Positions 1 to 64,000 of a stretch of 64,000 nt of DNA are shown in pieces (position 1 is the stretch's first letter; each line of letters begins with the position of its first letter). Below the pieces are notes generated by a model. The model was not told where the DNA came from, ran no database searches, and saw nothing but the letters and a program-made list of their open reading frames with translations. A program made the translations under genes and the position numbers. This DNA is from Actinomadura luteofluorescens. Its GTDB lineage: Bacteria; Actinomycetota; Actinomycetes; Streptosporangiales; Streptosporangiaceae. Location: positions 1,178,001 through 1,242,000 of the forward strand of contig NZ_JACCBA010000001.1 of NCBI RefSeq assembly GCF_013409365.1, given 5' to 3'.

Positions 1-222
1 CCCGGCGCCGGCGTGCACACCGTCCGGCTGCGCGCCGAGGCCTTCGTCGACCAGGTGCACCTGACCATCGCCGACACCGGCCGCTGGAAGCCGCCCGGAG
101 GCGGCGCCGACCTCAACCGCGGGCGCGGCACCGCGCTGATGCGCGCACTGATGAGCAAGCTCACGATCACGCCCGGACCGGACGGCACCACCGTCCACAT
201 GCACACCAGGATTGGCTCATGA
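1..222 (+). CDS. Anti-sigma factor kinase (RsbW-type), C-terminal part
   Basis: This is the 3' end of a gene that begins before the window. The 73 visible residues match the end of a GHKL ATPase domain as found in RsbW/SpoIIAB-type anti-sigma kinases: an ADTG-like motif (the G1 box), then GRGTALMRALMSK (the glycine-rich lid and following helix) and a final beta-strand. Such proteins bind an alternative sigma factor or phosphorylate STAS antagonists. The next gene is a STAS protein whose ATG overlaps this stop codon (ATGA at 219-222), which supports a partner-switching role. The N-box and ATP lid lie outside the window, so kinase activity cannot be judged. Confidence 0.8.
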   Translation, partial: PGAGVHTVRLRAEAFVDQVHLTIADTGRWKPPGGGADLNRGRGTALMRALMSKLTITPGPDGTTVHMHTRIGS

Positions 223-551
223 GCACACCCCTGACCCTCACGACCGCCCGGCACCCGGACGGGAGGGCGCTCGTGACGGCCGTCGGCGAGATCGACATGA
301 GCAACAGCGGGGCCCTCGCCGACGCGCTCGGCACCGCGCGCGAGAACGGCGGCGAACTCGTCCTGGACCTCACCGCGGTCGAGTACCTTGACAGCGCGGG
401 GCTGAGCGTCCTGTTCGCCCATGCCGACCATCTCGAACTGATCGCTCCGCAACTCCTGGAACCGGTGCTGACCCTCTCCGGGCTCCCGGAGCTCGCCACC
501 GTCCACCTCGCCCCGCCCGACGCCGCGCCGCCCGCGGCCGACGTCCCCTGA
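219..551 (+). CDS. STAS-domain anti-sigma factor antagonist
   Basis: A 110-aa protein that is almost entirely one STAS domain (about residues 5-95), the RsbV/SpoIIAA fold. The core phosphoacceptor motif is seen as YLDSAGLSVLF near residues 50-60, and the Ser of DSAG is the expected phosphorylation site of an anti-sigma kinase. It starts at an ATG overlapping the stop of the preceding kinase gene, so the two are probably translationally coupled. In the unphosphorylated state such proteins bind the anti-sigma kinase and free the sigma factor. The Ala/Pro-rich tail after residue 95 is not part of the fold. Confidence 0.88.
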   Translation: MSTPLTLTTARHPDGRALVTAVGEIDMSNSGALADALGTARENGGELVLDLTAVEYLDSAGLSVLFAHADHLELIAPQLLEPVLTLSGLPELATVHLAPPDAAPPAADVP

Positions 552-618
552 CGTCCCCGGCACGCCGGAGGCGCAGGACCCCGACCCACAGAAAGCGGAA
601 CGACGTGGAGGCAACGCC

Positions 619-987
619 ATGGCCGAAGTGACCGGTCGCGCGCGTGACGGCCGGACAGTGATCACGATGACCGGGGATCTGGCGCTGGACTCCGCGCAGC
701 AGGCTGAGCAGCGGATGCGCCGGCTGCGCAGCGAGCACGGCGAGCACCTGGTGCTCGACCTGAGCGGCCTGCGGTACCTGGACTCGGTGGGTCTCAGCCT
801 GCTGATGCGGTTCTACCTGGCGGCCGAGGGACGCGGCGGCAGCGCCGTGTTGGCGGGCCCGCTGCAGGAAGCGGTCCGGCGCGTCCTGCAGATCACGCAC
901 GTCGACGAGCGCCTGACCATCCATCCGACCCTCGACGACGCGCTGGCCCAGTCGCTGCCGCCGGGAGCCGATCTGCGGAACGGCTGA
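619..987 (+). CDS. Second STAS-domain anti-sigma factor antagonist
   Basis: A 122-aa single STAS-domain protein. The motif LRYLDSVGLSLLMRF carries the expected phosphoacceptor Ser in DSVG, in the same place as in the upstream STAS gene. It is preceded by a purine-rich stretch (GTGGAGG near 605-611) that can serve as ribosome binding site for the ATG at 619. The 67-bp gap makes co-transcription with the two upstream genes likely. Two different antagonists next to one anti-sigma kinase suggest several inputs converging on one sigma factor; this is inference. Confidence 0.87.
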   Translation: MAEVTGRARDGRTVITMTGDLALDSAQQAEQRMRRLRSEHGEHLVLDLSGLRYLDSVGLSLLMRFYLAAEGRGGSAVLAGPLQEAVRRVLQITHVDERLTIHPTLDDALAQSLPPGADLRNG

Positions 988-1037
988 GCCCGGGGGCAGG
1001 CGCCGGAAAGCGATGCGTCACGTTCGGTCCAGGAAAT

Positions 1038-1065
1038 TTCGTTCCGTAACGAATGCTCGTATGAT
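1038..1065 (+). promoter_or_regulatory. Inverted repeat with adjacent -10-like hexamer
   Basis: TTCGTT-CCGT-AACGAA (1038-1053) is a perfect 6-bp inverted repeat, followed by TATGAT (1060-1065). It lies beside the relic of a winged-helix regulator gene and may be that regulator's former operator. No intact gene now follows directly. Confidence 0.35.
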
Positions 1066-1109
1066 GACGCTCTGAGCACGGCCCCTCTCCCGGGCGGCCC
1101 CTGCCGACC

Positions 1110-1235
1110 TGCCCTCCTCATCCGTGGTGATCAGCCGGGCCGCGCGCCCGGTGGTGCCGATGTCATGGGCGATGTCGCGGATCCGCAGGTCGGGGTCGCA
1201 TGCGAGGGCCGCGCGTGGTCGTTCAGGAAGTCCAC
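1110..1235 (-). pseudogene. Relic of a small winged-helix transcription regulator
   Basis: The minus strand encodes a fragment like the helix-turn-helix region of a common actinobacterial MarR/ArsR-like family, which reads roughly FLTNHARVLxxIARDPDIRLRDIAxxVGITERAAxRIVxDLEEAGY. Here FLNDHAR is read in one frame (1209-1235), while ALACDPDLRIRDIAHDIGTT and ARLITTDEEG follow in another frame. A further small lesion lies where DLEEAG should be. No start codon or full length remains. The family assignment is from memory of the motif; the frame change is seen directly. The rest of the 988-1427 gap holds two candidate operators and no intact gene. Confidence 0.6.
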
Positions 1236-1370
1236 GGCCGGCCGTGGTGCGTCCGCCGACGCGGTGGCGGACCGGCCGGCGGGTCACGGCCACCGGTGCG
1301 TTACGGTCGCGGTCTGGCAGGTCACGCAGGACTCGGATGCGTCACGGAGCGGTGAGCCGCGTATGCGTAT

Positions 1371-1391
1371 TTGCCATAAGGCAACTACTAT
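1371..1391 (+). promoter_or_regulatory. Candidate promoter/operator of the phosphatase-kinase operon
   Basis: TTGCC-ATAA-GGCAA (1371-1384) is a perfect 5-bp inverted repeat that runs into TACTAT (1386-1391), a good -10 hexamer. A transcript start near 1398 would lie about 30 bp before the GTG at 1428. The palindrome covers the spacer region upstream of the -10, a position suited to a repressor. No -35 consensus is evident. Confidence 0.45.
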
Positions 1392-1427
1392 CGGCGCGGC
1401 ACCGGCGGGGCGGAGAGGGGAAGGGCG

Positions 1428-2705
1428 GTGGACGGACTGATGTCGCACGGTCTCGGCACGACCGGCCCTGAGGCGACCTCGTCCACGCCGCCCGGACCGC
1501 GCGTCCCGGTCGCGATCACCGGCGCCGCCGACGGCGGGCCGGAGCTCGGGCCGCTGCGCGTGCTGCTGGTCGAGGACGATTCCGCCGACGCCCTCCTGGT
1601 GGAGGACACGCTCGCCGACACCGGGCTGCGGGCGTCGCTGCAGTGGGTGCGTTCGCTTCCCGAGGCGCGGGGCCCGCTGTCGGCGAATCCCATGCCCGAC
1701 TGCGTGCTGCTCGACCTGCATCTGGGGGAGTCGCAGGGCATGGCGGTGCTCCGGCAGGTGCTGGAGTGGGCGCCGGGCGCCGCGGTGGTGGTGCTGACCG
1801 GGCTCGCGGAGTCGCAGGCGGGTACCGCGGCGGTGGCCGCCGGCGCGCAGGACTACCTGTCCAAGGACCAGCTGGAGGCGGACCGGCTCGGCCGGGCGAT
1901 CCGGTACGCGGTGCAGCGGCGCCAGGTCCAGCAGGCGGTCGCGGCCCTGCAGGTCCAGCAGATGATGGCCCAGGAGAACGCGCGGCTGGAGCGCGGCCTG
2001 CTGCCGCGCCCGAGGGTGTCCAACCCGCGCCTGCGGGTCCTCTCGCGGTACCGGCCGGGGCGGGCCCACTCCCTGCTGGGCGGGGACTTCTTCGACGTGG
2101 TGGAGACCGGCGACGGCCTGGTGCACGCGGTGATCGGGGACGTGGCCGGGCACGGTCCCGCCTCGGCGGCCCTGGGCGTCAGCCTGCGGGTGGCCTGGCG
2201 GTCGTTCGTGCTGGCCGGAGCGCGCGGTGCGCGGGTGGTCGAGCTCCTGGAAGAGCTGCTGGCCGGGGAGCACGGCGGCTCGGAGATGTTCGTCACCCTC
2301 ATCACGGCGACCCTGTTCCCCGACCGGCCCGTGGCGCGGGTGGTGCGCGCCGGGCATCCCGGGTTCCTGCTGCACGGGAACGGCGAGGTGCGGCTGGTCG
2401 AGCCGCCGGGCGGGCTGGGCGTGGGCATGGTGCCGGGGCTCGCCGGCTGGCGCGAGCACGACGTCCCGCTGCCGCCGGGGTCCTCGCTCGTCCTGTTCAC
2501 CGACGGCCTGTTCGAAGGCCAGATCGACACCGAGGGCCGGCGCCTGGACCTGACCGGCCTCCTCCGGCTCGCCCAAGGTCACTGCACGCTCCCCGCCGGC
2601 GACTTCGTCGACACACTCATCACCGACGTCGAGGCGGCCTCGCTCCAGCACGGCGGCCTGGCCGACGACGTCGCCGTCATACACCTTGGATGGACCCCCA
2701 CATGA
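1428..2705 (+). CDS. Response regulator with PP2C/SpoIIE (RsbU-type) phosphatase
   Basis: A 425-aa protein with an N-terminal receiver domain (about residues 42-165; acidic pocket VEDD, phosphoacceptor Asp96 in LLDLHLG, Lys in YLSKDQ) and a C-terminal SpoIIE-type PP2C domain (about 190-420). Metal-binding motifs are GGDFFD, IGDVAGHG and FTDGLFEG. A helical linker joins the two. Such proteins dephosphorylate STAS antagonists when the receiver is phosphorylated, which fits the STAS genes just upstream. GTG 1428 is preceded by a GAGAGGGGAAGGG run; ATG 1440 is an in-frame alternative. The stop overlaps the next ATG (ATGA), so it is coupled to the kinase. Confidence 0.92.
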   Translation: MDGLMSHGLGTTGPEATSSTPPGPRVPVAITGAADGGPELGPLRVLLVEDDSADALLVEDTLADTGLRASLQWVRSLPEARGPLSANPMPDCVLLDLHLGESQGMAVLRQVLEWAPGAAVVVLTGLAESQAGTAAVAAGAQDYLSKDQLEADRLGRAIRYAVQRRQVQQAVAALQVQQMMAQENARLERGLLPRPRVSNPRLRVLSRYRPGRAHSLLGGDFFDVVETGDGLVHAVIGDVAGHGPASAALGVSLRVAWRSFVLAGARGARVVELLEELLAGEHGGSEMFVTLITATLFPDRPVARVVRAGHPGFLLHGNGEVRLVEPPGGLGVGMVPGLAGWREHDVPLPPGSSLVLFTDGLFEGQIDTEGRRLDLTGLLRLAQGHCTLPAGDFVDTLITDVEAASLQHGGLADDVAVIHLGWTPT

Positions 2706-4486
2706 GCACACCGCCCCAGCCGGTGCGGAACGCCGAGACGGTCGGATCCGCCGAGACGGCCGAATCCGCCGGTCCCGCCCCACGGGCGCCGACGACCGGG
2801 CCCCCGCGACGGCGGGGACTGGCCGTCCGGACATGGTTCATGCTGGCCGCGCTGCTGATCGTCACGCTCACCGTCACCGGCGCCGTGGTGGTCCACGGCC
2901 TGCTGGAGGAGACCGCGCGGGCCTCGGACCGGCTGGTGGACAGGATCGCACCGGCGCAGGTCGAGGCGAGCCGGATGCAGATGGCCATCCTCAACCAGGA
3001 GACCGGCGTGCGCGGCTACGCCCTGGCGGGCGACCGGCAGTTCCTGCAGCCCTACACCGACGGGCTGGCCACCGAGCAGGCGTCCCTCGCGCGGCTGCGG
3101 CGGCTGCTGGCCGACGAGCCCGAGCTGCGCGCCGACCTCGACGCGATCCAGCGGGCGGTCGACGTGTGGCGCCGCGACTACGGCGGCGTCGTCATCGACC
3201 AGGTCGCCGAGCAGGGGCCCGGCGGCGAGGCGGCCGCCACCGCGGCGCGGGGCAAACCCGCCTTCGACGAGGTCCGCGCCACCTGGGCGACCCAGAACCG
3301 CCACCTGAGCCAGGTCCGTGCCGAGAGCCGCGCCGACCTGCGCCACACCCGCACGATGCGGGACTGGACGCTGACCGCCCTGTTCATCGCGCTGCTGGTG
3401 ACCGCCGCGCTGCTGGCGATGCTGCTGCACTACGCCGTGGACCGGCCGCTGCGCATGCTCCGCTCCGCTTCGCGCCGGGTCGCCGACGGCGACTTCACCC
3501 ATGTCATCGGCGCGCACGGCCCCGCCGACGTGCGCGACGTGGCCCTCGCCGTGGAGGCGATGCGCGGCCGGATCACGATGGCGCTGGAGGAGTCCACCGA
3601 GCGCGAGCGCCTGCTGCAGAGCCGGACCGCGGAGCTGGACGCGCAGACCGTGGAGCTGCGCCGCTCCAACGCCGAGCTGGAGCAGTTCGCCTACGTCGCC
3701 AGCCACGACCTGCAGGAACCGCTGCGCAAGGTCGCCTCGTTCTGCCAGATGCTGGAGCGCCGCTGCTCCGACCAGCTCGACGACCGGGGCCGCCAGTACA
3801 TCGCCTTCGCGGTGGACGGCGCCAAGCGCATGCAGGTGCTGATCAACGATCTGCTGACGTTCTCCCGGGTCGGCCGCCTGCACCAGCACCAGCGGACGCT
3901 CTCGCTGGGCGAGCCGCTCGACCAGGCGCTGGCCAACCTCGACGGCGCCCTCACCGAGGCCGGCGCCCGCGTGGAGAGACCGGACGACCTGCCGGAGCTC
4001 ACCGCGGACCCCACCCTCATGGTGATGCTGTGGCAGAACCTGATCGGCAACGCGGTCAAGTTCCGCTCCCCCGACCGGGACGCGGTCGTCCGCGTCACCT
4101 GCGAGCGGGAGGACGGGCACTGGCACCTGACCGTCACCGACAACGGGATCGGCATCCCCGCCGAGTACGCCGACAAGATCTTCGTCATCTTCCAGCGGCT
4201 GCACAGCCGCGACGCCTACGCCGGCACCGGCATCGGCCTGGCCCTGTGCAAGAAGATCGTCGAGTACCACGGCGGCCGGATCTGGCTCGACCCCGACCGC
4301 GGGGAAGGCTCCCGCTTCCACTTCACCCTCGCGGCCGACGCCCTGTCCGCCGCCCCCGACGCCGCGGAGGCCTCCGACGAGGCCCCGGACGGCCGGGCAC
4401 CGGACGGCTCCGGCGCATCCGCCGCCGAAGCGGCCGGCGGAGACGTTCCCTCCTCGACCACCGACCTCCAAGGAGCCAGTTCGTGA
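2702..4486 (+). CDS. Sensor histidine kinase with CHASE3 and HAMP domains
   Basis: A 594-aa membrane kinase. After a Pro/Ala-rich tail come a first membrane helix (about residues 42-65), a CHASE3-like extracytoplasmic domain with NQETGVRGYALAGD, a second helix (about 222-245), HAMP, a short coiled coil, HisKA with ASHDLQEPLR (His335) and HATPase_c with N-box NLIGNAVKF, TDNGIGIP and GTGIGLAL. ASHDLQEPL is typical of phytochrome-like kinases paired with stand-alone receivers, and one follows at once. An acidic, Ala-rich tail of about 50 residues ends the protein. The ATG overlaps the preceding stop, and the stop overlaps the next GTG. Confidence 0.92.
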   Translation: MSTPPQPVRNAETVGSAETAESAGPAPRAPTTGPPRRRGLAVRTWFMLAALLIVTLTVTGAVVVHGLLEETARASDRLVDRIAPAQVEASRMQMAILNQETGVRGYALAGDRQFLQPYTDGLATEQASLARLRRLLADEPELRADLDAIQRAVDVWRRDYGGVVIDQVAEQGPGGEAAATAARGKPAFDEVRATWATQNRHLSQVRAESRADLRHTRTMRDWTLTALFIALLVTAALLAMLLHYAVDRPLRMLRSASRRVADGDFTHVIGAHGPADVRDVALAVEAMRGRITMALEESTERERLLQSRTAELDAQTVELRRSNAELEQFAYVASHDLQEPLRKVASFCQMLERRCSDQLDDRGRQYIAFAVDGAKRMQVLINDLLTFSRVGRLHQHQRTLSLGEPLDQALANLDGALTEAGARVERPDDLPELTADPTLMVMLWQNLIGNAVKFRSPDRDAVVRVTCEREDGHWHLTVTDNGIGIPAEYADKIFVIFQRLHSRDAYAGTGIGLALCKKIVEYHGGRIWLDPDRGEGSRFHFTLAADALSAAPDAAEASDEAPDGRAPDGSGASAAEAAGGDVPSSTTDLQGASS

Positions 4487-4929
4487 CCAGCAGCGCCGTC
4501 CAGCCCATCACCGTCCTGCTGGTCGAAGACGACCCCGGTGACGAGCTGATGACCCGCGAGGCCTTCGAGCACAACAAGGTCGGCAACACCCTGCAGGTCG
4601 TCCGCGACGGCGCGGAGGCCCTGGACTTCCTGTACAAGCGGGGGGAGCACGTCGGCGCGCCCCGCCCCGACCTGGTCCTGCTCGACCTCAACCTGCCCAA
4701 GCGCGACGGCCGCGAGGTCCTCGAAGAGATCAAGTCCGATCCGGAGCTGGCCTCCATCCCGGTGGTGGTGCTGACCACGTCGTCGGCGGAGGAGGACATC
4801 CTGCGCAGCTACAAGCTGCACGCCAACGCCTACGTCACCAAGCCCGTCGACTTCGACCAGTTCATCAAGGCCATCCGGCAGATCGACGACTTCTTCGTCA
4901 CCGTCGTCCGCCTCCCCACCCGCCGCTGA
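4483..4929 (+). CDS. Single-domain response regulator (Rcp1-like)
   Basis: A 148-aa stand-alone receiver with no output domain. It shows the acidic pair in LLVEDDPGD, the phosphoacceptor in LLDLNLPKRDG, the conserved TTS and the KPVDFDQF lysine region. The extended DDPGDELMTREAFEH start and the LYKRGEH insertion are typical of Rcp1-like receivers that pair with DLQEPLR kinases. GTG 4483 overlaps the kinase stop (GTGA) and follows AAGGAG at 4470-4475. Inference: it takes phosphate from the neighbouring kinase and may act as phosphate sink or relay toward the receiver-phosphatase two genes upstream. Confidence 0.9.
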   Translation: MTSSAVQPITVLLVEDDPGDELMTREAFEHNKVGNTLQVVRDGAEALDFLYKRGEHVGAPRPDLVLLDLNLPKRDGREVLEEIKSDPELASIPVVVLTTSSAEEDILRSYKLHANAYVTKPVDFDQFIKAIRQIDDFFVTVVRLPTRR

Positions 4930-5128
4930 CCGCGTGTTCTCCGACGGCTTCACGCTGACCGGGTGGACCGGCCGGGCGGGTGGCTTCCTCGACCGTCACG
5001 TTCGCCAGGACCTTACGGAAGGCCCGCCGCTCTAAGAAACGGCCGCCGTGCCGTTGTGATTGCGATGCCCGTGCGGCCCGTGGCGAGACCGGTCAGGAAT
5101 CGAGAAGCGCGGATGAAGAAGCCGGGGC

Positions 5129-5134
5129 TAGCGT
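5129..5134 (+). promoter_or_regulatory. Leaderless -10 hexamer TAGCGT
   Basis: TAGCGT lies 7 nt before ATG 5142, so the transcript would start at or next to the start codon. No Shine-Dalgarno sequence is visible, as expected for a leaderless message. It argues for ATG 5142 over GTG 5133, which overlaps the hexamer. Confidence 0.55.
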
Positions 5135-5141
5135 GATCGGC

Positions 5142-5552
5142 ATGGACATCACCATTCACACGAGCTTCCTCCCGCACGACGACCCGGACGCGTCGCTGGC
5201 CTTCTACCGCGACACGCTCGGCTTCGAGGTCCGCAACGACGTCGGCGGCGGCAGGATGCGCTGGATCACGGTCGGTCCGCCCAAGCAGCCCGGCACCTCC
5301 ATCCTGCTGGCGCCGCCGGCCACCGATCCCGGCATCACCGACGACGAGCGCCGCACCATCGCCGAGATGATGGCCAAGGGGACCTACGGCTGGATCCTGC
5401 TCGCCTCCCCCGACCTCGACGACACCTTCGACCGGGTGCAGGCCGCGGGGGCCGAGGTCGTCCAGGAGCCGATCGAGCAGCCGTACGGGATGCGCGACTG
5501 CGCGTTCCGGGATCCCGCGGGCAATCTGATCCGTATCCAGGAGCTGCGCTAA
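5142..5552 (+). CDS. VOC (glyoxalase/bleomycin-resistance) family protein
   Basis: A 136-aa single-gene VOC-fold protein with two beta-alpha-beta-beta-beta modules. The N-terminal half has HDDPDASLAFYRDTLGFEV and the C-terminal half has FDRVQAAGAEVVQEP, YGMRDCAFRDPAGNLIRI. The final DPAGN...I motif and the YG.RD segment are typical of the family. Members are metal-dependent lyases, isomerases, dioxygenases or drug-binding proteins; the substrate cannot be told from sequence. It stands alone between the signalling operon and the RNase gene, with its own leaderless promoter. Confidence 0.85.
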   Translation: MDITIHTSFLPHDDPDASLAFYRDTLGFEVRNDVGGGRMRWITVGPPKQPGTSILLAPPATDPGITDDERRTIAEMMAKGTYGWILLASPDLDDTFDRVQAAGAEVVQEPIEQPYGMRDCAFRDPAGNLIRIQELR

Positions 5553-5730
5553 TTCCTGACGAAATTGCCGAGATGAACGGTCGGGTGCTGTTCATAGAAA
5601 CTTGTCGGCTCTGTATCGACTAAGCCTTGACGCGAGGTCATCATGGCGGCTGGTCGCCCCCGATTCCGGCGCGGTCCGGGTCCGGGGGAAATCGTCCCCT
5701 TCGGGACGCACTCGTTCGTAGGAGGTACCT

Positions 5731-6141
5731 GTGCTCAAGCAGCGCTCCCGGCCGTCCTGGACGAAACGAGCCGCCGTCACCCTGGTGGCCGCGACGTGCG
5801 CGACGGGCGTCACCGCCACCGTCCCGGCCGGCGCGACGGTCTACGGCTCCTGCACGATCTCACGCTGCTCCGACGGCCGGTACGCCGCCTCGGTGTGGGC
5901 CGGGAAGGGATGGCCGTCCAGCTCAGGCTGGTACTCCTGGCCGGACGGCCTGTACAACTACACCGGCGGCGTCTACCACAACTACGACGGCCAGCTCCCG
6001 GCGAGCGCGACCTACCACGAGTACGACGTCTACTCGCGGACGAAGGGCTCCTCGCGCGACGCCTACCGGATCGTGCACAGCAGCACCGGCACCGTCTACT
6101 TCTCGCCGGACCACTACTCCAACTTCTACAAGCTCTCCTAG
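5731..6141 (+). CDS. Secreted guanyl-specific ribonuclease (RNase Sa/N1 family)
   Basis: A 136-aa preprotein with an N-terminal signal peptide (basic start, hydrophobic 13-30, likely cleavage after AGA near residue 35). The mature part ends like RNase Sa: YHEYDV, then RIV, then DHYSNFY. The catalytic set is therefore Glu97, Arg113 and His128. Their spacing of 16 and 15 residues compares with 15 and 16 in RNase Sa (Glu54, Arg69, His85, from memory). Such enzymes cleave single-stranded RNA 3' of G. GTG 5731 follows AGGAGG at 5720-5725. The next gene is a barstar-like inhibitor 16 bp downstream, forming an RNase-immunity pair. Confidence 0.9.
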   Translation: MLKQRSRPSWTKRAAVTLVAATCATGVTATVPAGATVYGSCTISRCSDGRYAASVWAGKGWPSSSGWYSWPDGLYNYTGGVYHNYDGQLPASATYHEYDVYSRTKGSSRDAYRIVHSSTGTVYFSPDHYSNFYKLS

Positions 6142-6157
6142 AGACGGGACCCGTTCG

Positions 6158-6505
6158 ATGACCTCGCTGCCGCCCTGGTTGACGCTGACCAGCGATCCGG
6201 TGCGGGCGGCCGTCGACGGGCACGCGTGCCGGACCCGCGCCGCCTTCTTCCGCGCGGCGGCGCGGGCCCTCGGCTTCCCGGACTACTTCGGGCACAACTG
6301 GGACGCGTTCCTGGACTGCCTGCGCGACCTCGACCGTCCCGCCCTCACCGTGGCGCACGCCGACGAACTCCTGGCCGAGGAAGACCTCCGGCAGCTCGCG
6401 ATCCTGCTGGAGATCCTGGCCGAGTGGGAGGTGCCCACGACCTTCGCCGCCGCCTCCGAGCGCATGCCCGCCCTGCGCACCCGCCTGGCCGCCGCCCTCC
6501 CCTGA
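6158..6505 (+). CDS. Barstar-family ribonuclease inhibitor
   Basis: A 115-aa cytoplasmic protein with no signal peptide. The motif ALGFPDYFGHNWDAFLDCL (about residues 39-57) matches the barstar signature in which an acidic helix blocks the RNase active site, and the rest alternates helices and strands as in barstar. It follows the secreted guanyl RNase by 16 bp on the same strand, as do inhibitor genes that protect the producer from its own enzyme before export. ATG 6158 is the first in-frame start after the RNase stop; spacing suggests co-transcription. Confidence 0.9.
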   Translation: MTSLPPWLTLTSDPVRAAVDGHACRTRAAFFRAAARALGFPDYFGHNWDAFLDCLRDLDRPALTVAHADELLAEEDLRQLAILLEILAEWEVPTTFAAASERMPALRTRLAAALP

Positions 6506-6595
6506 TCTGCACCCGACCGGGAAGGCGAAGAACGCGGGAACCTCCCACCGCCGGAACGGATATGGTTCCTCACTGCTGCTCTCCCGGCTGTCGAC

Positions 6596-9500
6596 ATGGT
6601 TGGAGCGTCGGTGGTGCGAACGCGTCTGCTCGCACAGGTGCGTGATCGGGTCGACCGGTTCAACGCGGGGCAGGACGCGACCCTGGTCCTGACTTCCCGA
6701 GCCGTCGCCGACGCGGTGGATCTGATCTGCTCGGTCCCGGACCCGGTGGACGACGTCGAGGTCGCGCAGGCCGCGGGATGGCTGTTCTGGCTGCGCTTCG
6801 CCGCCCGCGGTTCGGCCGAGGGCGAGCCGGACCTCTCCGTCGCCCTGGACCTGCTCAATCCGGTGTACCGGGTGGTTCCGGCCGGGGTCCCCTCGCTGAT
6901 CGGCGAGCTGTTCGACGGCGAGCCTCCGGCCGCCCCGGACGGCGGCGGGCTGCTGGCCCGCCTCGGCCGCATGCTCTACCGCGACACGCTCGCCTCGCAG
7001 GACGCGGGCGACCTGGACCGGGCCGTCGAGCTGTTCCGGATGGCGGCCGGCGCCACCGGGCCGGGCCACGCCGAGTACGGCCGCTGCCGGACCAACCTCA
7101 GCAGTGCGCTGCTGACCCGGTTCGAGCGGACGGGGGCGCCGCCGGACCTGGAGGAGTCGATCGCGTCCGGCCTGGCGGCGGCCGAGAGCGCCGGACCGGG
7201 CGAGCCCGACGGCGCCCTCTACCTGTCCAACCTCGGCAACGCCCTGCTGACCCGGTTCGAGTACCTCGGCGGCGAGCCGGACCTCGACGCCGCGATCGAG
7301 GCCGGGCGGGCCGCGGTCACCGGCTGGCCCGACCACCCCGACCGCGCCGCCATGGCGTCCAACCTCGACCTCGCCTTACGGACGAAGGAGGCACTCGTCC
7401 ACCGGGTGACCGAGGTGGACGACCTGATCGGCCTGGCGCGGGACGCGGTGACCACGACCGCGCCCGACCACCCCGCGCACGCCGCGCAGCTGGCCCAGCT
7501 CGGCCAGGCGCTGCTGGCCCGGTTCGACCGCGCCGGGGACCCGGCGGATCTGGACGAGGCGGTCGAGGCCCATCGGGAGGCGGCCGCCGTCGCCGAGCCC
7601 CACGGCCCCGAGCGGCCCGCCCACCTGTCCGAGCTCAGCGACGTCCTGCGGATCCGGTCCGTCCAGACCGGCGGCGAAGAAGACCTGGCCGACGCGGTCG
7701 AGGCGGGACGGGCCGCGGTGGCGGCGACCCCCGCCGACGATCCCGGCCTGCCCGCTCGCCGGTCCAACCTCGCCAACGTGCTGTGCGAGCTGCACCGGCG
7801 CACCGGCGGCCGGACGGAACTGGACGAGGCGGTCACGCTTGCCCGGCAGGCCGAGGCGGCCACTCCGGCGGATGATCCCGACCGCCCCTCGCGCCTGTCG
7901 AACCTGTGCGACATCCTCCGCGTGCGGTTCGAGCGCACCGGGGAGGAGACCGACATCGACGCGGCGGTGGAGGCCGGGCGCGCCGCGGTGGCCGCCGCGC
8001 CGCCCGGGCATCCGCACCTCGCGGCCTACCTCGGCAACCTGGGGGCGGCCTCGCTCTCCCGGTTCCGCGGCTGCGGCTCCCAGACTGACCTGGACGAGGC
8101 GGTCGACGCGCTCCGGACGGCGGTGGCGGCCGCCCCCGACGCGGGCCCCGACCGCGGGACGATGCTGGCGAACCTGGGCGGCGCGCTGCAGATCCGGTTC
8201 GACTCCGTGCAGCGCCGCGAGGACATCGACGAGGCCGTCGACGCCTGCCGGAAGGCGGTGCTCGCCACCCCGGCGGGGCATGCCGGCCGGGGGGCTCGCC
8301 TGTCCAACCTCGGCACGGCCCTGCACGCCCGGTTCTCGGCCGGCGGAGAGCGGGCCGACATCGACGAGGCGGCCGAGACCGTCCAGGCCGCCGCGGCGGC
8401 CGTCCCCGACGGCCACCCGCGCCGCGCCTCGGTCCTGTCGAACCGCGCGATGGTGCTCCACCGGCGGTTCGAGCACACCGGCGAGGCCGCGGACGTGGAC
8501 GCGGCGATCGGCGCCGCCCGCGCCGCGGTCGCGGCCATCGCCCCCGGCCATCCCGACCGCGCCGGCTACCTGGCCAATCTGGGCCAGGCGCTCGGCGCCC
8601 GGTTCGCCCGCGCGGGCGCCGTCCTCGACCTGGACGAGGCGCTCACCGCGTGCCGGGAAGGAGCGGGCGCCGAAGCCGCCCCGCCCCGCGTCCGCGCGGT
8701 CGCGGCCGCCCGCTGGGCGAGGCTCGCCGCCAGGGCCGGACGGTGGGAGGACGCCGTGTCCGGCTACGCGACGGTCGTGGACCTGATGGGACGCACGGTC
8801 CCGCGCGGCCTCGACCGCCGCGACCAGGAGATCCTCCTCAGCGATATGGGCGGCATCGGATCGGACGCCGCCGCCTGCTGCGTGCGCGCCGGACAGGCCG
8901 AGTACGGCGTCGAACTGTTCGAGCAGGGACGCGGGCTGCTGCTCGGCCAGGCGCTCGACACCCGCACCGACCTCACCGCGCTCTCCGGACGGCACCCGGA
9001 TCGGGCCGCGCGGTTCACCGCCCTCTGCGCGGAACTCGACCGTCCCGCGCCCGCGGCGGGAGCCCCCGGCAGTGGCGCCGCCCCGGCGCCCCAGGCGTCG
9101 GTGGAGCGCCGCGCCACGGCCGCGGAGTTCGACCGGCTCGTCGCCGAGATCAGGGAACTGCCCGGCTTCGACCGCTTCCTGCGTCCGCCCGCCGTCCGCG
9201 ACCTCGTACCGCCCGGCGGCCACGTCGTGATCGTCAACGTGTCGGACTTCGGGTCGCACGCGCTGGTCCTGCGTGCCGACACCGGCGCGGGCGCCACGGT
9301 CGTGCCGCTGCCCGCGCTCACCCCCGCCGCGGTGACGGCGGAGGTCGGCGCGTTCCTGGCGGCGGTCGAGGAGACCGGCGCGCGGCAGGCCCGATCGTGG
9401 GCGGCCGGGCAGCGCCGGATGTCGCGGACGCTCGAGTGGCTGTGGGACGCGGTGGCCGGCCCGGTGCTCGATCACGCCGGTGCCAGCGGGCCGCCCCGGG

Positions 9501-10291
9501 ACGGCGAACCCTGGCCGCGGCTGTGGTGGTGCCTGTCAGGGCTGCTGTCGTTCCTCCCGGTGCATGCGGCGGGATACCACGGCACCATGGCCGGCGCCGC
9601 TCCGGAAACGGTGATCGACCGGGTCGTGTGCTCGACGACCCCGACCGTCCGGGCCCTGGCCCACGCGCGCCGCGGCGCGGCGGACGCGGTGCGGCCGGGC
9701 GACGGCCGGGCGGTCGCCGTGGCGATGCCCCGGACGCCCGGCGCCCGGTCCGACCTGCCGGGGGCGGAGGCCGAGGCGGCGCTGGTCGGCCGGCGCTTCC
9801 CGGGCCCGGTGGACGTCCTCACCGGCTCGTCCGCCACCCACGAGGCGGTGCTCGCGGCGCTGCCGAAGGCCCGGTGGGCGCATTTCGCCTGCCACGGGCA
9901 CAGCGACCTGGCCGACCCGTCGTCCAGCCATCTGCTCCTGGCCGACCACCGGACCCGGCCGCTGACGGTGGCGGACCTCGCCGGGCTCCGCATGGACGGC
10001 GCCGAACTCGCCTTCCTGTCGGCCTGCTCGACCGCCCGGCCGGGGGCGCGCCTCGCGGACGAGGCGATCCACCTGGCGTCGGCGTTCCAGCTCGCCGGCT
10101 ACCGGCACGTGATCGGCACCCTGTGGCCGATCGGGGACCGGCACGCCGTCGACATCGCCGACCTCGTCTACACGGCCGTCACCGGCGGCGGAGACGTCGC
10201 CGGCGCGGTCCACGCCGCGACCCGCCAGATGCGGGACCGGTGGCCGGACTATCCCTCGGTGTGGGCGTCGCACGTCCACGTCGGCGCCTGA
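6596..10291 (+). CDS. TPR-repeat protein with C-terminal CHAT protease domain
   Basis: A 1231-aa protein. Residues about 150-700 form roughly ten tetratricopeptide-like units of 46-50 residues with the recurring pattern DLDEAVEAxRAAVAA...LSNLGxALxxRF. The C-terminal third is a CHAT (caspase-like) domain with catalytic His1100 in ACHGHSD and Cys1144 in LSACSTA, followed by GTLWPIGD. CHAT peptidases are known effectors in bacterial conflict systems, including Csx29 of the type III-E CRISPR complex. No signal peptide or membrane segment is seen. ATG 6596 is the longest start; GTG 6611 is an alternative. Its 3' end overlaps the convergent nuclease gene by 43 bp. The target is unknown. Confidence 0.9.
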   Translation: MVGASVVRTRLLAQVRDRVDRFNAGQDATLVLTSRAVADAVDLICSVPDPVDDVEVAQAAGWLFWLRFAARGSAEGEPDLSVALDLLNPVYRVVPAGVPSLIGELFDGEPPAAPDGGGLLARLGRMLYRDTLASQDAGDLDRAVELFRMAAGATGPGHAEYGRCRTNLSSALLTRFERTGAPPDLEESIASGLAAAESAGPGEPDGALYLSNLGNALLTRFEYLGGEPDLDAAIEAGRAAVTGWPDHPDRAAMASNLDLALRTKEALVHRVTEVDDLIGLARDAVTTTAPDHPAHAAQLAQLGQALLARFDRAGDPADLDEAVEAHREAAAVAEPHGPERPAHLSELSDVLRIRSVQTGGEEDLADAVEAGRAAVAATPADDPGLPARRSNLANVLCELHRRTGGRTELDEAVTLARQAEAATPADDPDRPSRLSNLCDILRVRFERTGEETDIDAAVEAGRAAVAAAPPGHPHLAAYLGNLGAASLSRFRGCGSQTDLDEAVDALRTAVAAAPDAGPDRGTMLANLGGALQIRFDSVQRREDIDEAVDACRKAVLATPAGHAGRGARLSNLGTALHARFSAGGERADIDEAAETVQAAAAAVPDGHPRRASVLSNRAMVLHRRFEHTGEAADVDAAIGAARAAVAAIAPGHPDRAGYLANLGQALGARFARAGAVLDLDEALTACREGAGAEAAPPRVRAVAAARWARLAARAGRWEDAVSGYATVVDLMGRTVPRGLDRRDQEILLSDMGGIGSDAAACCVRAGQAEYGVELFEQGRGLLLGQALDTRTDLTALSGRHPDRAARFTALCAELDRPAPAAGAPGSGAAPAPQASVERRATAAEFDRLVAEIRELPGFDRFLRPPAVRDLVPPGGHVVIVNVSDFGSHALVLRADTGAGATVVPLPALTPAAVTAEVGAFLAAVEETGARQARSWAAGQRRMSRTLEWLWDAVAGPVLDHAGASGPPRDGEPWPRLWWCLSGLLSFLPVHAAGYHGTMAGAAPETVIDRVVCSTTPTVRALAHARRGAADAVRPGDGRAVAVAMPRTPGARSDLPGAEAEAALVGRRFPGPVDVLTGSSATHEAVLAALPKARWAHFACHGHSDLADPSSSHLLLADHRTRPLTVADLAGLRMDGAELAFLSACSTARPGARLADEAIHLASAFQLAGYRHVIGTLWPIGDRHAVDIADLVYTAVTGGGDVAGAVHAATRQMRDRWPDYPSVWASHVHVGA

Positions 10292-10914
10292 CCGGGCCGT
10301 CCGTGCTCCGGCGCACGCCCTTCGGAGGGGCAGCCCAGCAGGGTCTCCGCCGCCTGCCGGGGGTAGTCGTCGTCGTCCGGCACCATGAGCAGGGTCCGCG
10401 ACGTGCCCGGCCGCCGGCCGGGAAGGCCATGGCAGTGGACGATGAGAGAGGACGGACCGGGACCGGCGTCCCCCTCGATCGGCATGGCGTCCCTCGTCTC
10501 GAAGAGGAACAGGCCGTCGGTGACCGTCACGAGGGCGATGCCATGGGCCCGCGCGAACGCCACGGCACCGCTCTGGTACGCGGCGGTGGACACCATGACG
10601 CCCTTGTGCGCGCCGACGCTCTGGACCTTCTGGTGCAGCACCTGCACCAGCTCGCGCTTGATCGGATTCCGGTGGTGCTTGGCCTCGACCACGACCAGGA
10701 AGTCCATGCCCGCGAACCGGTAGCGGACGGTCGCGTCGAGGTCGTAGGTCCCGTCGGAGCCGGCCACCTTCTCGTGCAAGGTGACGCTCAGCCCGCTCAC
10801 GTGCGGGGCGGCCGATCCGAGGAGCCGTTCGGCGACGAACTCCTCGAATTCCGCGGGGGTGATGCCGGGACGGGACGCGGCCGGCGGCGCCACCCGGATC
10901 TCCTCCTCGCTCAC
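10249..10914 (-). CDS. Mrr-like restriction endonuclease domain protein
   Basis: A 221-aa protein. Residues 15-140 have the Mrr/PD-(D/E)XK layout: an FEEFVAERL helix, then the acidic residue of YDLDATVRY, then VVVEAKHH (the ExK motif), followed by a helix and KGVMVSTAAYQSGAVAFARAHGIALVT, the usual Mrr C-terminal half. Mrr proteins cut modified or foreign DNA. The start is GTG 10914, 18 bp after the LuxR-STAND stop, so the two minus-strand genes are likely one transcript. The last 40 residues have no recognised fold and overlap the CHAT gene. Confidence 0.8.
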   Translation of the reverse strand: MSEEEIRVAPPAASRPGITPAEFEEFVAERLLGSAAPHVSGLSVTLHEKVAGSDGTYDLDATVRYRFAGMDFLVVVEAKHHRNPIKRELVQVLHQKVQSVGAHKGVMVSTAAYQSGAVAFARAHGIALVTVTDGLFLFETRDAMPIEGDAGPGPSSLIVHCHGLPGRRPGTSRTLLMVPDDDDYPRQAAETLLGCPSEGRAPEHGRPGQAPTWTCDAHTEG

Positions 10915-10932
10915 GTGCCGGATCCTACGGGG

Positions 10933-13257
10933 TCACCGGTCCCGCTCGCTGATCCACACGGCGATCTGGGCGCGGGAGGAGAAGCCGAGCTTGGCGAGGA
11001 TGTGCTCGACGTGCGAGTCGGCGGTGCGTTTCGCGATCGTCAGGCGCTCGGCGATGCCGCGGTTGGACAGTCCCTCGGCCACGAGCCCCGCGACCTGCCG
11101 CTCGCGCTCGGTGAGCGGGGACGCGCCGTCGCCGTCCGCCCCGGCCGCGGGCTCGGCGGGCGCGGGCTCCTCCAGCGCCTCCATGATCGCGAGGGCCAGG
11201 GGCAGCCGCTCGCCCTCCTCGAACGCCGTGCGGTACCGCGCCTCGCCCAGGGCCTCCACGGTCTTGTCGATGTGCAGGTCTCGGAGGACGGCGTGGTAGG
11301 GGCCGAACCAGGACGTCCGCGTGGACTCGCGCATCCGGTCCGCGGCGCCGAGCAGCCGGGCGGCCCGCACGTGGTCGCCTCCGCTGCACAGGCAGCCGGC
11401 GATCGCTTCGAGGCCCAGGGTGATGCCCAGCCGGTCGCCAAGGTCGCGTTTCGTCCGCAGCGCCCGGCGGAGCCGCCGCACCGCCCCGTCCAGGTCGCCG
11501 GCGAGCCACAGGCTGAGCCCGCCCACCAGCATCCCGTAGGAGCGGACCCAGAACTCCTCGCGCTCCTCGCCCAGCCGGACGGCCCGGTCGGCGTGCTCGA
11601 CGGCGGCGGAGAAGTCGTTCTCGAACAGGTGCACCACGGCGCGGAAGACCTCGACGAGCAGGCTGAGCACGTCGTCGCACCCGGTCTCCCGGTAGATCTC
11701 GTCCGCCCTGTCGAGCCCGTCCAGCGACAGGTCGAAGTCGCCTGCGAACAGGGCGGCGACGCCCTGGCAGAAGTAGACGTCCGCGACCGCCGCCCGATCG
11801 CCCTCCGCCTGGGCCTGGGCCAATGCCCGCTCCAGCAGCGCGCCGCCTCCGGCGAGGTCGTTCTGCATCGTGCTCGCCAGGGCGGCCATCGTGAGCAGCC
11901 CTGACCAGCCGGGACCCGTCGTGTCGCGGGTTTCGAGCAGCCGGTCCATCCAATGGCGGCCCTCGCCCAGCACGCCCTTCAGCACCCAGAACCGCCCGAG
12001 AGTCTCCATCGCGCCCCGGACCGTTTCGGGATGGGCCGTCGGGAGCACCCTGCCCAGCACGTCGCGGACGTTGGCGCGTTCGCAGTCGAACCATTCCAGC
12101 CACTGGACCTGCTCGGGGCCGGCGAGTTCCTTGCGGGCACGTTCCAGCCGACCGGCATACCACTCGAAGCAGCGGGACCGCAGCCGACCCGCCTCGCCGC
12201 CGTCCCGTGCGGCGAGGCGTTCGGAACCGTACTCCCGCAGCGTGTCGAGCATCCGGTAGCGAACCCGGACGCCGCGGTCGGCGCGCTGCACGATAGACTT
12301 GTCCAGCAGCCCCGTCAGCACTTCGGCGACGTGCTCGGCGTCCAGTCCGTCCCCGGAGCAGATGTTCTCGGCCGCGGCCAGGTCGAAGTCGGCCGCGAAC
12401 ACCGACAGCCGCGCCCACAGGAGCCGTTCCTCAGGCGAGCAGAGCGCGTGGCTCCAGTCGACCGTCGCGCGGAGGGTCTGATGGCGTTGCAGGCCCGTCC
12501 GCCGCCCGCCGGCCTGGAACAGATGGGTTCCGAGGCGGGCGAGCACCTGGTCGAGCGAGAACGTCCGCAGTTGCACGGCGGCGAGCTCGATCGCCAGCGG
12601 GATGCCGTCGAGGCGGTCGCACAGGCGCACCACCGTGTCGCGGTTCGCGCGAGTGAGCGTCCATCCCTGGACGGTCGCCGCCGCGCGCTCGGCGAACAGC
12701 GTGACCGAGTCGCACTCCCGGCCGTCCGGGACGGTGTCGCGGGGGGCTCGCGGCCCGCCCAGCGGGGGAACCGTGAACAGGTACTCGCCCATGACGTCCA
12801 GCGGCTGCCGGCTGGTCGCCAGGACCCGCAGCTCCGGCGCCGACCGCAGCAGCGCCTCGCTCAGCGTCGCGCACTCGTCGACCATGTGCTCGCACGTGTC
12901 GAGGACGAGCAGGACCCGCAGGTCGGCGAGATGGTCGGCGAGGCAGGCGGCGGCGGGCCGGTCGCCCTGCTCCCCCACTCCCAGCGCTTCGCAGATCGCC
13001 TGCGCGAGCAGGGACGGCTCGGTCAGGTCCGAAAGGCAGACGAAGAACACGCCGTCGCGGAAGGCGTCGCGCGCCAGCCCGGCCGCCCGGACCGCGAGCC
13101 GGGTCTTGCCCACTCCGCCCGCCCCGGTCAGGGTGACCAGCCGGTGACCGTCGATCAGCCGCCGCACCTGCTCCAGCTCCGCCTGTCTGCCGATGAAGCT
13201 GGTGAGCTCGGCGGGCAGTCGCCCCGTCTGTCGTTCCAGCGTCGCGGTCAGCGGCAC
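10933..13257 (-). CDS. LuxR-family STAND ATPase transcription regulator
   Basis: A 774-aa protein. The N-terminal part is an NB-ARC/STAND ATPase with Walker A GAGGVGKTRL, Walker B VLLVLDTCEH and a later sensor region with LCDRLDGIPLAIELAA. The middle, after residue 350, is alpha-helical and TPR-like, with no separate receiver. The C-terminus (about 710-774) is a LuxR helix-turn-helix: LTERERQVAGLVAEGLSNRGIAERL...VEHILAKLG. Such proteins (MalT/AfsR-like) bind DNA after ligand- and ATP-driven oligomerisation. GTG 13257 opens the frame. It is upstream of, and probably co-transcribed with, the Mrr-like nuclease. Confidence 0.9.
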   Translation of the reverse strand: MPLTATLERQTGRLPAELTSFIGRQAELEQVRRLIDGHRLVTLTGAGGVGKTRLAVRAAGLARDAFRDGVFFVCLSDLTEPSLLAQAICEALGVGEQGDRPAAACLADHLADLRVLLVLDTCEHMVDECATLSEALLRSAPELRVLATSRQPLDVMGEYLFTVPPLGGPRAPRDTVPDGRECDSVTLFAERAAATVQGWTLTRANRDTVVRLCDRLDGIPLAIELAAVQLRTFSLDQVLARLGTHLFQAGGRRTGLQRHQTLRATVDWSHALCSPEERLLWARLSVFAADFDLAAAENICSGDGLDAEHVAEVLTGLLDKSIVQRADRGVRVRYRMLDTLREYGSERLAARDGGEAGRLRSRCFEWYAGRLERARKELAGPEQVQWLEWFDCERANVRDVLGRVLPTAHPETVRGAMETLGRFWVLKGVLGEGRHWMDRLLETRDTTGPGWSGLLTMAALASTMQNDLAGGGALLERALAQAQAEGDRAAVADVYFCQGVAALFAGDFDLSLDGLDRADEIYRETGCDDVLSLLVEVFRAVVHLFENDFSAAVEHADRAVRLGEEREEFWVRSYGMLVGGLSLWLAGDLDGAVRRLRRALRTKRDLGDRLGITLGLEAIAGCLCSGGDHVRAARLLGAADRMRESTRTSWFGPYHAVLRDLHIDKTVEALGEARYRTAFEEGERLPLALAIMEALEEPAPAEPAAGADGDGASPLTERERQVAGLVAEGLSNRGIAERLTIAKRTADSHVEHILAKLGFSSRAQIAVWISERDR

Positions 13258-13560
13258 GGCGTCTCCAGTCAGCTACCGCCGGGGTCTCCGGCTCCAGGGG
13301 ATCTTCTGGATTGTAGTCACACCAATACGCACCGCTATGACTTTCCCAAAGCCGAATCGGATCGCGGATCGGTACGCGGATCGGTTCATCTACCGATGCG
13401 CGCTCCCCTGCCGGCCGACAGGATGATCTACAGCCGGACGGGAGAAGATCCGTCTCGCGGGGGGGCTCTCGCCCTTCAGGGCGGGGGGAGTGAGCGCGGC
13501 TCCCGCGATTTCCGCGGCGGCCCGGATCCCGTCCGCCGGCGATCCGCTACGGTTCGCCGG

Positions 13561-13598
13561 CCGGCGGCCGAGGCTCTTGGGGGACCCTCGGCCGCCGG
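13561..13598. terminator. Strong 13-bp hairpin in the 13258-13673 gap
   Basis: CCGGCGGCCGAGG (13561-13573) pairs perfectly with 13586-13598 around a 12-nt loop. It has no U-tract, as is usual for GC-rich actinomycete terminators, and neither flanking gene points into it, so its role is open. The same gap has a direct repeat GCGGATCGGT at 13364 and 13376 (12 bp apart), about 110 bp upstream of the LuxR-STAND start. Nothing else was found in the gap. Confidence 0.45.
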
Positions 13599-13661
13599 AA
13601 CTCCGGCGTGCGGCCCCGGAGGCCCGCACCGGTGAGGGGCGCGGCCGTTCTAGATCACCGG

Positions 13662-13667
13662 TAGCGT
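13662..13667 (+). promoter_or_regulatory. Leaderless -10 hexamer TAGCGT
   Basis: TAGCGT is 6 nt before ATG 13674 with no Shine-Dalgarno sequence, giving a predicted transcript start at the start codon. Confidence 0.55.
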
Positions 13668-13673
13668 CGGGGC

Positions 13674-14525
13674 ATGCGGCTTCACGTGGGGTGCGCGATG
13701 TGGGCTCACGCGCGGTGGCAGGGGCGTTTCGTCCCGCCGTCGCTGCCTCCGGGCGAACGGCTGCGCGCCTACGCGAGCTGGTGCAACGCGGTGGAGGGCA
13801 ACACCACCTTCTACGCGACGCCCGCGCGGAGCACCGTGGAGTCGTGGGCGGAGCAGACCGGCCCCGGCTTCCGTTTCGTGCTCAAGCTGCCGAAGACGAT
13901 CACGCACGAGCGGCGGCTCGCCGGGGGCGAGGAGGAACTGCGGGCGTTCCTGCACGCGATCGAGCCGCTCCAGTCGCGGGCGCACGCGCTGTGGGTGCAG
14001 CTCCCCGGCTCCTTCGGCCCCGGCGACGTCGGGTCGCTGGCCGCGTTCCTGCGCGGGCTGCCCTCGGCGCACAGGTACGCCGTCGAAGTGCGGCACCGCG
14101 CGTTCTTCGAGGACGCGTCATCCGTGCGCGACCTCGAGCGGCTCCTGTCCCGCGCCGGTGCCGAGTGGGTGCCGTTCGACACGACCGCGTTCTTCCAGGA
14201 CCGTCCGACCAGCGACGCCGAGCGGGACGCCTGGACGAAGAAGCCGCGGGTGCCGCGCAGGGCGACCGCGCTCACGGACCGTCCGATCGTCCGCTACCTC
14301 GGACGGGACGACACCGAGCGCACCGTCGAGGGCTGGCGGTTCTGGGTGGGCCGCGTCGCCGGATGGCTGGCCGAGGGACGCTCGCCGACCGTGTTCGTCC
14401 ACACGCCGGACAACGCCGACGCGCCCGAGCTCGCCCGGCGCTTCCACGACGAGGTGAGGGCCCGCGTCCCCGGGGTGGAGCCGATGCCGGAACCCGTCCC
14501 GGCGGAGCCGCCGACCCTGTTCTGA
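13674..14525 (+). CDS. DUF72 family protein (YecE-like)
   Basis: A 283-aa protein that matches the DUF72 TIM-barrel family: an opening VGCAMWAHARWQGRFVPP, then ASWCNAVEGNTTFYATP, FVLKLPKTITHE, and near the end VFVHTPDNADAPELAR. Family members are widespread and poorly characterised, with a barrel related to sugar-phosphate enzymes. It has its own leaderless promoter and converges on the GntR gene, with 4 bp between their stops. No functional link to neighbours is evident. Confidence 0.9.
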   Translation: MRLHVGCAMWAHARWQGRFVPPSLPPGERLRAYASWCNAVEGNTTFYATPARSTVESWAEQTGPGFRFVLKLPKTITHERRLAGGEEELRAFLHAIEPLQSRAHALWVQLPGSFGPGDVGSLAAFLRGLPSAHRYAVEVRHRAFFEDASSVRDLERLLSRAGAEWVPFDTTAFFQDRPTSDAERDAWTKKPRVPRRATALTDRPIVRYLGRDDTERTVEGWRFWVGRVAGWLAEGRSPTVFVHTPDNADAPELARRFHDEVRARVPGVEPMPEPVPAEPPTLF

Positions 14526-14529
14526 CCGG

Positions 14530-15231
14530 TCAGCCGGGCTCCAGCATCGCCCGGGTCGCCTCCTCGACGATGTCGCGCATGGCGCGTTCGGCGTCGCCGG
14601 CGTCGCCGGCCTGCACCGCCTGCGCCACCTCGGCGTGCCAGCGGATCGCGGCCGGTTCGGGGTGCGCGGGCATCAGGTCGTGGTGGGTGCGCCCGGCCAG
14701 GACGGCGGCGACCACGCCGCTCAGCGCGCCCATCATCTCGTTGCCGGACGCCTCCAGGAGCGTCCGGTGGAAGCGGATGTCCGCGGCCAGGTAGGCCTCC
14801 AGGTCGCCGGACCTGCCGTGCACCGCCATCTCCATGACCGCTCCGGTCAGCACGCCGCACTGGTCCGGTGTCGCGTGCCGGGCGGCGAGCGCGGCGGCCA
14901 CCGGCTCCAGCCCGCGGCGCAGCTCGCCGAGGGAGCGCAGCTGCTCCGCCCGGCCGTCGCCCTCCAGCCGCCAGCCGATGATCTGCGGGTCGAAGAGGTT
15001 CCAGCCCGACCGGGCGGCGACCGTGACGCCGACCCGGCGGCGGCTCCTGACCATGCCCATGGACTCCAGGACGCGGATCGCCTCCCGGATCACCGACCGG
15101 GACACCGCGAACCGCGACTCCAGCTCCTCGATCCGCAGCACCTCGCCCGCGGGCAGCGCGCCGGACGTGATCAGCATGCCGAGCCGGTCGAGGACGCTGC
15201 CGTGCAGGCCCGCCGAGGGCGTCTCCACCAT
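14530..15231 (-). CDS. GntR/FadR-family transcription regulator
   Basis: A 233-aa regulator with an N-terminal winged helix (LRIEELESRFAVSRSVIREAIRVLESMGMV, about residues 30-60) and a C-terminal all-helical FCD domain with the metal/ligand pattern DIRFHRTLLEASGNEMM and a later WHAEVAQAV. FCD regulators usually sense small carboxylic or sugar acids. It is divergent from a gluconate permease gene 137 bp away, which suggests that it represses that gene until gluconate or a derivative is present. The direct repeats at 15255-15269 are a candidate binding site. Confidence 0.9.
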   Translation of the reverse strand: MVETPSAGLHGSVLDRLGMLITSGALPAGEVLRIEELESRFAVSRSVIREAIRVLESMGMVRSRRRVGVTVAARSGWNLFDPQIIGWRLEGDGRAEQLRSLGELRRGLEPVAAALAARHATPDQCGVLTGAVMEMAVHGRSGDLEAYLAADIRFHRTLLEASGNEMMGALSGVVAAVLAGRTHHDLMPAHPEPAAIRWHAEVAQAVQAGDAGDAERAMRDIVEEATRAMLEPG

Positions 15232-15254
15232 GCGCTAATCATCACACGAAGCTA

Positions 15255-15269
15255 GACAACTTCCGACAA
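15255..15269. promoter_or_regulatory. GACAA direct repeats, candidate GntR operator
   Basis: GACAA occurs at 15255-15259 and 15265-15269, exactly one helical turn apart, between the divergent GntR and permease genes. TATGAT at 15273-15278 could be a -10. This placement suits a shared operator, but the site is not a classical FadR palindrome. Confidence 0.4.
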
Positions 15270-15368
15270 AGATATGATTTTACGGAGCTATCCCTTGTTA
15301 ACGGCAGGTTATAGGCGCCACACTCGGGCGACCATCATCGTTCGCTCCGGCTCCCAGGAGGATGACGC

Positions 15369-16769
15369 ATGCACCCGATCGTGCTGGCCGCGGCGCCGGC
15401 GGCGTCGAGCGGGAGGCTCGTCCCGGCCGCGCTCGCCGGCATCGCCCTGATCGTCGTACTGATCACCTACTTCAAGGTGCACCCGTTCCTCAGCCTGACC
15501 CTCGGCTCGCTGCTGGTCGGGATCGGCGCGGGCCTGCCGGTCGCCGACACCGTCGACGCCTTCGTCAAGGGGTTCGGCGACACCGCCGCCGGAGTCGGCG
15601 CGCTGATCGCGTTCGGCGCGATGTTCGGCAAGCTCCTGGCCGACTCCGGGGGCGCCGACCAGATCGTCGACACGATCATCGGGCGCACCGGGCGCCGGTT
15701 CCTGCCGTGGGCGATGGCCCTGGCCGGCGCGCTGATCGGGCTGCCGATGTTCTTCGAGATCGGGCTCGTCCTGCTGGTGCCGGTCATCCTGCTGGTGGCG
15801 CGCCGCGCACAGATGTCGATCATCGCGGTGGGGATCCCCGCGCTGGCGGGCCTGTCGGCGATGCACGGGCTCGTCCCGCCGCACCCGGGGCCGCTCGTCG
15901 CGATCGACAACCTCAAGGCCGACCTCGGCCTCACGCTCGCCCTCGGCATCGTCGTCGCGCTCCCCACCATCGCGCTGTCCGGCCCGGTGTTCGCCCGGTT
16001 CGCGTCCCGCTGGGTGGACGTCCCGGCGCCGGAGCTCTACGTCACCGGCGCGGACGAGCGGGACGCCGAGGACGACGCCGCCGTGGACCTGAAGTCGCGG
16101 CGCCGCCCGTCCTTCGCCGTCACCCTGTGCACCGTGCTGCTCCCGGTCGTGCTGATGCTGGGCAGGGCCGTCGCCGACATCGCCCTGGACGAGGGCGGCC
16201 GCGTGCGCACCGTCCTGGACAATCTCGGCACCCCGCTGGTGGCGCTGATCATCGCGGTCGTCGTCGCCATGTTCACCTTCGGCCGCGGCTCCGGCATGGA
16301 CCGGGACGCGATCGCCTCCTCCCTGGCCGGATCGCTGCCGCCCATCGCCGGCCCCCTGCTGATCGTGGCCGCCGGCGGCGGCTTCAAGCAGACGCTCGTC
16401 GACACCGGGATCGGCGACCTCGTCGCCGACTGGGTCAAGGACAGCGACCTGTCCGTGCTGTTCCTGGCGTGGCTGGTCGCCGTCCTCATCCGGCTCGCCA
16501 CCGGATCGGCGACCGTCGCCACGGTCACCGCGGCCGGGATCCTCGCACCGCTGTCCACCACGCTCGACAGCAGCCAGACGTCGCTGCTCGTCCTCGCGAT
16601 CGGGGCCGGGTCGCTGTTCTTCTCCCACGTCAACGACGCCGGCTTCTGGCTGGTCAAGGAGTACTTCGGGCTCAGCGTGGGGCAGAACATCAGGACATGG
16701 TCCTTGATGGAGACCGCGATCTCGGTGTGCGGCCTCGTGTTCGTCCTTCTGCTGAACCTGGTGGTGTAG
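15369..16769 (+). CDS. GntP-family gluconate:H+ symporter
   Basis: A 466-aa integral membrane protein with about 12-14 hydrophobic segments, of usual length for the GntP family. Family-typical stretches are LGSLLVGIGAGLP, MFFEIGLVLLVPV, HGLVPPHPGP and the C-terminal LATGSATVATVTAAG. It would carry gluconate or a related sugar acid inward with protons. ATG 15369 follows AGGAGG at 15357-15362. It is divergent from the GntR gene and precedes a cupin gene by 2 bp. No gluconate kinase is present in the window. Confidence 0.9.
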   Translation: MHPIVLAAAPAASSGRLVPAALAGIALIVVLITYFKVHPFLSLTLGSLLVGIGAGLPVADTVDAFVKGFGDTAAGVGALIAFGAMFGKLLADSGGADQIVDTIIGRTGRRFLPWAMALAGALIGLPMFFEIGLVLLVPVILLVARRAQMSIIAVGIPALAGLSAMHGLVPPHPGPLVAIDNLKADLGLTLALGIVVALPTIALSGPVFARFASRWVDVPAPELYVTGADERDAEDDAAVDLKSRRRPSFAVTLCTVLLPVVLMLGRAVADIALDEGGRVRTVLDNLGTPLVALIIAVVVAMFTFGRGSGMDRDAIASSLAGSLPPIAGPLLIVAAGGGFKQTLVDTGIGDLVADWVKDSDLSVLFLAWLVAVLIRLATGSATVATVTAAGILAPLSTTLDSSQTSLLVLAIGAGSLFFSHVNDAGFWLVKEYFGLSVGQNIRTWSLMETAISVCGLVFVLLLNLVV

Positions 16770-16771
16770 CC

Positions 16772-17287
16772 ATGACCTATCCCGACGCCCGCTACCTCGG
16801 GGACGGCGGCGAGAGCAGCGGGACGTTCCGTCCCGCCGGCGCGGCGCCCGACCTGCTCATCGGCGCCGCCGACAGCGACCGCGTCCACCGCGGGACGCGG
16901 GTGCACTACCTCGGCACCGGCGGCTCGACCGCCGGCGCCTTCGGCCTCTACCGCTGGGAGATGGGGCCGAAACCGTCCGGCCCGATGCCGCACTTCCACA
17001 GGACGATCACCGAGTCGTTCTACATCCTGTCCGGGACGGTCCGGCTGCACGACGGGACGGGGTGGAAGGACACCTCGGCCGGCGACTTCCTCTTCGTCCC
17101 CGAAGGCGGCGTGCACGGGTTCCGCAACGAGTCGGGCGAACCGGCGGCGATGCTCCTGCTCTTCACGCCGGGCGCTCCCCGCGAGGCCTACTTCGAGGAG
17201 CTCGCCGAGATCGCCGCGACCGGGCGGCGGCTCAGCGACGAGGAGTGGACGGACCTGTACCGGCGCCACGACCAGTACATGGTGTGA
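16772..17287 (+). CDS. Cupin-domain protein
   Basis: A 171-aa protein with one cupin barrel (about residues 45-135). The metal-binding motif is seen as MPHFHRTITESFYILSG (G-x5-HxH-like with a following Glu) and the second motif as GDFLFVPEGGVHGFRN. Residues after 135 form a helical tail. It starts 2 bp after the gluconate permease stop and is surely co-transcribed. Cupins next to sugar-acid permeases may be isomerases or quercetinase-like oxygenases; the substrate cannot be fixed here. Confidence 0.87.
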   Translation: MTYPDARYLGDGGESSGTFRPAGAAPDLLIGAADSDRVHRGTRVHYLGTGGSTAGAFGLYRWEMGPKPSGPMPHFHRTITESFYILSGTVRLHDGTGWKDTSAGDFLFVPEGGVHGFRNESGEPAAMLLLFTPGAPREAYFEELAEIAATGRRLSDEEWTDLYRRHDQYMV

Positions 17288-17303
17288 CGCCGGGCCGCCG
17301 CGG

Positions 17304-18260
17304 CTACCCGCCGATGAAGCCCTTGGACTTCAGCCAGGTCTCGGCGACCTCCGCGGGCTCCTTGCCCTTGATGTCGACCTCGCCGTTGAGCTCCTGGAGG
17401 ACCGCGTCGGTGAGCGCCGCGGCGATCGGGTTCGCGATCTTCTCGATGGCGGGGTCGTCCCTGTAGACGGACTCCCGGACGGTGAGAGCGGGGTTGTAGA
17501 CGGGGAAGAACTTCTTGTCGTCCGGTACCGGAGTAAGGCCGAGCGCCTTGATGCGCCCGTCGGTGGTGGCGACCTCGCCGAAGGCGCACGGCTTGCCCTT
17601 GCCGATGGCGTCGTAGATGGCGCCCTCGGCAAGTGTCGCCACATCCGACTTCGGCAGGCTGAACCCGTAGGCCTTCTGCAGGCCGGGCCACCCGTCACTG
17701 CGTCCGGCGAACTCGCTCGCCACGCACGTGGAGGCCTTCGCCGGGTCGCTCTTCGCCAGCCTCGCGTAGCCCGACAGGTCCGCGATCCCGAGCTGCCGCA
17801 TGGTCGTCGTCTTCACCGCGAGGGCGTAGGTGTTGTTGGCGGGCGCGGCCGCCAGCCACTTCACCTTGTTCTTCGCGAGGTCCTGCTGCGCGACGGCCGC
17901 GTACTGCCTGGCCGGATCGCCGATCGGCTCGGTCTGCTTGAGGTAGTTGATCCAGGCGGTTCCGGTGTACTCCCAGTAGAGGTCGATGCTGCCGGACGTC
18001 AGCGCGGCCCGCGTGGTGTTGCTGCCCTGGAGCCCGCACTTCTCCTTGACGGTCGCGCCCGCCGAGCGCAGCGCGAGAGCGGTGACCTGGCAGAGGACGA
18101 GCTGCTCGGTGAACTCCTTGGACCCGACGGTGAGCGTGACGCCCTTCAGCGAGTTGCCCTCGGCCAGGCTCCCCGCCTTGGCGTCGGTGCCGGCCGAACT
18201 GAAGCATCCGGCGGTCAGGGCGACGGCGGCGAGGGACGCGGCGACGGGGAGCTTGCGCAT
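17304..18260 (-). CDS. Glycine betaine/choline-type ABC transporter substrate-binding lipoprotein
   Basis: A 318-aa lipoprotein. The signal peptide ends in the lipobox LTAGC (Cys19). The mature part is an OpuAC/ProX-type binding protein: LTVGSKEFTEQLVLCQ near the start, SIDLYWEYTGTAWINYL, and an alpha/beta two-lobe layout to the C-terminal EVAETWLKSKGFI. ATG 18260 is chosen because GAGGAGAG lies just before it and the lipobox falls at the proper distance; an in-frame TTG lies 15 bp upstream. It is the last gene of a four-gene importer operon. Confidence 0.92.
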   Translation of the reverse strand: MRKLPVAASLAAVALTAGCFSSAGTDAKAGSLAEGNSLKGVTLTVGSKEFTEQLVLCQVTALALRSAGATVKEKCGLQGSNTTRAALTSGSIDLYWEYTGTAWINYLKQTEPIGDPARQYAAVAQQDLAKNKVKWLAAAPANNTYALAVKTTTMRQLGIADLSGYARLAKSDPAKASTCVASEFAGRSDGWPGLQKAYGFSLPKSDVATLAEGAIYDAIGKGKPCAFGEVATTDGRIKALGLTPVPDDKKFFPVYNPALTVRESVYRDDPAIEKIANPIAAALTDAVLQELNGEVDIKGKEPAEVAETWLKSKGFIGG

Positions 18261-18280
18261 GGTGACTCTCCTCAAGGGGT

Positions 18281-19054
18281 TCAGAGGCCGCGGGGGCGCA
18301 GGACGGACTCGACGATGCCGATCAGCCAGTCGGCGGCCATCGCGAGCACGGCGGTCAGGACGCTTCCGGTGAGCAGGATCGGGGTCCGGTTGAGGGAGAT
18401 GCCGGTGTTGATGAGATCGCCGAGCCCGCCCGCGTTGGTGAACGCGGCGAGCGTCGCGCTGCCCACGTTGAGGATCACCGCGACCCTGACGCTGGCGAGG
18501 ATCACCGGGACGGCGAGCGGCAGCTCGACGCGGAACAGGACCGCCGCCCTGGACAGGCCGATGCCGCGCCCCGCCTCGATCAGCGACCGGTCGACGCCCT
18601 GCAGGCCGACCATCGTGTTGCGCAGCACCGGCAGCGCGGAGACGAGGATGAGCGCGACCACCGCCTTCTGGAAGCCGATGCCGACCGTGACGGCGAGCAG
18701 GACGAGGACCCCGATGGAGGGAACGGCCTGGCCTACGTTGGCGAGCGCGAGGAACGGCGCCGACAGCCGGTTCAGCCGGGGCCGGGTCAGCAGCACGCCG
18801 AGCGGGATGGCGATCGCGAGGACGAGCGCCGTGGACACCGCGACCAGCCTGATGTGCTGGAGGAACTGGTGGGTGATCTCGGACCGGTTGAGGGAGCGGC
18901 GCTCGATCGCGTCGAGATCCAGGCCGCGCACGTACAGGTAGAGCGCCGCCGACACGGCGACGAGGAAGACGGGCGTGACGAGGAGCCCTGCAAGGGAGCG
19001 CCCGGCGGCCTCGTCGCCCGGCCTCGTCCGCTCCGGCACCGCCGTGACGGTCAT
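18281..19054 (-). CDS. Osmoprotectant ABC transporter permease (second)
   Basis: A 257-aa permease with five to six membrane segments and the BPD_transp_1 signature (EAGRGIGLSRAAVLFRVELPLAVPVILASVRVA, the EAA loop that contacts the ATPase). It carries an extra N-terminal hydrophobic segment (VTPVFLVAVSAALYLYV) before the core. ATG 19054 overlaps the stop of the ATPase gene (ATGA), so an upstream GTG at 19093 is not needed. Together with the other permease it forms the heterodimeric channel of an OpuC/ProW-type importer. Confidence 0.9.
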   Translation of the reverse strand: MTVTAVPERTRPGDEAAGRSLAGLLVTPVFLVAVSAALYLYVRGLDLDAIERRSLNRSEITHQFLQHIRLVAVSTALVLAIAIPLGVLLTRPRLNRLSAPFLALANVGQAVPSIGVLVLLAVTVGIGFQKAVVALILVSALPVLRNTMVGLQGVDRSLIEAGRGIGLSRAAVLFRVELPLAVPVILASVRVAVILNVGSATLAAFTNAGGLGDLINTGISLNRTPILLTGSVLTAVLAMAADWLIGIVESVLRPRGL

Positions 19055-20061
19055 GGCCGCGGCTCCGGGGTCCGCCGGACGATCGCCGACCACGAGACCG
19101 CGCCCGCGGGCCGCCCGTCCTCGTCCAGGACGGTGGCGGTCTCCGCCCCGGCGCGCAGCATCGCGTCGAGGGCCTCGTACAGGGACTGCTCCGCGCGGAC
19201 GGTCGCCGCCGGGGGGCCTTCCCCGGCGGGCAGCAGCTCGATCGAGCCGACCTCGACCAGCCGCAGCCGCCGCATCGCGGCGCCCGCCCCGACGAACTCC
19301 GCGACGAACCCGTCGGCCGGCTCGGCCAGGATCGCCGCGGGGGTGTCGTACTGCACGAGCCTCGCCCCCTCCCCGAGGATCGCGATCCGGTCGCCGAGCT
19401 TCAGCGCCTCGGTGAGGTCATGGGTGACCAGCACGATCGTCTTGCCGATCCGGGCCTGGAGCTCCAGGAACGCGTCCTGCAGCCGCTCCCGCGTGATCGG
19501 GTCGAGCGCGCCGAACGGCTCGTCCATCAGCATCGCGGGCGGGTCGGCCGCCAGGGCGCGCGCGACGCCGACGCGCTGCTGCTGCCCGCCGGACAGCTCC
19601 TTCGGGTACCGGCCGCGGTACGTGCCCGGGTCGAGCCCGACCATGTCGAGCAGCTCGTCGACGCGGGCGCGGACGCGTTTGCCGTCCCAGCCGAGCGTCC
19701 GCGGGATGAGCCCGACGTTCGCGGCGATCGTCATGTGCGGGAACAGCCCGACCTGCTGGATCACGTAGCCGATGCGGCGGCGCAGCCGGTCGGGGTCGGC
19801 CCGGGTGACGTCCTCCCCGTCGAGCAGGATGCGGCCCGAGGTCGGCTCGATCAGCCGGTTGATCAGTCGCAGCGTGGTCGTCTTGCCGCAGCCGGACGGG
19901 CCCAGCAGCACGACGATCTCCCCGTCCCGGACGCTGAGCGTGAGGTCGCCGACGGCGGGGGCGTCCTGCCCCGGATACCGCTTGGTGACGCCCTCCAGCC
20001 GGATCATCTCCCGTCCGGCCGGGGCGACCTGCGCGGTCTCGGTCGCGGCGGGTTCGGTCAT
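19051..20061 (-). CDS. Osmoprotectant ABC transporter ATP-binding protein with CBS tail
   Basis: A 336-aa ATPase of the OpuCA/ProV type: Walker A GPSGCGKTTT, Q-loop IQQVGLF, signature LSGGQQQRVGVARAL, Walker B AMLMDEPFGALD and the H-loop LVTHD. Residues from about 240 hold a CBS-like segment (TVRAEQSLYEALDAMLRAG...TVLDEDGRPAGAVS), known in OpuA-type ATPases as ionic-strength or nucleotide sensors. ATG 20061 overlaps the stop of the first permease (ATGA), and its own stop overlaps the next ATG. Confidence 0.92.
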   Translation of the reverse strand: MTEPAATETAQVAPAGREMIRLEGVTKRYPGQDAPAVGDLTLSVRDGEIVVLLGPSGCGKTTTLRLINRLIEPTSGRILLDGEDVTRADPDRLRRRIGYVIQQVGLFPHMTIAANVGLIPRTLGWDGKRVRARVDELLDMVGLDPGTYRGRYPKELSGGQQQRVGVARALAADPPAMLMDEPFGALDPITRERLQDAFLELQARIGKTIVLVTHDLTEALKLGDRIAILGEGARLVQYDTPAAILAEPADGFVAEFVGAGAAMRRLRLVEVGSIELLPAGEGPPAATVRAEQSLYEALDAMLRAGAETATVLDEDGRPAGAVSWSAIVRRTPEPRP

Positions 20062-20702
20062 CGCAGCCCCCTGGAGGTGGTGAGCCTGGACAGCAGGACG
20101 AACAGCGCGTCCAGGACGAGCGCCAGGACGGCGACGCCGAGCGTGCCGGCGAGGGTGTCGTTCAGCGCGTTGGCGCCGCCGATGCGCGACAGCCCGCCGA
20201 AGATCAGCTCGCCCAGCCCGGGCCCGGCCACGGCCGCGGCGATCGCCGCGATCGCCACCGTCATGATCGTGGCGACCCGGACGCCGGTGAGCACGACCGG
20301 CCAGGCCAGCGGCAACCTGACCCGCAGCATCCGGCTCAGCGGGCTCATCCCCATCCCCCGCGCGGCCTCCTCCACCGCGCTCGGCACGCCGTCCAGCCCG
20401 GTGATGGTGTTGCGCAGGATCGGGAACACCGCGTACAGCGCCAGCGCGGTGATCGTCGGGGTCAGCCCCAGCCCGAACAGCGGGATGAGCAGCCCGAACA
20501 GCGCCAGCGACGGGACGGTCAGCATGGTGCCGGTGACGCCGAGGGCCAGCCCTCTCGCCCTCGGCCGCCCCTCGACCGCGACGCCGAGCCCGACCCCGAC
20601 CACCGCCGCGATCGCGACGGCGATCAGGACGACCTCGGCGTGCTCGCCCATCATCCGGGCGATCGTGGGCCAGCGTTCGGAGAGGTACTCGGAGAAGCTC
20701 AT
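20058..20702 (-). CDS. Osmoprotectant ABC transporter permease (first)
   Basis: A 214-aa permease with about five membrane segments and the EAA loop EEAARGMGMSPLSRMLRVRLPLAWPVVL. It is the first gene of the minus-strand operon permease-ATPase-permease-binding protein, the layout known for OpuB/OpuC and EgtU-type importers of choline, betaines and related quaternary amines. ATG 20702 opens the frame. The 245-bp gap to the divergent esterase (20703-20947) must hold both promoters; no convincing hexamer pair was found for this operon. Confidence 0.9.
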   Translation of the reverse strand: MSFSEYLSERWPTIARMMGEHAEVVLIAVAIAAVVGVGLGVAVEGRPRARGLALGVTGTMLTVPSLALFGLLIPLFGLGLTPTITALALYAVFPILRNTITGLDGVPSAVEEAARGMGMSPLSRMLRVRLPLAWPVVLTGVRVATIMTVAIAAIAAAVAGPGLGELIFGGLSRIGGANALNDTLAGTLGVAVLALVLDALFVLLSRLTTSRGLR

Positions 20703-20947
20703 CGCCGCCTCCCGTCACCGCGCGCGGCGGCGGGAGCCCGGGCAAGGACGGTGGGGTTCGCGTCTCCCATACCTCAGAGGCTGCCTACGGATGATCAGTC
20801 TGGCAATAACGGATTCGGTGAGACCGCACCCTCCGACGTCTCCGCACCGCCCTTGACACCGTCTCCACACCCGGCGGCGGTGGGCAACGGCTGGGCAGGC
20901 GGAGGGAATCGTCCGACACTGATCCCACAGCAGAAAGGAGCCCCGAG

Positions 20948-21889
20948 GTGCCCTACGCCTACGACCCGGCACTCCTCCCCTGGATCCCGCAGGTCCCGCG
21001 GCTGTCGATCGCCGACATCGAGCAGACCCGCCGCGACGAGAAGGACATGTTCGCCGGAATGTCGAAATACGTCCCTCCCGCTCCGGTCGAGACCCGCGAC
21101 CTCACCATTCCCGGGCCCCCGGACGTCCCCCTCCGCATCTACGCACCGGCCAACCGGGCGGGCACCCTCCCAGGACTCGTCTACTTCCATCCGGGCGGCT
21201 TCGTCCTGGGCAGCGTCGACATGTCCTCGGACGACGCGACCGCCATCGCAGCAGAAGTGAACGCCGTGGTGGTGTCCGTCGAGTACCGGCTCGCTCCCGA
21301 GCACCCCTTCCCCGCCGGACTCGATGACTGTTACGCCGCCCTCACCTGGACGGCGGCGAACGCCGCCGACCTCGGAATCGACCCGGACCGGCTGGCCGTG
21401 GGCGGCGAAAGCGCGGGCGGCGGCCTCTCCGCGGCCGTCGCCCTCCTCGCCCGCGACCGGGGCGGCCCCCCACTGTGCTTCCAACTCCTCGGCGTCCCCG
21501 AACTCGACGACCGGCTCGACACCCCGTCCATGCGCGCCTTCACCGACACACCGATCTGGCACCGCCCCAACGCCGAGCTGAGCTGGGACTACTACCTGGG
21601 CAAGGGCGTGCGCGGCACCGACGCCGTCTCCCCGTACGCGGCACCCGCCCGCGCCGACGACCTCTCCGGCCTACCGCCCGCCTACATCACGACCTGCGAG
21701 TTCGACCCGCTGCGCGACGAAGGCCTGACCTACGCACAACGACTGATCCAGGCAGGCGTCCCGACCGAACTGCACCACTACCCCGGCACCTTCCACGGCT
21801 CCACGATGATCACAGAAGCCCCCATAACAAAACGCATGGCCGCCGACCGCACAACCGCCCTCCACCAGGCCCTACACCCCACCCATTAG
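20948..21889 (+). CDS. Alpha/beta hydrolase, hormone-sensitive lipase-like esterase
   Basis: A 313-aa esterase of the HSL family. The oxyanion motif is FHPGGF (usual HGGG, here HPGG), the nucleophile is Ser in GGESAGGGL, the Asp lies in CEFDPLRDEG and the His in GTFHGS, so the triad is complete. GTG 20948 follows GAAAGGAG with 7-nt spacing. Likely substrates are short-chain acyl esters. The last part of the gene is unusually rich in C and A on the coding strand, and this composition continues into the repeat region downstream. Confidence 0.9.
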   Translation: MPYAYDPALLPWIPQVPRLSIADIEQTRRDEKDMFAGMSKYVPPAPVETRDLTIPGPPDVPLRIYAPANRAGTLPGLVYFHPGGFVLGSVDMSSDDATAIAAEVNAVVVSVEYRLAPEHPFPAGLDDCYAALTWTAANAADLGIDPDRLAVGGESAGGGLSAAVALLARDRGGPPLCFQLLGVPELDDRLDTPSMRAFTDTPIWHRPNAELSWDYYLGKGVRGTDAVSPYAAPARADDLSGLPPAYITTCEFDPLRDEGLTYAQRLIQAGVPTELHHYPGTFHGSTMITEAPITKRMAADRTTALHQALHPTH

Positions 21890-21998
21890 CGCCCTAGATC
21901 CACACAACAAGGCCCCCGCCCTCCAGCCCCGCCACAACGGCGCGGACGCAGCCGGGCAAGACGTAGCCGCGCCCGGCGAGCAGGGCAGGACCGCAAGC

Positions 21999-22243
21999 GG
22001 CGAAGCGCCACTACCCCAGCACGCAAGCCTGACCCGACGCACTCTGCCCCCCGCACCATCAGCTAGCCCGCTACCCCGGCGAAGCGCCCCTGCACCAGCA
22101 CGCAAGCCCGGCCTGGCGCACCGCACCCCTCCCCACCGCCATCGGCCAACCCACTACCCCGGCGAAGCGCCGCAGCGCCAGCACGCAAGCCTGACCTGAC
22201 GCACCATGCCCCTCCCCACCGCCATCAGCCGACCCACTACCTC
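21999..22243. repeat. Tandem array of an ~83-bp non-coding repeat
   Basis: Three consecutive units begin at 21999, 22078 and 22161 (79, 83 and 83 bp). Each has GGCGAAGCGCC, then CAGCACGCAAGCC, then GACGCACC-like and CCACCGCCATC-like blocks, ending in CACTACCCC-like sequence. Units 2 and 3 are closest. Minus-strand frames through the array show repeated RLACW-type peptides but no start or conserved domain, so it is judged non-coding. It lies in a 977-bp gap (21890-22866) whose other visible content is one hairpin and a promoter. Confidence 0.75.
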
Positions 22244-22563
22244 AGCGGGACGCCGGCGCCGGGGGGCCATGCGGTGGTCACCGCCGCCGCGCCGAGGCGC
22301 CAGACGCACCCGAAAGCTTCTGACTCCCCGGCCTCCTGCCGCCCCTGGCCGCCGTCTACCTGCAGCCACGCACCGAAATCAGCGCCCACGACCGCATCTC
22401 CGCGCTAGCCACCTTCCGCAGAGCGGAAGAAACACCCCTCCCGCGCCAACCAACCCGCAAAAATCCGAGTTCCCGCATGACCGAGAGCTCCGTGCCCAAG
22501 CCCCCACACCTACACCGTCAACGCGGTAGCCGCTGACAAGCAGCAGGCTCCGTCACCGAGCCC

Positions 22564-22608
22564 GGGGATGGACGCGGCCCCCCGCTTCCCAGGGCCGCGC
22601 CCATCCCC
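22564..22608. terminator. Long hairpin, terminator-like
   Basis: A 17-bp stem (22564-22580 with 22592-22608) with a single A-C mismatch encloses an 11-nt loop. It lies about 250 bp before the VOC gene and 675 bp after the esterase stop. It has no U-tract. Whether it ends a transcript or is another element is open. Confidence 0.45.
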
Positions 22609-22854
22609 ACCACCAAACCCCAAGCAACATGAAGCCGAGCGAACACATCCCCAGCGGCGGGCAACTCAGGCACGCATGACACGAACTCGACCAAGAACCA
22701 GCAGCCACCACTCCGAGCTCGTGCACAACTCAACCCGCCGCAAAACACCCCTCTCACCCGCCATGCCGCGGTGACACCGGGACCGCGCATTGGCATGCGA
22801 TCTCGGAGAAGCGCGACCGCTTTGCCCTCCCCTCGCGGTGTCAGGCCCTGCGGC

Positions 22855-22860
22855 TAGCCT
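22855..22860 (+). promoter_or_regulatory. Leaderless -10 hexamer TAGCCT
   Basis: TAGCCT is 6 nt before ATG 22867 and no Shine-Dalgarno sequence is present. Confidence 0.5.
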
Positions 22861-22866
22861 CTGCGC

Positions 22867-23232
22867 ATGGCATCGCGCTTCTATCATCTGGTCATCGACT
22901 CTCGGGAGCCGTCCGCGCTCGCCGAGTTCTGGGCGGCCGTCCTCGATCAGCCGGTCCTCTACCGCTCGGACGACGAAGTCATCGTCGGCGCGGACCCTCA
23001 CACCTATCCCGGGCTGTGCTTCATCCGTGACGACGGCACGAAGACCACGAAGAACCGGCTCCACATAGACCTTGACCCGGACGACCAAGAGGCCGAGGTG
23101 CAGCGCATACTCGCCCTGGGCGCACGTCGCACCGACATCGGCCAGTCCACCGATGTGTCGTGGGTCGTGCTTGCGGACCCCGAGGGCAACGAATTCTGCG
23201 TGTTGCGGCCTCACACCTCCCTCATCGAATAG
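22867..23232 (+). CDS. VOC family protein (Glyoxalase_6-like)
   Basis: A 121-aa VOC-fold protein starting YHLVIDSREPSALAEFWAAVL, with KNRLHIDLDPDDQEAEVQRILALGA in the centre and VVLADPEGNEFCVL at the end, the pattern of the Glyoxalase_6 subfamily common in actinomycetes. Function is not assigned for this group; some members bind small hydrophobic ligands. It has its own leaderless promoter and is followed 36 bp later by a YjbR-like gene. Confidence 0.85.
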   Translation: MASRFYHLVIDSREPSALAEFWAAVLDQPVLYRSDDEVIVGADPHTYPGLCFIRDDGTKTTKNRLHIDLDPDDQEAEVQRILALGARRTDIGQSTDVSWVVLADPEGNEFCVLRPHTSLIE

Positions 23233-23268
23233 TTTTCTTGCACCCCTGCTACAGAAGAGGAATCGACA

Positions 23269-23622
23269 ATGAGTGACTTGGATTCTCTGGTTCGGATACG
23301 AGAAATATGCATGTCGTTGCCAGAGGCGACGGAGAAGCCTTTCGGCGGCCACACAGCACCCTCTTTCCGTGTTCGCGACAAGCTGTTCGCAATGACCTCC
23401 GAGGACGGCCTGACATTGACGTTCAAGGCCGGGCCCGGTGTGCAGGATGCCCTGGTCGCAGAGGCTCCCGAGCGCTTCTTCGTCCCGAAGTACGTGGGCG
23501 TTAAGGGCTGGGTCGGCGCACGACTCGACGTCGACCACGACTGGGACGAGATGGCCGAGCTGATCGAGGACAGTTACAGGCTTGTCGCCCCCAAGCGCCT
23601 GGCGAATCTCCTCGACAACTGA
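23269..23622 (+). CDS. MmcQ/YjbR family DNA-binding-like protein
   Basis: A 117-aa protein with the MmcQ/YjbR fold: EICMSLPEATEKPFGGHTAPSFRVRDKLFAM, then FKAGPGVQDALVAEAPERFFVPKYVG, GWVGARLD and a C-terminal helix LIEDSYRLVAPKRL. The fold resembles CyaY and is suggested to bind nucleic acid, without a proven role. ATG 23269 follows GAGGAA at a normal distance. It probably shares a transcript with the VOC gene. Confidence 0.88.
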   Translation: MSDLDSLVRIREICMSLPEATEKPFGGHTAPSFRVRDKLFAMTSEDGLTLTFKAGPGVQDALVAEAPERFFVPKYVGVKGWVGARLDVDHDWDEMAELIEDSYRLVAPKRLANLLDN

Positions 23623-24138
23623 GCCCCGTCGAGCCCAACGGCACCGAGTCGCCCAGGCAGCGGATCTGATGGAGCACGCCCCTGCCCCGCAACGGCATCG
23701 TCCGATGCCCCAACGCGGTCGCCGAGGCCATGCTGGGACTGGCCGCGCCCGCGCACACGCCCACCGGGCAAAGCTCGCCGTCGTCGCCAGGCAGCACGAA
23801 CCCGACCAGCACGGCTCGTCCCCGGGATCGGCTCCGTTGGCGGAAGGCTCGTTCTCGTGACTCGCCCTGGCGTCCAGCCTCTAGCAGAGCAGCTCGGAGG
23901 TCGTAAGTCCCGACGGCCGCCCGGCCAGATAGACATCGGGGCATTGTCCGGCAGCGCTCGTGCAGCACCCAGCCCCGCAGCCACAACCCCATGTCCCGAA
24001 CGACCCACCCGAACTCCACGAACTCCCCAGCGCCACCGACGCCGACGCCTCCTCCAACGCACCCCGCAGCGGCTCGCCCCTGTACCACCAGGGCAAGTTT
24101 GGCCCGGCCGCTGGCGTAACTGGTGTGCGTGCCGGTGC

Positions 24139-24405
24139 GGAACGAGGCGGGCGGATCCTGACAGCGGTGCTGCAAGAGCCAACGTCCGAAGGACAAGGCG
24201 GCGCCGGACAAGGTAGCCGTACCGGGCCGGACGAGGCAGGGCGAATCCTGGCGACAGTGCTGCAAAAGCAAACGCCTGAAGGACAAGGCCGCGCTGAACG
24301 AGGTAGCCATACCCGAGCCGGACAAGGCAGAGCGAAACCCGGCAACAGTGCCACAAAAGCCAACACCTGAAGGACAAGGCCGCGCTGAACGAGGAGGGGG
24401 TGCCG
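24139..24405. repeat. Tandem array of a ~90-bp non-coding repeat
   Basis: Three units begin at 24139, 24229 and 24320 (90 and 91 bp apart). Common blocks are GGACGAGGCAGGGCGAATCC-like, CAGTGCTGCAAAAGC, CCTGAAGGACAAGG and CGCGCTGAACGAGGTAGCC. Minus-strand frames across it give repeated LVLxxxALAAL-like peptides but lack conserved domains. It lies in the 988-bp gap 23623-24610, in which no gene could be supported. Confidence 0.75.
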
Positions 24406-24610
24406 GAGCTGTTCTTGAATGCCCGCCGGAGGGGGCCGGTCCGCCGGAGGGGGGCCGAGTCCGTTGGCCGGGGTGGATCGGGTGAGTTCGGGGCGGTGCG
24501 GTCCGGCTGCTCGATTCGCGCGTTCTGGGACTGCCGCCCGCCCGCGATCACTCGTCGGCCGGCTCGCGCGTGGCACCTCCTCTCGCGGGCACGCCGGCAG
24601 CTCTTGGCGT

Positions 24611-25522
24611 TCAATGTGGTCGGCGTTCTAGGCGCGCTAGGCGGGCGGCTATATGTTCCATCGTGGCGTTGTCGGGTTGCCAGCCGCGCTGGAGCAGCGC
24701 TGTCAGGAGAGCGCCCAGGTAAGGGGCTGGGCGGGTCAAGAAGTTCTTGGTGACGGGGATGACGTCCCAGCCCATCTCCTTGGCGAGCCAGTCTCGGCGG
24801 CGTGCGTCGTGGTTCCTGGCCTCTCGGCCGGTGTGGTGGCGTTCGCCGTCGTATTCGAGGCCTACGCGGAATTCGCGGTAGCCGAGGTCGATGTACAGCG
24901 AGTGGCCTTGCGGGCCCTGCACGGGGATCTGTGTTTCAGGGAGCGGGAAGCCCGTATCCACAACAGCGACGCGAACCCAACTCTCGCCGGGGGAGGCCGC
25001 GCCGCGGTCACCGAGCCGGAGCCTCTGACGCAGCCGTTTGTTGCCGCGGTATCCCCGCAGCCTCCGGGCCATCGCGGTGAGCTCCGCGACGTCCACGTCT
25101 CGCCGCAGGAACTGGTCCAGGGCCGCGACTGCCTCGTAGCGAGGGAGCCAGCGGGCGCAGTCGAGTGCGGTGCGGGCCGGGCATGTGAGGCGTACATCGG
25201 ATTCCTTCACTACGTGTTCGGGCGGCAGTTCGACACTGTCGGGCGTGATTGGAGACGGGGCCGGCGGAGTCTCGGAGGTTCGGGGGGCGATGAGTTCGAC
25301 GTCCCAGTCGAGCTCGTTCACCCCCGGAGGTAATACGTCCAGGCCCCATATCCATGCGGCCGTGCGCCGCGCGATGACGACCTCCGGGGGAAGGAGGCTG
25401 CTCAACGCCGCGGCACGCGCGGCGAGACCGGCTCCCTTGACGGGGACGAAATAGGCGTCCGGGCCGATGGGGATGATCGAGTGGGCGCCCGTTCGCTTCC
25501 AGGTGAGGGTGAATCCGTCCAT
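24611..25522 (-). CDS. DUF559/Vsr-like endonuclease-domain protein
   Basis: A 303-aa protein of a type common in actinomycetes. The N-terminal half (ALSSLLPPEVVIARRTAAWIWGLDVLPP) resembles the AbiEi-like region often fused to such nucleases. The C-terminal half has the PD-(D/E)XK-like signature of DUF559: YIDLGYREFRVGLEYDG, ERHHTGREARNHDARRRDWL, then WDVIPVTKNFL. Activity is unproven for the family; it may act in DNA repair or defence. ATG 25522 (MDGFTLTW) is preferred over longer in-frame starts because the upstream extension has no matching composition or motif. Confidence 0.8.
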   Translation of the reverse strand: MDGFTLTWKRTGAHSIIPIGPDAYFVPVKGAGLAARAAALSSLLPPEVVIARRTAAWIWGLDVLPPGVNELDWDVELIAPRTSETPPAPSPITPDSVELPPEHVVKESDVRLTCPARTALDCARWLPRYEAVAALDQFLRRDVDVAELTAMARRLRGYRGNKRLRQRLRLGDRGAASPGESWVRVAVVDTGFPLPETQIPVQGPQGHSLYIDLGYREFRVGLEYDGERHHTGREARNHDARRRDWLAKEMGWDVIPVTKNFLTRPAPYLGALLTALLQRGWQPDNATMEHIAARLARLERRPH

Positions 25523-25605
25523 GGGATCGAGGATGCCTTGCCCGGCGGTTCCAGGAAGGCGACCGCAAGAATGTGGATAACTCCAAGTTTTCGCAGGCCA
25601 GCGAG

Positions 25606-26424
25606 CTAGTCGCGAGTTCGGTGGTCTGACGGTTCCGCATAGGGCGCCGAGGGGGCCGGCGTTGCGGAGACCGCCTTCGTCGCCCACGCGGCCAGGCGGT
25701 TGATCAAGTCAGGGGTGGCCGCCACCTCGGCGTGGCCGAAGGCCGGTTCTATCCACAGTTCCCTCGGGTCGGACGCCGCCTCATAGAGCTGGTGGCCGTG
25801 CTCGACGGGGAAGAACGGATCCGCGGCCCCATGGACGACCAGCAGCGGCGCCGGCGCGATCCGTCCGGCGACCTCGTGCGGTGCCTCTGGAACCGGGTCC
25901 CAGCCTTTGGGCGCGATCCGTGTGCCGCGTGCCAGGCGGACCGCCATTCGGCCCGCGCGCCGTTCGATCGCCCAGTGCACGCGCCGCATCGGCACCGTTT
26001 CGCGGTAGTACCAGCGCGCGGGCGCGCTGACCGAGACCACCGCGTCCACCCCGCCGTACAGCGCAGCGTGCCTGACGACTATGGCGCCGCCCATGGAGAA
26101 CCCCGTCAGGACGACTCGCTCATATCCCCGTCGACGGGCCGCCGCGACCGCCGCGTCGACGTCGAGCACCTCCCGGTCACCCACCGTTGAGTGACCGCCG
26201 GACCGGCCGTGGCCGCGGAAGTCGAGCGCGATGACACCGCCGTGGCGGCCGAGGGCCGCGGCGATCCGGCGAAGTGCGGGCAGGCGCCACGAGCAGGTGA
26301 AACCGTGCGCCAAGATGAAGCAGACCTCCCCACCAAAGGGCGTGTGACCTGCGTCGATCCGGACACCATCGGTGGTGTACAGGGTGAGCGGTTCGGGATT
26401 CACCACGCTTCTATGATCGCGCAT
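25606..26424 (-). CDS. Alpha/beta hydrolase
   Basis: A 272-aa alpha/beta hydrolase: ILAHGFTCSWR (oxyanion HGF), DFRGHGRSGG, nucleophile Ser in LTGFSMGGAI, Asp in VVHGAADPFFP and His in EPAFGHAEVAA. The triad is complete. The motifs resemble general esterases or acylglycerol lipases and do not fix the substrate. The last 20 residues are a low-complexity tail. It is divergent from the sigma-factor gene, with 70 bp between. Confidence 0.87.
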   Translation of the reverse strand: MRDHRSVVNPEPLTLYTTDGVRIDAGHTPFGGEVCFILAHGFTCSWRLPALRRIAAALGRHGGVIALDFRGHGRSGGHSTVGDREVLDVDAAVAAARRRGYERVVLTGFSMGGAIVVRHAALYGGVDAVVSVSAPARWYYRETVPMRRVHWAIERRAGRMAVRLARGTRIAPKGWDPVPEAPHEVAGRIAPAPLLVVHGAADPFFPVEHGHQLYEAASDPRELWIEPAFGHAEVAATPDLINRLAAWATKAVSATPAPSAPYAEPSDHRTRD

Positions 26425-26494
26425 CGGCTGCGGCGGCTCGAAGAAACTTTGCCCCGGCCCGTCGGAGAAGCGACCCGCCGAACGATGGAGGGGT

Positions 26495-27871
26495 ATGAAC
26501 CACCCGGGAAAGCTGGAGCCCGACCCGGGGCCGGCCCTGCTCGCTCTCTACGACACGGCCTTGCCCGAGGTCTACGGCTACCTGCTGCCCAGGTGCGGCC
26601 GGCGCGCCCTGGCAGAGGACCTCACGGCCGAGACCTTCTTGGCCGCCGTGGAGGCGGTACGCAAGGAGCCGCCCCCGGCGCTGTCGGTCGCGTGGCTCGT
26701 CGGCGTGGCGCGGCACAAACTGGCCGACCACTGGAGGCGGGCGGCACCGGAGCAGCGCGGCCTTCAGGCCCTGGACGGGGGCGTCTCAGACCCCGCGGAG
26801 GACCCGTGGGACGAACGCCTGGACGCGCTCGTCGCCCGAGACGTCCTCGGCACGCTGGCACCTCACCATCGGGCCGCCCTGACGCTGCGCTACCTCGACG
26901 GGCTGCCCGTCCCGCACGTCGCCGAGCACCTCGGCCGGACGCTCCACGCCACCGAGGCCCTGCTGACACGGGCGCGCAAGGCCTTTCGCCACGCCTACAC
27001 AGACGACTGTCCATCAGGGAATCGGGTCCCCCGGATCCTCGGCTGGCACACGGTTCCCGAAGGCGTGGAGGCCGGTTGTCACGTCGAAGGACTGCCGGAC
27101 CAGCAGATCGGTCTCTTCGGCGGGCAGGAGCACCGAACCGTCCATCTGGCCTTCGCGGTCGAGGATCTCCACGAAGCCGTCCGGCGGATCCGCCATGCCG
27201 GCGGCGACGCCCAGGAGCCGACCGACGAGCCGTTCGGCCTCAGCGCCGCGTGCACCGACGACCAGGACCTGCGCTTCTCGGTCTACCAGCCTGCGGAGGC
27301 GGTCGGCCCCGTCGAGAGCGGGCAGGCGGAAGAGCCCGGCCTCACCGCTCACCACGGTGAGATCTCCTACCTCACCATCGGCGTGCCCGACATCGCCCGC
27401 GCGCGTTCCTTCTACGGTGAAGTGCTGAACTGGGAGTTCGCGCCGGGCCACACGCCGGGCGGCTGGAGCGTCCGCCTCGGCGGAACGGAGGTCCGCCCCA
27501 TGACCGGCATGTACGGCGGCGCCGACCGTCCCGTGGTGATCACCCATGTACACGGTCGACGAGATCGAGCCCGCCGTCGCCCGCGCCCGGGAGGCCGGCG
27601 GCACCGCGACCGCCCCTGCCCGGCAGCCCTACGGGATCACCTCCGAATGCACCGACGACCAAGGGAGCCGCTTCTACCTGGGCCAGCACTGACGTTCCAC
27701 ACCAAACTCGGCTCCTTTCCTGCCCCCGCCACGGTCACAAGGACGCGACGAACGTCAACATCCGCAATTCGGCCGCCCCGGCCCGCATCTCGCCCGGCGC
27801 GTGGCCCCGCGCCTCAGCAACCCCAAGGCCACCCACAGGGAAATGACGATTTAGGTATGTGTCCGCCGTAG
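26495..27871 (+). CDS. ECF sigma factor fused in frame to VOC domains; frameshifted near its end
   Basis: As read, a 458-aa product. Residues 10-170 form an ECF-type sigma-70 factor (region 2: EVYGYLLPRCGRRALAEDLTAETF, then VARHKLADHWRR; region 4: LAPHHRAALTLRYLDGLPVPHVAEHL). Without a stop it runs into VOC sequence: a first module lacking its N-terminal strands (ILGWHTVPEGVEAGCHVEG...LRFSVYQPAEA), then a second (ISYLTIGVPDIARARSFYGEVLNWEFAPG). Near 27537-27545 the reading changes to an Arg-rich shadow frame, and the missing VOC end is found in frame 3 at 27546-27692. Actinomycetes often carry separate adjacent sigma and VOC genes, so deletion-fusion plus a later 1-nt insertion is the simplest history. 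GGAGGGG precedes ATG 26495. Confidence 0.75.
   Translation: MNHPGKLEPDPGPALLALYDTALPEVYGYLLPRCGRRALAEDLTAETFLAAVEAVRKEPPPALSVAWLVGVARHKLADHWRRAAPEQRGLQALDGGVSDPAEDPWDERLDALVARDVLGTLAPHHRAALTLRYLDGLPVPHVAEHLGRTLHATEALLTRARKAFRHAYTDDCPSGNRVPRILGWHTVPEGVEAGCHVEGLPDQQIGLFGGQEHRTVHLAFAVEDLHEAVRRIRHAGGDAQEPTDEPFGLSAACTDDQDLRFSVYQPAEAVGPVESGQAEEPGLTAHHGEISYLTIGVPDIARARSFYGEVLNWEFAPGHTPGGWSVRLGGTEVRPMTGMYGGADRPVVITHVHGRRDRARRRPRPGGRRHRDRPCPAALRDHLRMHRRPREPLLPGPALTFHTKLGSFPAPATVTRTRRTSTSAIRPPRPASRPARGPAPQQPQGHPQGNDDLGMCPP
27546..27692 (+). pseudogene. Out-of-frame C-terminal end of the VOC domain
   Basis: Frame starting at 27546 encodes 48 residues, MYTVDEIEPAVARAREAGG ... YGITSECTDDQGSRFYLGQH, then TGA. 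This is the normal ending of the VOC module that the sigma-VOC frame loses. Removing one base in ATCACCC (27537-27545) would restore one continuous protein ending at 27692. The space 27693-27958 holds no supported gene. Confidence 0.7.
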
Positions 27872-27958
27872 TGGGCTGAAAGGACAGGGTGCTGGGTAGA
27901 AATCGAACGTGTCTGGTGGGCTGGTTGGTCGACGGGCTTTGGCGTCGGATTGGCTGGT

Positions 27959-28306
27959 ATGGACAGCGAAGAGCGCACGCTTCAGGTGAAGGCACGCCGC
28001 ACGCGGCGCGCTGGCGAGGGCGGAGCGACAACGCGGCTGCCGGACGTTCCCGAAGCCTCTGCGACGGCCTCGGCGTGCAGGCGCGAGGCCGAGGAGTACG
28101 CGCAGCAGGCGATGGTCTCTTCGGCGCGAGCCCACGACCGCGCCGCGCTGCTCCTGGAGGAGATGGCCACGGTCCATCCCGAAGAAGCCGAGCTGCACCT
28201 GCAGTCAGCGGCACGCCACCGCCGATGGGCCGACAACGACAGAAAACTGGCCCGACAACACGCCCCCCACGACGACAAACCCGACGCCCCTAACCAAGGG
28301 CGGTGA
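27959..28306 (+). CDS. Small helical protein of unknown function
   Basis: A 115-aa hydrophilic protein. The second half is a helical segment with regular Ala, Glu and Arg/His spacing (REAEEYAQQAMVSSARAHDRAALLLEEMA...LQSAARHRRWADNDRKLA), similar in style to small actinobacterial proteins with no known role. The N-terminal third is basic. No signal peptide or membrane segment is present. ATG 27959 is chosen; an in-frame TTG lies 9 bp upstream. No good ribosome binding site is seen, so whether it is a real gene is uncertain. Confidence 0.5.
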   Translation: MDSEERTLQVKARRTRRAGEGGATTRLPDVPEASATASACRREAEEYAQQAMVSSARAHDRAALLLEEMATVHPEEAELHLQSAARHRRWADNDRKLARQHAPHDDKPDAPNQGR

Positions 28307-28471
28307 AGACCACCGTCTTCCAGAGTCGCCGACCGCCTTCCCGCCCGCCCTGAGCGCCCGTGGGGGGCCTGGCATCTTCCGCGTTGCCGGGCCTGCCGGG
28401 CGTCCGCCTTGTGGCCGTCGGGGCGGGGCGCTTAGGTAGGAAGGTCATGTAAGGCTCTCTGGGAGGTCCTT

Positions 28472-29377
28472 GTGCGGGTTGGGGTTCTGCTCAACGAGCG
28501 GGGCGGCGCGGAGGCGCTGGGCAAGCTGGCCGACGACGTGCGGCGCGCGGCGGACGACGGGTTCTCCTCGGCGTGGATGTCGCAGATCTTCGGGGTGGAC
28601 GCGCTGACCGCGCTGGCCGTGGCGGGGAGCGGCGTGCCCGGGATCGAGCTGGGGACGGCGGTCGTGCCGACGTATCCGCGGCACCCGGCCGTGCTGGCGC
28701 AGCAGGCGAGGACGACCGCGCTGGCGCTGCGGGGGCGCTTCACGCTCGGCGTCGGGCTGTCCCACAAGATCGTCATCGAGGACATGTACGGGTACGACTT
28801 CGGCAGGCCGCTGCGGCACATGGACGAGTACCTGTCGGTGCTGGGGCCGCTGCTCAACGGGGAGAACGCCGCCTTCACGGGCGAGACGCTGCGGGGCCAC
28901 ATCGGGCTGAGCGTGCCGAACGAGGGGCGGGTGCCGCTGGTGCTGGCGGCGCTCGGCCCGAAGATGCTGAAGCTGGCGGCGGAGCGGGCGGACGGGACGG
29001 TGCTGTGGATGACCGGCCCCGTCACCGTCCGCGAGCACATCGTGCCGACCATCACGGCGGCGGCCGAGGCGGCCGGACGCGGCGCGCCGCGGGTCGTGTG
29101 CGTCCTGCCCGTGTGCGTCACCGGTGACGTGGAGCGCGCGCGGGAGCAGGCCGCGGAGACGTTCGAGGTGTACGGGGTGCTGCCGTCCTACCGGGCGATG
29201 ATGGACCGGGAAGGCGTGGAGGGGCCGAAGGACCTGGCCGTCGTCGGGGACGAGGACGCGGTCGCGGCGAAGCTGGAGGAGCTGTCCGAGGCGGGCGTCA
29301 CCGATTTCGTCGCCGCCGAGTACGTGCCGGGCGACCGGCGCACCCGGGAGTTCCTGAAGACGGTCACGGCGAAATGA
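28472..29377 (+). CDS. LLM-class F420-dependent oxidoreductase
   Basis: A 301-aa luciferase-like monooxygenase (TIM barrel). It opens VGVLLNERGGAEALGKLAD and shows LGTAVVPTYPRHPAVLAQQA, FTLGVGLSHKIVIEDMYGYDF, VPLVLAALGPKMLKLAAERADG and a C-terminal VTDFVAAEYVPG, the order seen in F420-dependent relatives of methylene-tetrahydromethanopterin reductase. Cofactor assignment is from the family pattern. GTG 28472 follows GGGAGG. Its last 14 bp overlap the convergent VOC gene. Confidence 0.88.
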   Translation: MRVGVLLNERGGAEALGKLADDVRRAADDGFSSAWMSQIFGVDALTALAVAGSGVPGIELGTAVVPTYPRHPAVLAQQARTTALALRGRFTLGVGLSHKIVIEDMYGYDFGRPLRHMDEYLSVLGPLLNGENAAFTGETLRGHIGLSVPNEGRVPLVLAALGPKMLKLAAERADGTVLWMTGPVTVREHIVPTITAAAEAAGRGAPRVVCVLPVCVTGDVERAREQAAETFEVYGVLPSYRAMMDREGVEGPKDLAVVGDEDAVAAKLEELSEAGVTDFVAAEYVPGDRRTREFLKTVTAK

Positions 29378-29741
29378 GTTCGTAGAGGTTGCCGCTGGCG
29401 TCGGAGAAGTAGAGGCCGCGTCCGCCGAGCGGGTGGTTCTCGTCGACGCGGCCGTTGTCGGCGTGGGCGGGTTCGTCGCCGTAGGGGATCTCGCGCGCGT
29501 CGAGGCGGTCCACGACCGTGTCGAAGGTGGCGGCGTCCACGTCGAAGGCCAGGTGGTGGCCCTGCGGGTAGGCGACGGTCATGAAGTCGAGGGTGAGGCC
29601 GTCGTTCACGCGGATCGGGACGAAGTGCCGCGCGTGCGGGTGCGGGCCCGTGTACTCAAGGCCCATGACGGCGGCGAAGAAGCGGGCGGCCTCGTCGTTG
29701 TCGGCGGCCGTCACGATGGTGTGGTTCAGGGTGATCGTCAT
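29364..29741 (-). CDS. VOC family protein
   Basis: A 125-aa VOC protein: LNHTIVTAADNDEAARFFAAVMGLEY at the N-terminus, HHLAFDVDAATFDTVVDRL in the middle and GRGLYFSDASGNLYELI at the C-terminus. His in LNHT, His in HHLAF and Glu in YELI fit the metal-ligand positions of dioxygenase-like VOC proteins. Its ATG overlaps the TetR stop (ATGA), so it belongs to the TetR transcript and is likely controlled by it. Confidence 0.86.
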   Translation of the reverse strand: MTITLNHTIVTAADNDEAARFFAAVMGLEYTGPHPHARHFVPIRVNDGLTLDFMTVAYPQGHHLAFDVDAATFDTVVDRLDAREIPYGDEPAHADNGRVDENHPLGGRGLYFSDASGNLYELISP

Positions 29742-30349
29742 GCGGCGGTTCCTTCCTTGAGCGCGCCGTGCAGGAAGACGTCCAGGTACTCCTCGACGGA
29801 GAGGGGCTGCGTCTCGGGGCCGGCGGCGGGCCGGGCGCGGCTGAACACGAAGCCCATGAACAGGCCCGCGATCTGCTCGACGGGCAGGCGCAGCCGGTCC
29901 CGTTCGGGTTCGAACAGCTCGGCGAGCGCCTCGCGGGTGCGGGTCATGGCGGCGGCGCGGTCGGGGCCGGGTTCGCCGGCGCCGGGTTCGCGGCGCCCGG
30001 TGGCGTGCAGCGCGCCGATCACCAGGCCCATGCGGGCGAGGTAGGCGTCGATCGCGGCGGCGGCCTCGGCGAGCCGCGCGGGCAGCGGCTGGTCGAGCGG
30101 GATGGCGCCGATCTCGGCGAGGACGTGGTCGGTCCGCAGAGCTTCGGCGACGCAGGCGTCCAGCAGTTCGTCCTTGTCGGCGAACACCCGGAAGATCGTC
30201 GCCTCGCCGATGCCGGCGGAGCGGGCGATCTGCGCGGTGGTGACGGCCATGCCGTGCTCGGCGACGAGCGGCAGGGCCGTCCGGATGATCATCTCGCGGC
30301 GCTGCTCCGGGCTCATTCCGGGGGCGCGCCGGCGGCTCTTGTCCTCCAT
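29738..30349 (-). CDS. TetR-family transcription regulator
   Basis: A 203-aa regulator. The helix-turn-helix is TTAQIARSAGIGEATIFRVFADKDELLDACVAEAL (about residues 36-70), and the C-terminal helical domain (to residue 203) is the ligand pocket. ATG 30349 is preferred over GTG 30358 because a TACCGT hexamer lies 7 nt upstream with no ribosome binding site, giving a leaderless start. Two perfect palindromes lie just upstream at 30363-30382 and 30393-30406, suggesting autoregulation together with the VOC gene. Confidence 0.9.
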   Translation of the reverse strand: MEDKSRRRAPGMSPEQRREMIIRTALPLVAEHGMAVTTAQIARSAGIGEATIFRVFADKDELLDACVAEALRTDHVLAEIGAIPLDQPLPARLAEAAAAIDAYLARMGLVIGALHATGRREPGAGEPGPDRAAAMTRTREALAELFEPERDRLRLPVEQIAGLFMGFVFSRARPAAGPETQPLSVEEYLDVFLHGALKEGTAA

Positions 30350-30356
30350 GCCCGCC

Positions 30357-30406
30357 ACGGTACGGAGTGAGTACTCACTCCGTCAACATCGAAGTGAGTA
30401 CTCACT
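30357..30406 (-). promoter_or_regulatory. Leaderless promoter with two TetR-type palindromes
   Basis: ACGGTA (30357-30362; TACCGT on the minus strand) is the -10. The perfect 20-bp palindrome CGGAGTGAGTACTCACTCCG covers 30363-30382 and a second copy with core AGTGAGTACTCACT covers 30393-30406. Centres are 27 bp apart. The first lies directly over the -35 region of the TetR gene. Confidence 0.8.
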
Positions 30407-30429
30407 CCGCACAACCCGACAGATCAGCA

Positions 30430-30595
30430 TACGGTGGCTGATACCGTTGCGATGCTGCGCGCCAGGAGCGAAGTCCGGTGGAAAATCCGGCGCTGTCCCG
30501 CAACTGTGGTGCCCCTCTCGAAGTGGCCGAGCCAGGTCGCCTCCTCGCGCGCCGACGATTGTCGACCTCGTGGAAGGGCGATCCGTCATGACGGG
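30430..30595 (+). promoter_or_regulatory. Cobalamin (adenosylcobalamin) riboswitch
   Basis: The conserved core is visible: AAGTCCGGTG, AAATCCGG, CGCTGTCCCGCAACTGT (about 30470-30507) and the B12 box GAGCCAGGTCGCC (30530-30542). A small hairpin CGAC-GATT-GTCG and the palindrome CCGTCATGACGG (30583-30594) follow and may form the expression platform before the ribosome binding site at 30618-30623. It precedes a corrinoid importer and CbiZ, so high cobalamin would shut the operon off. Confidence 0.9.
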
Positions 30596-30628
30596 CCGCG
30601 GCTTCCCTGCACCAGCCAGGAGGCTCCT

Positions 30629-31546
30629 GTGAGACCCGTACGCACCTTGGGCGCGGTGATGGCGATCGGCGTCGTCACGCTCGCCGCCGCATGCGGCGAC
30701 GACGACGGCAAGTCCGGCGGCACGCCGGACGGGAAGGCCGTCACCGTCCAGGCCGCCAACGGGGCCGTGAACGTCCCGGCCAAGCCGAAGCGCATCGTCT
30801 CCCTCTCCCCCACCCACACCGAGACGCTGTTCGCCATCGGCGCCGGCCCGCAGGTGGTCGCGGTGGACGACTACTCCAACTATCCGGCCGGCACCCCGCG
30901 CACGAAGCTGTCGGGCTTCAAGCCGAACGCCGAGGCGATCATCACCCACAAGCCGGACCTCGTCGTGCTGTCCGACGACATGGACGGCATCGTCAAGTCG
31001 CTGGAGAAGGTGAAGGTCCCGGTCCTGCTGGAGCCGGCGGCGAAGAACCTGGACGAGGCCTACGACGAGATCGGCGATCTCGGGAAGGCGACCGGGCACG
31101 AGGCCGAGGCCAAGAAGGTCACCGACGGGATGCGCGCGGACATCCAGAAGACGGTCGCCGCGTCGTCCAAGGCCAAGGGCCTCACGTACTACCACGAGCT
31201 GGACAACCAGCTCCATTCCGTGACCTCCCAGACCTTCGCGGGCCAGGTGTACGGGCTCTTCGGCCTCCAGAACATCGCCGACAAGGCGGACAAGGCCTCC
31301 GGCGGCTACCCGCAGCTGTCCCGGGAGTACCTGCTCAAGCAGGACCCGGACCTGATCTTCCTGGCCGACACCAAGTGCTGCGGGCAGAACGCCGCCGCCC
31401 TCACCAAGCGCCCCGGCTGGTCGGACCTGGACGCGGTCGGGCACGACGGCGTGGTGGAGCTGGACGACGACATCGCCTCCCGCTGGGGGCCGCGCCTGAC
31501 GGAGTTCGTCAAGGCGATCGGCGACGCGGTCCAGAAGGTTCAGTGA
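30629..31546 (+). CDS. btuF: Corrinoid (vitamin B12) ABC transporter substrate-binding lipoprotein
   Basis: A 305-aa lipoprotein with a short signal peptide ending TLAAAC (Cys22) and a class III binding-protein fold: RIVSLSPTHTETLFAIGAG, then KPNAEAIITHKPDLVVL, a long connecting helix, and QDPDLIFLADTKC and WGPRLTEFVKAI near the end. The order matches BtuF/FecB proteins. GTG 30629 follows AGGAGG (30618-30623); a longer upstream frame would run through the riboswitch and is rejected. It is first in the riboswitch-controlled operon. Confidence 0.93.
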   Translation: MRPVRTLGAVMAIGVVTLAAACGDDDGKSGGTPDGKAVTVQAANGAVNVPAKPKRIVSLSPTHTETLFAIGAGPQVVAVDDYSNYPAGTPRTKLSGFKPNAEAIITHKPDLVVLSDDMDGIVKSLEKVKVPVLLEPAAKNLDEAYDEIGDLGKATGHEAEAKKVTDGMRADIQKTVAASSKAKGLTYYHELDNQLHSVTSQTFAGQVYGLFGLQNIADKADKASGGYPQLSREYLLKQDPDLIFLADTKCCGQNAAALTKRPGWSDLDAVGHDGVVELDDDIASRWGPRLTEFVKAIGDAVQKVQ

Positions 31547-31571
31547 CCGCTGCCGCCGAGGGCGCCCGCCC

Positions 31572-32870
31572 GTGAGCAGGCGCCGACCGCACACCGGGGA
31601 CGTCCCGGCCGATCCTGAGGACGCGGCCGGGACGTCCCCGGACGTCCGCACAGGTCCCGAGGACGTCTCCGGTCGGGGGCCGGACGACGGCGAAAGCGCC
31701 AATCTCCAGGTCGCCCGCACGGACTCCGAGGACGTCTCCGGGCAGGCGGCCGAGATCTCCGGCGGCCGCGCCAAGGCGCGGACGCGTCTCGCAAGCGTCG
31801 CCGCATTGGACGGTGCCGGCGCGCCGCACGGCCTGCGGGGCCAGGCCAGGCTGCGGCCGCTGCCGCTGGCCGTCGCGGTCGGGCTGCTCGGCGCGACGCT
31901 GCTGGCGGGGGTGCTGGTGGGGTCGGCCGGGCTGCCCGTCGGCGGGGTCCTGAAGGCGCTGGCCGACAGGATCCCGTTCGTGCACGTCGACAGCGGTCTC
32001 GGCGTCATCGACGAGAACGTGCTGTTCCAGCTGCGGGTGCCGCGAGCGCTGATGGCGGCGCTGGTCGGCGGGATGCTCGCCGTCGCGGGCGCCGGGTACC
32101 AGGGCGTGTTCCGCAACCCGCTCGCCGACCCGTACCTGCTGGGCGCGGCGGCGGGGGCGGGTGTCGGGGCGACGCTGGTCATCGCGCTGGTGCCGGGCGA
32201 CCCCGGGTACGCGGTGCCGCTCGCGGCTTTCGTCGGCGCGATCGGCGGGGTCGCCCTGGCGTACCTGCTCGGCAGCGCCGCGGCGGGACGCGGGAACGGG
32301 ACGGCGACGCTGGTGCTGGCCGGCGTCGCGGTGTCGTCGTTCCTCGCCGCGGTCCAGACGCTGATCCAGCAGATGCGGGCGGAGGAACTGCAGCGGATCT
32401 ACTCGTGGATCCTCGGCGGGGTCGGGTCGGCCGACTGGCACCAGCTGGCGCTCGTCTTCCCGTACGCGCTGGTCTCCACCGTGGTGCTCCTCGCCCACGG
32501 CCGGCTGCTGGACGTGCTGAGCGTCGGCGACGAGGAGGCGGCCTCGCTCGGCCTGTCGGCGTCGCGGGTCCGGCTGACGGTGCTGGTGGCGGCGTCGCTG
32601 GCGACGGCGTCGGCGGTCGCGGTGAGCGGGCTGATCGCGTTCGTCGGCATCGTGGTCCCGCACGTGGTGCGGCGGCTGGCGGGCGGGTCGTACCGGATCG
32701 TGCTGCCGCTGTCGCTGCTGGGCGGCGCGGCGTTCCTGGAGGTGGCCGACCTCGTGGCGCGGACGGTGATCAGGCCCGGGGAGCTCCCGCTCGGCGTGGT
32801 GACGGCGTTCGTCGGCGGGCCGTTCTTCGTCGTGGTGCTGCGCGCGTCCCGCCGGCAGGTGGACACGTGA
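31572..32870 (+). CDS. btuC: Corrinoid ABC transporter permease (FecCD/BtuC) with long N-terminal extension
   Basis: A 432-aa protein whose residues from about 98 are a standard FecCD permease: LRVPRALMAALVGGMLAVAGAGYQGVFRNPLADPYLLG, then WILGGVGSADW, LGLSASRVR and the ATPase-contacting SGLIAFVGIVVPHVVRRLAG. The first ~95 residues are hydrophilic and hold repeated EDVSG/PDV-type segments, which BtuC lacks. GTG 31572 is 25 bp after the btuF stop; an internal start just before the first membrane segment would remove the extension and cannot be excluded. Confidence 0.9.
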   Translation: MSRRRPHTGDVPADPEDAAGTSPDVRTGPEDVSGRGPDDGESANLQVARTDSEDVSGQAAEISGGRAKARTRLASVAALDGAGAPHGLRGQARLRPLPLAVAVGLLGATLLAGVLVGSAGLPVGGVLKALADRIPFVHVDSGLGVIDENVLFQLRVPRALMAALVGGMLAVAGAGYQGVFRNPLADPYLLGAAAGAGVGATLVIALVPGDPGYAVPLAAFVGAIGGVALAYLLGSAAAGRGNGTATLVLAGVAVSSFLAAVQTLIQQMRAEELQRIYSWILGGVGSADWHQLALVFPYALVSTVVLLAHGRLLDVLSVGDEEAASLGLSASRVRLTVLVAASLATASAVAVSGLIAFVGIVVPHVVRRLAGGSYRIVLPLSLLGGAAFLEVADLVARTVIRPGELPLGVVTAFVGGPFFVVVLRASRRQVDT

Positions 32871-33637
32871 CCGTCTCGGTGCGGGCCCTGGACGTCGCGC
32901 TCGGCGGGCGGCAGGTGCTGGAGGGCGTGTCGGTGGAGGTCCCGGCGGGCTCGTGGACGGCCGTCATCGGGCCGAACGGCGCGGGGAAGTCGACGCTGCT
33001 GCGCGCGGTCCTCGGCCTGGTGCCGTCCCGCGGCGAGATCACCCTCGCGGGCGCGGACCTGCAGTCGCTCAAGCCGAGGCAGCGTGCCCGGCTCGTCGCC
33101 TACGCCCCGCAGAGCCCGAACCTTCCGGCGGGCATGACGGTGTACGACTACACGCTGCTCGGGCGCTCCCCCTACGTGCCGCATCTGGGCCGGGAGAGCG
33201 CCCGCGACCGGGCCATCACCGGAGAGGTCCTCGACCGGCTGGGCCTCACGCCGTTCGCGGACCGCCCCCTGGACCACCTCTCCGGCGGTGAGCGGCAGCG
33301 GGTGGTGCTGGCCCGCGCCCTCGCGCAGCAGACCTCGGTGCTGCTGCTGGACGAGCCGACGACCGCGCTCGACATCGGCCACCAGCAGCAGGTGATGGAG
33401 CTGATCGACCGGCTGCGGCTGTCGGACGGGCTGACCGTGGTGACCACGATCCACGACCTGACGCTCGCCGGGCAGTACGCCGACGGGCTCGTGCTGATCT
33501 CCGGCGGACGGGTGGCCGCGTCCGGCCCGCCCGGCCTGGTCCTCACCCGCGACGCCGTCGAGGAGCACTTCGACGCCCGCGTGAGCGTCACCCCCGGGCC
33601 GGGCGGCCGGCCGATCCTGTCGCTGGAGCGTCCGTGA
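32867..33637 (+). CDS. btuD: Corrinoid ABC transporter ATP-binding protein
   Basis: A 256-aa ATPase: Walker A GPNGAGKSTLL, Q-loop YAPQSPN, signature LSGGERQRVVLARAL, Walker B SVLLLDEPTTALD and H-loop TTIHDL. The layout is that of FepC/BtuD importer ATPases. GTG 32867 overlaps the permease stop (GTGA), so translation is coupled. The C-terminus RDAVEEHFDARVSVTPGPGGRPIL is typical of the metallophore and B12 group. Confidence 0.92.
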   Translation: MTVSVRALDVALGGRQVLEGVSVEVPAGSWTAVIGPNGAGKSTLLRAVLGLVPSRGEITLAGADLQSLKPRQRARLVAYAPQSPNLPAGMTVYDYTLLGRSPYVPHLGRESARDRAITGEVLDRLGLTPFADRPLDHLSGGERQRVVLARALAQQTSVLLLDEPTTALDIGHQQQVMELIDRLRLSDGLTVVTTIHDLTLAGQYADGLVLISGGRVAASGPPGLVLTRDAVEEHFDARVSVTPGPGGRPILSLERP

Positions 33638-34320
33638 ACCTCGAGACGGTGTGGCGGGTGGAGGACGGCAGGCGGCTCGCCTCGACGGTGTGGCGGGCCG
33701 GCGCCGGCCATCGGATGATCTCCTCGGCGATGCTGGGCGGCGGGATCGGCCCGGCCCGCTGGGTGCTGAACGCCCAGGTGCCCGGCGCCTACGCGCGCAC
33801 CGACCCGGTCGCGCACCTCGCCGAACTCGCGGCGGCGGAAGAGCTGGAGGGGCCCGGCGTCGGGATGCTCACGGCGGCCTCGGTGGCGCGCACGGTGCGG
33901 CGGGACGGCGAGGGCGTGAGCGTGTCGGCGACGGTCGGGTTGCGCGTCCCGACCTGGGCGGCCTCCCCCGCCGGGACGCCCGACGCCGAGCTGGCCCCGC
34001 TGGACGGGGACGGGACGCGGGCCCACAGGCCGGGGACGATCAACATCGTGGTCGCCGTCCCCGTCGCGCTGAGCGACGCGGCACTGGTGAACGCGGTCGT
34101 CACCGCCACCGAGGCCAAGACGCAGGCGCTGCTCGAAGCGGGCTTCCCGTGCACGGGCACGGCGTCCGACGCGATCTGCGTCGCGGCCGCGACCGGCGGA
34201 ACGCCGGAGGTCTTCGCCGGGCCCCGCTCCACCTGGGGCGCACGGATCGCCCGCACCGTGCACGCCGCCGTCCGCGCCGGGGCCCTGGACTACGCCGCCC
34301 GGCTGGAGTCGCGCGGCTAG
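33634..34320 (+). CDS. cbiZ: Adenosylcobinamide amidohydrolase (CbiZ)
   Basis: A 228-aa CbiZ-family protein: RMISSAMLGGGIGPARWVLNAQVP, VGMLTAASV, TINIVVAVPVALSDAALVNAVVTATEAKTQAL and GTASDAICVAA, all typical of the family. CbiZ converts adenosylcobinamide to cobyric acid, which lets the cell salvage imported incomplete or foreign corrinoids. GTG 33634 overlaps the btuD stop (GTGA). Its place after the importer genes and under the cobalamin riboswitch fits corrinoid salvage. Confidence 0.93.
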   Translation: MNLETVWRVEDGRRLASTVWRAGAGHRMISSAMLGGGIGPARWVLNAQVPGAYARTDPVAHLAELAAAEELEGPGVGMLTAASVARTVRRDGEGVSVSATVGLRVPTWAASPAGTPDAELAPLDGDGTRAHRPGTINIVVAVPVALSDAALVNAVVTATEAKTQALLEAGFPCTGTASDAICVAAATGGTPEVFAGPRSTWGARIARTVHAAVRAGALDYAARLESRG

Positions 34321-34322
34321 GG

Positions 34323-34360
34323 CCGGCCGCCGTACCACCCCGGTGCGGTACGGCGGCCGG
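34323..34360. terminator. 14-bp perfect hairpin ending the corrinoid operon
   Basis: CCGGCCGCCGTACC (34323-34336) pairs with GGTACGGCGGCCGG (34347-34360) around a 10-nt loop, starting 2 bp after the cbiZ stop. It lies between convergent genes and could serve both strands. No U-tract follows. Confidence 0.75.
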
Positions 34361-34430
34361 TCTCAGGGCCAGTGCAGTTGGGGGGTCGGGCCTCACCTCC
34401 TCCCTGTGGGTCGCGCGGCCGGCATGACGG

Positions 34431-35756
34431 TCAGCCGGCGTGAGGAAGACGATGCCCGTTGTGCCCCCCGTGTCCGTATCCGTTGCGGCGCAGGGGGTCG
34501 GTGGCGAGCGGGTCGCCGCCGTCCAGCAGGGACCCGTTCATCGGCGGCAGGGAGTGCAGCCCGGTCGGCGGTTCCCGGTCGACGACCGGGCGCGGCCCGG
34601 CCGGGCCGTCCGCGCGCCCCTCCGACAGGGCGGTGAGCGCGTCGACGCGGCGGCGCGCGCGATCGGCCTCGGCGCGGGCGGCGTCCCGCTCGGCGGTCAG
34701 CGCCCGCACCGCGGCGCGCAGCTCCTCGGTGGCGCGGCCGAGCTGCCAGTTGTGCTGCTCCAGCTCGCGGGCCCGCGCCTGGATCTGGTCGCGGTCGGCG
34801 ACGGCCTGCCCCCGTTTGGCCTCGGCGTCGCGGACGGCGGAGCGCAGGTCCTCGGCGGCGCGGGTCGCGGCGGCGGCCTCGACGCGCTGCCCCTCGACGA
34901 GGGTCTCGGCCTCCGACAGCCGCCCGTGCAGGGTGACGAGTTCGGCGCGGGCGCTCTCCAGGGAGGCGAGCAGTTCGCCCTCCCGGGCGGCCACGCGGTC
35001 GCGTTCGCGCTCGGCGGCGAGGCGGGCGGCGCCCGCGCCGTCGGCGTCGTCCTTGGCCTCCTGGCGCTCCCGCCGCGCGGCGTCCCGTTCGGCCGCGAGC
35101 CGCTCGGCCTCGGCGCGGGCGGACGCCGCCTCCTGCTCGGCGGCCTCGGCGCGGGCGCGGGCGGTGGCCGTCTCGCGCCACGCCACCTCGGCCTGCCGCT
35201 GGGACGCGTCGCGCTCCCGCTGCGCGAGCGCGACGAGCCCGGCGGCCTCGGCGCGGGCCTCGGCGATCCGCCGCTCGACGCCCGCGACGCTCAGCTCGGA
35301 GATCAGCGACCCGGCGAGCCGGTCGGCGAGGCCCTCCAGCCGGTCGACCATCTCCCACGTCCAGGCGACCTGGCCGGTGAGGCCGGGCGACTCCAGCCCG
35401 CGCTCCCGGCTCTCGCGCGCGGCCCGCTCGCACGCGCCGTCGCCGTCCTGGCAGTAGCGGACGGTGCGGGCGCCGCGCACCGGCTGCGGCACGGGCCGTC
35501 CGCAGCCGGCGCACGGCCAGACCGCGACCGGGTCACCGAGGCGTGCGATCCCGGCACGGTCGTCTTCGGTGGCCGGCGTCTCCGCCGCGCCGGCCGGCGG
35601 GGCGTCGGGCAGCGCGGCGGAGGACCCGCGCGGGCCTGCCGGATCTTCTCGCTCGGCGTAGGAGGCGGGGTCGGTGATGACGGGAAGGTCGGTCTGCGTC
35701 GGGGCGGCGGGGGTCGGGGCGACGTTGTCGAACGGGGCGACCTTCTGGTCTTCCAT
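34431..35756 (-). CDS. Cys-containing coiled-coil protein of unknown function
   Basis: A 441-aa soluble protein. Residues 75-115 hold CAGCGRPVPQPVRGARTVRYC and CERAARE: CxxC plus two further Cys, which may bind a metal. From about 130 to 385 it is one long Ala/Glu/Arg coiled coil with repeated RAEAE and AERDAARRE patterns. The last 55 residues are Gly/Pro/His-rich (YGHGGHNGHRLPH). There is no membrane segment. I recognise no family with a known role. It stands alone, converging on the corrinoid operon. Confidence 0.75.
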   Translation of the reverse strand: MEDQKVAPFDNVAPTPAAPTQTDLPVITDPASYAEREDPAGPRGSSAALPDAPPAGAAETPATEDDRAGIARLGDPVAVWPCAGCGRPVPQPVRGARTVRYCQDGDGACERAARESRERGLESPGLTGQVAWTWEMVDRLEGLADRLAGSLISELSVAGVERRIAEARAEAAGLVALAQRERDASQRQAEVAWRETATARARAEAAEQEAASARAEAERLAAERDAARRERQEAKDDADGAGAARLAAERERDRVAAREGELLASLESARAELVTLHGRLSEAETLVEGQRVEAAAATRAAEDLRSAVRDAEAKRGQAVADRDQIQARARELEQHNWQLGRATEELRAAVRALTAERDAARAEADRARRRVDALTALSEGRADGPAGPRPVVDREPPTGLHSLPPMNGSLLDGGDPLATDPLRRNGYGHGGHNGHRLPHAG

Positions 35757-35832
35757 GTGCCGTTGTACGCACGGCGGCCCGGAGGCGTTCGACGGTCTCG
35801 GCGACGAGTTGCGCCCCGGCCGTCCCGGCGGC

Positions 35833-37380
35833 TCAGTCCCCGTGTTCGCGCAGGTAGGCCTCCCGCACGCGGCGGCGGCTGAGCTTGCCGGACGGCGTGC
35901 GCGGCAGCGATTCGCGGAACTCCAGGCGGCGGGGGTGCTTCAGCCTCGCCAGCCGGGGCCCGCAGTGCGCGAGCAGTTCGGCGGCGAGCCGCTCCCCCGG
36001 CTCGGCGTCCCCGGCGGGTTCGACGAGCGCGACGACGCGCTGCCCCCAGTCGTCGTCCGGGACGCCGATGACGGCGACGTCGCCGACCGCCGGATGCTGG
36101 AGCAGGACGGCCTCGATCTCGGCGGGGTAGACGTTGACTCCGCCGGAGATGATGAGGTCGGTGCGGCGGTCGCTCATGTACAGCCAGCCGTCCTCGTCGA
36201 GGCGGCCGAGGTCGCCGGGGGTGTAGTAGGCGTCCCGCATGGCGGCGGCGGTCTTGGCCGGGTCGCCGTGGTACTCGAAGCCGGGCTGCCCCGCCGCGTA
36301 GATGAGGCCGGTCTCCCCCGGCGGCAGCTCGGCCCCCTCGGGATCGAGGATCTTGATCTGCACACCGTCGACCGCGCGCCCGACCGTCCCCGGACGGGCG
36401 AGCCACTCGTGCGGGGTCGCGACGACGACCGGGCCGCTCTCGGTGCAGCCGTAGTACTCGTAGAGGACGGGCCCCCGCCACTCCATCATCTTCTGCTTCG
36501 TCTCCACGGGTACGGGCGCGGCGCTGTGGTACACCTGCCGCAGCGTCGACAGGTCGTACCGGGCGCGGACGCCGTCCGGCAGGGCCAGCATCCGGTGGAA
36601 CATCGTCGGCACCATGAACGTGTTGGTGACGCCGTGCCGCTGGATCAGTTCCAGGGTGTGCTCGGGGTGGAAGCGCGGGGCGACGACGACGGCGTGGCCG
36701 AAGTTCAGCGCCATCATCGCGTGGACGCAGGGCGCGGAGTGGTAGAGCGGCCCGACGGCGAGGTGCACCTCGTCGCCGGGCTCCAGCCCGAGGTGCCGCG
36801 CCAGCGTCCGCCGCATGATGTCCATCAGCACCTCGGGCGCGATGTCGAGCAGGGGCCGCCGGACGCCCTTCGGCCGTCCCGTCGTCCCGGAGGTGTAGAG
36901 CATCACCGAACCCATGCGCCGCCGGGCGGGCGGTTCCGCGCTGCCGGTCGCGCAGAGCGCGGCCATCGAGCGGTACCCGTCGCCGGTGTCGACGCTCACC
37001 CGTCCCTCGGCCGGGACGCCCGCCTCGCCGGCCGCGTCGGCCACCGCCTCGGCCAGCGCGCTCTCGGTGATGACGGCCTTCGCGCCGCTGTCGCCCAGGA
37101 TGTAGCCGATTTCCGGTGCGGTCAGGTGGCGGCTCACCGGGACCAGGTACAGGCCCGACTGGAGCGCGGCGAGCAGGACGGTCAGGAACTCGGGACGGTT
37201 GCCGAGGACGGTGGCAAGAGTGTCGCCGGGACCCAGCCCGAGCCCGGCCAGTGCGTTGGACAGCCGGTTCGCCTCGGCGTGCAGTTCGCCGTAGGACATC
37301 GGCACGCCGGGGGCCAGCACGGCGGGACGGTCCGGGTCGTTGCGCGCGATCTCGTAGAAGCCGACACCCTCGACGCCCAT
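35833..37380 (-). CDS. Acyl-CoA synthetase (AMP-forming)
   Basis: A 515-aa ANL-superfamily enzyme: P-loop MLYTSGTTGRPKGVRR, YEYYGCTESG (A5), TPGDLGRLDEDGWLYMSDRRTDLIISGGVNVYP (A7-A8) and C-terminal lysine in RTPSGKLSRR. It would activate a carboxylic acid to acyl-CoA; the motifs resemble fatty or bile-acid CoA ligases of actinomycetes and do not fix the chain. ATG 37380 (MGVEGVGF) is chosen because GAGGAGAG lies just upstream; a longer frame to 37458 would run through the operator. The 76-bp gap to the coiled-coil gene leaves co-transcription open. Confidence 0.9.
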   Translation of the reverse strand: MGVEGVGFYEIARNDPDRPAVLAPGVPMSYGELHAEANRLSNALAGLGLGPGDTLATVLGNRPEFLTVLLAALQSGLYLVPVSRHLTAPEIGYILGDSGAKAVITESALAEAVADAAGEAGVPAEGRVSVDTGDGYRSMAALCATGSAEPPARRRMGSVMLYTSGTTGRPKGVRRPLLDIAPEVLMDIMRRTLARHLGLEPGDEVHLAVGPLYHSAPCVHAMMALNFGHAVVVAPRFHPEHTLELIQRHGVTNTFMVPTMFHRMLALPDGVRARYDLSTLRQVYHSAAPVPVETKQKMMEWRGPVLYEYYGCTESGPVVVATPHEWLARPGTVGRAVDGVQIKILDPEGAELPPGETGLIYAAGQPGFEYHGDPAKTAAAMRDAYYTPGDLGRLDEDGWLYMSDRRTDLIISGGVNVYPAEIEAVLLQHPAVGDVAVIGVPDDDWGQRVVALVEPAGDAEPGERLAAELLAHCGPRLARLKHPRRLEFRESLPRTPSGKLSRRRVREAYLREHGD

Positions 37381-37408
37381 ACGGCTCTCCTCTGGTCCGG
37401 GCCCGACG

Positions 37409-37425
37409 ACCGAATGGTCTTCGGT
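37409..37425 (-). promoter_or_regulatory. ACCGAA-N5-TTCGGT palindrome before the acyl-CoA synthetase
   Basis: A perfect 6-bp inverted repeat with 5-bp spacer lies 29 bp upstream of ATG 37380. Its position suits a TetR-type operator controlling lipid activation, but no regulator gene adjoins it, so the cognate protein would be encoded elsewhere. Confidence 0.45.
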
Positions 37426-37620
37426 TCCATACGACCGATCCTCCGCCGGCCCCGTCAAGGGCGCCCCGGCCGACGGCGGCGTCCGCCCCGGCGGCGGTCC
37501 AGCAAGATCGGCCGACCCCGGTCAGTCACATTCCATGACGCCCCGCATCGGGCTACGTATCATGAGGTCGCGTTTGCCGGGGGGCCGACAAGTCGATACC
37601 TGCGCGGCGATGGGGCATGA

Positions 37621-39744
37621 ATGAGCGGACCGTACGACGGTGACGGGTCCCGGAATTCCGGACGCCGGGACGAGCCGCAGGAGTGGCCCGAGCGGATACT
37701 CCAGGGTCTGCTGATCGACTTCTGCTGCACCCTCGTCATCAGCGGCGGCCTGAGAGTCTTCGACGCGTTCTCCTGGTGGAACGCACTCGCGACAATGGCC
37801 ACGGTGATGCTCGCGACCGTCCTGCTGTTCGCGGTCATTCCCGGCACGATGCACGGCGTTCTGGAGTGGACGTGGAAGGCGCTGCGCCTGACCGCGCCCG
37901 CGACCGCGTGGACGCTGGCCGGGGCGGCCACGATGGCCCTGGTCCTTCTCGCGGGCTATGGCGCGTACAACCTGTGGGAGGGCGCGCGGCCGTGCGGCCA
38001 GCCGCTGGAACTGCGCATGCTGACCGCCCAGGACTCGCTTACGGCGCTGCGCGGGGCGGCCCAGGATTTCGAGCGCGACACGGGGGAACGGGGCTGCCGC
38101 AAGTACAGCGTGACCGTCGTCCCGGAGCCGGGCCCGGTCGCGCTCTCCGATGGATTCGCCCGCTTGTGGCGGAGCAGCGTGTCGGCGGAGAACGAGCAGC
38201 TCTTCGGCCCGCAGCCCGATATCTGGATCCCGTCGTCAACCGCCGAGTACGAGTACGTCTCGCACTCCGCCGTCTCCGAGAGTGGACGCCTGACCCGGTC
38301 CTGTCCGCCTACGGCGAAGCATCCCGATGACGATACCCACAGCCTGGAACTCTGCGGCTCGCTCGGAACGTCGCCACTGGTACTCGCGCTGTTCCCCAAG
38401 GCCAACGCGCCCGTGGCCGACTCGCGTACGGATCCCATCAATTCCTCGACCGAGGACCTGCTGAAAACCATTTCGGATGCCGGCGTTCGGCTCCGCAATA
38501 TCGCCCGCCCCGTCCCGGAGACATCGGGAGCCGCCTTGGCGGTGACGCCCGTGCTGTACGGCCCGACAAGTGCAGGAGACGCGGAGGCCGCGGAGGCCGA
38601 GCGGTTCGCCGAGCCCGCGGACCTCGTCACCCCGGACGCGGTGTCGCTGCTGTGCCGCTTCCGGCTCCAGATGGCCGCGTCCGGCGACGGGCCTCCGGAC
38701 GACGTCGCGGTGATCGCTCCCGAACAGGTGCTCTTCGACTACGACATGGGCTTCACGCTCGGCGATGACGACCGTTGCCACCGGGTCGACCTCCTCGACC
38801 GGGATCCGAAGTACAGGAAATGGCAGCTGTATCCGCACTACGCAAGTGACCTGCCACTGCTCGACTACCCCTTCGTCAAGGTCCGTTGGCAGGGACAGGA
38901 CTCGGAGGAGCGGAACGCCGCCGTCAACGAGTTCCGGCGCTGGCTGAAGGACAATCCCCTGACCATGCGCGGGTTCCGGGACCGTTCCGGCAAGGCGCCC
39001 TCGGCATCCGCGGAGGACAAGGAGAACGACACGCTGCCAAACATTCAGACTTTCCTGGAATACAGTAAGTTGCCGAAGAAAGTGCCTTACCCCGGACGGA
39101 CGGGTTTTCAGGAGATCCTGGATCGGATCAAGAACGCGCGCCCCAAGAGCTCGATCCATCTCATGGTGGACGCGTCCACGTCGATGGGCAGCGCCTCCGG
39201 CGGGAACGGCGGCTCGCGGCTCGGTCGCGGAGCGGCCGTCCTGCAGAGCCTGGTGTCCCAGCTCCAGTCGACCGATCGGGTGGACCTCCAGTTCTCGGCC
39301 ACGTCCCCCTCGATCGGGCTCGGCGGCTTCCGGGTCGAGCAGAACGCCGCTTCCGCGAACAAGGAAACGATCATGAGGAACCTCCAGGCGATGTCGGCGA
39401 CCGGCAGGGACACGGCGCTCGACGACATCGTCGAGGCGACCGATCTCGCCCGGGGAAAGCAGGAGATCGTCCTGCTCACCGACGGGCAGGGCCCGAGGAG
39501 CACCCCGGGGCTCGACTCCCGCACGGCACGCCTGTCCGACTTCTTCCGCCGGCACGCTCCGGACGGGCGCCTGCGGCTGACCGTGGTACTCACGGGACCG
39601 GCCACCTGCGGGGACACCCCCGTCCGCGAGATCGTCGCCTCGCTTCCGGACCGCGCGGGGACCTGCGTGGAACTCGACGACGCGCCGGAGGCGACCCAGG
39701 CCGCGAGAATCCTGTCGGACCTCAGATGGGGCGGGCGAGCATGA
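37621..39744 (+). CDS. Membrane-anchored solute-binding-like protein with VWA domain
   Basis: A 707-aa protein. Residues about 25-125 hold three hydrophobic segments (near ILQGLLIDFCCTLVISGG, ATMATVMLATVLLFAVI and AGAATMALVLLAGYGAY). After PCGQPLELRMLTAQDS it is solute-binding-like (SBP_bac_11 type) up to about residue 480, with an LWRSS...DIWIPSSTAEYEYV segment. The C-terminal 200 residues are a VWA domain with MIDAS DASTS (Asp517), TALDD and LTDGQ. Cys pairs suggest an extracytoplasmic position. It is coupled to a second binding protein 13 bp downstream. No ABC permease or ATPase adjoins. Role unknown; the MIDAS suggests metal-dependent protein binding. Confidence 0.8.
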   Translation: MSGPYDGDGSRNSGRRDEPQEWPERILQGLLIDFCCTLVISGGLRVFDAFSWWNALATMATVMLATVLLFAVIPGTMHGVLEWTWKALRLTAPATAWTLAGAATMALVLLAGYGAYNLWEGARPCGQPLELRMLTAQDSLTALRGAAQDFERDTGERGCRKYSVTVVPEPGPVALSDGFARLWRSSVSAENEQLFGPQPDIWIPSSTAEYEYVSHSAVSESGRLTRSCPPTAKHPDDDTHSLELCGSLGTSPLVLALFPKANAPVADSRTDPINSSTEDLLKTISDAGVRLRNIARPVPETSGAALAVTPVLYGPTSAGDAEAAEAERFAEPADLVTPDAVSLLCRFRLQMAASGDGPPDDVAVIAPEQVLFDYDMGFTLGDDDRCHRVDLLDRDPKYRKWQLYPHYASDLPLLDYPFVKVRWQGQDSEERNAAVNEFRRWLKDNPLTMRGFRDRSGKAPSASAEDKENDTLPNIQTFLEYSKLPKKVPYPGRTGFQEILDRIKNARPKSSIHLMVDASTSMGSASGGNGGSRLGRGAAVLQSLVSQLQSTDRVDLQFSATSPSIGLGGFRVEQNAASANKETIMRNLQAMSATGRDTALDDIVEATDLARGKQEIVLLTDGQGPRSTPGLDSRTARLSDFFRRHAPDGRLRLTVVLTGPATCGDTPVREIVASLPDRAGTCVELDDAPEATQAARILSDLRWGGRA

Positions 39745-39757
39745 GGGGAGCGCGAGG

Positions 39758-41131
39758 ATGACCTCCTGGCCGCGCTTCCCCGTCCGGCCGCACGGCCGGT
39801 CCTGGATCTTCTTCACCGTCGGGGCGGTGGTCGCGCTGCTCACCGGGGCCGCCGGACTCCTCTACCCGGCCTCCTCCTACACCCCGCTGTCCTCGAAGTG
39901 CGAGCACAGCGAACTGTTCGTCGTGGGCGGCACGGACATCAGCCTCAACTACGAGCGGCGCAGGCTCATCTCGCAGTGGAACGAGGAGCATCGGCACGCC
40001 ACGCTCGTCGAGGTGTCGGACTCCACGGACCTGCAGCACAGCCAGATCAAGGCCATGGAGGAGTCCGGCGGCTGCGCCTACGACGTACTGATCATGGACA
40101 ACACGTGGACCGCGCAGTTCGCCGAGAGCGGGTACCTGCGTCCCCTCGACGATCCCGAGGACCCGGAGGACTTCTTCCCCAACGCGCTCCGGACCGGTAT
40201 GTGGCAGGGCGATCTCTACGCCGTCCCGTTCAACGTGGACGTCGGGCTGCTCTACCGCCGTACCGACATGCCGACGAAAACGGAACAGCCCGACTCATGG
40301 GCTCGTCTCATCGACTCCCCTGTCATCATGCAGCTCGCCGACTACGAAGGCCTGACCGTGAACGCACTCGAAAGGGTGTGGAACAGCGGAGGCGCCGATT
40401 TCATGGGAGAGGGCGGTCGGGGCGAGAAATACCTCCGTGAGAACGTCTACCAGGCACTGGAGGAATTCGCTACGAGGGTCAAGCCCGATCTCGAGGCACG
40501 GAAGTATCACGAGCGAGAGAGCATCGACGCGTTCGCCTCCAATTCGCAGAAGGCCCGCTCCTCAACTGCGCGCCTGATGCGCAACTGGCCCTACGCGTTC
40601 TCGACACTCGCCGCCGAGCCGCAGATGCAGCAGGACGGAGGTCTGAGGTTCGAGGTGAGCGCCCTGCCCGGCCGCACCGTTCTCGGCGGGCAGAACCTCG
40701 CCGTCGCGAAGCGCTCCCCCCACGCCGCCGATGCCGAGAGGCTGGTCAAGTTCCTCACCGAAGTGAAGAACCAGAAAGAGCTCTTCGCGTGTGGTGGGCT
40801 CGCCCCCGCCCGCTACTCGGCGCTCGGCCTGCGGCCCGGCCAGAAGGTTCCCGAGAACTGGCCGATCGCCAAATGCTCGGAACTCGACAAGAGCATGACC
40901 GGCCTGGATGAGACGCATGTCCTCGACCACGAACAACTCCAGGAGCTCGGCCGGGCGATCGTGACCGCCCTGCCCGGCGCGTCACCGCGGCCGGTGACGG
41001 CTCACTACAGCACGTTCAGCCGCACGTTCCGCGGCTGCGTCGTGAAGATGATCAACAACAAGCCCGTCGGTGAGCGGACGTTCGCCCGCGCGGTGCGCCG
41101 CTCGCTGGACGGCCAGACGGCCTCCTGCTAG
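39758..41131 (+). CDS. Membrane-anchored extracellular solute-binding-like protein
   Basis: A 457-aa protein. One N-terminal hydrophobic segment (WIFFTVGAVVALLTGAAGLLYP) acts as signal anchor; no lipobox is present. The rest resembles family-1 solute-binding proteins: LISQWNEEHRHATLVEV, YDVLIMDNTWTAQFAESGYLRPLDD, WQGDLYAVPFNVDVGLLYRR and LGGQNLAVAKRS. It is 13 bp after the VWA gene and has no transporter partner nearby. The frame ends at TAG 41129-41131, which is the CTAG boundary of the repeat element. Confidence 0.83.
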   Translation: MTSWPRFPVRPHGRSWIFFTVGAVVALLTGAAGLLYPASSYTPLSSKCEHSELFVVGGTDISLNYERRRLISQWNEEHRHATLVEVSDSTDLQHSQIKAMEESGGCAYDVLIMDNTWTAQFAESGYLRPLDDPEDPEDFFPNALRTGMWQGDLYAVPFNVDVGLLYRRTDMPTKTEQPDSWARLIDSPVIMQLADYEGLTVNALERVWNSGGADFMGEGGRGEKYLRENVYQALEEFATRVKPDLEARKYHERESIDAFASNSQKARSSTARLMRNWPYAFSTLAAEPQMQQDGGLRFEVSALPGRTVLGGQNLAVAKRSPHAADAERLVKFLTEVKNQKELFACGGLAPARYSALGLRPGQKVPENWPIAKCSELDKSMTGLDETHVLDHEQLQELGRAIVTALPGASPRPVTAHYSTFSRTFRGCVVKMINNKPVGERTFARAVRRSLDGQTASC

Positions 41132-41309
41132 GCAGTGTTTCAAAGCCCCGGCCCACTGCGCTCGCCTGGCGGCTCGCTACGTGACCGAGCCTGGGCGAAC
41201 GCGGCATCGCTTCGCGATCTGCCCGGTTCCGCTCGCCTCCGGCTTCGCTCCACCTGCCAGGTCACGCGTTCGCGCGGCAAGGCCGAGGCGGTTTCGAGAC
41301 AGACCCTAG
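41128..41309 (+). mobile_element. 182-bp CTAG-bounded MITE-like element, copy 1
   Basis: Bounded by CTAG at 41128-41131 and 41306-41309. It matches the reverse complement of 52580-52761 over its whole length, by eye 85-90% identical with one short compensating indel pair. Ends are CTAGGCxGTGTTT and GAGACAGACCCTAG, imperfect terminal inverted repeats. It has no coding capacity. CTAG is a target duplicated by some IS5-group elements, so a non-autonomous derivative is likely. It separates two convergent genes, both of which use TAG in its boundary CTAGs as stop. Confidence 0.75.
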
Positions 41310-41965
41310 CCCCGGTCGGCGGCCGGCGCCTTCTCTGCCCGGCCGTCCGGAGAGGCTGTGTCCGGCAGGTGGGAGTCCGCGGCGGCGAGGGCCGTGCGGG
41401 CCATGCCGTGCAGGAGGTCGGCCATCGCGGCGCGGTCGAGGCCCTGCGCTGCGCTGCGCGGGGTGGAGTTGAGCAGGCCGAAGCAGGCGTGGACGGCGGC
41501 GCGGATGCGCTCGTCCGGAAGCCGGGGGCTGAGGCGGCGCAGGACGGCGACCCACTCCTCGACGTAGGCGCGCTGGAGGCGGCGGATGCGGTGGCGCTGC
41601 GGCTCGGGGACGTTGTCGAGTTCCCGCTCGTGCACGGTGATCAGCGCGGGGTTGTCGAGGGCGAACGCGATATGCCAGCTCAGCAGCGCGTCGATGGCGC
41701 GCCCCGGGTCGGGTTCGGCGGCGCGCCGCAGGCCTTCGGCGAGGAGCCGCTCGCTGATGTCGAGGAGCATCTCGGCGAGGACGGCCTCCTTGCCGCTGAA
41801 GTGGCGGTAGAGGGCGGGGCCGGTGAGCCCGACGGCCCGGCCGAGGTCGCCGATGGACGCCCCGTGGTAGCCGCGGCGCGCGAACAGCTCGGCGGCGGCG
41901 CCGAGGATCTCGGCCCGGCGCGGGTTGGGCGGGCCCGGCGGCGCCTCGGCCGGATGCGACGTCAT
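41306..41965 (-). CDS. TetR-family regulator of the carboxylase operon
   Basis: A 219-aa TetR protein. The helix-turn-helix is ILGAAAELFARRGYHGASIGDLGRAVGLTGPALYRHFSGKEAVL (about residues 19-60), and the C-terminal part has the TetR_C pattern found in regulators of acyl-CoA metabolism. It is divergent from the carboxylase beta gene and separated by two GTTAAC-type palindromes, so it probably represses that operon until an acyl-CoA intermediate binds. A TAGACT hexamer 6 nt before the ATG indicates a leaderless message. Its TAG stop lies in the boundary CTAG of the repeat element. Confidence 0.92.
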   Translation of the reverse strand: MTSHPAEAPPGPPNPRRAEILGAAAELFARRGYHGASIGDLGRAVGLTGPALYRHFSGKEAVLAEMLLDISERLLAEGLRRAAEPDPGRAIDALLSWHIAFALDNPALITVHERELDNVPEPQRHRIRRLQRAYVEEWVAVLRRLSPRLPDERIRAAVHACFGLLNSTPRSAAQGLDRAAMADLLHGMARTALAAADSHLPDTASPDGRAEKAPAADRG

Positions 41966-41971
41966 GCGCCC

Positions 41972-42028
41972 AGTCTAGACTAGAGTTGTTAACGACCGTT
42001 AACATCAGCATTGTTAATGAGCGTTAAC
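41972..42028. promoter_or_regulatory. Twin GTTAAC palindromes and leaderless promoter of TetR
   Basis: GTTAACGACCGTTAAC at 41988-42003 and GTTAATGAGCGTTAAC at 42013-42028 are inverted repeats starting 25 bp apart, just before the carboxylase gene. On the minus strand TAGACT (41972-41977 as AGTCTA, inside the 10-bp palindrome AGTCTAGACT) is the -10 of the TetR gene, 6 nt before its ATG. Confidence 0.8.
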
Positions 42029-42042
42029 CGGGAAGGGGGGTC

Positions 42043-43656
42043 ATGAGCGGACCCGAGATCGGCTCGCACGCCGACGCCGGCGGCGAGGCGTTCAAGGCGA
42101 GCGCCGCCCACAACGAGGCGCTCGTCGCGCAGCTGCGCGACCGCGTCGACCGGGCGGGCCGCGGCGGACCCGAGCGCGCCCGCGAGCGGCACGTGGCGCG
42201 CGGCAAGCTGCTGCCCCGCGACCGGGTCGACACGCTGCTGGACCCCGGCTCGCCCTTCCTGGAGCTGTCGCCGCTGGCCGCGAACGGCATGTACGGGGAC
42301 GAGGCGCCGGGCGCGGGGATCATCACCGGCGTCGGGCGGGTCTCCGGCCGCGAATGCGTCATCGTCGCCAACGACGCCACCGTCAAGGGCGGCACGTACT
42401 ACCCGGTCACGGTGAAGAAGCACCTGCGGGCGCAGGAGGTGGCGCTGCAGAACCGCCTCCCGTGCCTCTACCTGGTCGACTCCGGCGGCGCGTTCCTGCC
42501 GCGCCAGGACGAGGTGTTCCCCGACCGCGAGCACTTCGGCCGCATCTTCTACAACCAGGCCACCATGTCCGGCCGCGGCATCCCGCAGATCGCGGCGGTG
42601 CTGGGCTCCTGCACGGCGGGCGGCGCCTACGTCCCGGCGATGAGCGACGAGGCCGTCATCGTCCGCGGCCAGGGAACGATCTTCCTCGGCGGGCCGCCGC
42701 TGGTGAAGGCCGCCACCGGCGAGGTCGTGACGGCGGAGGAGCTCGGCGGCGGCGAACTGCACTCGCGCACGTCCGGCGTGACCGACCACCTCGCCGAGGA
42801 CGACGCGCACGCGCTGCGGATCGTCCGCGACATCGTCGCCACGCTGGGTCCGCGCGAGCCGCGCCCGTGGGAGGTCGCGCCGCCCGAGGAGCCGGCCGCC
42901 GACCCGTCCGAGCTGTACGGGATCGTCCCGCCGGACTCGCGCACCCCCTACGACGTGCGCGAGGTCATCGCCCGGATCGTCGACGGCAGCCGCTTCCAGG
43001 AGTTCAAGAAGGAGTACGGCGCGACGCTCGTCACCGGGTTCGCGCGCGTCCACGGGCACCCGGTCGGGATCGTCGCCAACAACGGCATCCTGTTCGGCGA
43101 GTCGGCGCAGAAGGGCGCGCACTTCATCGAGCTGTGCGACCGGCGCAGCGTCCCGCTGGTGTTCCTGCAGAACATCACCGGGTTCATGGTCGGGCGCGAG
43201 TACGAGGCGGGCGGCATCGCCAAGCACGGCGCGAAGATGGTGACCGCCGTCGCGTGCGCCCGCGTCCCGAAGTTCACCGTCGTCATCGGCGGCTCGTTCG
43301 GCGCCGGCAACTACGCGATGTGCGGCCGGGCGTACTCGCCGCGCTTCCTGTGGATGTGGCCGAACGCCCGCGTCTCGGTCATGGGCGGCGAGCAGGCGGC
43401 GAGCGTCCTCGCCACCGTCCGCCGCGACCAGATGGAGGCGCGCGGCGAGGAGTGGCCCGCCGAGGACGAGGAAGGGTTCAAGGCGCCGATCCGCGAGCAG
43501 TACGAGGCACAGGGCAACCCGTACTACTCCACGGCGCGGCTGTGGGACGACGGGGTGATCGACCCGCTCGACACCCGGCGCGTGCTCGGGCTCGGGCTGT
43601 CGGTCGCGGCCAACGCACCGCTGGAGCCGGTCGGCTACGGCGTCTTCCGGATGTGA
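42043..43656 (+). CDS. Acyl-CoA carboxylase beta subunit, methylcrotonoyl-CoA carboxylase-like
   Basis: A 537-aa carboxyltransferase with crotonase-like N and C halves. Family-typical stretches are [40 protein letters not shown], the oxyanion-forming [20 protein letters not shown], and in the second half [18 protein letters not shown] and [21 protein letters not shown]. These match MCC beta rather than propionyl-CoA carboxylase. It would transfer carboxyl from biotin to 3-methylcrotonyl-CoA in leucine breakdown. GGAAGGGGGG precedes ATG 42043. First gene of a four-gene operon. Confidence 0.92.
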
Positions 43657-43664
43657 GGGTGTTG

Positions 43665-45602
43665 ATGTTCGACAGCGTCCTGGTCGCCAACCGCGGGGAG
43701 ATCGCCGTCCGCGTGTTCCGCACGCTGCGGCGGCTCGGTATCCGGTCCGTGGCCGTCCACACCGGGGCCGACGCCCTGGCGCGCCACGTACGGGAGGCGG
43801 ACGAGGCACTGCTCATCCCCTCGTACCTGGACATCGAGGCCGTCATCGCGGCCGCCCGCGACGCCGGCGCGTCGGCGGTGCACCCCGGGTACGGGTTCCT
43901 CGCCGAGAACACGGCGTTCGCGAAGGCGTGCGGCGAGGCGGGGCTGGTGTTCATCGGACCGCCGCCCGGCGCGATCGACGCGATGGGCGACAAGATCCGC
44001 GCCAAGCGGACCGTCGCGGCGGCCGGCGTCCCCGTGGTCCCCGGGCGGGACGAGCCCGGCCTGTCCGACGCCGAACTGGAGGCCGCGGCGCTGGAGGTCG
44101 GGCTGCCGGTGCTGCTCAAGCCGTCCGCGGGCGGCGGCGGGAAGGGCATGCGGCTCGTCCGGGACGCCGCGGACCTGCCGGAGGCGATCGCGTCCGCCCG
44201 GCGGGAGGCGCGCGGCTCGTTCGGCGACGACACGCTGCTCGCCGAGCGGTTCGTCGAGAACCCGCGGCACATCGAGATCCAGGTCTTCGCCGACGCCCGC
44301 GGCGGCGCCGTCCACCTCGGCGAGCGCGAGTGCAGCCTCCAGCGCCGGCACCAGAAGATCGTCGAGGAGGCGCCGTCCCCGCTGCTGGACGCCGCCGCGC
44401 GCGAGCGGATGGGCTCCGCCGCCGTCGCCGCCGCGCAGGCCGTCGGGTACGTGGGCGCCGGGACGGTCGAGTACATCGTCTCGGCCGACCGCCCCGACGA
44501 GTTCTTCTTCATGGAGATGAACACCCGGCTCCAGGTCGAGCACCCCGTCACCGAGCTCGTCACGGGGCTCGACCTGGTCGAGCTCCAGCTCCGGGTGGCC
44601 GCGGGAGAGCCGCTGCCGTTCACGCAGGACGACGTGCGCCTCGACGGGCACTCGATCGAGGCCCGCGTCTACGCCGAGGACCCGGCGCGCGGCTTCCTGC
44701 CCACGGGCGGGCGGGTGCTCGCCCTCGCCGAGCCCGAGGCCGCGCGGGTCGACTCCGGGCTGGACGTCGGGACGGAGGTCGGCGGCTCCTACGACCCCAT
44801 GCTCGCCAAGGTCATCGTCCACGGCGCCGACCGCGCCGAGGCGCTGCACAGGCTCGACCGCGCGCTCGCGTCCTACACGCTGCTCGGCGTCCCTACGAAC
44901 GTCGCGTTCCTGCGCGCGCTGCTGCGGCACCCCTCGGTCGTCTCCGGCGACCTCGACACCGGCCTGGTCGAGCGCGCCCTGGACGACCTGGTCGCGGGAA
45001 CGGCCGTCCCGCCCGAGGTCCTCGCCGCCGCCGCGCTGGAGCGGATGCTCGACCTGGAGTCAGGCGACGACCCGTGGGACGTCCCGGACGGGTGGCGGCC
45101 CGGCGCTCACGCCTGGGCGCCGTGGATCATCACCCCGTCCGGCGGCGACCCGGTGGAGGTCCGCGTGCAGGGCAGGGCGGCGTCCGCGCGCGTCGCCGTC
45201 GGCGGCGAGCCGCCGGTCGCCGCGTCCCTCACCAGGCCGTTCACGCTGACCTACGGTGGGAGGACGACCTCGTTCGCGAGCGCCCGGGACGGGCGCACCC
45301 TGTGGCTCGGCCGCGACGGGCACGCGTGGGCGCTGGGCGAGCACGTCCGCGCCGAGGGCGGGGCCGACGCCGGCGCCGCGGGCGACGGGGTGCTGCGCAG
45401 TCCGATGCCCGGGACGGTCCTGGCGGTCAAGGCGGCCGAGGGCGACCGCGTCGAGGCCGGGCAGCCGCTCGTGGTCGTCGAGGCGATGAAGATGGAGCAC
45501 ACGGTCACCGCGCCGCTCGCCGGCGTCGTGGCGAAGCTGCCGGTCCGCGCGGGCGCGCAGGTCGCCCTCGACGCGGTGCTGGCCGTGATCGAGGAGGCGT
45601 GA
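43665..45602 (+). CDS. Acyl-CoA carboxylase alpha subunit (biotin carboxylase + biotin carrier)
   Basis: A 645-aa protein. Residues 1-445 are biotin carboxylase ([31 protein letters not shown] glycine loop, [30 protein letters not shown]). A poorly conserved linker follows, and residues 575-645 are the biotin carrier with [10 protein letters not shown], whose Lys in AMKM is biotinylated. ATG 43665 is chosen since [14 protein letters not shown] is the usual start and GAGGG lies just upstream; GTG 43653, which overlaps the beta-subunit stop, is an in-frame alternative. It pairs with the upstream beta subunit. Confidence 0.93.
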
Positions 45603-46531
45603 CGGTGGCGGTGGTTCCCCTCTCCGGCCTGCCCGAGCGGGTCACGATCTACGAGGTCGGGCCGCGGGACGGGCTGCAGAACGAGAAGGCGGTCGTCCCC
45701 GCCGAGGTCAAGGCGGAGTTCGTGACCCGGCTGGCGGACGCGGGGCTGCGCACGATCGAGACGACCAGCTTCGTCCACCCGAAATGGGTGCCGCAGCTGG
45801 CCGACGCCGAGCAGCTGCTCGACATCCTGCCGCGCTCCCCTCACCTGCGGTATCCCGTCCTGGTGCCGAACGAGCGGGGCCTGGACCGGGCCCTCGCCAA
45901 CGGCGTCACCGAGATCGCGATCTTCGGCAGCGCCACCGAGACGTTCGCCCGCCGCAACCTCAACCGCACCGTGGACGAGTCCCTCGCGATGTTCGCCCCG
46001 GTCGTGGAGCGGGCGCGCGCCGAGGGCCTCTGGGTGCGCGCCTACGTGTCGATGGTGTGCGGCGACCCGTGGGAGGGCGACGTCCCCGTCGAGCAGGTCG
46101 TGTCCGTCGCGTCCCGGATGATGGACATGGGCTGCTCCCAGCTCAGCCTCGGCGACACCATCGGCGTCGGCACGCCCGGCCTGGTCACCGCGCTCATCGA
46201 GGCGCTGGGCGAGGCCGGCATCGGCACCGACCGGCTCGCCGTCCACTTCCACGACACCTACGGGCAGGCGCTGGCCAACACCCTCGCCGCGCTCCGCGCG
46301 GGCGTCACCGTCGTGGACGCCTCGGCGGGCGGTCTCGGCGGCTGCCCGTACGCCGAGAGCGCCACCGGCAACCTGCCCACCGAGGACCTCGTCTGGATGC
46401 TGGACGGCCTCGGCGTCGAGACGGGCGTCGACCTCGCCGGGCTGGTGGCCACGAGCCGCTGGATGGCGGGCCGCCTGGGCCGTCCCAGTCCGTCCCGCGT
46501 AGTGCAAGCCCTGTCACCTGAATCGGAGTAG
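45599..46531 (+). CDS. Hydroxymethylglutaryl-CoA lyase
   Basis: A 310-aa DRE-TIM metallolyase: [57 protein letters not shown] (metal His pair) and the catalytic Cys loop [15 protein letters not shown]. It splits HMG-CoA into acetyl-CoA and acetoacetate, the last step of leucine breakdown. GTG 45599 overlaps the preceding stop; GTG 45605, 8 nt after GAGGAG, is an equally good start. Confidence 0.93.
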
Positions 46532-46534
46532 CCA

Positions 46535-47683
46535 ATGATCGACTTCACGCTGGGCGAGGAGCAGGAGGAGCTGCGGCGCACGGTCGAGCGGTTCGCCCGC
46601 GAGAGCGTCGCCCCGGTGATCGGGGACCTGTACGAGCGCGGCGAGTTCCCCTACGAGATCGTCGCCGCGATGGGGAAGATGGGGCTGTTCGGGCTGCCGT
46701 TCCCCGAGGAGCACGGCGGCATGGGCGGCGACTACTTCACGCTCTGCCTCGCCCTGGAGGAGCTGGCGCGCGTCGACTCGTCCGTCGCGATCACCCTGGA
46801 GGCCGGGGTGTCGCTGGGCGCGATGCCGATCTACCGGTTCGGGTCCGCGGAGCAGAAGGAGCGATGGCTGCCGCTGCTCACCTCCGGCGAGCGGCTGGCC
46901 GGCTTCGGGCTGACCGAGCCGGGCGGCGGGTCGGACGTCCCCGGCGGCATGCGCACCACGGCCCGGCTGGACGGCGACTCCTGGGTGATCAACGGGTCCA
47001 AGTCGTTCATCACCAACTCCGGCACCGACATCACCGCGTTCGTGACCGTGACCGCGTTCACCGGCGAGGACGAGATCTCCACGATCATCGTCCCGAACGG
47101 GACCCCGGGCTTCACGGTCGGGCGCAAGTACTCCAAGGTCGGCTGGTCGGCGTCCGACACGCGGGAGTTGTCGTTCGACGACGTCCGCGTGCCGGCCGGG
47201 AACCTCGTCGGCGAGCGCGGCCGGGGGTACGCCCAGTTCCTGCGCATCCTGGACGAGGGGCGCATCGCGATCGCCGCGCTGTCGGTCGGCCTCGCCCAGG
47301 GCTGCGTGGACGAGTGCCTGCGCTACGTCCGCGAGCGGGAGGCGTTCGGCAGGGAGATCGGCCGCTACCAGGCCATCCAGTTCAAGATCGCCGACATGGA
47401 GACCCGGGCGCACACCGCCCGGCTCGCCTACTACGCGGCGGCCGCGCGGATGCTGGCGGGCGAGCCGTTCAAGAAGGAGGCCGCCATCGCCAAGCTGGTC
47501 GCCTCCAACGCCGCCATGGACAACGCCCGCGACGCCACGCAGGTCTTCGGCGGCTACGGCTTCATGAACGAGTACGCCGTCGGACGCTTCTACCGCGACG
47601 CGAAGATCCTGGAGGTGGGCGAGGGCACCTCGGAGGTGCAGCGCATGCTGATCGCCCGCGCCCTCGGCCTGCCGCCGTCCTGA
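46535..47683 (+). CDS. Acyl-CoA dehydrogenase
   Basis: A 382-aa flavoprotein: LTEPGGGSDV (FAD/substrate loop), ITNSGTD, YGFMNEYAVGRFYRDAKI and the C-terminal EVGEGTSEVQRMLIARAL. The catalytic Glu sits in GEGTSE, the position of butyryl/short-branched-chain enzymes; isovaleryl-CoA dehydrogenases usually have a small residue there and a Glu elsewhere (family knowledge). It may thus act on another branched or short acyl-CoA than the operon suggests. ATG 46535 is 3 bp after the lyase stop. Confidence 0.92.
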   Translation: MIDFTLGEEQEELRRTVERFARESVAPVIGDLYERGEFPYEIVAAMGKMGLFGLPFPEEHGGMGGDYFTLCLALEELARVDSSVAITLEAGVSLGAMPIYRFGSAEQKERWLPLLTSGERLAGFGLTEPGGGSDVPGGMRTTARLDGDSWVINGSKSFITNSGTDITAFVTVTAFTGEDEISTIIVPNGTPGFTVGRKYSKVGWSASDTRELSFDDVRVPAGNLVGERGRGYAQFLRILDEGRIAIAALSVGLAQGCVDECLRYVREREAFGREIGRYQAIQFKIADMETRAHTARLAYYAAAARMLAGEPFKKEAAIAKLVASNAAMDNARDATQVFGGYGFMNEYAVGRFYRDAKILEVGEGTSEVQRMLIARALGLPPS

Positions 47684-47688
47684 CGTCC

Positions 47689-47716
47689 GGCCGGCCCGGA
47701 CGCCGCCGGGCCGGCC
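47689..47716. terminator. 11-bp hairpin ending the carboxylase operon
   Basis: GGCCGGCCCGG (47689-47699) pairs perfectly with 47706-47716 around a 6-nt loop, beginning 5 bp after the dehydrogenase stop. No U-tract. Confidence 0.65.
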
Positions 47717-47770
47717 CCACGTGCCCCCGCGCCACGTGCGGAGTTCCGCCGGTCGCCGGGCCCGGCGCGG

Positions 47771-47776
47771 TAAGGT
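47771..47776 (+). promoter_or_regulatory. Leaderless -10 hexamer TAAGGT
   Basis: TAAGGT is 6 nt before ATG 47783 and no Shine-Dalgarno sequence is present. Confidence 0.55.
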
Positions 47777-47782
47777 CGGCGG

Positions 47783-48532
47783 ATGCTGCTGCGCGCCTAC
47801 GGGATCGCTCGCTCACTGGTCATGTACCACGGAATTCCGGGCCGGCACCGGCGCGCGTCGCGCCTCTACGGGCAGTTCCTCGGGCCCGGCGACGTCGGGT
47901 TCGACATCGGGGCGCACGTGGGCGGGCGGGTGCGCGTGTGGCGGGGGCTGGGGGCGCGCGTCGTCGCGGTGGAGCCGCAGCCCGACTGCCTGCGCGTCCT
48001 GCGCCTGTTCTTCGGCCGCGACCGCGGCGTGGCCCTCGTCCCGGGCGCGGCCGGCGCCGAGCCCGGCAGGGCGCGCCTGGCCCTGTCGACCGCGACGCCC
48101 ACGGTGTCCTCGATGTCGCCCGGCTGGATCAAGGCGGTGACAACGGACCGCGGCTTCGCCCGCGTCCGCTGGGACCGCTCGGTCGGCGTCGAGGTGACCA
48201 CGCTGGACGAGCTCATCGCCGTGCACGGCGTGCCGGCCTTCTGCAAGATCGACGTCGAGGGCTTCGAGGCGGACGTGCTGGCGGGGCTGTCCCGGCCGCT
48301 GCCGGCCCTGTCGTTCGAGTACGTGCCGTCCGCGCACGACGCCGCCCTGGAGGCGCTGGACCTCGTGGACCGGCTGGGCGACTACGCCTACAACTACTCC
48401 CCCATCGAGACCATGCGGCTGGCCAGCCCCCGCTGGCTCGACGCGGCCGAACTGCGGCGGCGGCTGGAGAGGATCCGGCCGCGCGGGCGGTCGGGAGACA
48501 TCTACGCCCGCCTCCGCGAATCCGGCCGATAG
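47783..48532 (+). CDS. FkbM-family methyltransferase
   Basis: A 249-aa protein with a Rossmann methyltransferase core: GDVGFDIGAHVGGRVRV (motif I), ARVVAVEPQPDCLRVL (motif II acidic residue), VEVTTLDELIAVHGVPAFCKIDVEGFEADVL, the last being the FkbM hallmark KIDVEGFE. FkbM enzymes O-methylate sugars, polyketides or other small molecules. It is a single gene with a leaderless promoter; no biosynthetic cluster surrounds it, so the acceptor is unknown. Confidence 0.88.
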   Translation: MLLRAYGIARSLVMYHGIPGRHRRASRLYGQFLGPGDVGFDIGAHVGGRVRVWRGLGARVVAVEPQPDCLRVLRLFFGRDRGVALVPGAAGAEPGRARLALSTATPTVSSMSPGWIKAVTTDRGFARVRWDRSVGVEVTTLDELIAVHGVPAFCKIDVEGFEADVLAGLSRPLPALSFEYVPSAHDAALEALDLVDRLGDYAYNYSPIETMRLASPRWLDAAELRRRLERIRPRGRSGDIYARLRESGR

Positions 48533-48577
48533 CGTCGACGCCGGGAAGGACATCCGATTAGATAACAAGACTTACTA

Positions 48578-49441
48578 ATGCTGGTGCAGGCCAGCACGCC
48601 GAGCCACCGGGGGCCCAACGTGCCGGACAAGACCGTCCGTGAACCGACGTCCGCCGACCTGAGAACGGACGTCGCCCACTCGGCCCGGGTCTACGACTAC
48701 CTGCTCGGCGGCAAGGACAACTACGCCGCCGACCGGGACGCCGCCGAAGAGGTCGTCAGGGTCGCCCCGTACATGCGCACCTCCGTGCGGGCCAACCGAG
48801 ACTTCATGGTCCGGGTCGCCCGCCACCTGGCCGCCGAGTGCGGCGTCCGGCAGTTCCTGGACGTCGGGACCGGGCTGCCGACGTCCCCGAACCTGCACGA
48901 GGTCGTCCAGGAGGTCGACTCGTCCGGCCGCGTCGTGTACGTCGACAACGACCCGATCGTGCTGGCGCACGCCCGCGCCCTGCTGACCGGCACCCCGCAG
49001 GGACGCTCCCGCTACATCCACGCTGACCTGGCCGACCCGGAGGCCATCCTGTCCTCGCCCGAGGTCCGGGCCACGTTCGACTTCGGCGAGCCGGTGGCGC
49101 TGTGCCTGATCGCCGTCCTGCACTTCGTCCACGACGACGAACGGGCGCACGACGTCGTCCGGCGGCTCCTGGAGCCGCTCGCGCCGGGCAGTTTCCTCGC
49201 GCTCTCCACGATCACCATCGACAGCGCGCCCGAAGAGGTCGGGGACGCCGTGAAGAAGTACAACGCGCGCGGGATCAGGTCCAAGGGCCGTACCAGGGCG
49301 CAGGTGGCGGCCCTCTTCGACGGCCTGGAACTCCTCGCCCCGGGCGTGGTCCCCGTCCACCGCTGGCGCCCGGACGAGAGGGCACGCGCGATCGACGACA
49401 GTCAGGTGTCCATGTACGGCGGGCTGGCCCGCAAACCCTGA
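48578..49441 (+). CDS. SAM-dependent methyltransferase (PF04672/DUF574 family)
   Basis: A 287-aa protein of the actinobacterial family PF04672: SARVYDYLLGGKDNYAADRDAAEEV, RANRDFMVRVARHL, FLDVGTGLPTSPNLHEV, VVYVDNDPIVLAHARALL and ALCLIAVLHFVHDDE. These paralogues are abundant in Thermomonosporaceae and Streptomyces, and their substrates are unknown. ATG 48578 is the first in-frame start; downstream VPDKTVREPTSADLR could also be an N-terminus. Confidence 0.9.
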   Translation: MLVQASTPSHRGPNVPDKTVREPTSADLRTDVAHSARVYDYLLGGKDNYAADRDAAEEVVRVAPYMRTSVRANRDFMVRVARHLAAECGVRQFLDVGTGLPTSPNLHEVVQEVDSSGRVVYVDNDPIVLAHARALLTGTPQGRSRYIHADLADPEAILSSPEVRATFDFGEPVALCLIAVLHFVHDDERAHDVVRRLLEPLAPGSFLALSTITIDSAPEEVGDAVKKYNARGIRSKGRTRAQVAALFDGLELLAPGVVPVHRWRPDERARAIDDSQVSMYGGLARKP

Positions 49442-49447
49442 CCCGGG

Positions 49448-50377
49448 TCAGTCCGCGGGGCCCGGTTCGCCGGGCAGCCAGTCGCGGGCCGGGTCGTACT
49501 CCAGCCAGCGGTGCCGCCGCCCGTGCTCGGCGAACCCCCTGACCAGCGCGGGGATCATCGGGTGCGGCGCCTGCCGCGGCCACATCAGCGACCAGGCGTA
49601 GAGCGGGACCGGGTCGGCGAGGGGAATCGCCCGGACGCCCGGCACGCCCGGCAGCCGGGCGTCGGCGGGGAACAGCGTGATCCGTCCCGGTTCGGCGAGC
49701 AGGCCTGCCAGGAGGTGCTCCACACCGAGGTTGGCTCCGCCGGACGCGGCGCGGGCGCCGAACTCGTCGCAGAACCGGCTGATGAAGTCGAGCCGGCCGG
49801 CCGCCGCGGGGAACCACAGGTCGCGTCCGGCGAGGTCGGACGGGCGGACGCCGGACGCGGCGGCGAGCGGATGCCCGTCGGCGACGAGGACGTCCACGGG
49901 TTCGAGCCGGACGACGCGGTGCGTCAGCCCGTCCGGCAGCGGGGGGTGCACGCGCCCGAACGCGGCGTCGATGTCGCCGCGCAGCAGTGCCGCCGCCGCG
50001 GCGGGAAGGTCGCGGCTCATGCCGAGTTCGACGTCGAGCTCCGGCCGCGCGTCGATCACCGGGGCGACCGTCCGGGACGGGCCGTACAGGTGGCCCCAGA
50101 CGTCGATCCGCAGCGGCCGGCCGGCGGCGTGGACCGCGCCGGCCGCGGCCTCCGCGGCCCGCAGCGCCTCCCGCGCCGGCTCCAGGAAACGGCGCCCCGC
50201 CTCGGTGGGCTCCACGTTCCCGCGGGTCAGGAGCGCGACGCCGAGCGCCGCCTCCAGCCTGGCCACCCGCTTGGACACCGCCTGCTGGCTGATCGACAGC
50301 TCCTCGGCGGCCCGCCCGAAGTGCAGGTGGTCGGCGACGGCGACGAACGCGCGCACCTGGCCGAGGTCGAGGTCCAT
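49448..50377 (-). CDS. LysR-family transcription regulator
   Basis: A 309-aa regulator: helix-turn-helix LGQVRAFVAVADHLHFGRAAEELSISQQAVSKRVARLEAALG (residues about 4-46) and a two-lobe LysR substrate domain from residue 90. ATG 50377 (MDLDLGQV) follows GGGAG; an ATG 9 bp upstream is a possible alternative. It is divergent from the quinone reductase gene, and the perfect palindrome between them contains the LysR T-N11-A pattern, so it probably controls that gene and the hydrolase after it. Confidence 0.9.
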   Translation of the reverse strand: MDLDLGQVRAFVAVADHLHFGRAAEELSISQQAVSKRVARLEAALGVALLTRGNVEPTEAGRRFLEPAREALRAAEAAAGAVHAAGRPLRIDVWGHLYGPSRTVAPVIDARPELDVELGMSRDLPAAAAALLRGDIDAAFGRVHPPLPDGLTHRVVRLEPVDVLVADGHPLAAASGVRPSDLAGRDLWFPAAAGRLDFISRFCDEFGARAASGGANLGVEHLLAGLLAEPGRITLFPADARLPGVPGVRAIPLADPVPLYAWSLMWPRQAPHPMIPALVRGFAEHGRRHRWLEYDPARDWLPGEPGPAD

Positions 50378-50393
50378 GGCTCCCATCGTGGGC

Positions 50394-50410
50394 GACAACC
50401 GATGGTTGTC
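50394..50410. promoter_or_regulatory. GACAACC-GAT-GGTTGTC, LysR operator
   Basis: A perfect 7-bp inverted repeat with 3-bp spacer in the 89-bp space between the divergent LysR and quinone reductase genes. Its symmetry and T-N11-A pattern fit a LysR recognition site. Confidence 0.7.
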
Positions 50411-50466
50411 AACCTCGCCCGGCGGCTGTTGGACCGGTCCGCCGCCCGTCCGGTTTCCTGCCGGGC

Positions 50467-51378
50467 ATGAGAGCACTCCTTCCCGAAGCGGGATCGGTGG
50501 CGTTCGGCGAGGCCGACGAGCCGGTGCCCCGGCCGGACGAGGCGCTGCTGAAGGTCGCGGCGTTCTCGGTGAACCGGGGCGAGCTGTTCCAGCTGGAGTC
50601 CGACCGGCCCGGGTGGCGGCCCGGCAAGGACGTCGCGGGCCTCGTCGTCCAGGCGGCCGCCGACGGGACGGGGCCACCGGCCTGCAGCCGGGTCGTGGGG
50701 CATCCGCCGTCGGCGGGCTGGGCGGAGTACGTCGCCGTCCCCACCTCGTCGCTCGCCGAGATCCCCGCCTCCGTGTCCGTGCGGTCGGCCGCCGCGCTGC
50801 CGCTGGCCGGGCTCACCGCGCTGCGCCTGCTGCGCGCGTCCGGCGCCACGGCTGGGACGCGCGTCCTGCTGACCGGCGCGTCAGGAGGGGTCGGGCACTG
50901 TCTCGTCGAGCTCGCGGCCGCCGCGGGAGCCGAGGTCACCGCCGTCACGGCCACGTCCGATCGCGGGCGGCGGCTCGCCGAGCTGGGCGCCACGGTCGTC
51001 CACGATGTGCGGGACGCGGTCGGCCCGTTCGACGTCGCCCTGGAGTCCACGGGCGGGCACGTCCTGCCGCTCGCGCTGGCGCGCGTGAGGCCCGGCGGCA
51101 CGCTGATCTGGTTCGGTCAGGCGAGCCGCCGGCCCGTGACGCTCGACTTCTTCGCCTTCTTCGACGGCCCGGAATCCGCATCCATCAGGCACTTCCACTA
51201 CGCGGGCGCCCCGTACGGGGAGGATCTCGCGACACTCGTCCGGCTGACCGCGGCCGGGCGCCTGCACCCCGAACTCGGCCGCGTCGCCGACTGGAGCGAG
51301 ACCGCCGCCGTCCTCACCGATCTCCGCGAGCGCCGCGTACGCGGCAACGCCGTCCTCACCCTGGAGCAGAACCGATGA
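50467..51378 (+). CDS. Zinc-binding-type alcohol dehydrogenase/quinone reductase (MDR family)
   Basis: A 303-aa medium-chain dehydrogenase/reductase. The N-terminal GroES-like part has AAFSVNRGELFQLES and the Rossmann part has VLLTGASGGVGHCLVELAAAAGAEVTAVT (NADPH-binding). Structural-zinc Cys residues are lacking, as in quinone reductases (QOR). It likely reduces quinones or other electrophiles. Divergent from and probably regulated by the LysR gene; its stop overlaps the ATG of the hydrolase. Confidence 0.87.
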   Translation: MRALLPEAGSVAFGEADEPVPRPDEALLKVAAFSVNRGELFQLESDRPGWRPGKDVAGLVVQAAADGTGPPACSRVVGHPPSAGWAEYVAVPTSSLAEIPASVSVRSAAALPLAGLTALRLLRASGATAGTRVLLTGASGGVGHCLVELAAAAGAEVTAVTATSDRGRRLAELGATVVHDVRDAVGPFDVALESTGGHVLPLALARVRPGGTLIWFGQASRRPVTLDFFAFFDGPESASIRHFHYAGAPYGEDLATLVRLTAAGRLHPELGRVADWSETAAVLTDLRERRVRGNAVLTLEQNR

Positions 51379-52403
51379 CCGCCTTCTTCGACGAGCCCGC
51401 CGCGCCCTTCGCCGCCGCCAACCGGTCGCGCGCCGTCGCCGCCGGCCTCGACCCCCACCAGTACGACGAGGTCACCGCCGGCCTGGCCTCACTGCGCGAG
51501 TGGACGGACGCGTTCACGCGAACCGGGCGGGAGCATCTCGCCCTCGCCGGGGAGGCGCGGCTGACGCGCTCGGCGGGCGAGGCGTTCCGCGACGCCGCGC
51601 TGTGGTTCTATTTCGCCACGGTGCTGCCGAATCCCGACCTCGCCGAGCACGGGCGGGCCGCCGCCGCGTCCGCCGACGCCCTGCGCCGCTCGCTCGCCCG
51701 CCTCGCACCGGACGCCGAGCACCTCACCGGCCCCGAATTCACCGGCGTCCTGCGGCGCCCGTCCCCGGACGCCCCCCTGGTCGTCCTGGTGCCGGGCATG
51801 AACTCCGGCAAGGTCGAGTTCATGCCGATCGCCGAGGCGCTCCTGCACCGCGGCCTCGCCGTGCTCGCCATCGACGGCCCCGGGCAGGGAGAGCTCGCCG
51901 TCCGCGGCCCCTGGGCGGCGGACTACCAGCGGATCGTGCGGCAGGCCTTCGACGCGGTGGACGGTCTGCCTTCCGGCATCGGACTGGTCGGGCTCAGCAT
52001 GGGCGGCTTCCTCGCCTCCGTCGCCGCGCTGCACGAACCGCGGATCGGCGCCGTCGTCACCGTCAGCGGGCCCACCGCCCTCACCTGGGACGAGCTTCCG
52101 CCGTACGTGACGGAGTCGTTCGTCCTGCGCATGGGCGGGGAGGCGGCAGCCCGCGAGTTCGCCGAACGGGTGACCGCTCCACCGGTTCCGCAGCCGCTGC
52201 GCGTCCTGGACGGCGGGCTGGACGTCATCCCGGGCGTCGCCAACGGTGCGGAACTGGCCCGCCGGGCGGCGAACGGCGAGTACGTCCTGATACCCGAGGG
52301 CAACCACCTCCTGGAGAACCGCCGCTGGGCCTGGCTTCCCGGCACCCTCGACTGGCTCGCCGCCCGGCTGGGCCACGACCACGACCCCGCGAGGTCGTTC
52401 TGA
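51375..52403 (+). CDS. Alpha/beta hydrolase (FrsA/EstA-like)
   Basis: A 342-aa hydrolase with a helical N-terminal cap of about 120 residues and an alpha/beta core: VVLVPGMNSGKVEFMPIAEALLHRG, AIDGPGQGE, nucleophile Ser in LVGLSMGGFLASVAALH and late His in PEGNHLLENRR. Cap and GPGQGE resemble 2,6-dihydropseudooxynicotine hydrolase and other C-C bond hydrolases, but the substrate is unknown. ATG 51375 overlaps the quinone reductase stop. Its end abuts a broken SnoaL-like gene. Confidence 0.85.
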   Translation: MTAFFDEPAAPFAAANRSRAVAAGLDPHQYDEVTAGLASLREWTDAFTRTGREHLALAGEARLTRSAGEAFRDAALWFYFATVLPNPDLAEHGRAAAASADALRRSLARLAPDAEHLTGPEFTGVLRRPSPDAPLVVLVPGMNSGKVEFMPIAEALLHRGLAVLAIDGPGQGELAVRGPWAADYQRIVRQAFDAVDGLPSGIGLVGLSMGGFLASVAALHEPRIGAVVTVSGPTALTWDELPPYVTESFVLRMGGEAAAREFAERVTAPPVPQPLRVLDGGLDVIPGVANGAELARRAANGEYVLIPEGNHLLENRRWAWLPGTLDWLAARLGHDHDPARSF

Positions 52404-52583
52404 CCAACGTGGTCGTCGTCGGCGACCAGGTCGTGGCGGAGTGGACGTCAAGGGGGCGGCGCGCGGCGGGAGCGCCCACGACAACCGGTGCCTCGGCGTG
52501 TTCACGGTGCGGAACGGCAAGATCACCTGCGTCCGGGAGTACACCGACACCCAGACGTCGAACGCACCCTGTTGGACTCCTAG
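52403..52583 (+). pseudogene. Remnant of a SnoaL-like (NTF2-fold) gene
   Basis: Three frames together give the second half of a SnoaL-like protein: TNVVVVGDQVVAEWTSRG in one frame, then GGSAHDNRCLGVFTVRNGK and ITCVREYTDTQ in the next, then DVERTLLDS and TAG in the third. The first half is absent and two frameshifts lie near 52445-52460 and 52550. The DNRxLxVFxxRDGKI...REYxD pattern is typical of SnoaL-like proteins. The final TAG (52581-52583) lies in the CTAG end of element copy 2. Confidence 0.65.
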
Positions 52584-52761
52584 GGTCTGTCTCGAAGTGG
52601 CCTCGGCCGCGCACGCGAACGCGTGACCTGCCCGGTGGAGCGAAGCCGGAGGCGAGCGAAGCCGGGCAGATCGCGAAGCGATGCCGCGTTCGCCAAGGCC
52701 AGGTCACGTAGCGAGCCGCCAGGCGAGCGTAGTGGGCCGGGACTGAGAAAACACCGCCTAG
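52580..52761 (-). mobile_element. 182-bp CTAG-bounded MITE-like element, copy 2 (inverted)
   Basis: The reverse complement matches 41128-41309 along its whole length and has the same size. It is bounded by CTAG at 52580-52583 and 52758-52761. As with copy 1 it sits between two convergent frames: the SnoaL remnant stops at TAG 52581-52583 and the minus-strand gene stops at TAG 52758-52760, both within the boundary CTAGs. Confidence 0.75.
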
Positions 52762-53774
52762 CGCGCGAAGACCGCGAGCCGCGCCTCCGCTTCGCCGGGG
52801 GCCAGCTCGCGGAGGCTGACCCGCGATTCCAGCGCCTCGTGCAGGACCGGGTACATGTTCGTCGGGGACCACTGGGCGTGGATCGATTTCTCGTCCAGGA
52901 ACAGGGTGGGAAGGCCGTCGACCACGGGAATCGCCTCGAAGGGCGCGGAACCGGGGAAGAACAGGGCCGGTTTCGCGCCGGCGCCCGGGTAGTGGAATCC
53001 GATCCGCTGGTGGTCGATCAGCTCTTGGGCCTCCTGGTGCTCCTGCGGAGTCAGGCCCTGGTTCCGCGCGTACCGCACGCTCGCGGGGTCGGTCGGCTCG
53101 GCTCCGAGGTACCCGGGGCCCGCGTGGCGTTCGAGAGCGTCCTGCGCGAGCGCGAAGAAGTGGTACATCCGGTCCTGGACGCCGGTCAGGCCGAGGACGA
53201 AGCCGCGCCGGCCGCGCGGGTCCAGCAGCAGGATCTCCCGGCCGTCCAGGAGGGCGAGCACCTCGCGGACGTAGTAGAGGGTCTCGTAGTGGTCTTCCAG
53301 TTCCTCCGCCAACGGCGCGACCTGGGACCGGGCCCGCAGACGCCGCCGCGCGCCCTCGTCGCGGCTGAGCATCGTCATGGCCGCGAGGAGGACGAACGGC
53401 AGGGTGTGGTGGGCCCGGACAAGGTCGGGAGACACCTGGAACAGCTCGTCCTCGGCGCTCACCCCGCCCTGCGCCACGAACTCCTTCGCCAGGTGCAGGC
53501 AACGTTCCGTCACCCGCATGACCGCGTCCACCGGGACGGTCACCGAGCCGCCCCGCTCGACCAGCACCCCGCAGACGAAGGCCATCATCCCCGCGCGGAA
53601 GACGTCGCCGGACTCGAACGCGGCGGCGAGCTCCGCCATGGCGGCGTCGACATCGGTGACGGTCCCCAGGAACGCCTGCACCTCGTCCCTGCCGATCAGG
53701 TCGGTTCCGGCCCGGCATTCGCCCAGGTCACTCGGCTGCCGGACGAACCGTGCGATCCCCACCGTCTGCGACAT
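52758..53774 (-). CDS. Protein of unknown function, 338 aa
   Basis: I do not recognise this protein. It is mainly helical in its first 200 residues (AMAELAAAFESGDVFRAGMMAF, RVTERCLHLAKEFV, LPFVLLAAMTMLSRDEGARRRL), followed by a segment with strands (EILLLDPRGRRGFVLGLTG, LPTLFLDEKSIHA). It has no signal peptide or clear membrane helix. It is the last gene after a MarR and an LLM oxidoreductase, 9 bp from the latter, and also has its own leaderless -10 within the LLM stop codon. Its TAG stop is provided by the repeat element boundary. Confidence 0.75.
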   Translation of the reverse strand: MSQTVGIARFVRQPSDLGECRAGTDLIGRDEVQAFLGTVTDVDAAMAELAAAFESGDVFRAGMMAFVCGVLVERGGSVTVPVDAVMRVTERCLHLAKEFVAQGGVSAEDELFQVSPDLVRAHHTLPFVLLAAMTMLSRDEGARRRLRARSQVAPLAEELEDHYETLYYVREVLALLDGREILLLDPRGRRGFVLGLTGVQDRMYHFFALAQDALERHAGPGYLGAEPTDPASVRYARNQGLTPQEHQEAQELIDHQRIGFHYPGAGAKPALFFPGSAPFEAIPVVDGLPTLFLDEKSIHAQWSPTNMYPVLHEALESRVSLRELAPGEAEARLAVFAR

Positions 53775-53780
53775 CCGATC

Positions 53781-53786
53781 ATGCTA
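53781..53786 (-). promoter_or_regulatory. Leaderless -10 hexamer TAGCAT overlapping the LLM stop
   Basis: On the minus strand TAGCAT ends 6 nt before ATG 53774. The TAG of this hexamer is also the stop codon of the upstream LLM gene. No ribosome binding site is seen. Confidence 0.55.
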
Positions 53787-54761
53787 GCGGCGGGCCGGCC
53801 CCTGGCGGCGCGCCTCCGCCGGGGGGCCGACCTCCTTCGCGACCGCTTCGCGCACTGCGGGGGCGATCTCCTGCCCCCAGCGGCCGATGGAGGCGAGGTC
53901 CTGCGTCCCGCCGCTGGGCGAGAAGAGGGTGAAGCCGGACGCGCCGTGCTCCAGGACCGCCCCGGTCAGCTCCTCGGCCCACTGCTCGGGGGAGCCGCCG
54001 ATCCAGCACCCGTCGCGGTCGCGGGTGGCCGCCAGGGGCCGGTCGGTCACGCGCCCGGGGAGGTTGAAGATCGTGCGGATCTCGCGCGGGTCGCGTCCCG
54101 CGGCGGCCGCGGCCTCGTCGATCACCGGCCGCGACGTGCGGTGGCGCTCGCTGAGCCAGTCCGCCGCGTGGCCGGGGATCCAGCCGTCGGCCACCCGGCC
54201 GGTCGCGGCGAGGGACCTCGGGCCGACCGACCCGGTCCAGACGGGCGGCGCGTCCACGGGAGCCGGCTCGATCTTCTCCACCCAGTAGTGGCGGCCGTGG
54301 TGGGTGACGGGCGAGCCGCCGCCGGCCAGCTTCCTGACCAGGACGATCGCCTCCTCGAAGGCGTCCACGGCGTCGCCGGGCGACAGCCGCGGGACGCCCA
54401 TGTCGGAGATCCGATCCCACAGCCCGCCGGCCCCCATGCCGAGTACGACGCGGCCGCCGGAGAGCGCCGACAGCGACGTCACCGCCCGCGCGAGCAGCGG
54501 AGCCGGCCGGGTCGGCAGGTTCGTGACGTTGGCGAAGCCCGCGATGCGCTCGGTGCGTCCGAGCACGAACCCGATGGCGGCGTAGGCGTCCACGCGATCG
54601 CCGAGGTAGGGGTGGTCCGACAGGGAGAAGTGGTCGAGGCCGTCGCGGTCGGCCTGCCGGGTCATGCGCAGCAGGCCGGGCACGTCCTCGATGCTCGTGT
54701 GCGCGCCGAACCCGAAGAGGGGCACGCTTTCACCGGTGGCCGGAACCGTAGCACTCATCAT
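53784..54761 (-). CDS. LLM-class F420-dependent oxidoreductase
   Basis: A 325-aa luciferase-like protein: FGFGAHTSIEDVPGLLRMTRQADRDGLDHFSLSDHPY, VTNLPTRPAPLLARAVTSLSALSGGRVVLGMGAGG, then PPVWTGSVGPRSLAATGRVADGWIPG. This order fits F420-dependent LLM enzymes. ATG 54761 is chosen over GTG 54776 because GGGAGAG lies 6 nt upstream. It follows the MarR gene on the same strand across two perfect GTTCGTG palindromes, so it is the probable MarR target. Confidence 0.88.
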   Translation of the reverse strand: MMSATVPATGESVPLFGFGAHTSIEDVPGLLRMTRQADRDGLDHFSLSDHPYLGDRVDAYAAIGFVLGRTERIAGFANVTNLPTRPAPLLARAVTSLSALSGGRVVLGMGAGGLWDRISDMGVPRLSPGDAVDAFEEAIVLVRKLAGGGSPVTHHGRHYWVEKIEPAPVDAPPVWTGSVGPRSLAATGRVADGWIPGHAADWLSERHRTSRPVIDEAAAAAGRDPREIRTIFNLPGRVTDRPLAATRDRDGCWIGGSPEQWAEELTGAVLEHGASGFTLFSPSGGTQDLASIGRWGQEIAPAVREAVAKEVGPPAEARRQGPARR

Positions 54762-54787
54762 TCTGGACTCTCCCACGACAGGTTTCA

Positions 54788-54824
54788 GTTCGTGACACGA
54801 ACCATATTAGTTCGTGCCACGAAC
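54788..54824 (-). promoter_or_regulatory. Two perfect MarR-type palindromes
   Basis: GTTCGTG-A-CACGAAC (54788-54802) and GTTCGTG-C-CACGAAC (54810-54824) lie between the MarR and LLM genes, 22 bp centre to centre. A third, slightly degenerate copy is in the MarR promoter. Confidence 0.82.
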
Positions 54825-54844
54825 CGCAACACCCGTCGACCGTC

Positions 54845-55321
54845 TCAGCGCTCCCCGGCGGGCCCTTCGCCGGGCTCCGCGAACACCACCGGGACCTCGT
54901 TGTCCAGCACGACCCGGCCGAGCAGATCGGCGAGCGCACCGCGCTCGGCGTCGCTGAGCCCCTCCGGCAGCCGGTCGATCCGCCGGCAGGTCTCGGCGTA
55001 GAACTCCTCGACCAGCCGGCTCCCCTCGGCGGTCAGCGCGACCCTCACCGCGCGCAGGTCCCGCGGGTCGGGCTCGCGCCGGACCAGGCCGTTGCGCTCG
55101 GTGCGGTCCACCAGGCCGGTGAGGCTCGACTTGGCCAGCCCCAGCATCGCGCCCAGCTCCCCCATCCCCCGCGGCCGCGCCATCAGCACGCACAGCAATT
55201 GCCCCTGCTGCGCCGTGATTCCGTACTCCCGCGCCGACTCGCCATAAACGGCGTTCACAAGGAACGCGCCTCGCACGAGCGCCGCCACTACACCGATCCG
55301 GCCTTCGCCTTCTTTGCCCAC
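54845..55321 (-). CDS. MarR-family transcription regulator
   Basis: A 158-aa winged-helix protein: YGITAQQGQLLCVLMARPRGMGELGAMLGLAKSSLTGLVDRTERNGLVRREPDPRDLRAVRVALTAEG, the full MarR pattern of recognition helix and wing (DPRDLRA). Flanking helices form the dimer interface. GTG 55321 is preceded 6 nt upstream by TACTCT, so the message is leaderless, with a GTTCG-N5-CGAAC operator directly upstream. It likely represses itself and the LLM gene. Confidence 0.9.
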   Translation of the reverse strand: MGKEGEGRIGVVAALVRGAFLVNAVYGESAREYGITAQQGQLLCVLMARPRGMGELGAMLGLAKSSLTGLVDRTERNGLVRREPDPRDLRAVRVALTAEGSRLVEEFYAETCRRIDRLPEGLSDAERGALADLLGRVVLDNEVPVVFAEPGEGPAGER

Positions 55322-55327
55322 CCGCCC

Positions 55328-55356
55328 AGAGTAGCCCGTCAGTTCGCGCGACGAAC
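55328..55356 (-). promoter_or_regulatory. Leaderless promoter and third palindrome of the MarR gene
   Basis: TACTCT on the minus strand (55328-55333) is 6 nt before GTG 55321. GTTCGCGCGACGAAC at 55342-55356 differs at two positions from the two operators before the LLM gene and covers the region upstream of this -10. Confidence 0.65.
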
Positions 55357-55402
55357 TACCGCGCCATCACCGCACACCGCCCCGCGGTCGGAGGTCAGTA
55401 GC

Positions 55403-55452
55403 TTGACAGCTAACATACTTAGCCTTACGGTTGGCTAACGTCATTAGCCAAC
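55403..55452 (+). promoter_or_regulatory. Promoter with overlapping GTTGGCTAA palindrome
   Basis: TTGACA (55403-55408), 17 bp, then TACGGT (55426-55431) form a good promoter. The perfect palindrome GTTGGCTAA-CGTCA-TTAGCCAAC (55430-55452) overlaps the -10 and the start point, as expected for repression of the DUF4260 gene. No adjacent regulator gene matches this site. Confidence 0.7.
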
Positions 55453-55471
55453 GTTCGGAAGGGCCGTCATC

Positions 55472-55879
55472 GTGAACGCAGCCGTCGTCCGGGACTCCGG
55501 CATCCGCACCCTCCGGCGCGCCGCATGGTTCGCCGGGGCGCTCTTCTGGACGGCCTTCGCGGTCCTCGAAGGCGTCAACCACGGGTGGCTCGCGGCGCTC
55601 CTGGCGCTCGCCTTCTTCATCGCCCCCGACCTGACCTTCCTCGTCGGGCTGCGGGACGCCCGCACCGTCGAGCGCGGCCGGCTCCAGCCGCGCGCCGTGC
55701 CGTTCTACAACGCCGCACACCGGGCCCTCGTGCCGCTCGCGCTGATGGTGGTCTACACGTTCACGCCGATGACCTGGGCTCCCTTGTTCGCCGGCCTCTG
55801 CGGCTGGCTGGCCCACATCTCCTTCGACCGCGCCTTCGGCTACGGGCTGCGCACCAAGGAGGGCTTCCAGCGCACCTGA
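55472..55879 (+). CDS. DUF4260 family membrane protein
   Basis: A 135-aa protein with three to four hydrophobic helices (AAWFAGALFWTAFAVLEGV, WLAALLALAFFIAPDLTFLVGL, ALVPLALMVVYTF, LFAGLCGWLAHISF). PDLTFLVGL, YNAAHRALVPL and WLAHISFDRAFGYGLRTKEGF match DUF4260. Role unknown. GTG 55472 is used; the strong repressible promoter upstream suggests inducible expression. The 55880-56054 gap shows no other gene. Confidence 0.85.
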   Translation: MNAAVVRDSGIRTLRRAAWFAGALFWTAFAVLEGVNHGWLAALLALAFFIAPDLTFLVGLRDARTVERGRLQPRAVPFYNAAHRALVPLALMVVYTFTPMTWAPLFAGLCGWLAHISFDRAFGYGLRTKEGFQRT

Positions 55880-56054
55880 CCGCAGGCCCGGCCTGACGAC
55901 GACAGGCGACCGGCCGGCGAGATCACCCTCACGGAGAGTCGGGCGACCGGCACGGTTCATGCCGTGCGTCACACCGGCCCCGAGGCGACGCCAGGGGAAC
56001 ATTCGTGTCTGCTAGAAAAGGCCGGACGCTTGCAGGCCCAACGACGGGTGGCAC

Positions 56055-58031
56055 ATGGAACCCCTCCATCCCGGTGATCCCCGGCGGATCGGACCGTACG
56101 AGCTGGAGGCCCGGCTCGGCGCCGGCGGCATGGGGCAGGTGTTCCTCGGGGCCTCGCCCGGCGCCCGCAGCGTCGCCGTCAAGGTCATCCGCGCCGAGCA
56201 CGCCGAGGACGCGCGGTTCCGGCGGCGGTTCGCCCGCGAGGTCGAGGCGGCCCGCAAGGTCGGCGGGTTCCACACCGCGCAGGTCGTCGACGCCGACTCG
56301 GAGGCCGACGCGCCGTGGCTGGTGACCGCGTTCATCCCGGGGCCGTCCCTCAGGGAGGTGGTCGCCGAGCGCGGGCCCCTCGATCCGGACGATGTCCGGG
56401 CGCTCGCGGCGGGGCTGGCGGAGGGCCTGGCCGCGATCCACGCGTGCGGGCTGGTGCACCGCGACCTCAAGCCCGGCAACGTCATCATGGCGGCGGACGG
56501 GCCCCGGATCATCGACTTCGGCATCGCCCTCGCGACCGACGCGACCGTGCTGACCTCGCACAACGTGGTCGTCGGCACCTACGCCTACATGTCGCCGGAA
56601 CAGGTGCTCGGCGATGTTCCCGGCCCGCCCGGCGACGTGTTCTCGCTCGGCTGCGTCCTCGCCTACGCCGCGACCGGCGGCGGCCCCTTCGACGCCACGT
56701 CCATCCCGGCGATCGTCCACCGCGTCCTGCACGAGGAACCGGACCTGTCCGGACTGCCCGGCGACCTGGCCAACATGATCGCCGCGTGCCTGGCCAAGGA
56801 TCCCGGGCAGCGGCCCACACCGGACGCCCTCATCACCGCGCCGCGGAGCATCGAGGCCCCGACGCCGCGGCCGGCGTCCTCCCCGCCCGGCGACGACGCG
56901 CTCAGCACGCACCCCAACGCGACACGCGTCGCGACACGGCAGCAGGAGGCCCCGGCCGTCGCGCCCGCCGGGCGGGCTCCCGTCGGCCGCCGGGCGCTGC
57001 TCATCGGCGCGGGCGCCGTCACGGCGGCCGCCGCCGTGGCCGTCCCCGCCGGGATCCTCCTGACCCGGAGTGGCGGGAAGGGGGCCGCGGCGCCGCCCGC
57101 GCCCGCCCGGCGTCCGAAGGGCCTGGTCTCCCCCAGCAGCTCGCTCAGCGCCACCGACGTCAAAAGCCTCAGCGAGGTCGCCCTCACCCCCGACGGCCGG
57201 ACCCTCGCCGCCGGGGGGCTGGACTCCACGATCACGCTGTGGGACGCCGCCACCGGACGCGTCCTGCGGACGATCAAGAAGACGGGCTGGGTGAGCGCGC
57301 TGGCGTTCAGCCCGGACGGCCGGTCCATGGCCAGCTCCTGCAGTACCCCCGGGCTCCTGCTCGTCTGGGACGCGGCCACCGGCCGCCTCAAGGTGAACGT
57401 GCGGAGCGGGGAGTTCGGCCTGAACTCGCTGGCCTACAGTCCCGACGGCCGGACGCTCGCGGGCGCCAACCCCGACGTCCGGCTCTTCGACGCCGGCACC
57501 GGCCGCAGGCTGGCGTCGTTCGACCTCCGCCACAGCGGCGTCAACGCGGTCGCCTACAGCCCGGACGGCGGGCTCGTCGCGGCCGGCGTGGACGGGTACT
57601 ACGACAAGCCGCCCGGGAGCACCGTCCAGCTCCTCGACGGCCGGACGCTCCGCAAGCGCGGGCAGCTCGCCGGCCACACCGAGAGCGTCACCGGTGTGGC
57701 GTTCAGCTCCGATGGCAGACGGTTGGCCAGCAGCGGTGCGGACAGGACCGTCCGGATCTGGGATGTCGCCTCACGCCGCGCCCTGCGCGTCATCAAGACG
57801 GGCGATGCGACGGTCAAGGACGCGAAGTTCTCCCCGGACGGCTCGTCCGTCCTCGGTGCGTGCTCCGACCGGACCGTCCGGATCTGGAACGCCGCCACCG
57901 GCGTGCTCACCGCGACGCTCGTCGGCCACCCCCAGTCCGTCGAGCGGATCGTCCTCACCCCGGACGGCCGGACCGTGGCCGGCGTGGGCGGCGCCAAGGC
58001 GGACGGCACCGTGACCCTCTGGAAGGTCTGA
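56055..58031 (+). CDS. Membrane Ser/Thr protein kinase with extracytoplasmic WD40 repeats (copy 1)
   Basis: A 658-aa protein. Residues 12-270 form a Hanks-type kinase: LGAGGMGQVFLG, Lys43 in VAVKV, catalytic Asp137 in VHRDLKPGN, DFGIA and MSPEQ. An Ala/Pro linker leads to RRALLIGAGAVTAAAAVAVPAGILL, the only membrane segment, starting with a Tat-like RRxLL. The C-terminal ~300 residues are seven WD40-type blades with the repeated FSPDGR and LWDAATG. The kinase is inside and the propeller outside, so it probably senses an external ligand. The next gene is a close paralogue, 3 bp away. Confidence 0.9.
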   Translation: MEPLHPGDPRRIGPYELEARLGAGGMGQVFLGASPGARSVAVKVIRAEHAEDARFRRRFAREVEAARKVGGFHTAQVVDADSEADAPWLVTAFIPGPSLREVVAERGPLDPDDVRALAAGLAEGLAAIHACGLVHRDLKPGNVIMAADGPRIIDFGIALATDATVLTSHNVVVGTYAYMSPEQVLGDVPGPPGDVFSLGCVLAYAATGGGPFDATSIPAIVHRVLHEEPDLSGLPGDLANMIAACLAKDPGQRPTPDALITAPRSIEAPTPRPASSPPGDDALSTHPNATRVATRQQEAPAVAPAGRAPVGRRALLIGAGAVTAAAAVAVPAGILLTRSGGKGAAAPPAPARRPKGLVSPSSSLSATDVKSLSEVALTPDGRTLAAGGLDSTITLWDAATGRVLRTIKKTGWVSALAFSPDGRSMASSCSTPGLLLVWDAATGRLKVNVRSGEFGLNSLAYSPDGRTLAGANPDVRLFDAGTGRRLASFDLRHSGVNAVAYSPDGGLVAAGVDGYYDKPPGSTVQLLDGRTLRKRGQLAGHTESVTGVAFSSDGRRLASSGADRTVRIWDVASRRALRVIKTGDATVKDAKFSPDGSSVLGACSDRTVRIWNAATGVLTATLVGHPQSVERIVLTPDGRTVAGVGGAKADGTVTLWKV

Positions 58032-58034
58032 CCC

Positions 58035-59858
58035 TTGGATCCGCTCCGCAGTGAGGACCCCCGCCAGGTCGGCCCGTACCGGCTGGACGGACGGCTGGGC
58101 GCCGGCGGCATGGGCGAGGTGTTCCTCGGCTCCTCGCCGAGCGGGCGCAAGGTCGCGGTGAAGGTCGTCCGCGCCGAGTACGCCGCCGATCCGGGGTTCC
58201 GCCGCCGGTTCGCCGGCGAGGTCGAGGCGGCCCGCAAGGTCGGCGGGTTCCACACCGCGCAGGTGGTCGACGCCGACCCGGAGGCCGCGTCGCCCTGGAT
58301 GGTGACCGCGTTCGTGCCCGGTCCGTCCCTGCGGCAGGTCGTGCTGCGCCAGGGGCCGCTCGCGCCGCCCGAGCTCCGCGCCCTGGGCCGGGGCCTCGCC
58401 GAGGGACTCGCCGCGATCCACGCGTGCGGGCTGGTGCACCGCGACCTCAAGCCCGGCAACGTCATCATGGCCCCGGACGGCCCCCGGATCATCGACTTCG
58501 GCATCGCCCGCGCCGCGGACGCGACCGCGCTGACCTCGACCGGCTCGGTCGTCGGCACGTTCTCGTTCATGTCGCCCGAGCAGGTGCGCGCCGACGCCAC
58601 CGGCCCGGCGAGCGACGTGTTCGCGCTCGGCTGCGTGCTCGCCTATGCCGCGCTCGGCCGCGGCCCGTTCGACGCGCCGACCATCCCGGCGATCGTCCAC
58701 AAGATCGTCGGCGCGCCACCGGACCTGGCCGGCCTCACCGACCCGCAGCTGCTCGAACTGGTCGTCCGCTGCCTGGAGAAGGACCCCGCGCGGCGGCCGT
58801 CCGTCCAGGAGGTCATGACCGGGCTGAGCTCCGCACCACCGCGCGGGCTCCCCCGCCGCGCCTTCCTGTTCGGCGGAGCGGGGGTCGCGGCGACCGCCGC
58901 CGTCGCCGTTCCGGCCGTCCTGCTGTGGCCCTCGGCCAGGCGGAACGTGCCGAAGACCCCGAGCGGCGTCCCCACCGGTTTCAGCCTCCCGAGTACGGAG
59001 GTCGCGGTCTTCGACCTGGCGTTCTCCCCTGACAGCCGGGCCCTGTGGGGCGCGGGCTTCTCCTCGATCCTGCGCTGGGACCTGTCCACCGCGCAGGTCG
59101 CCACCCGCAAGATCGAGAACTCCGACGACACCTACAAGCGCCCCATGGCCTTCACTCCCGACGCCGGGACTCTCGCCACAGGCGGCGGCGACGGGACCGT
59201 CCACCTCTGGGACGTGGCGTCGGGCCGGATCCGCAAGACCTTCTCCGGGCTGCGAGGCCCCAAGGCGCTCGAGTTCGCCCCGGACGGCCGGGCCCTCGCC
59301 GTCAGCAGCGAGAGCGGCTCCCCGTACGTCCAGATCTGGGACACCGTCACCGGCAAGACCGTTCCGATGAAGATCGACTACGCCGCCGGCACGCTGGCCT
59401 TCTCCCCGGACGGTGAGAAACTCGCCGGCGACCGGTCGCTGTCCGGCCGCTTCACGCTCTGGAACGCCTCGAACGGCGACGGCACCGAGATAGCGCCGCT
59501 CTACGCCACGGGGGTCCCGTGCCTCGCGTTCAGTCCGGACGGGAAGACCATGGCGGTCTCCACCGGCGGCTATTACGGGTTCGAACTGCGGCACGCGGAC
59601 GACGGCAAGCTCAGGAAGACCATCAAGAACCTCGACGGCGAGGTCCATGCCATGGCGTTCAGCCCCGACGGCGAGACCCTCGTCACCGCCGACGAGAAGA
59701 ACATCCGTCTCTGGCACGTCCCGACAGGCCGCAGCACGGCAACGCTCCCCGGGGACAGCGACGACGACCAGACCGTGGCCTTCGCCCCGGACGGCCAGAG
59801 CTTCGCCACGACCAGCGGCGCCGGCACCACCCGCCTCTGGACCTTCGGCTCCGCCTGA
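58035..59858 (+). CDS. Membrane Ser/Thr protein kinase with extracytoplasmic WD40 repeats (copy 2)
   Basis: A 607-aa paralogue of the preceding gene: kinase with LGAGGMGEVFLG, VAVKVVRAEYA, VHRDLKPGN, DFGIARA and MSPEQ; then PRRAFLFGGAGVAATAAVAVPAVLLW (RRxFL and the single membrane segment) and a WD40-type propeller with repeated FSPDGE and FAPDGR. It begins at TTG 58035, the only start that keeps the N-terminus equivalent to copy 1. Long DNA stretches of the kinase part are identical to copy 1 at a constant offset of 1980 bp. The activation loop differs. Confidence 0.88.
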   Translation: MDPLRSEDPRQVGPYRLDGRLGAGGMGEVFLGSSPSGRKVAVKVVRAEYAADPGFRRRFAGEVEAARKVGGFHTAQVVDADPEAASPWMVTAFVPGPSLRQVVLRQGPLAPPELRALGRGLAEGLAAIHACGLVHRDLKPGNVIMAPDGPRIIDFGIARAADATALTSTGSVVGTFSFMSPEQVRADATGPASDVFALGCVLAYAALGRGPFDAPTIPAIVHKIVGAPPDLAGLTDPQLLELVVRCLEKDPARRPSVQEVMTGLSSAPPRGLPRRAFLFGGAGVAATAAVAVPAVLLWPSARRNVPKTPSGVPTGFSLPSTEVAVFDLAFSPDSRALWGAGFSSILRWDLSTAQVATRKIENSDDTYKRPMAFTPDAGTLATGGGDGTVHLWDVASGRIRKTFSGLRGPKALEFAPDGRALAVSSESGSPYVQIWDTVTGKTVPMKIDYAAGTLAFSPDGEKLAGDRSLSGRFTLWNASNGDGTEIAPLYATGVPCLAFSPDGKTMAVSTGGYYGFELRHADDGKLRKTIKNLDGEVHAMAFSPDGETLVTADEKNIRLWHVPTGRSTATLPGDSDDDQTVAFAPDGQSFATTSGAGTTRLWTFGSA

Positions 59859-59914
59859 CGGCGCTGGTCGAGACCGTGGAAGACGCGTGCGGGCCGAGGA
59901 GAGAAGATGTCGGT

Positions 59915-60247
59915 GTGAGCTACGACGAGGAACTGGCCGAACGTGTGGAGGACCTGCTCGGGGTGAGGCGTGACGCGACCCCGAAGCGGATGTTCGGCGG
60001 AGTCGCCTGGATGGTGAACGGCAACATGGCCGTGGTCGTGAGGAACGAGGGCGGACTCATGATCCGGGTCTCCCCCGACGACCACGAGGCGGTGCTCGCC
60101 GAGCCGGGCGCCGCCACGACGGTCATGCGCGGGCACCCGATGCGAGGCTGGATCACGGTGTCGCCCGAAGCCTGCGCCACGCCGTCCGAGGTGGCCGCGT
60201 GGGTGGACCGGGGGCTCGCCTACGTACTGTCCCTGCCTGCGAAGTAG
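59915..60247 (+). CDS. TfoX N-terminal domain protein
   Basis: A 110-aa protein matching the TfoX_N domain: DEELAERVEDLLGV, ATPKRMFGGVAWMVNGNMAVVV, LMIRVSPDDHEAVLAEPGA, RGHPMRGWITVSPEAC and VDRGLAYVLSLPAK. Stand-alone TfoX_N proteins occur widely in actinomycetes without a known role. GTG 59915 follows GAGGAGAGAAG at suitable distance; a longer upstream frame is a shadow of the kinase gene. Confidence 0.87.
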   Translation: MSYDEELAERVEDLLGVRRDATPKRMFGGVAWMVNGNMAVVVRNEGGLMIRVSPDDHEAVLAEPGAATTVMRGHPMRGWITVSPEACATPSEVAAWVDRGLAYVLSLPAK

Positions 60248-60563
60248 GCTCGGACACCGGCCTGCGGGGCGCCCGGTCCAGGGCACGCGGGCGGGGAGCC
60301 CCTCGGGTGTCGCGTCCGTCACACTTGATCGGCCTCGGACGCGGTGGACGAGGGAGGCCGGACGGCGCGGAGCAGGGCGGATCTGTCGGACCCCGCTGGA
60401 ATACTCCCGGAGCGCTCGAAGTTTAATCGTTCGCGAAAGTGTCAGTCACTGCAGTAATTTGCGGCAGTACCCGGGGCGAGCCCTGCGCGAGCCCCGACAC
60501 CCCCTGAGCAACGAGACCACGGCCCCCGCGTGCCCACATGCGGGCCTGACGATTGGAAGAGAG

Positions 60564-62099
60564 TTGACCGCTCCCGCATCCCCCAAGGTGGCGGACGGCC
60601 CGCTGGAGGAACCCGGCGCCGGAGGAGGACTGGACCGCGGTGTGCTCGCCACGGCCATGGTGGTCGTCCTCGGGGCGATCATGTCCATTCTGGACGTGAC
60701 GGTCGTCAATGTCGCGATCAACGACCTGGCGAAGGAGTTCGAGACCTCGCTGGCGACGATCCAGTGGGTCGCGACCGGCTACACCCTGGCGCTGGCCACC
60801 GTGATCCCGATCACGGGGTGGGCCTCGGCCCGGTTCGGCACCAAGCGCCTCTACATGATCTCCATCGGCCTGTTCGTCGCCGGCTCGATGCTGGCGGGCC
60901 TGGCCTGGTCCGCCGAGTCCCTGATCGCCTTCCGGGTGCTGCAGGGTCTGGGCGGCGGCATGATCATGCCGGCCGGCATGACGATCCTGACCCAGGCGGC
61001 GGGGCCGCAGCGGGTCGGGCAGGTGATGAGCATCGTCGGCGTGCCGATGCTGCTCGGCCCGATCCTCGGCCCCATCATCGGCGGCTACCTCGTCGACGAC
61101 GTCTCGTGGCGGTGGATCTTCTTCATCAACCTGCCGATCGGCATCATCGCGCTGACGCTGGCGGCGAAGATCCTGAAGCGGGACGAGCCGAAGCCGGCCG
61201 AGCGCCTCGACTTCATCGGGCTGCTCCTGCTGTCCCCCGGCCTGGCCTCGCTGATCTACGGCGTGGCCAAGGGCGCCGAGATGAAGGACTTCCTGAAGAC
61301 CGGCTCGCTGGCCTTCTGGGCGGTCGGCGCCGTGCTGATGATCGGCTTCGTGTTCCGCGCGCTGAACGCCGAGAACCCGCTGATCGACCTGCGACTGCTC
61401 AAGCGGCGCTCGGTGGCGGCGGCGTCCGGCACGATGGTGCTGTTCATGGCCGCCTTCATGGGCGCGATGCTGCTGCTGCCGCTGTACTACCAGACCGTGC
61501 GCGGCGAGGGCGCCCTGCAGTCCGGCCTGCTGCTGGCCCCGCAGGGCCTCGGCGCGATGATCACGATGCCGATCGGCGGCAAGCTGACCGACCGGATCGG
61601 CCCCGGCCGGGTCGTGCTGGTCGGCATGGTCGTCGTGGTGCTGTCGGTGGCGGGCTTCGCCTCGATCCTGGAGGCCGACACCTCCTACTGGGCCCTCGGC
61701 GGGACCCTGTTCGTGATGGGCCTCGGCATGGGCATGACGATGATGCCGACCATGGCGGCGGCCATCCAGACGCTCGTCCACGACGAGGTGCCGAGGGCGA
61801 GCACGATGCTGAACATCATCCAGCAGGTGTCCGCGTCCATCGGCACCGCGATGATCTCCGTGCTGCTGGCCAACCGGCTGGTCTCGGAGCTCGGCGGCGG
61901 GGGCGGCGGCGAGATCGGCAGCACCGAGAAGGTGCCGCCGGCGATCATGCAGAAGATCGCCGGGCCGATGGCCGACGCGTTCCAGCACACCTACTGGTAC
62001 TCGGCCGGGCTGCTGCTGCTGGCGTTCCTGCCGGCGCTGCTGCTGCCGCGCAAGAAGCCGCAGACCCCCGTGGTCGACGCGCCGATGCCGATGCACTAG
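60564..62099 (+). CDS. MFS exporter, DHA2 (14-TM) drug:H+ antiporter family
   Basis: A 511-aa transporter with about 14 membrane segments. DHA2 motifs are visible: LDVTVVNVAINDLAKEF (motif D1), GWASARFGTKRLYMISIGLFVAGS (motif A), RVLQGLGGGMIMPAGM (motif B), GPILGPIIGGYLVDDVSWRWIFFINLPIG (motif C). It likely exports toxic compounds. TTG 60564 after GGAAGAG is preferred; a TTG at 60459 would add 35 residues without family support. The gap 60248-60563 holds an A/T-richer stretch at 60420-60460 that may contain the promoter; nothing else was found there. Confidence 0.88.
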   Translation: MTAPASPKVADGPLEEPGAGGGLDRGVLATAMVVVLGAIMSILDVTVVNVAINDLAKEFETSLATIQWVATGYTLALATVIPITGWASARFGTKRLYMISIGLFVAGSMLAGLAWSAESLIAFRVLQGLGGGMIMPAGMTILTQAAGPQRVGQVMSIVGVPMLLGPILGPIIGGYLVDDVSWRWIFFINLPIGIIALTLAAKILKRDEPKPAERLDFIGLLLLSPGLASLIYGVAKGAEMKDFLKTGSLAFWAVGAVLMIGFVFRALNAENPLIDLRLLKRRSVAAASGTMVLFMAAFMGAMLLLPLYYQTVRGEGALQSGLLLAPQGLGAMITMPIGGKLTDRIGPGRVVLVGMVVVVLSVAGFASILEADTSYWALGGTLFVMGLGMGMTMMPTMAAAIQTLVHDEVPRASTMLNIIQQVSASIGTAMISVLLANRLVSELGGGGGGEIGSTEKVPPAIMQKIAGPMADAFQHTYWYSAGLLLLAFLPALLLPRKKPQTPVVDAPMPMH

Positions 62100-62116
62100 A
62101 ACGCCCCTGGCGCGTT

Positions 62117-62159
62117 CCAAACCCCGGCCGGTCCCTGAGGGGCTCCGGCCGGGGTTTGG
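62117..62159. terminator. 15-bp perfect hairpin between convergent genes
   Basis: CCAAACCCCGGCCGG (62117-62131) pairs with 62145-62159 around a 13-nt loop, 17 bp after the MFS stop and 15 bp past the 3' end of the acyl-CoA synthetase. It likely stops both transcripts; the minus-strand reading of the left arm (GGTTTGG) gives a weak T-run. Confidence 0.8.
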
Positions 62160-62174
62160 CCGTTCAGGGCCGCC

Positions 62175-63711
62175 TCAGGCCGTGGCAGGGCGATCGTCCG
62201 CCCAGTACTCGTCCTTCAGCAGCCGCTTGTAGAGCTTGCCGGTCGGGTGCCGGGGCAGCTCGGCGCGGAAGTCGACCGAGCGCGGGCACTTGTAGTGGGC
62301 GAGCCGGTCGCGGCAGTACGCGATCAGCTCGGCCTCCAGCGCGGGGCCCGCGTCGTCCATGGACGGCGGCTGGACGACGGCCTTGACCGCCTCCCCCATC
62401 TCGGCGTCCGGGACGCCGAACACCGCGACGTCGGCGACCTTCGGATGCACCGCGAGGACGTTCTCGGCCTCCTGCGGGTAGATGTTCACCCCGCCGCTGA
62501 TGATCATGTAGGCGCGCCGGTCGGTGAGGTGGAGGAAGCCGTCGGCGTCGACGTGGCCGACGTCGCCGAGGGTGGTCCAGCCGTGCCCCCAGGGGTCGCG
62601 GGACGCGGCGGTCTTGGCCTCGTCGGCGTGGTACTCGAACTCGGGGCCGTTGCCGAAGTAGAGCGTGCCGGGCTCTCCCGGCGGCAGCTCCCGGCCCTCC
62701 TCGTCGCAGACGTGGACCTCGCCGAGGATGGGGCGCCCGACGGTGCCCTTGTGGGCGAGCCAGTCCTCCGAGTTCGTGTAGACGAAGCAGTTGCCCTCGG
62801 TGCCCGCGTAGTACTCGTGCAGGATCGGCCCCCACCAGGCGATCATCTGTTCCTTGACCGGGACGGGGCAGGGCGCGGCGGCGTGCACGGCGCAGCGCAG
62901 CGACGACACGTCGTAGCGGGCGCGGGTCTCCTCCGGCAGCTTGAGCATCCGGATGAACATGGTCGGCACCCACTGGCTGTGGGTGACGCCGTACTTCTCG
63001 ATGGCGGCGAGGGGCCTGCTCGGCGTCGAACCTCTCCATCACGACGACGGTGGCGCCGAACCGGTGGAAGTTGAGCGAGTACCGCAGCGGCGCGGCGTGG
63101 TAGAGCGGCGCCGGGGAGAGGTAGACCGAGTCGGCGTCGGGCTGGAAGAGGAACGCCAGGAGCTGGTACAGCGTCCCGCCCTCGCCCATCGGCGCCTTGG
63201 ACAGGGCCGGTTTCACGCCCTTGGGGCGGCCGGTCGTGCCGGACGAGTAGAGCATGTCCGCGCCCTCGCACTCGTCCTCGATGGGCGTGGGCGGATGCCG
63301 GGCGACGCGCTCCTCGTAGGAGTCGTAGCCGGGGGCGGTGCCGCCGAGCATCAGGCGCAGCGGCACGTCCGGCGGCGACTGGGCGGCGGCCTCCATCGCG
63401 GCGCTGGCGATGAAGACCTTCGCCTCGCAGTTGGCCGCGATGTAGGCGAGCTCGTCGGGCTGGAGGCGCGAGCTGACGGCGGTGTAGTACAGCCCGGACC
63501 GCTGCGCGGCCCAGGCGACGGCCAGGTAGAGCGGATGGTTCTCCAGCATGAACGCGATGTGGTCCCCCGGGCGCAGCCCCTCCGCGCGGAGCAGCTGCGC
63601 GAGCCGGTTGGACTCCTCGTTCAGTTCCCGGAAGGTGACGACCCGCCCGGAGCCCGCCATGACCACGGCGGGCTTGTCGGGCGTCCGAGCGGCGATCTGC
63701 CCCAGGTGCAT
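62175..63711 (-). pseudogene. Acyl-CoA synthetase with a 1-nt frameshift
   Basis: Two frames together form one ANL enzyme of about 512 residues. The first (to about 63015) has MLYSSGTTGRPKGVKPAL and ends VVVMERFDAEQA. The second (MPTMFIRMLKLPEETRARYD on) has YYAGTEGN, TTLGDVGHVDADGFLHLTDRRAYMIISGGVNIYP and HPTGKLYKRLL. One extra C in the minus-strand run GCCCCTC (GGGG at 63011-63014) causes the shift; removing it gives EQALAAIEKYGVTHSQWVPTM. Read literally, the first frame runs on to 62164. Otherwise all motifs are intact, so a recent mutation or an assembly error are both possible. Confidence 0.8.
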
Positions 63712-63768
63712 GGCCGCAACCTACCTGGCCGGACCGGTAAATGGAATCCCGTTCGGTTTGCCGGCGGA

Positions 63769-63984
63769 TCAGACGAGCATGTGGTCGAAGTCACCGTCCT
63801 TGGCTCCCCCGACGAACGCCTCCACCTCCTCGCGCGTGTAGACGAGGATCGCTCCCTCGGGGTCCCTGGAGTTGCGCACGGCGATCTCCCCGTTGGGGAG
63901 TTCCGCCATCTCGACGCAGTTGCCGGACGGGTTGCTTCGCCGGCTCTTCTGCCAGACGAGCCCGCCGACCCGGACGTCCGACAT
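63769..63984 (-). CDS. DUF397 family protein
   Basis: A 71-aa protein from ATG 63984 (an in-frame ATG at 63999 adds five residues and lies at the window edge). The DUF397 pattern is clear: VWQKSRRSNPSGNCVEMAELPNGEIAVRNSRDPEGAILVYTREEVEAFV. DUF397 proteins of actinomycetes are usually encoded next to an XRE-type regulator and are often developmental; the partner would lie beyond the window end. Confidence 0.9.
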   Translation of the reverse strand: MSDVRVGGLVWQKSRRSNPSGNCVEMAELPNGEIAVRNSRDPEGAILVYTREEVEAFVGGAKDGDFDHMLV

Positions 63985-64000
63985 GTGGTGGCCGTCCATC

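Follow-up and report, generated by a model that had tools for sequence, protein, structure and literature searches.

A probable IS5-type miniature element at a CTAG shared by the stop codons of two convergent genes in Actinomadura luteofluorescens

Between two convergent genes of Actinomadura luteofluorescens lies a 182 bp MITE-like element with CTAG at each end. Each gene stops within its own CTAG. The nearest relative found lacks the element, and there both genes end together in a single CTAG. We propose that an IS5-family transposase inserted the element into a CTAG, which was doubled in the process. The target at this locus would have been the CTAG in which the two genes overlapped by four bases and which provided a TAG stop for each strand. 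Since TAG can be read from CTAG on either strand, its doubling would have given each gene a private stop with no codon changed, and the insertion appears to have left both proteins unchanged. Across the genome, the concentration of copies at gene ends would come from the supply of CTAG, which is scarce in genes and frequent at TAG stops between convergent genes, together with the elimination of copies landing in genes or on their 5′ side. The probability of this account as a whole is put at roughly 0.93.

The element and its neighbouring genes

The window (the whole 64,000 nt stretch of DNA analysed) is part of a single contig of 9,622,362 bases, and its relevant features are listed in Table 1. 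The earlier note, made from the letters of the window, had described a 182 bp element flanked by CTAG, with each of the convergent genes stopping at a TAG in its own CTAG, and both descriptions were confirmed. The stop codon of the plus-strand gene is the TAG at 41129–41131, and that of the minus-strand gene is the plus-strand CTA at 41306–41308. CTAG is scarce in the window, with 22 occurrences against a mean of 66.6 in shuffled sequences. The inverted repeats at the ends of the element are imperfect, the 21 nt arms at 41127–41147 and 41290–41310 being 71% complementary. No transposase gene was found in the element; the longest listed frame within 41070–41309 is 79 aa, which is too short. The match of the TetR-type gene to the SACE_7040 family scores 250.1 bits against a cut-off of 250.

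Table 1. Positions of the element copies and adjoining genes in the window.
Feature	Position	Strand	Remarks
Predicted non-autonomous IS5-type element (MITE), with duplicated CTAG at each end	41128..41309	+	Basis: copies of the core genome-wide, absence in relative G058
Left CTAG	41128..41131	.	Contains TAG stop of the plus-strand gene; from sequence
Right CTAG	41306..41309	.	Contains TAG stop of the minus-strand TetR gene; from sequence
Left terminal repeat	41132..41150	+	Compared with IS end
Right terminal repeat	41287..41305	-	Compared with the other IS end
Conserved core	41201..41226	+	Basis of the copy count
Extracellular solute-binding protein gene (SBP_bac_8)	39758..41131	+	Intact to its own TAG
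TetR-type regulator gene, SACE_7040 family	41306..41965	-	Intact to its own TAG
Second element copy, inverted	52580..52761	-	Its CTAG at 52758 contains the stop of a minus-strand gene
Gene whose stop lies in that CTAG	52758..53774	-	No Pfam match

Beside the second copy, the sequence at 52404–52577 resembles a frameshifted or decayed gene, for which the gene caller gives a weak short frame (52441–52626).

The empty site in related genomes

The joined 600 nt flanks of the window element were searched in 65 genomes of the genus. This gave 30 loci, including the window's own; 17 were inspected, one of them without the left gene, leaving 16 relatives for comparison. The nearest relative found (G058, locus L312) matches at 88% over all 600 nt and lacks the element. 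Its two genes overlap by 4 nt, tail to tail, in a single CTAG that holds both TAG stops, so the earlier note's check on relatives without the element finds the genes meeting in one CTAG. The left gene of G058 has the same stop codon and the same C-terminus (SLDGQTASC) as the window gene, and the right gene has the same last codons as the window TetR gene (CGG GGC TAG). Relative to this empty site, the net gain in the window is 178 bp.

The element is absent from this locus in all 16 relatives with both genes. The genes have a common CTAG in six of them and a common TTAG in one, and lie 8–92 nt apart in the remaining nine. In a TTAG overlap, one strand stops at TAG and the other at TAA. The first five relatives examined had no four-base common stop; the wider search brought in G058 and others. 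The history suggested earlier, an overlap in one CTAG followed by target duplication, is thus supported by G058 and five more relatives. Genes that end elsewhere in relatives had been named as grounds for refuting it, and here the evidence divides, with nine of the 16 relatives counting against it and the six with a common CTAG counting for it. One CTAG in element-free relatives and two flanking the element amount to the target duplication looked for in a MITE, a 4 nt duplication being indistinguishable here from a doubling of TA within an invariant CTAG.

A clean loss of the element from the relatives down to one CTAG would look identical to a site that never held it. Precise excision is nevertheless very improbable, since the element is found at the locus in none of the 16 relatives and several of their genomes (e.g., G047, G072, G048, G077) have no core match anywhere at up to two mismatches; a single gain is more probable than clean losses in repetition. 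Judged from how the relatives without the element are spread, the difference probably arose by insertion. At the same mismatch limit, the core occurs in 39 of the 65 genus genomes, including that of the window, at 1 to 98 places each. Public genomes hold at least 120 stretches with the element; among those listed, one is from Spirillospora albida and the rest are from Actinomadura. Three insertions (L031, L052 and L059; copies 61750, 2429082 and 2888456) are common to the genome studied and G058; in contrast to the window copy, some of the family thus predates the divergence of the two.

Copies in the genome and their empty sites

The core was found at 98 places in the 9.62 Mb chromosome (26 nt pattern, up to three mismatches), while the reversed pattern gave no match genome-wide. 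The element is therefore short, present in many copies and free of a transposase gene, as is typical of MITEs. The tabulation of copies by CTAG flanks and stops that the earlier note had called for gave, among the 98, 31 with CTAG at both edges and 12 with a TAG stop at both edges, each of these 12 lying between two genes. A further 43 copies have CTAG in the expected edge window on one side and 24 on neither; these windows, used for scoring both CTAG and stops, were fixed after inspecting the copies. In control windows 300 nt outward of the element edges, CTAG was present on both sides in 1 of 98. Many copies without CTAG flanks would have spoken against the idea, and the 24 without an intact edge CTAG do so to a degree, against 74 with at least one; the 24 may be the result of decay. 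Among 23 canonical copies (CTAG at both edges), lengths are 180–183 nt and mean pairwise identity is 0.906.

Some copies vary in structure. At the left end, a module of about 40 nt occurs in tandem (as in L034, L032 and L036); by motif score, 55 copies have one module, 18 have two, one has three and 24 have none, and the modules bear spacers, mostly of 5–6 nt, that belong to a few recurring forms. In the copy L068 (C1:3425748-3426108), part of the right half forms a tandem repeat with a 62-base period. A 46 nt shortened derivative (L129, 1403–1448), outside the 98, includes both CTAGs without the core; it sits between two convergent called genes, each stopping in its own CTAG. Four copies (L035, L057, L100 and L107) have CTAA at the stop of the left gene and CTAG on the right; a TAG-to-TAA change following insertion, silent at a stop codon, would give this pattern.

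For four further two-stop sites, relatives were fetched after a search of 40 genomes. Four-base overlaps were present in 4/8 (including two CTAG), 6/21 (all CTAG), 1/2 (CTAG) and 1/1 (TTAG) of the relatives. A wider comparison with G058 covered 31 of 41 prepared sites, and 27 of the 31 gave rows: 15 were clean empty sites (both flanks aligned and no more than 40 nt apart), three had the element present, and nine, mostly with one flank unaligned, were not judged. The insertion point at the 15 clean sites is CTAG in 11 cases, GTAG in two, and CTAA and TTAG in one each, and five of these sites are four-base common stops. Altogether, comparable relatives are available for ten of the two-stop copies, which number 12. 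Nine of the ten have a four-base common stop (CTAG or CTAA/TTAG) in at least one relative, and for seven a relative shows exactly CTAG. The exception is copy 3476773, where the genes of the relative lie 27 nt apart with no common stop. At the two-stop sites 6041162 and 7994174, no match across the junction was found in relatives.

The empty sites also bear on whether the element made the stops. Every intact element end supplies one TAG per strand, and an element landing in the 3′ region of either gene, or of both, could in principle have added TAG from its CTAG ends and truncated the proteins. This has almost no likelihood: at all 15 clean sites a called gene of the relative terminates, on one side or both, at the insertion point or no more than one codon away from it, and at the window locus the idea is refuted, and was rejected, on the identical gene ends of the G058 empty site.

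A resident IS5-family element with similar ends

A genome search with the right end of the element found 77 places, compared with 4 for the control. Two pairs of ends, spaced 1024 bp from each other, flank a transposase frame and are bordered by CTAG on either side; these are two copies of a resident IS that differ by one base. The ends of the family-consensus element differ from the IS ends at 2/19 and 2/21 positions, and those of the window copy, with their CTAG, at 3/19 (left) and 6/21 (right), so inverted repeats are held in common with an autonomous element. The IS transposase matches the IS5 family model NF033580 at 245 bits against a cut-off of 110 (NCBIfam), as well as Pfam DUF4096 and DDE_Tnp_1 above cut-off. 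With a DDE transposase of IS5 type and CTAG/YTAR flanks, the 1024 bp partner has the features that define IS5 elements. Other genomes gave 11 homologues of the IS, each with ends close to its own (five mismatches at most in 19). Nine of the 11 have CTAG on both sides; in the remaining two, one side reads TTAG and CCAG, respectively. The statement in the earlier note that some IS5-group elements duplicate CTAG is thus borne out in this genome, which carries IS5-type elements with CTAG flanks.

On these sequence comparisons, the element is probably a short non-autonomous relative of the resident IS, and the similarity of the ends suggests that it was moved by this IS5-family transposase. Strong matches to the transposase (E up to 1e-80) occur in 23 of the 65 genus genomes, against 39 with the element core, so the presence of IS and element is not strictly linked.

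At L122 (IS at C1:8304886-8305909), the stop of a called gene lies within the right CTAG of an autonomous IS copy. The region C1:8.20–8.61 Mb holds 22 of the 26 genome matches to the IS transposase, several of them with internal stops.

Gene context of the copies

Genes were called by a custom codon-usage caller, on which the gene ends rest. No called gene runs over the core in any of the 98 copies; a gene split by a copy would show up among these calls as a co-directional pair. The neighbouring genes are convergent at 62 copies, co-directional at 31 and divergent at four, with no neighbour call at one. Background CTAG sites were taken from the element flanks, the window and nine 20 kb stretches. 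Once 27 sites within genes and 11 at the ends of stretches had been removed, 160 were classified, of which 32 were convergent, 82 co-directional and 46 divergent. Divergent gaps are thus avoided (4/97 copies vs 46/160 background sites, p = 2.5e-7). The ratios of copies to background are 62:32 for convergent sites, 24:27 for co-directional sites at stops, 7:55 for co-directional sites elsewhere and 4:46 for divergent sites, so that copies per background site are highest in convergent gaps, next highest at co-directional stops and rare elsewhere.

These numbers, with a TAG stop at one edge or more in 68/98 copies, could be read as active targeting of stops or of convergent gene ends, with an extended recognition sequence or a transcription-linked DNA structure as conceivable means. 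Co-directional copies are indeed at stops more often than the background (24:7 vs 27:55, p = 4e-5). Between convergent genes, however, there is no difference, either in sites at a stop versus not (43:19 vs 21:11, p = 0.82) or in double versus single stops (12:31 vs 7:14, p = 0.77).

The pattern was compared with that in other species, where 107 copies were classified from 120 loci (12 were too near a stretch end and one had no neighbours). In these Actinomadura loci, 72 copies are convergent, 33 co-directional and two divergent, with one inside a called gene, and the 168 background CTAG sites comprise 41 convergent, 81 co-directional and 46 divergent. Convergent excess (odds ratios 7.1 and 6.4 in the two data sets) and divergent avoidance (2/107 vs 46/168) therefore recur. 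The co-directional effect at stops is absent (11:22 copies vs 27:54 background), and that at convergent stops is reversed (32:40 vs 32:9, p = 0.0007). TAG stops at both edges were found in 1/107 copies, and double stops at 6/41 convergent background sites; the edge windows were set for the studied genome, and shifted edges in other species may be missed. The failure of the stop pattern to recur counts against a general pull to stops, and against two-stop sites being common family-wide. Active targeting is accordingly judged improbable, and special targeting of stop codons was rejected as the main cause after this context-matched comparison of CTAG sites in the studied genome and other species.

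The strong convergent excess in both data sets would also be seen if convergent copies were kept for a function, such as that of two-way transcription terminators or insulators. Among the 23 canonical copies, two stretches close to the ends are less conserved than most of the interior, and folding of the minus strand is somewhat above that of shuffled sequences (mean z of −2.2 in 20 of the 98 copies sampled). Against this, the plus-strand RNA has a mean z of just −1.2, the window copy as DNA folds no better than shuffles (z of −0.38), and no curated RNA family matched 40900–41500 at the Rfam gathering threshold. The convergent excess is, moreover, equally expected under simple tolerance, making retention for function unlikely, if less so than targeting. 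A structured RNA was rejected on the negative Rfam result and the weak folding signal.

Insertion at CTAG and the loss of harmful copies would suffice as the simplest account of where copies lie, and the classes of copy that are missing suggest that selection removed them. The description of such a spot as a safe harbour holds in the sense of passive tolerance: ordinary CTAG sites between convergent genes lie at stops as often as the copies do.

Comparison with known systems

REP and BIME palindromes are high-copy, GC-rich extragenic repeats. The present element is likewise a high-copy, GC-rich extragenic repeat, and differs in its length of about 181 bp, where REPs have 20–40 bp (PMC3733652), in its IS5-type ends and in its CTAG duplication. 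A closer parallel is MITEPsy1 of Pseudomonas syringae, marked 'IS5?', thought to derive from ISPsy2 and able to move in vivo; it is short and non-autonomous, with CTAG or YTAA as target and a 4 nt duplication (PMC3189936). It differs in its length of 100 nt and in its copy number of six in that strain, where two loci are interrupted by it, against 98 mostly gene-end copies here, and the part of PMC3189936 consulted describes no common-stop sites for it. IS5 itself has a DDE transposase and duplicates a Py-T-A-Pu target, most often CTAG, at insertion (PMC5493358). The resident 1024 bp IS resembles that family in its NF033580 match and CTAG flanks; the insertions described in the part of PMC5493358 consulted switch genes on or off, and common stops are not treated there. 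Four tetramers let two genes on opposite strands both stop, namely CTAA, TTAA, CTAG and TTAG (PMC2174442). CTAG as a double stop is common to that work and ours, and the sections consulted draw no link to mobile elements.

Insertion at common stops was not found in the open-licence literature searched. Duplication of CTAG by IS5, short IS5-type elements and the stop tetramers are known; what we would call new is the two-strand stop as a self-repairing landing site.

Implications

More tentatively, and with rather more doubt than belief, a CTAG-specific element may spread in a gene-dense genome by way of such self-repairing overlaps, separating gene pairs by a hairpin-rich spacer that is possibly a two-way terminator. 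At the window locus, the states before and after insertion can be clearly compared, and the insertion appears to be coding-neutral through its duplicated target. The case joins two facts that had stood apart, four-base stop overlaps and IS5-type elements that duplicate CTAG, and helps to explain how about 100 copies of such an element can be present in a gene-dense genome. The same reasoning predicts the sites at which copies of any CTAG-duplicating element would survive, and suggests one route by which overlapping genes may become separate.
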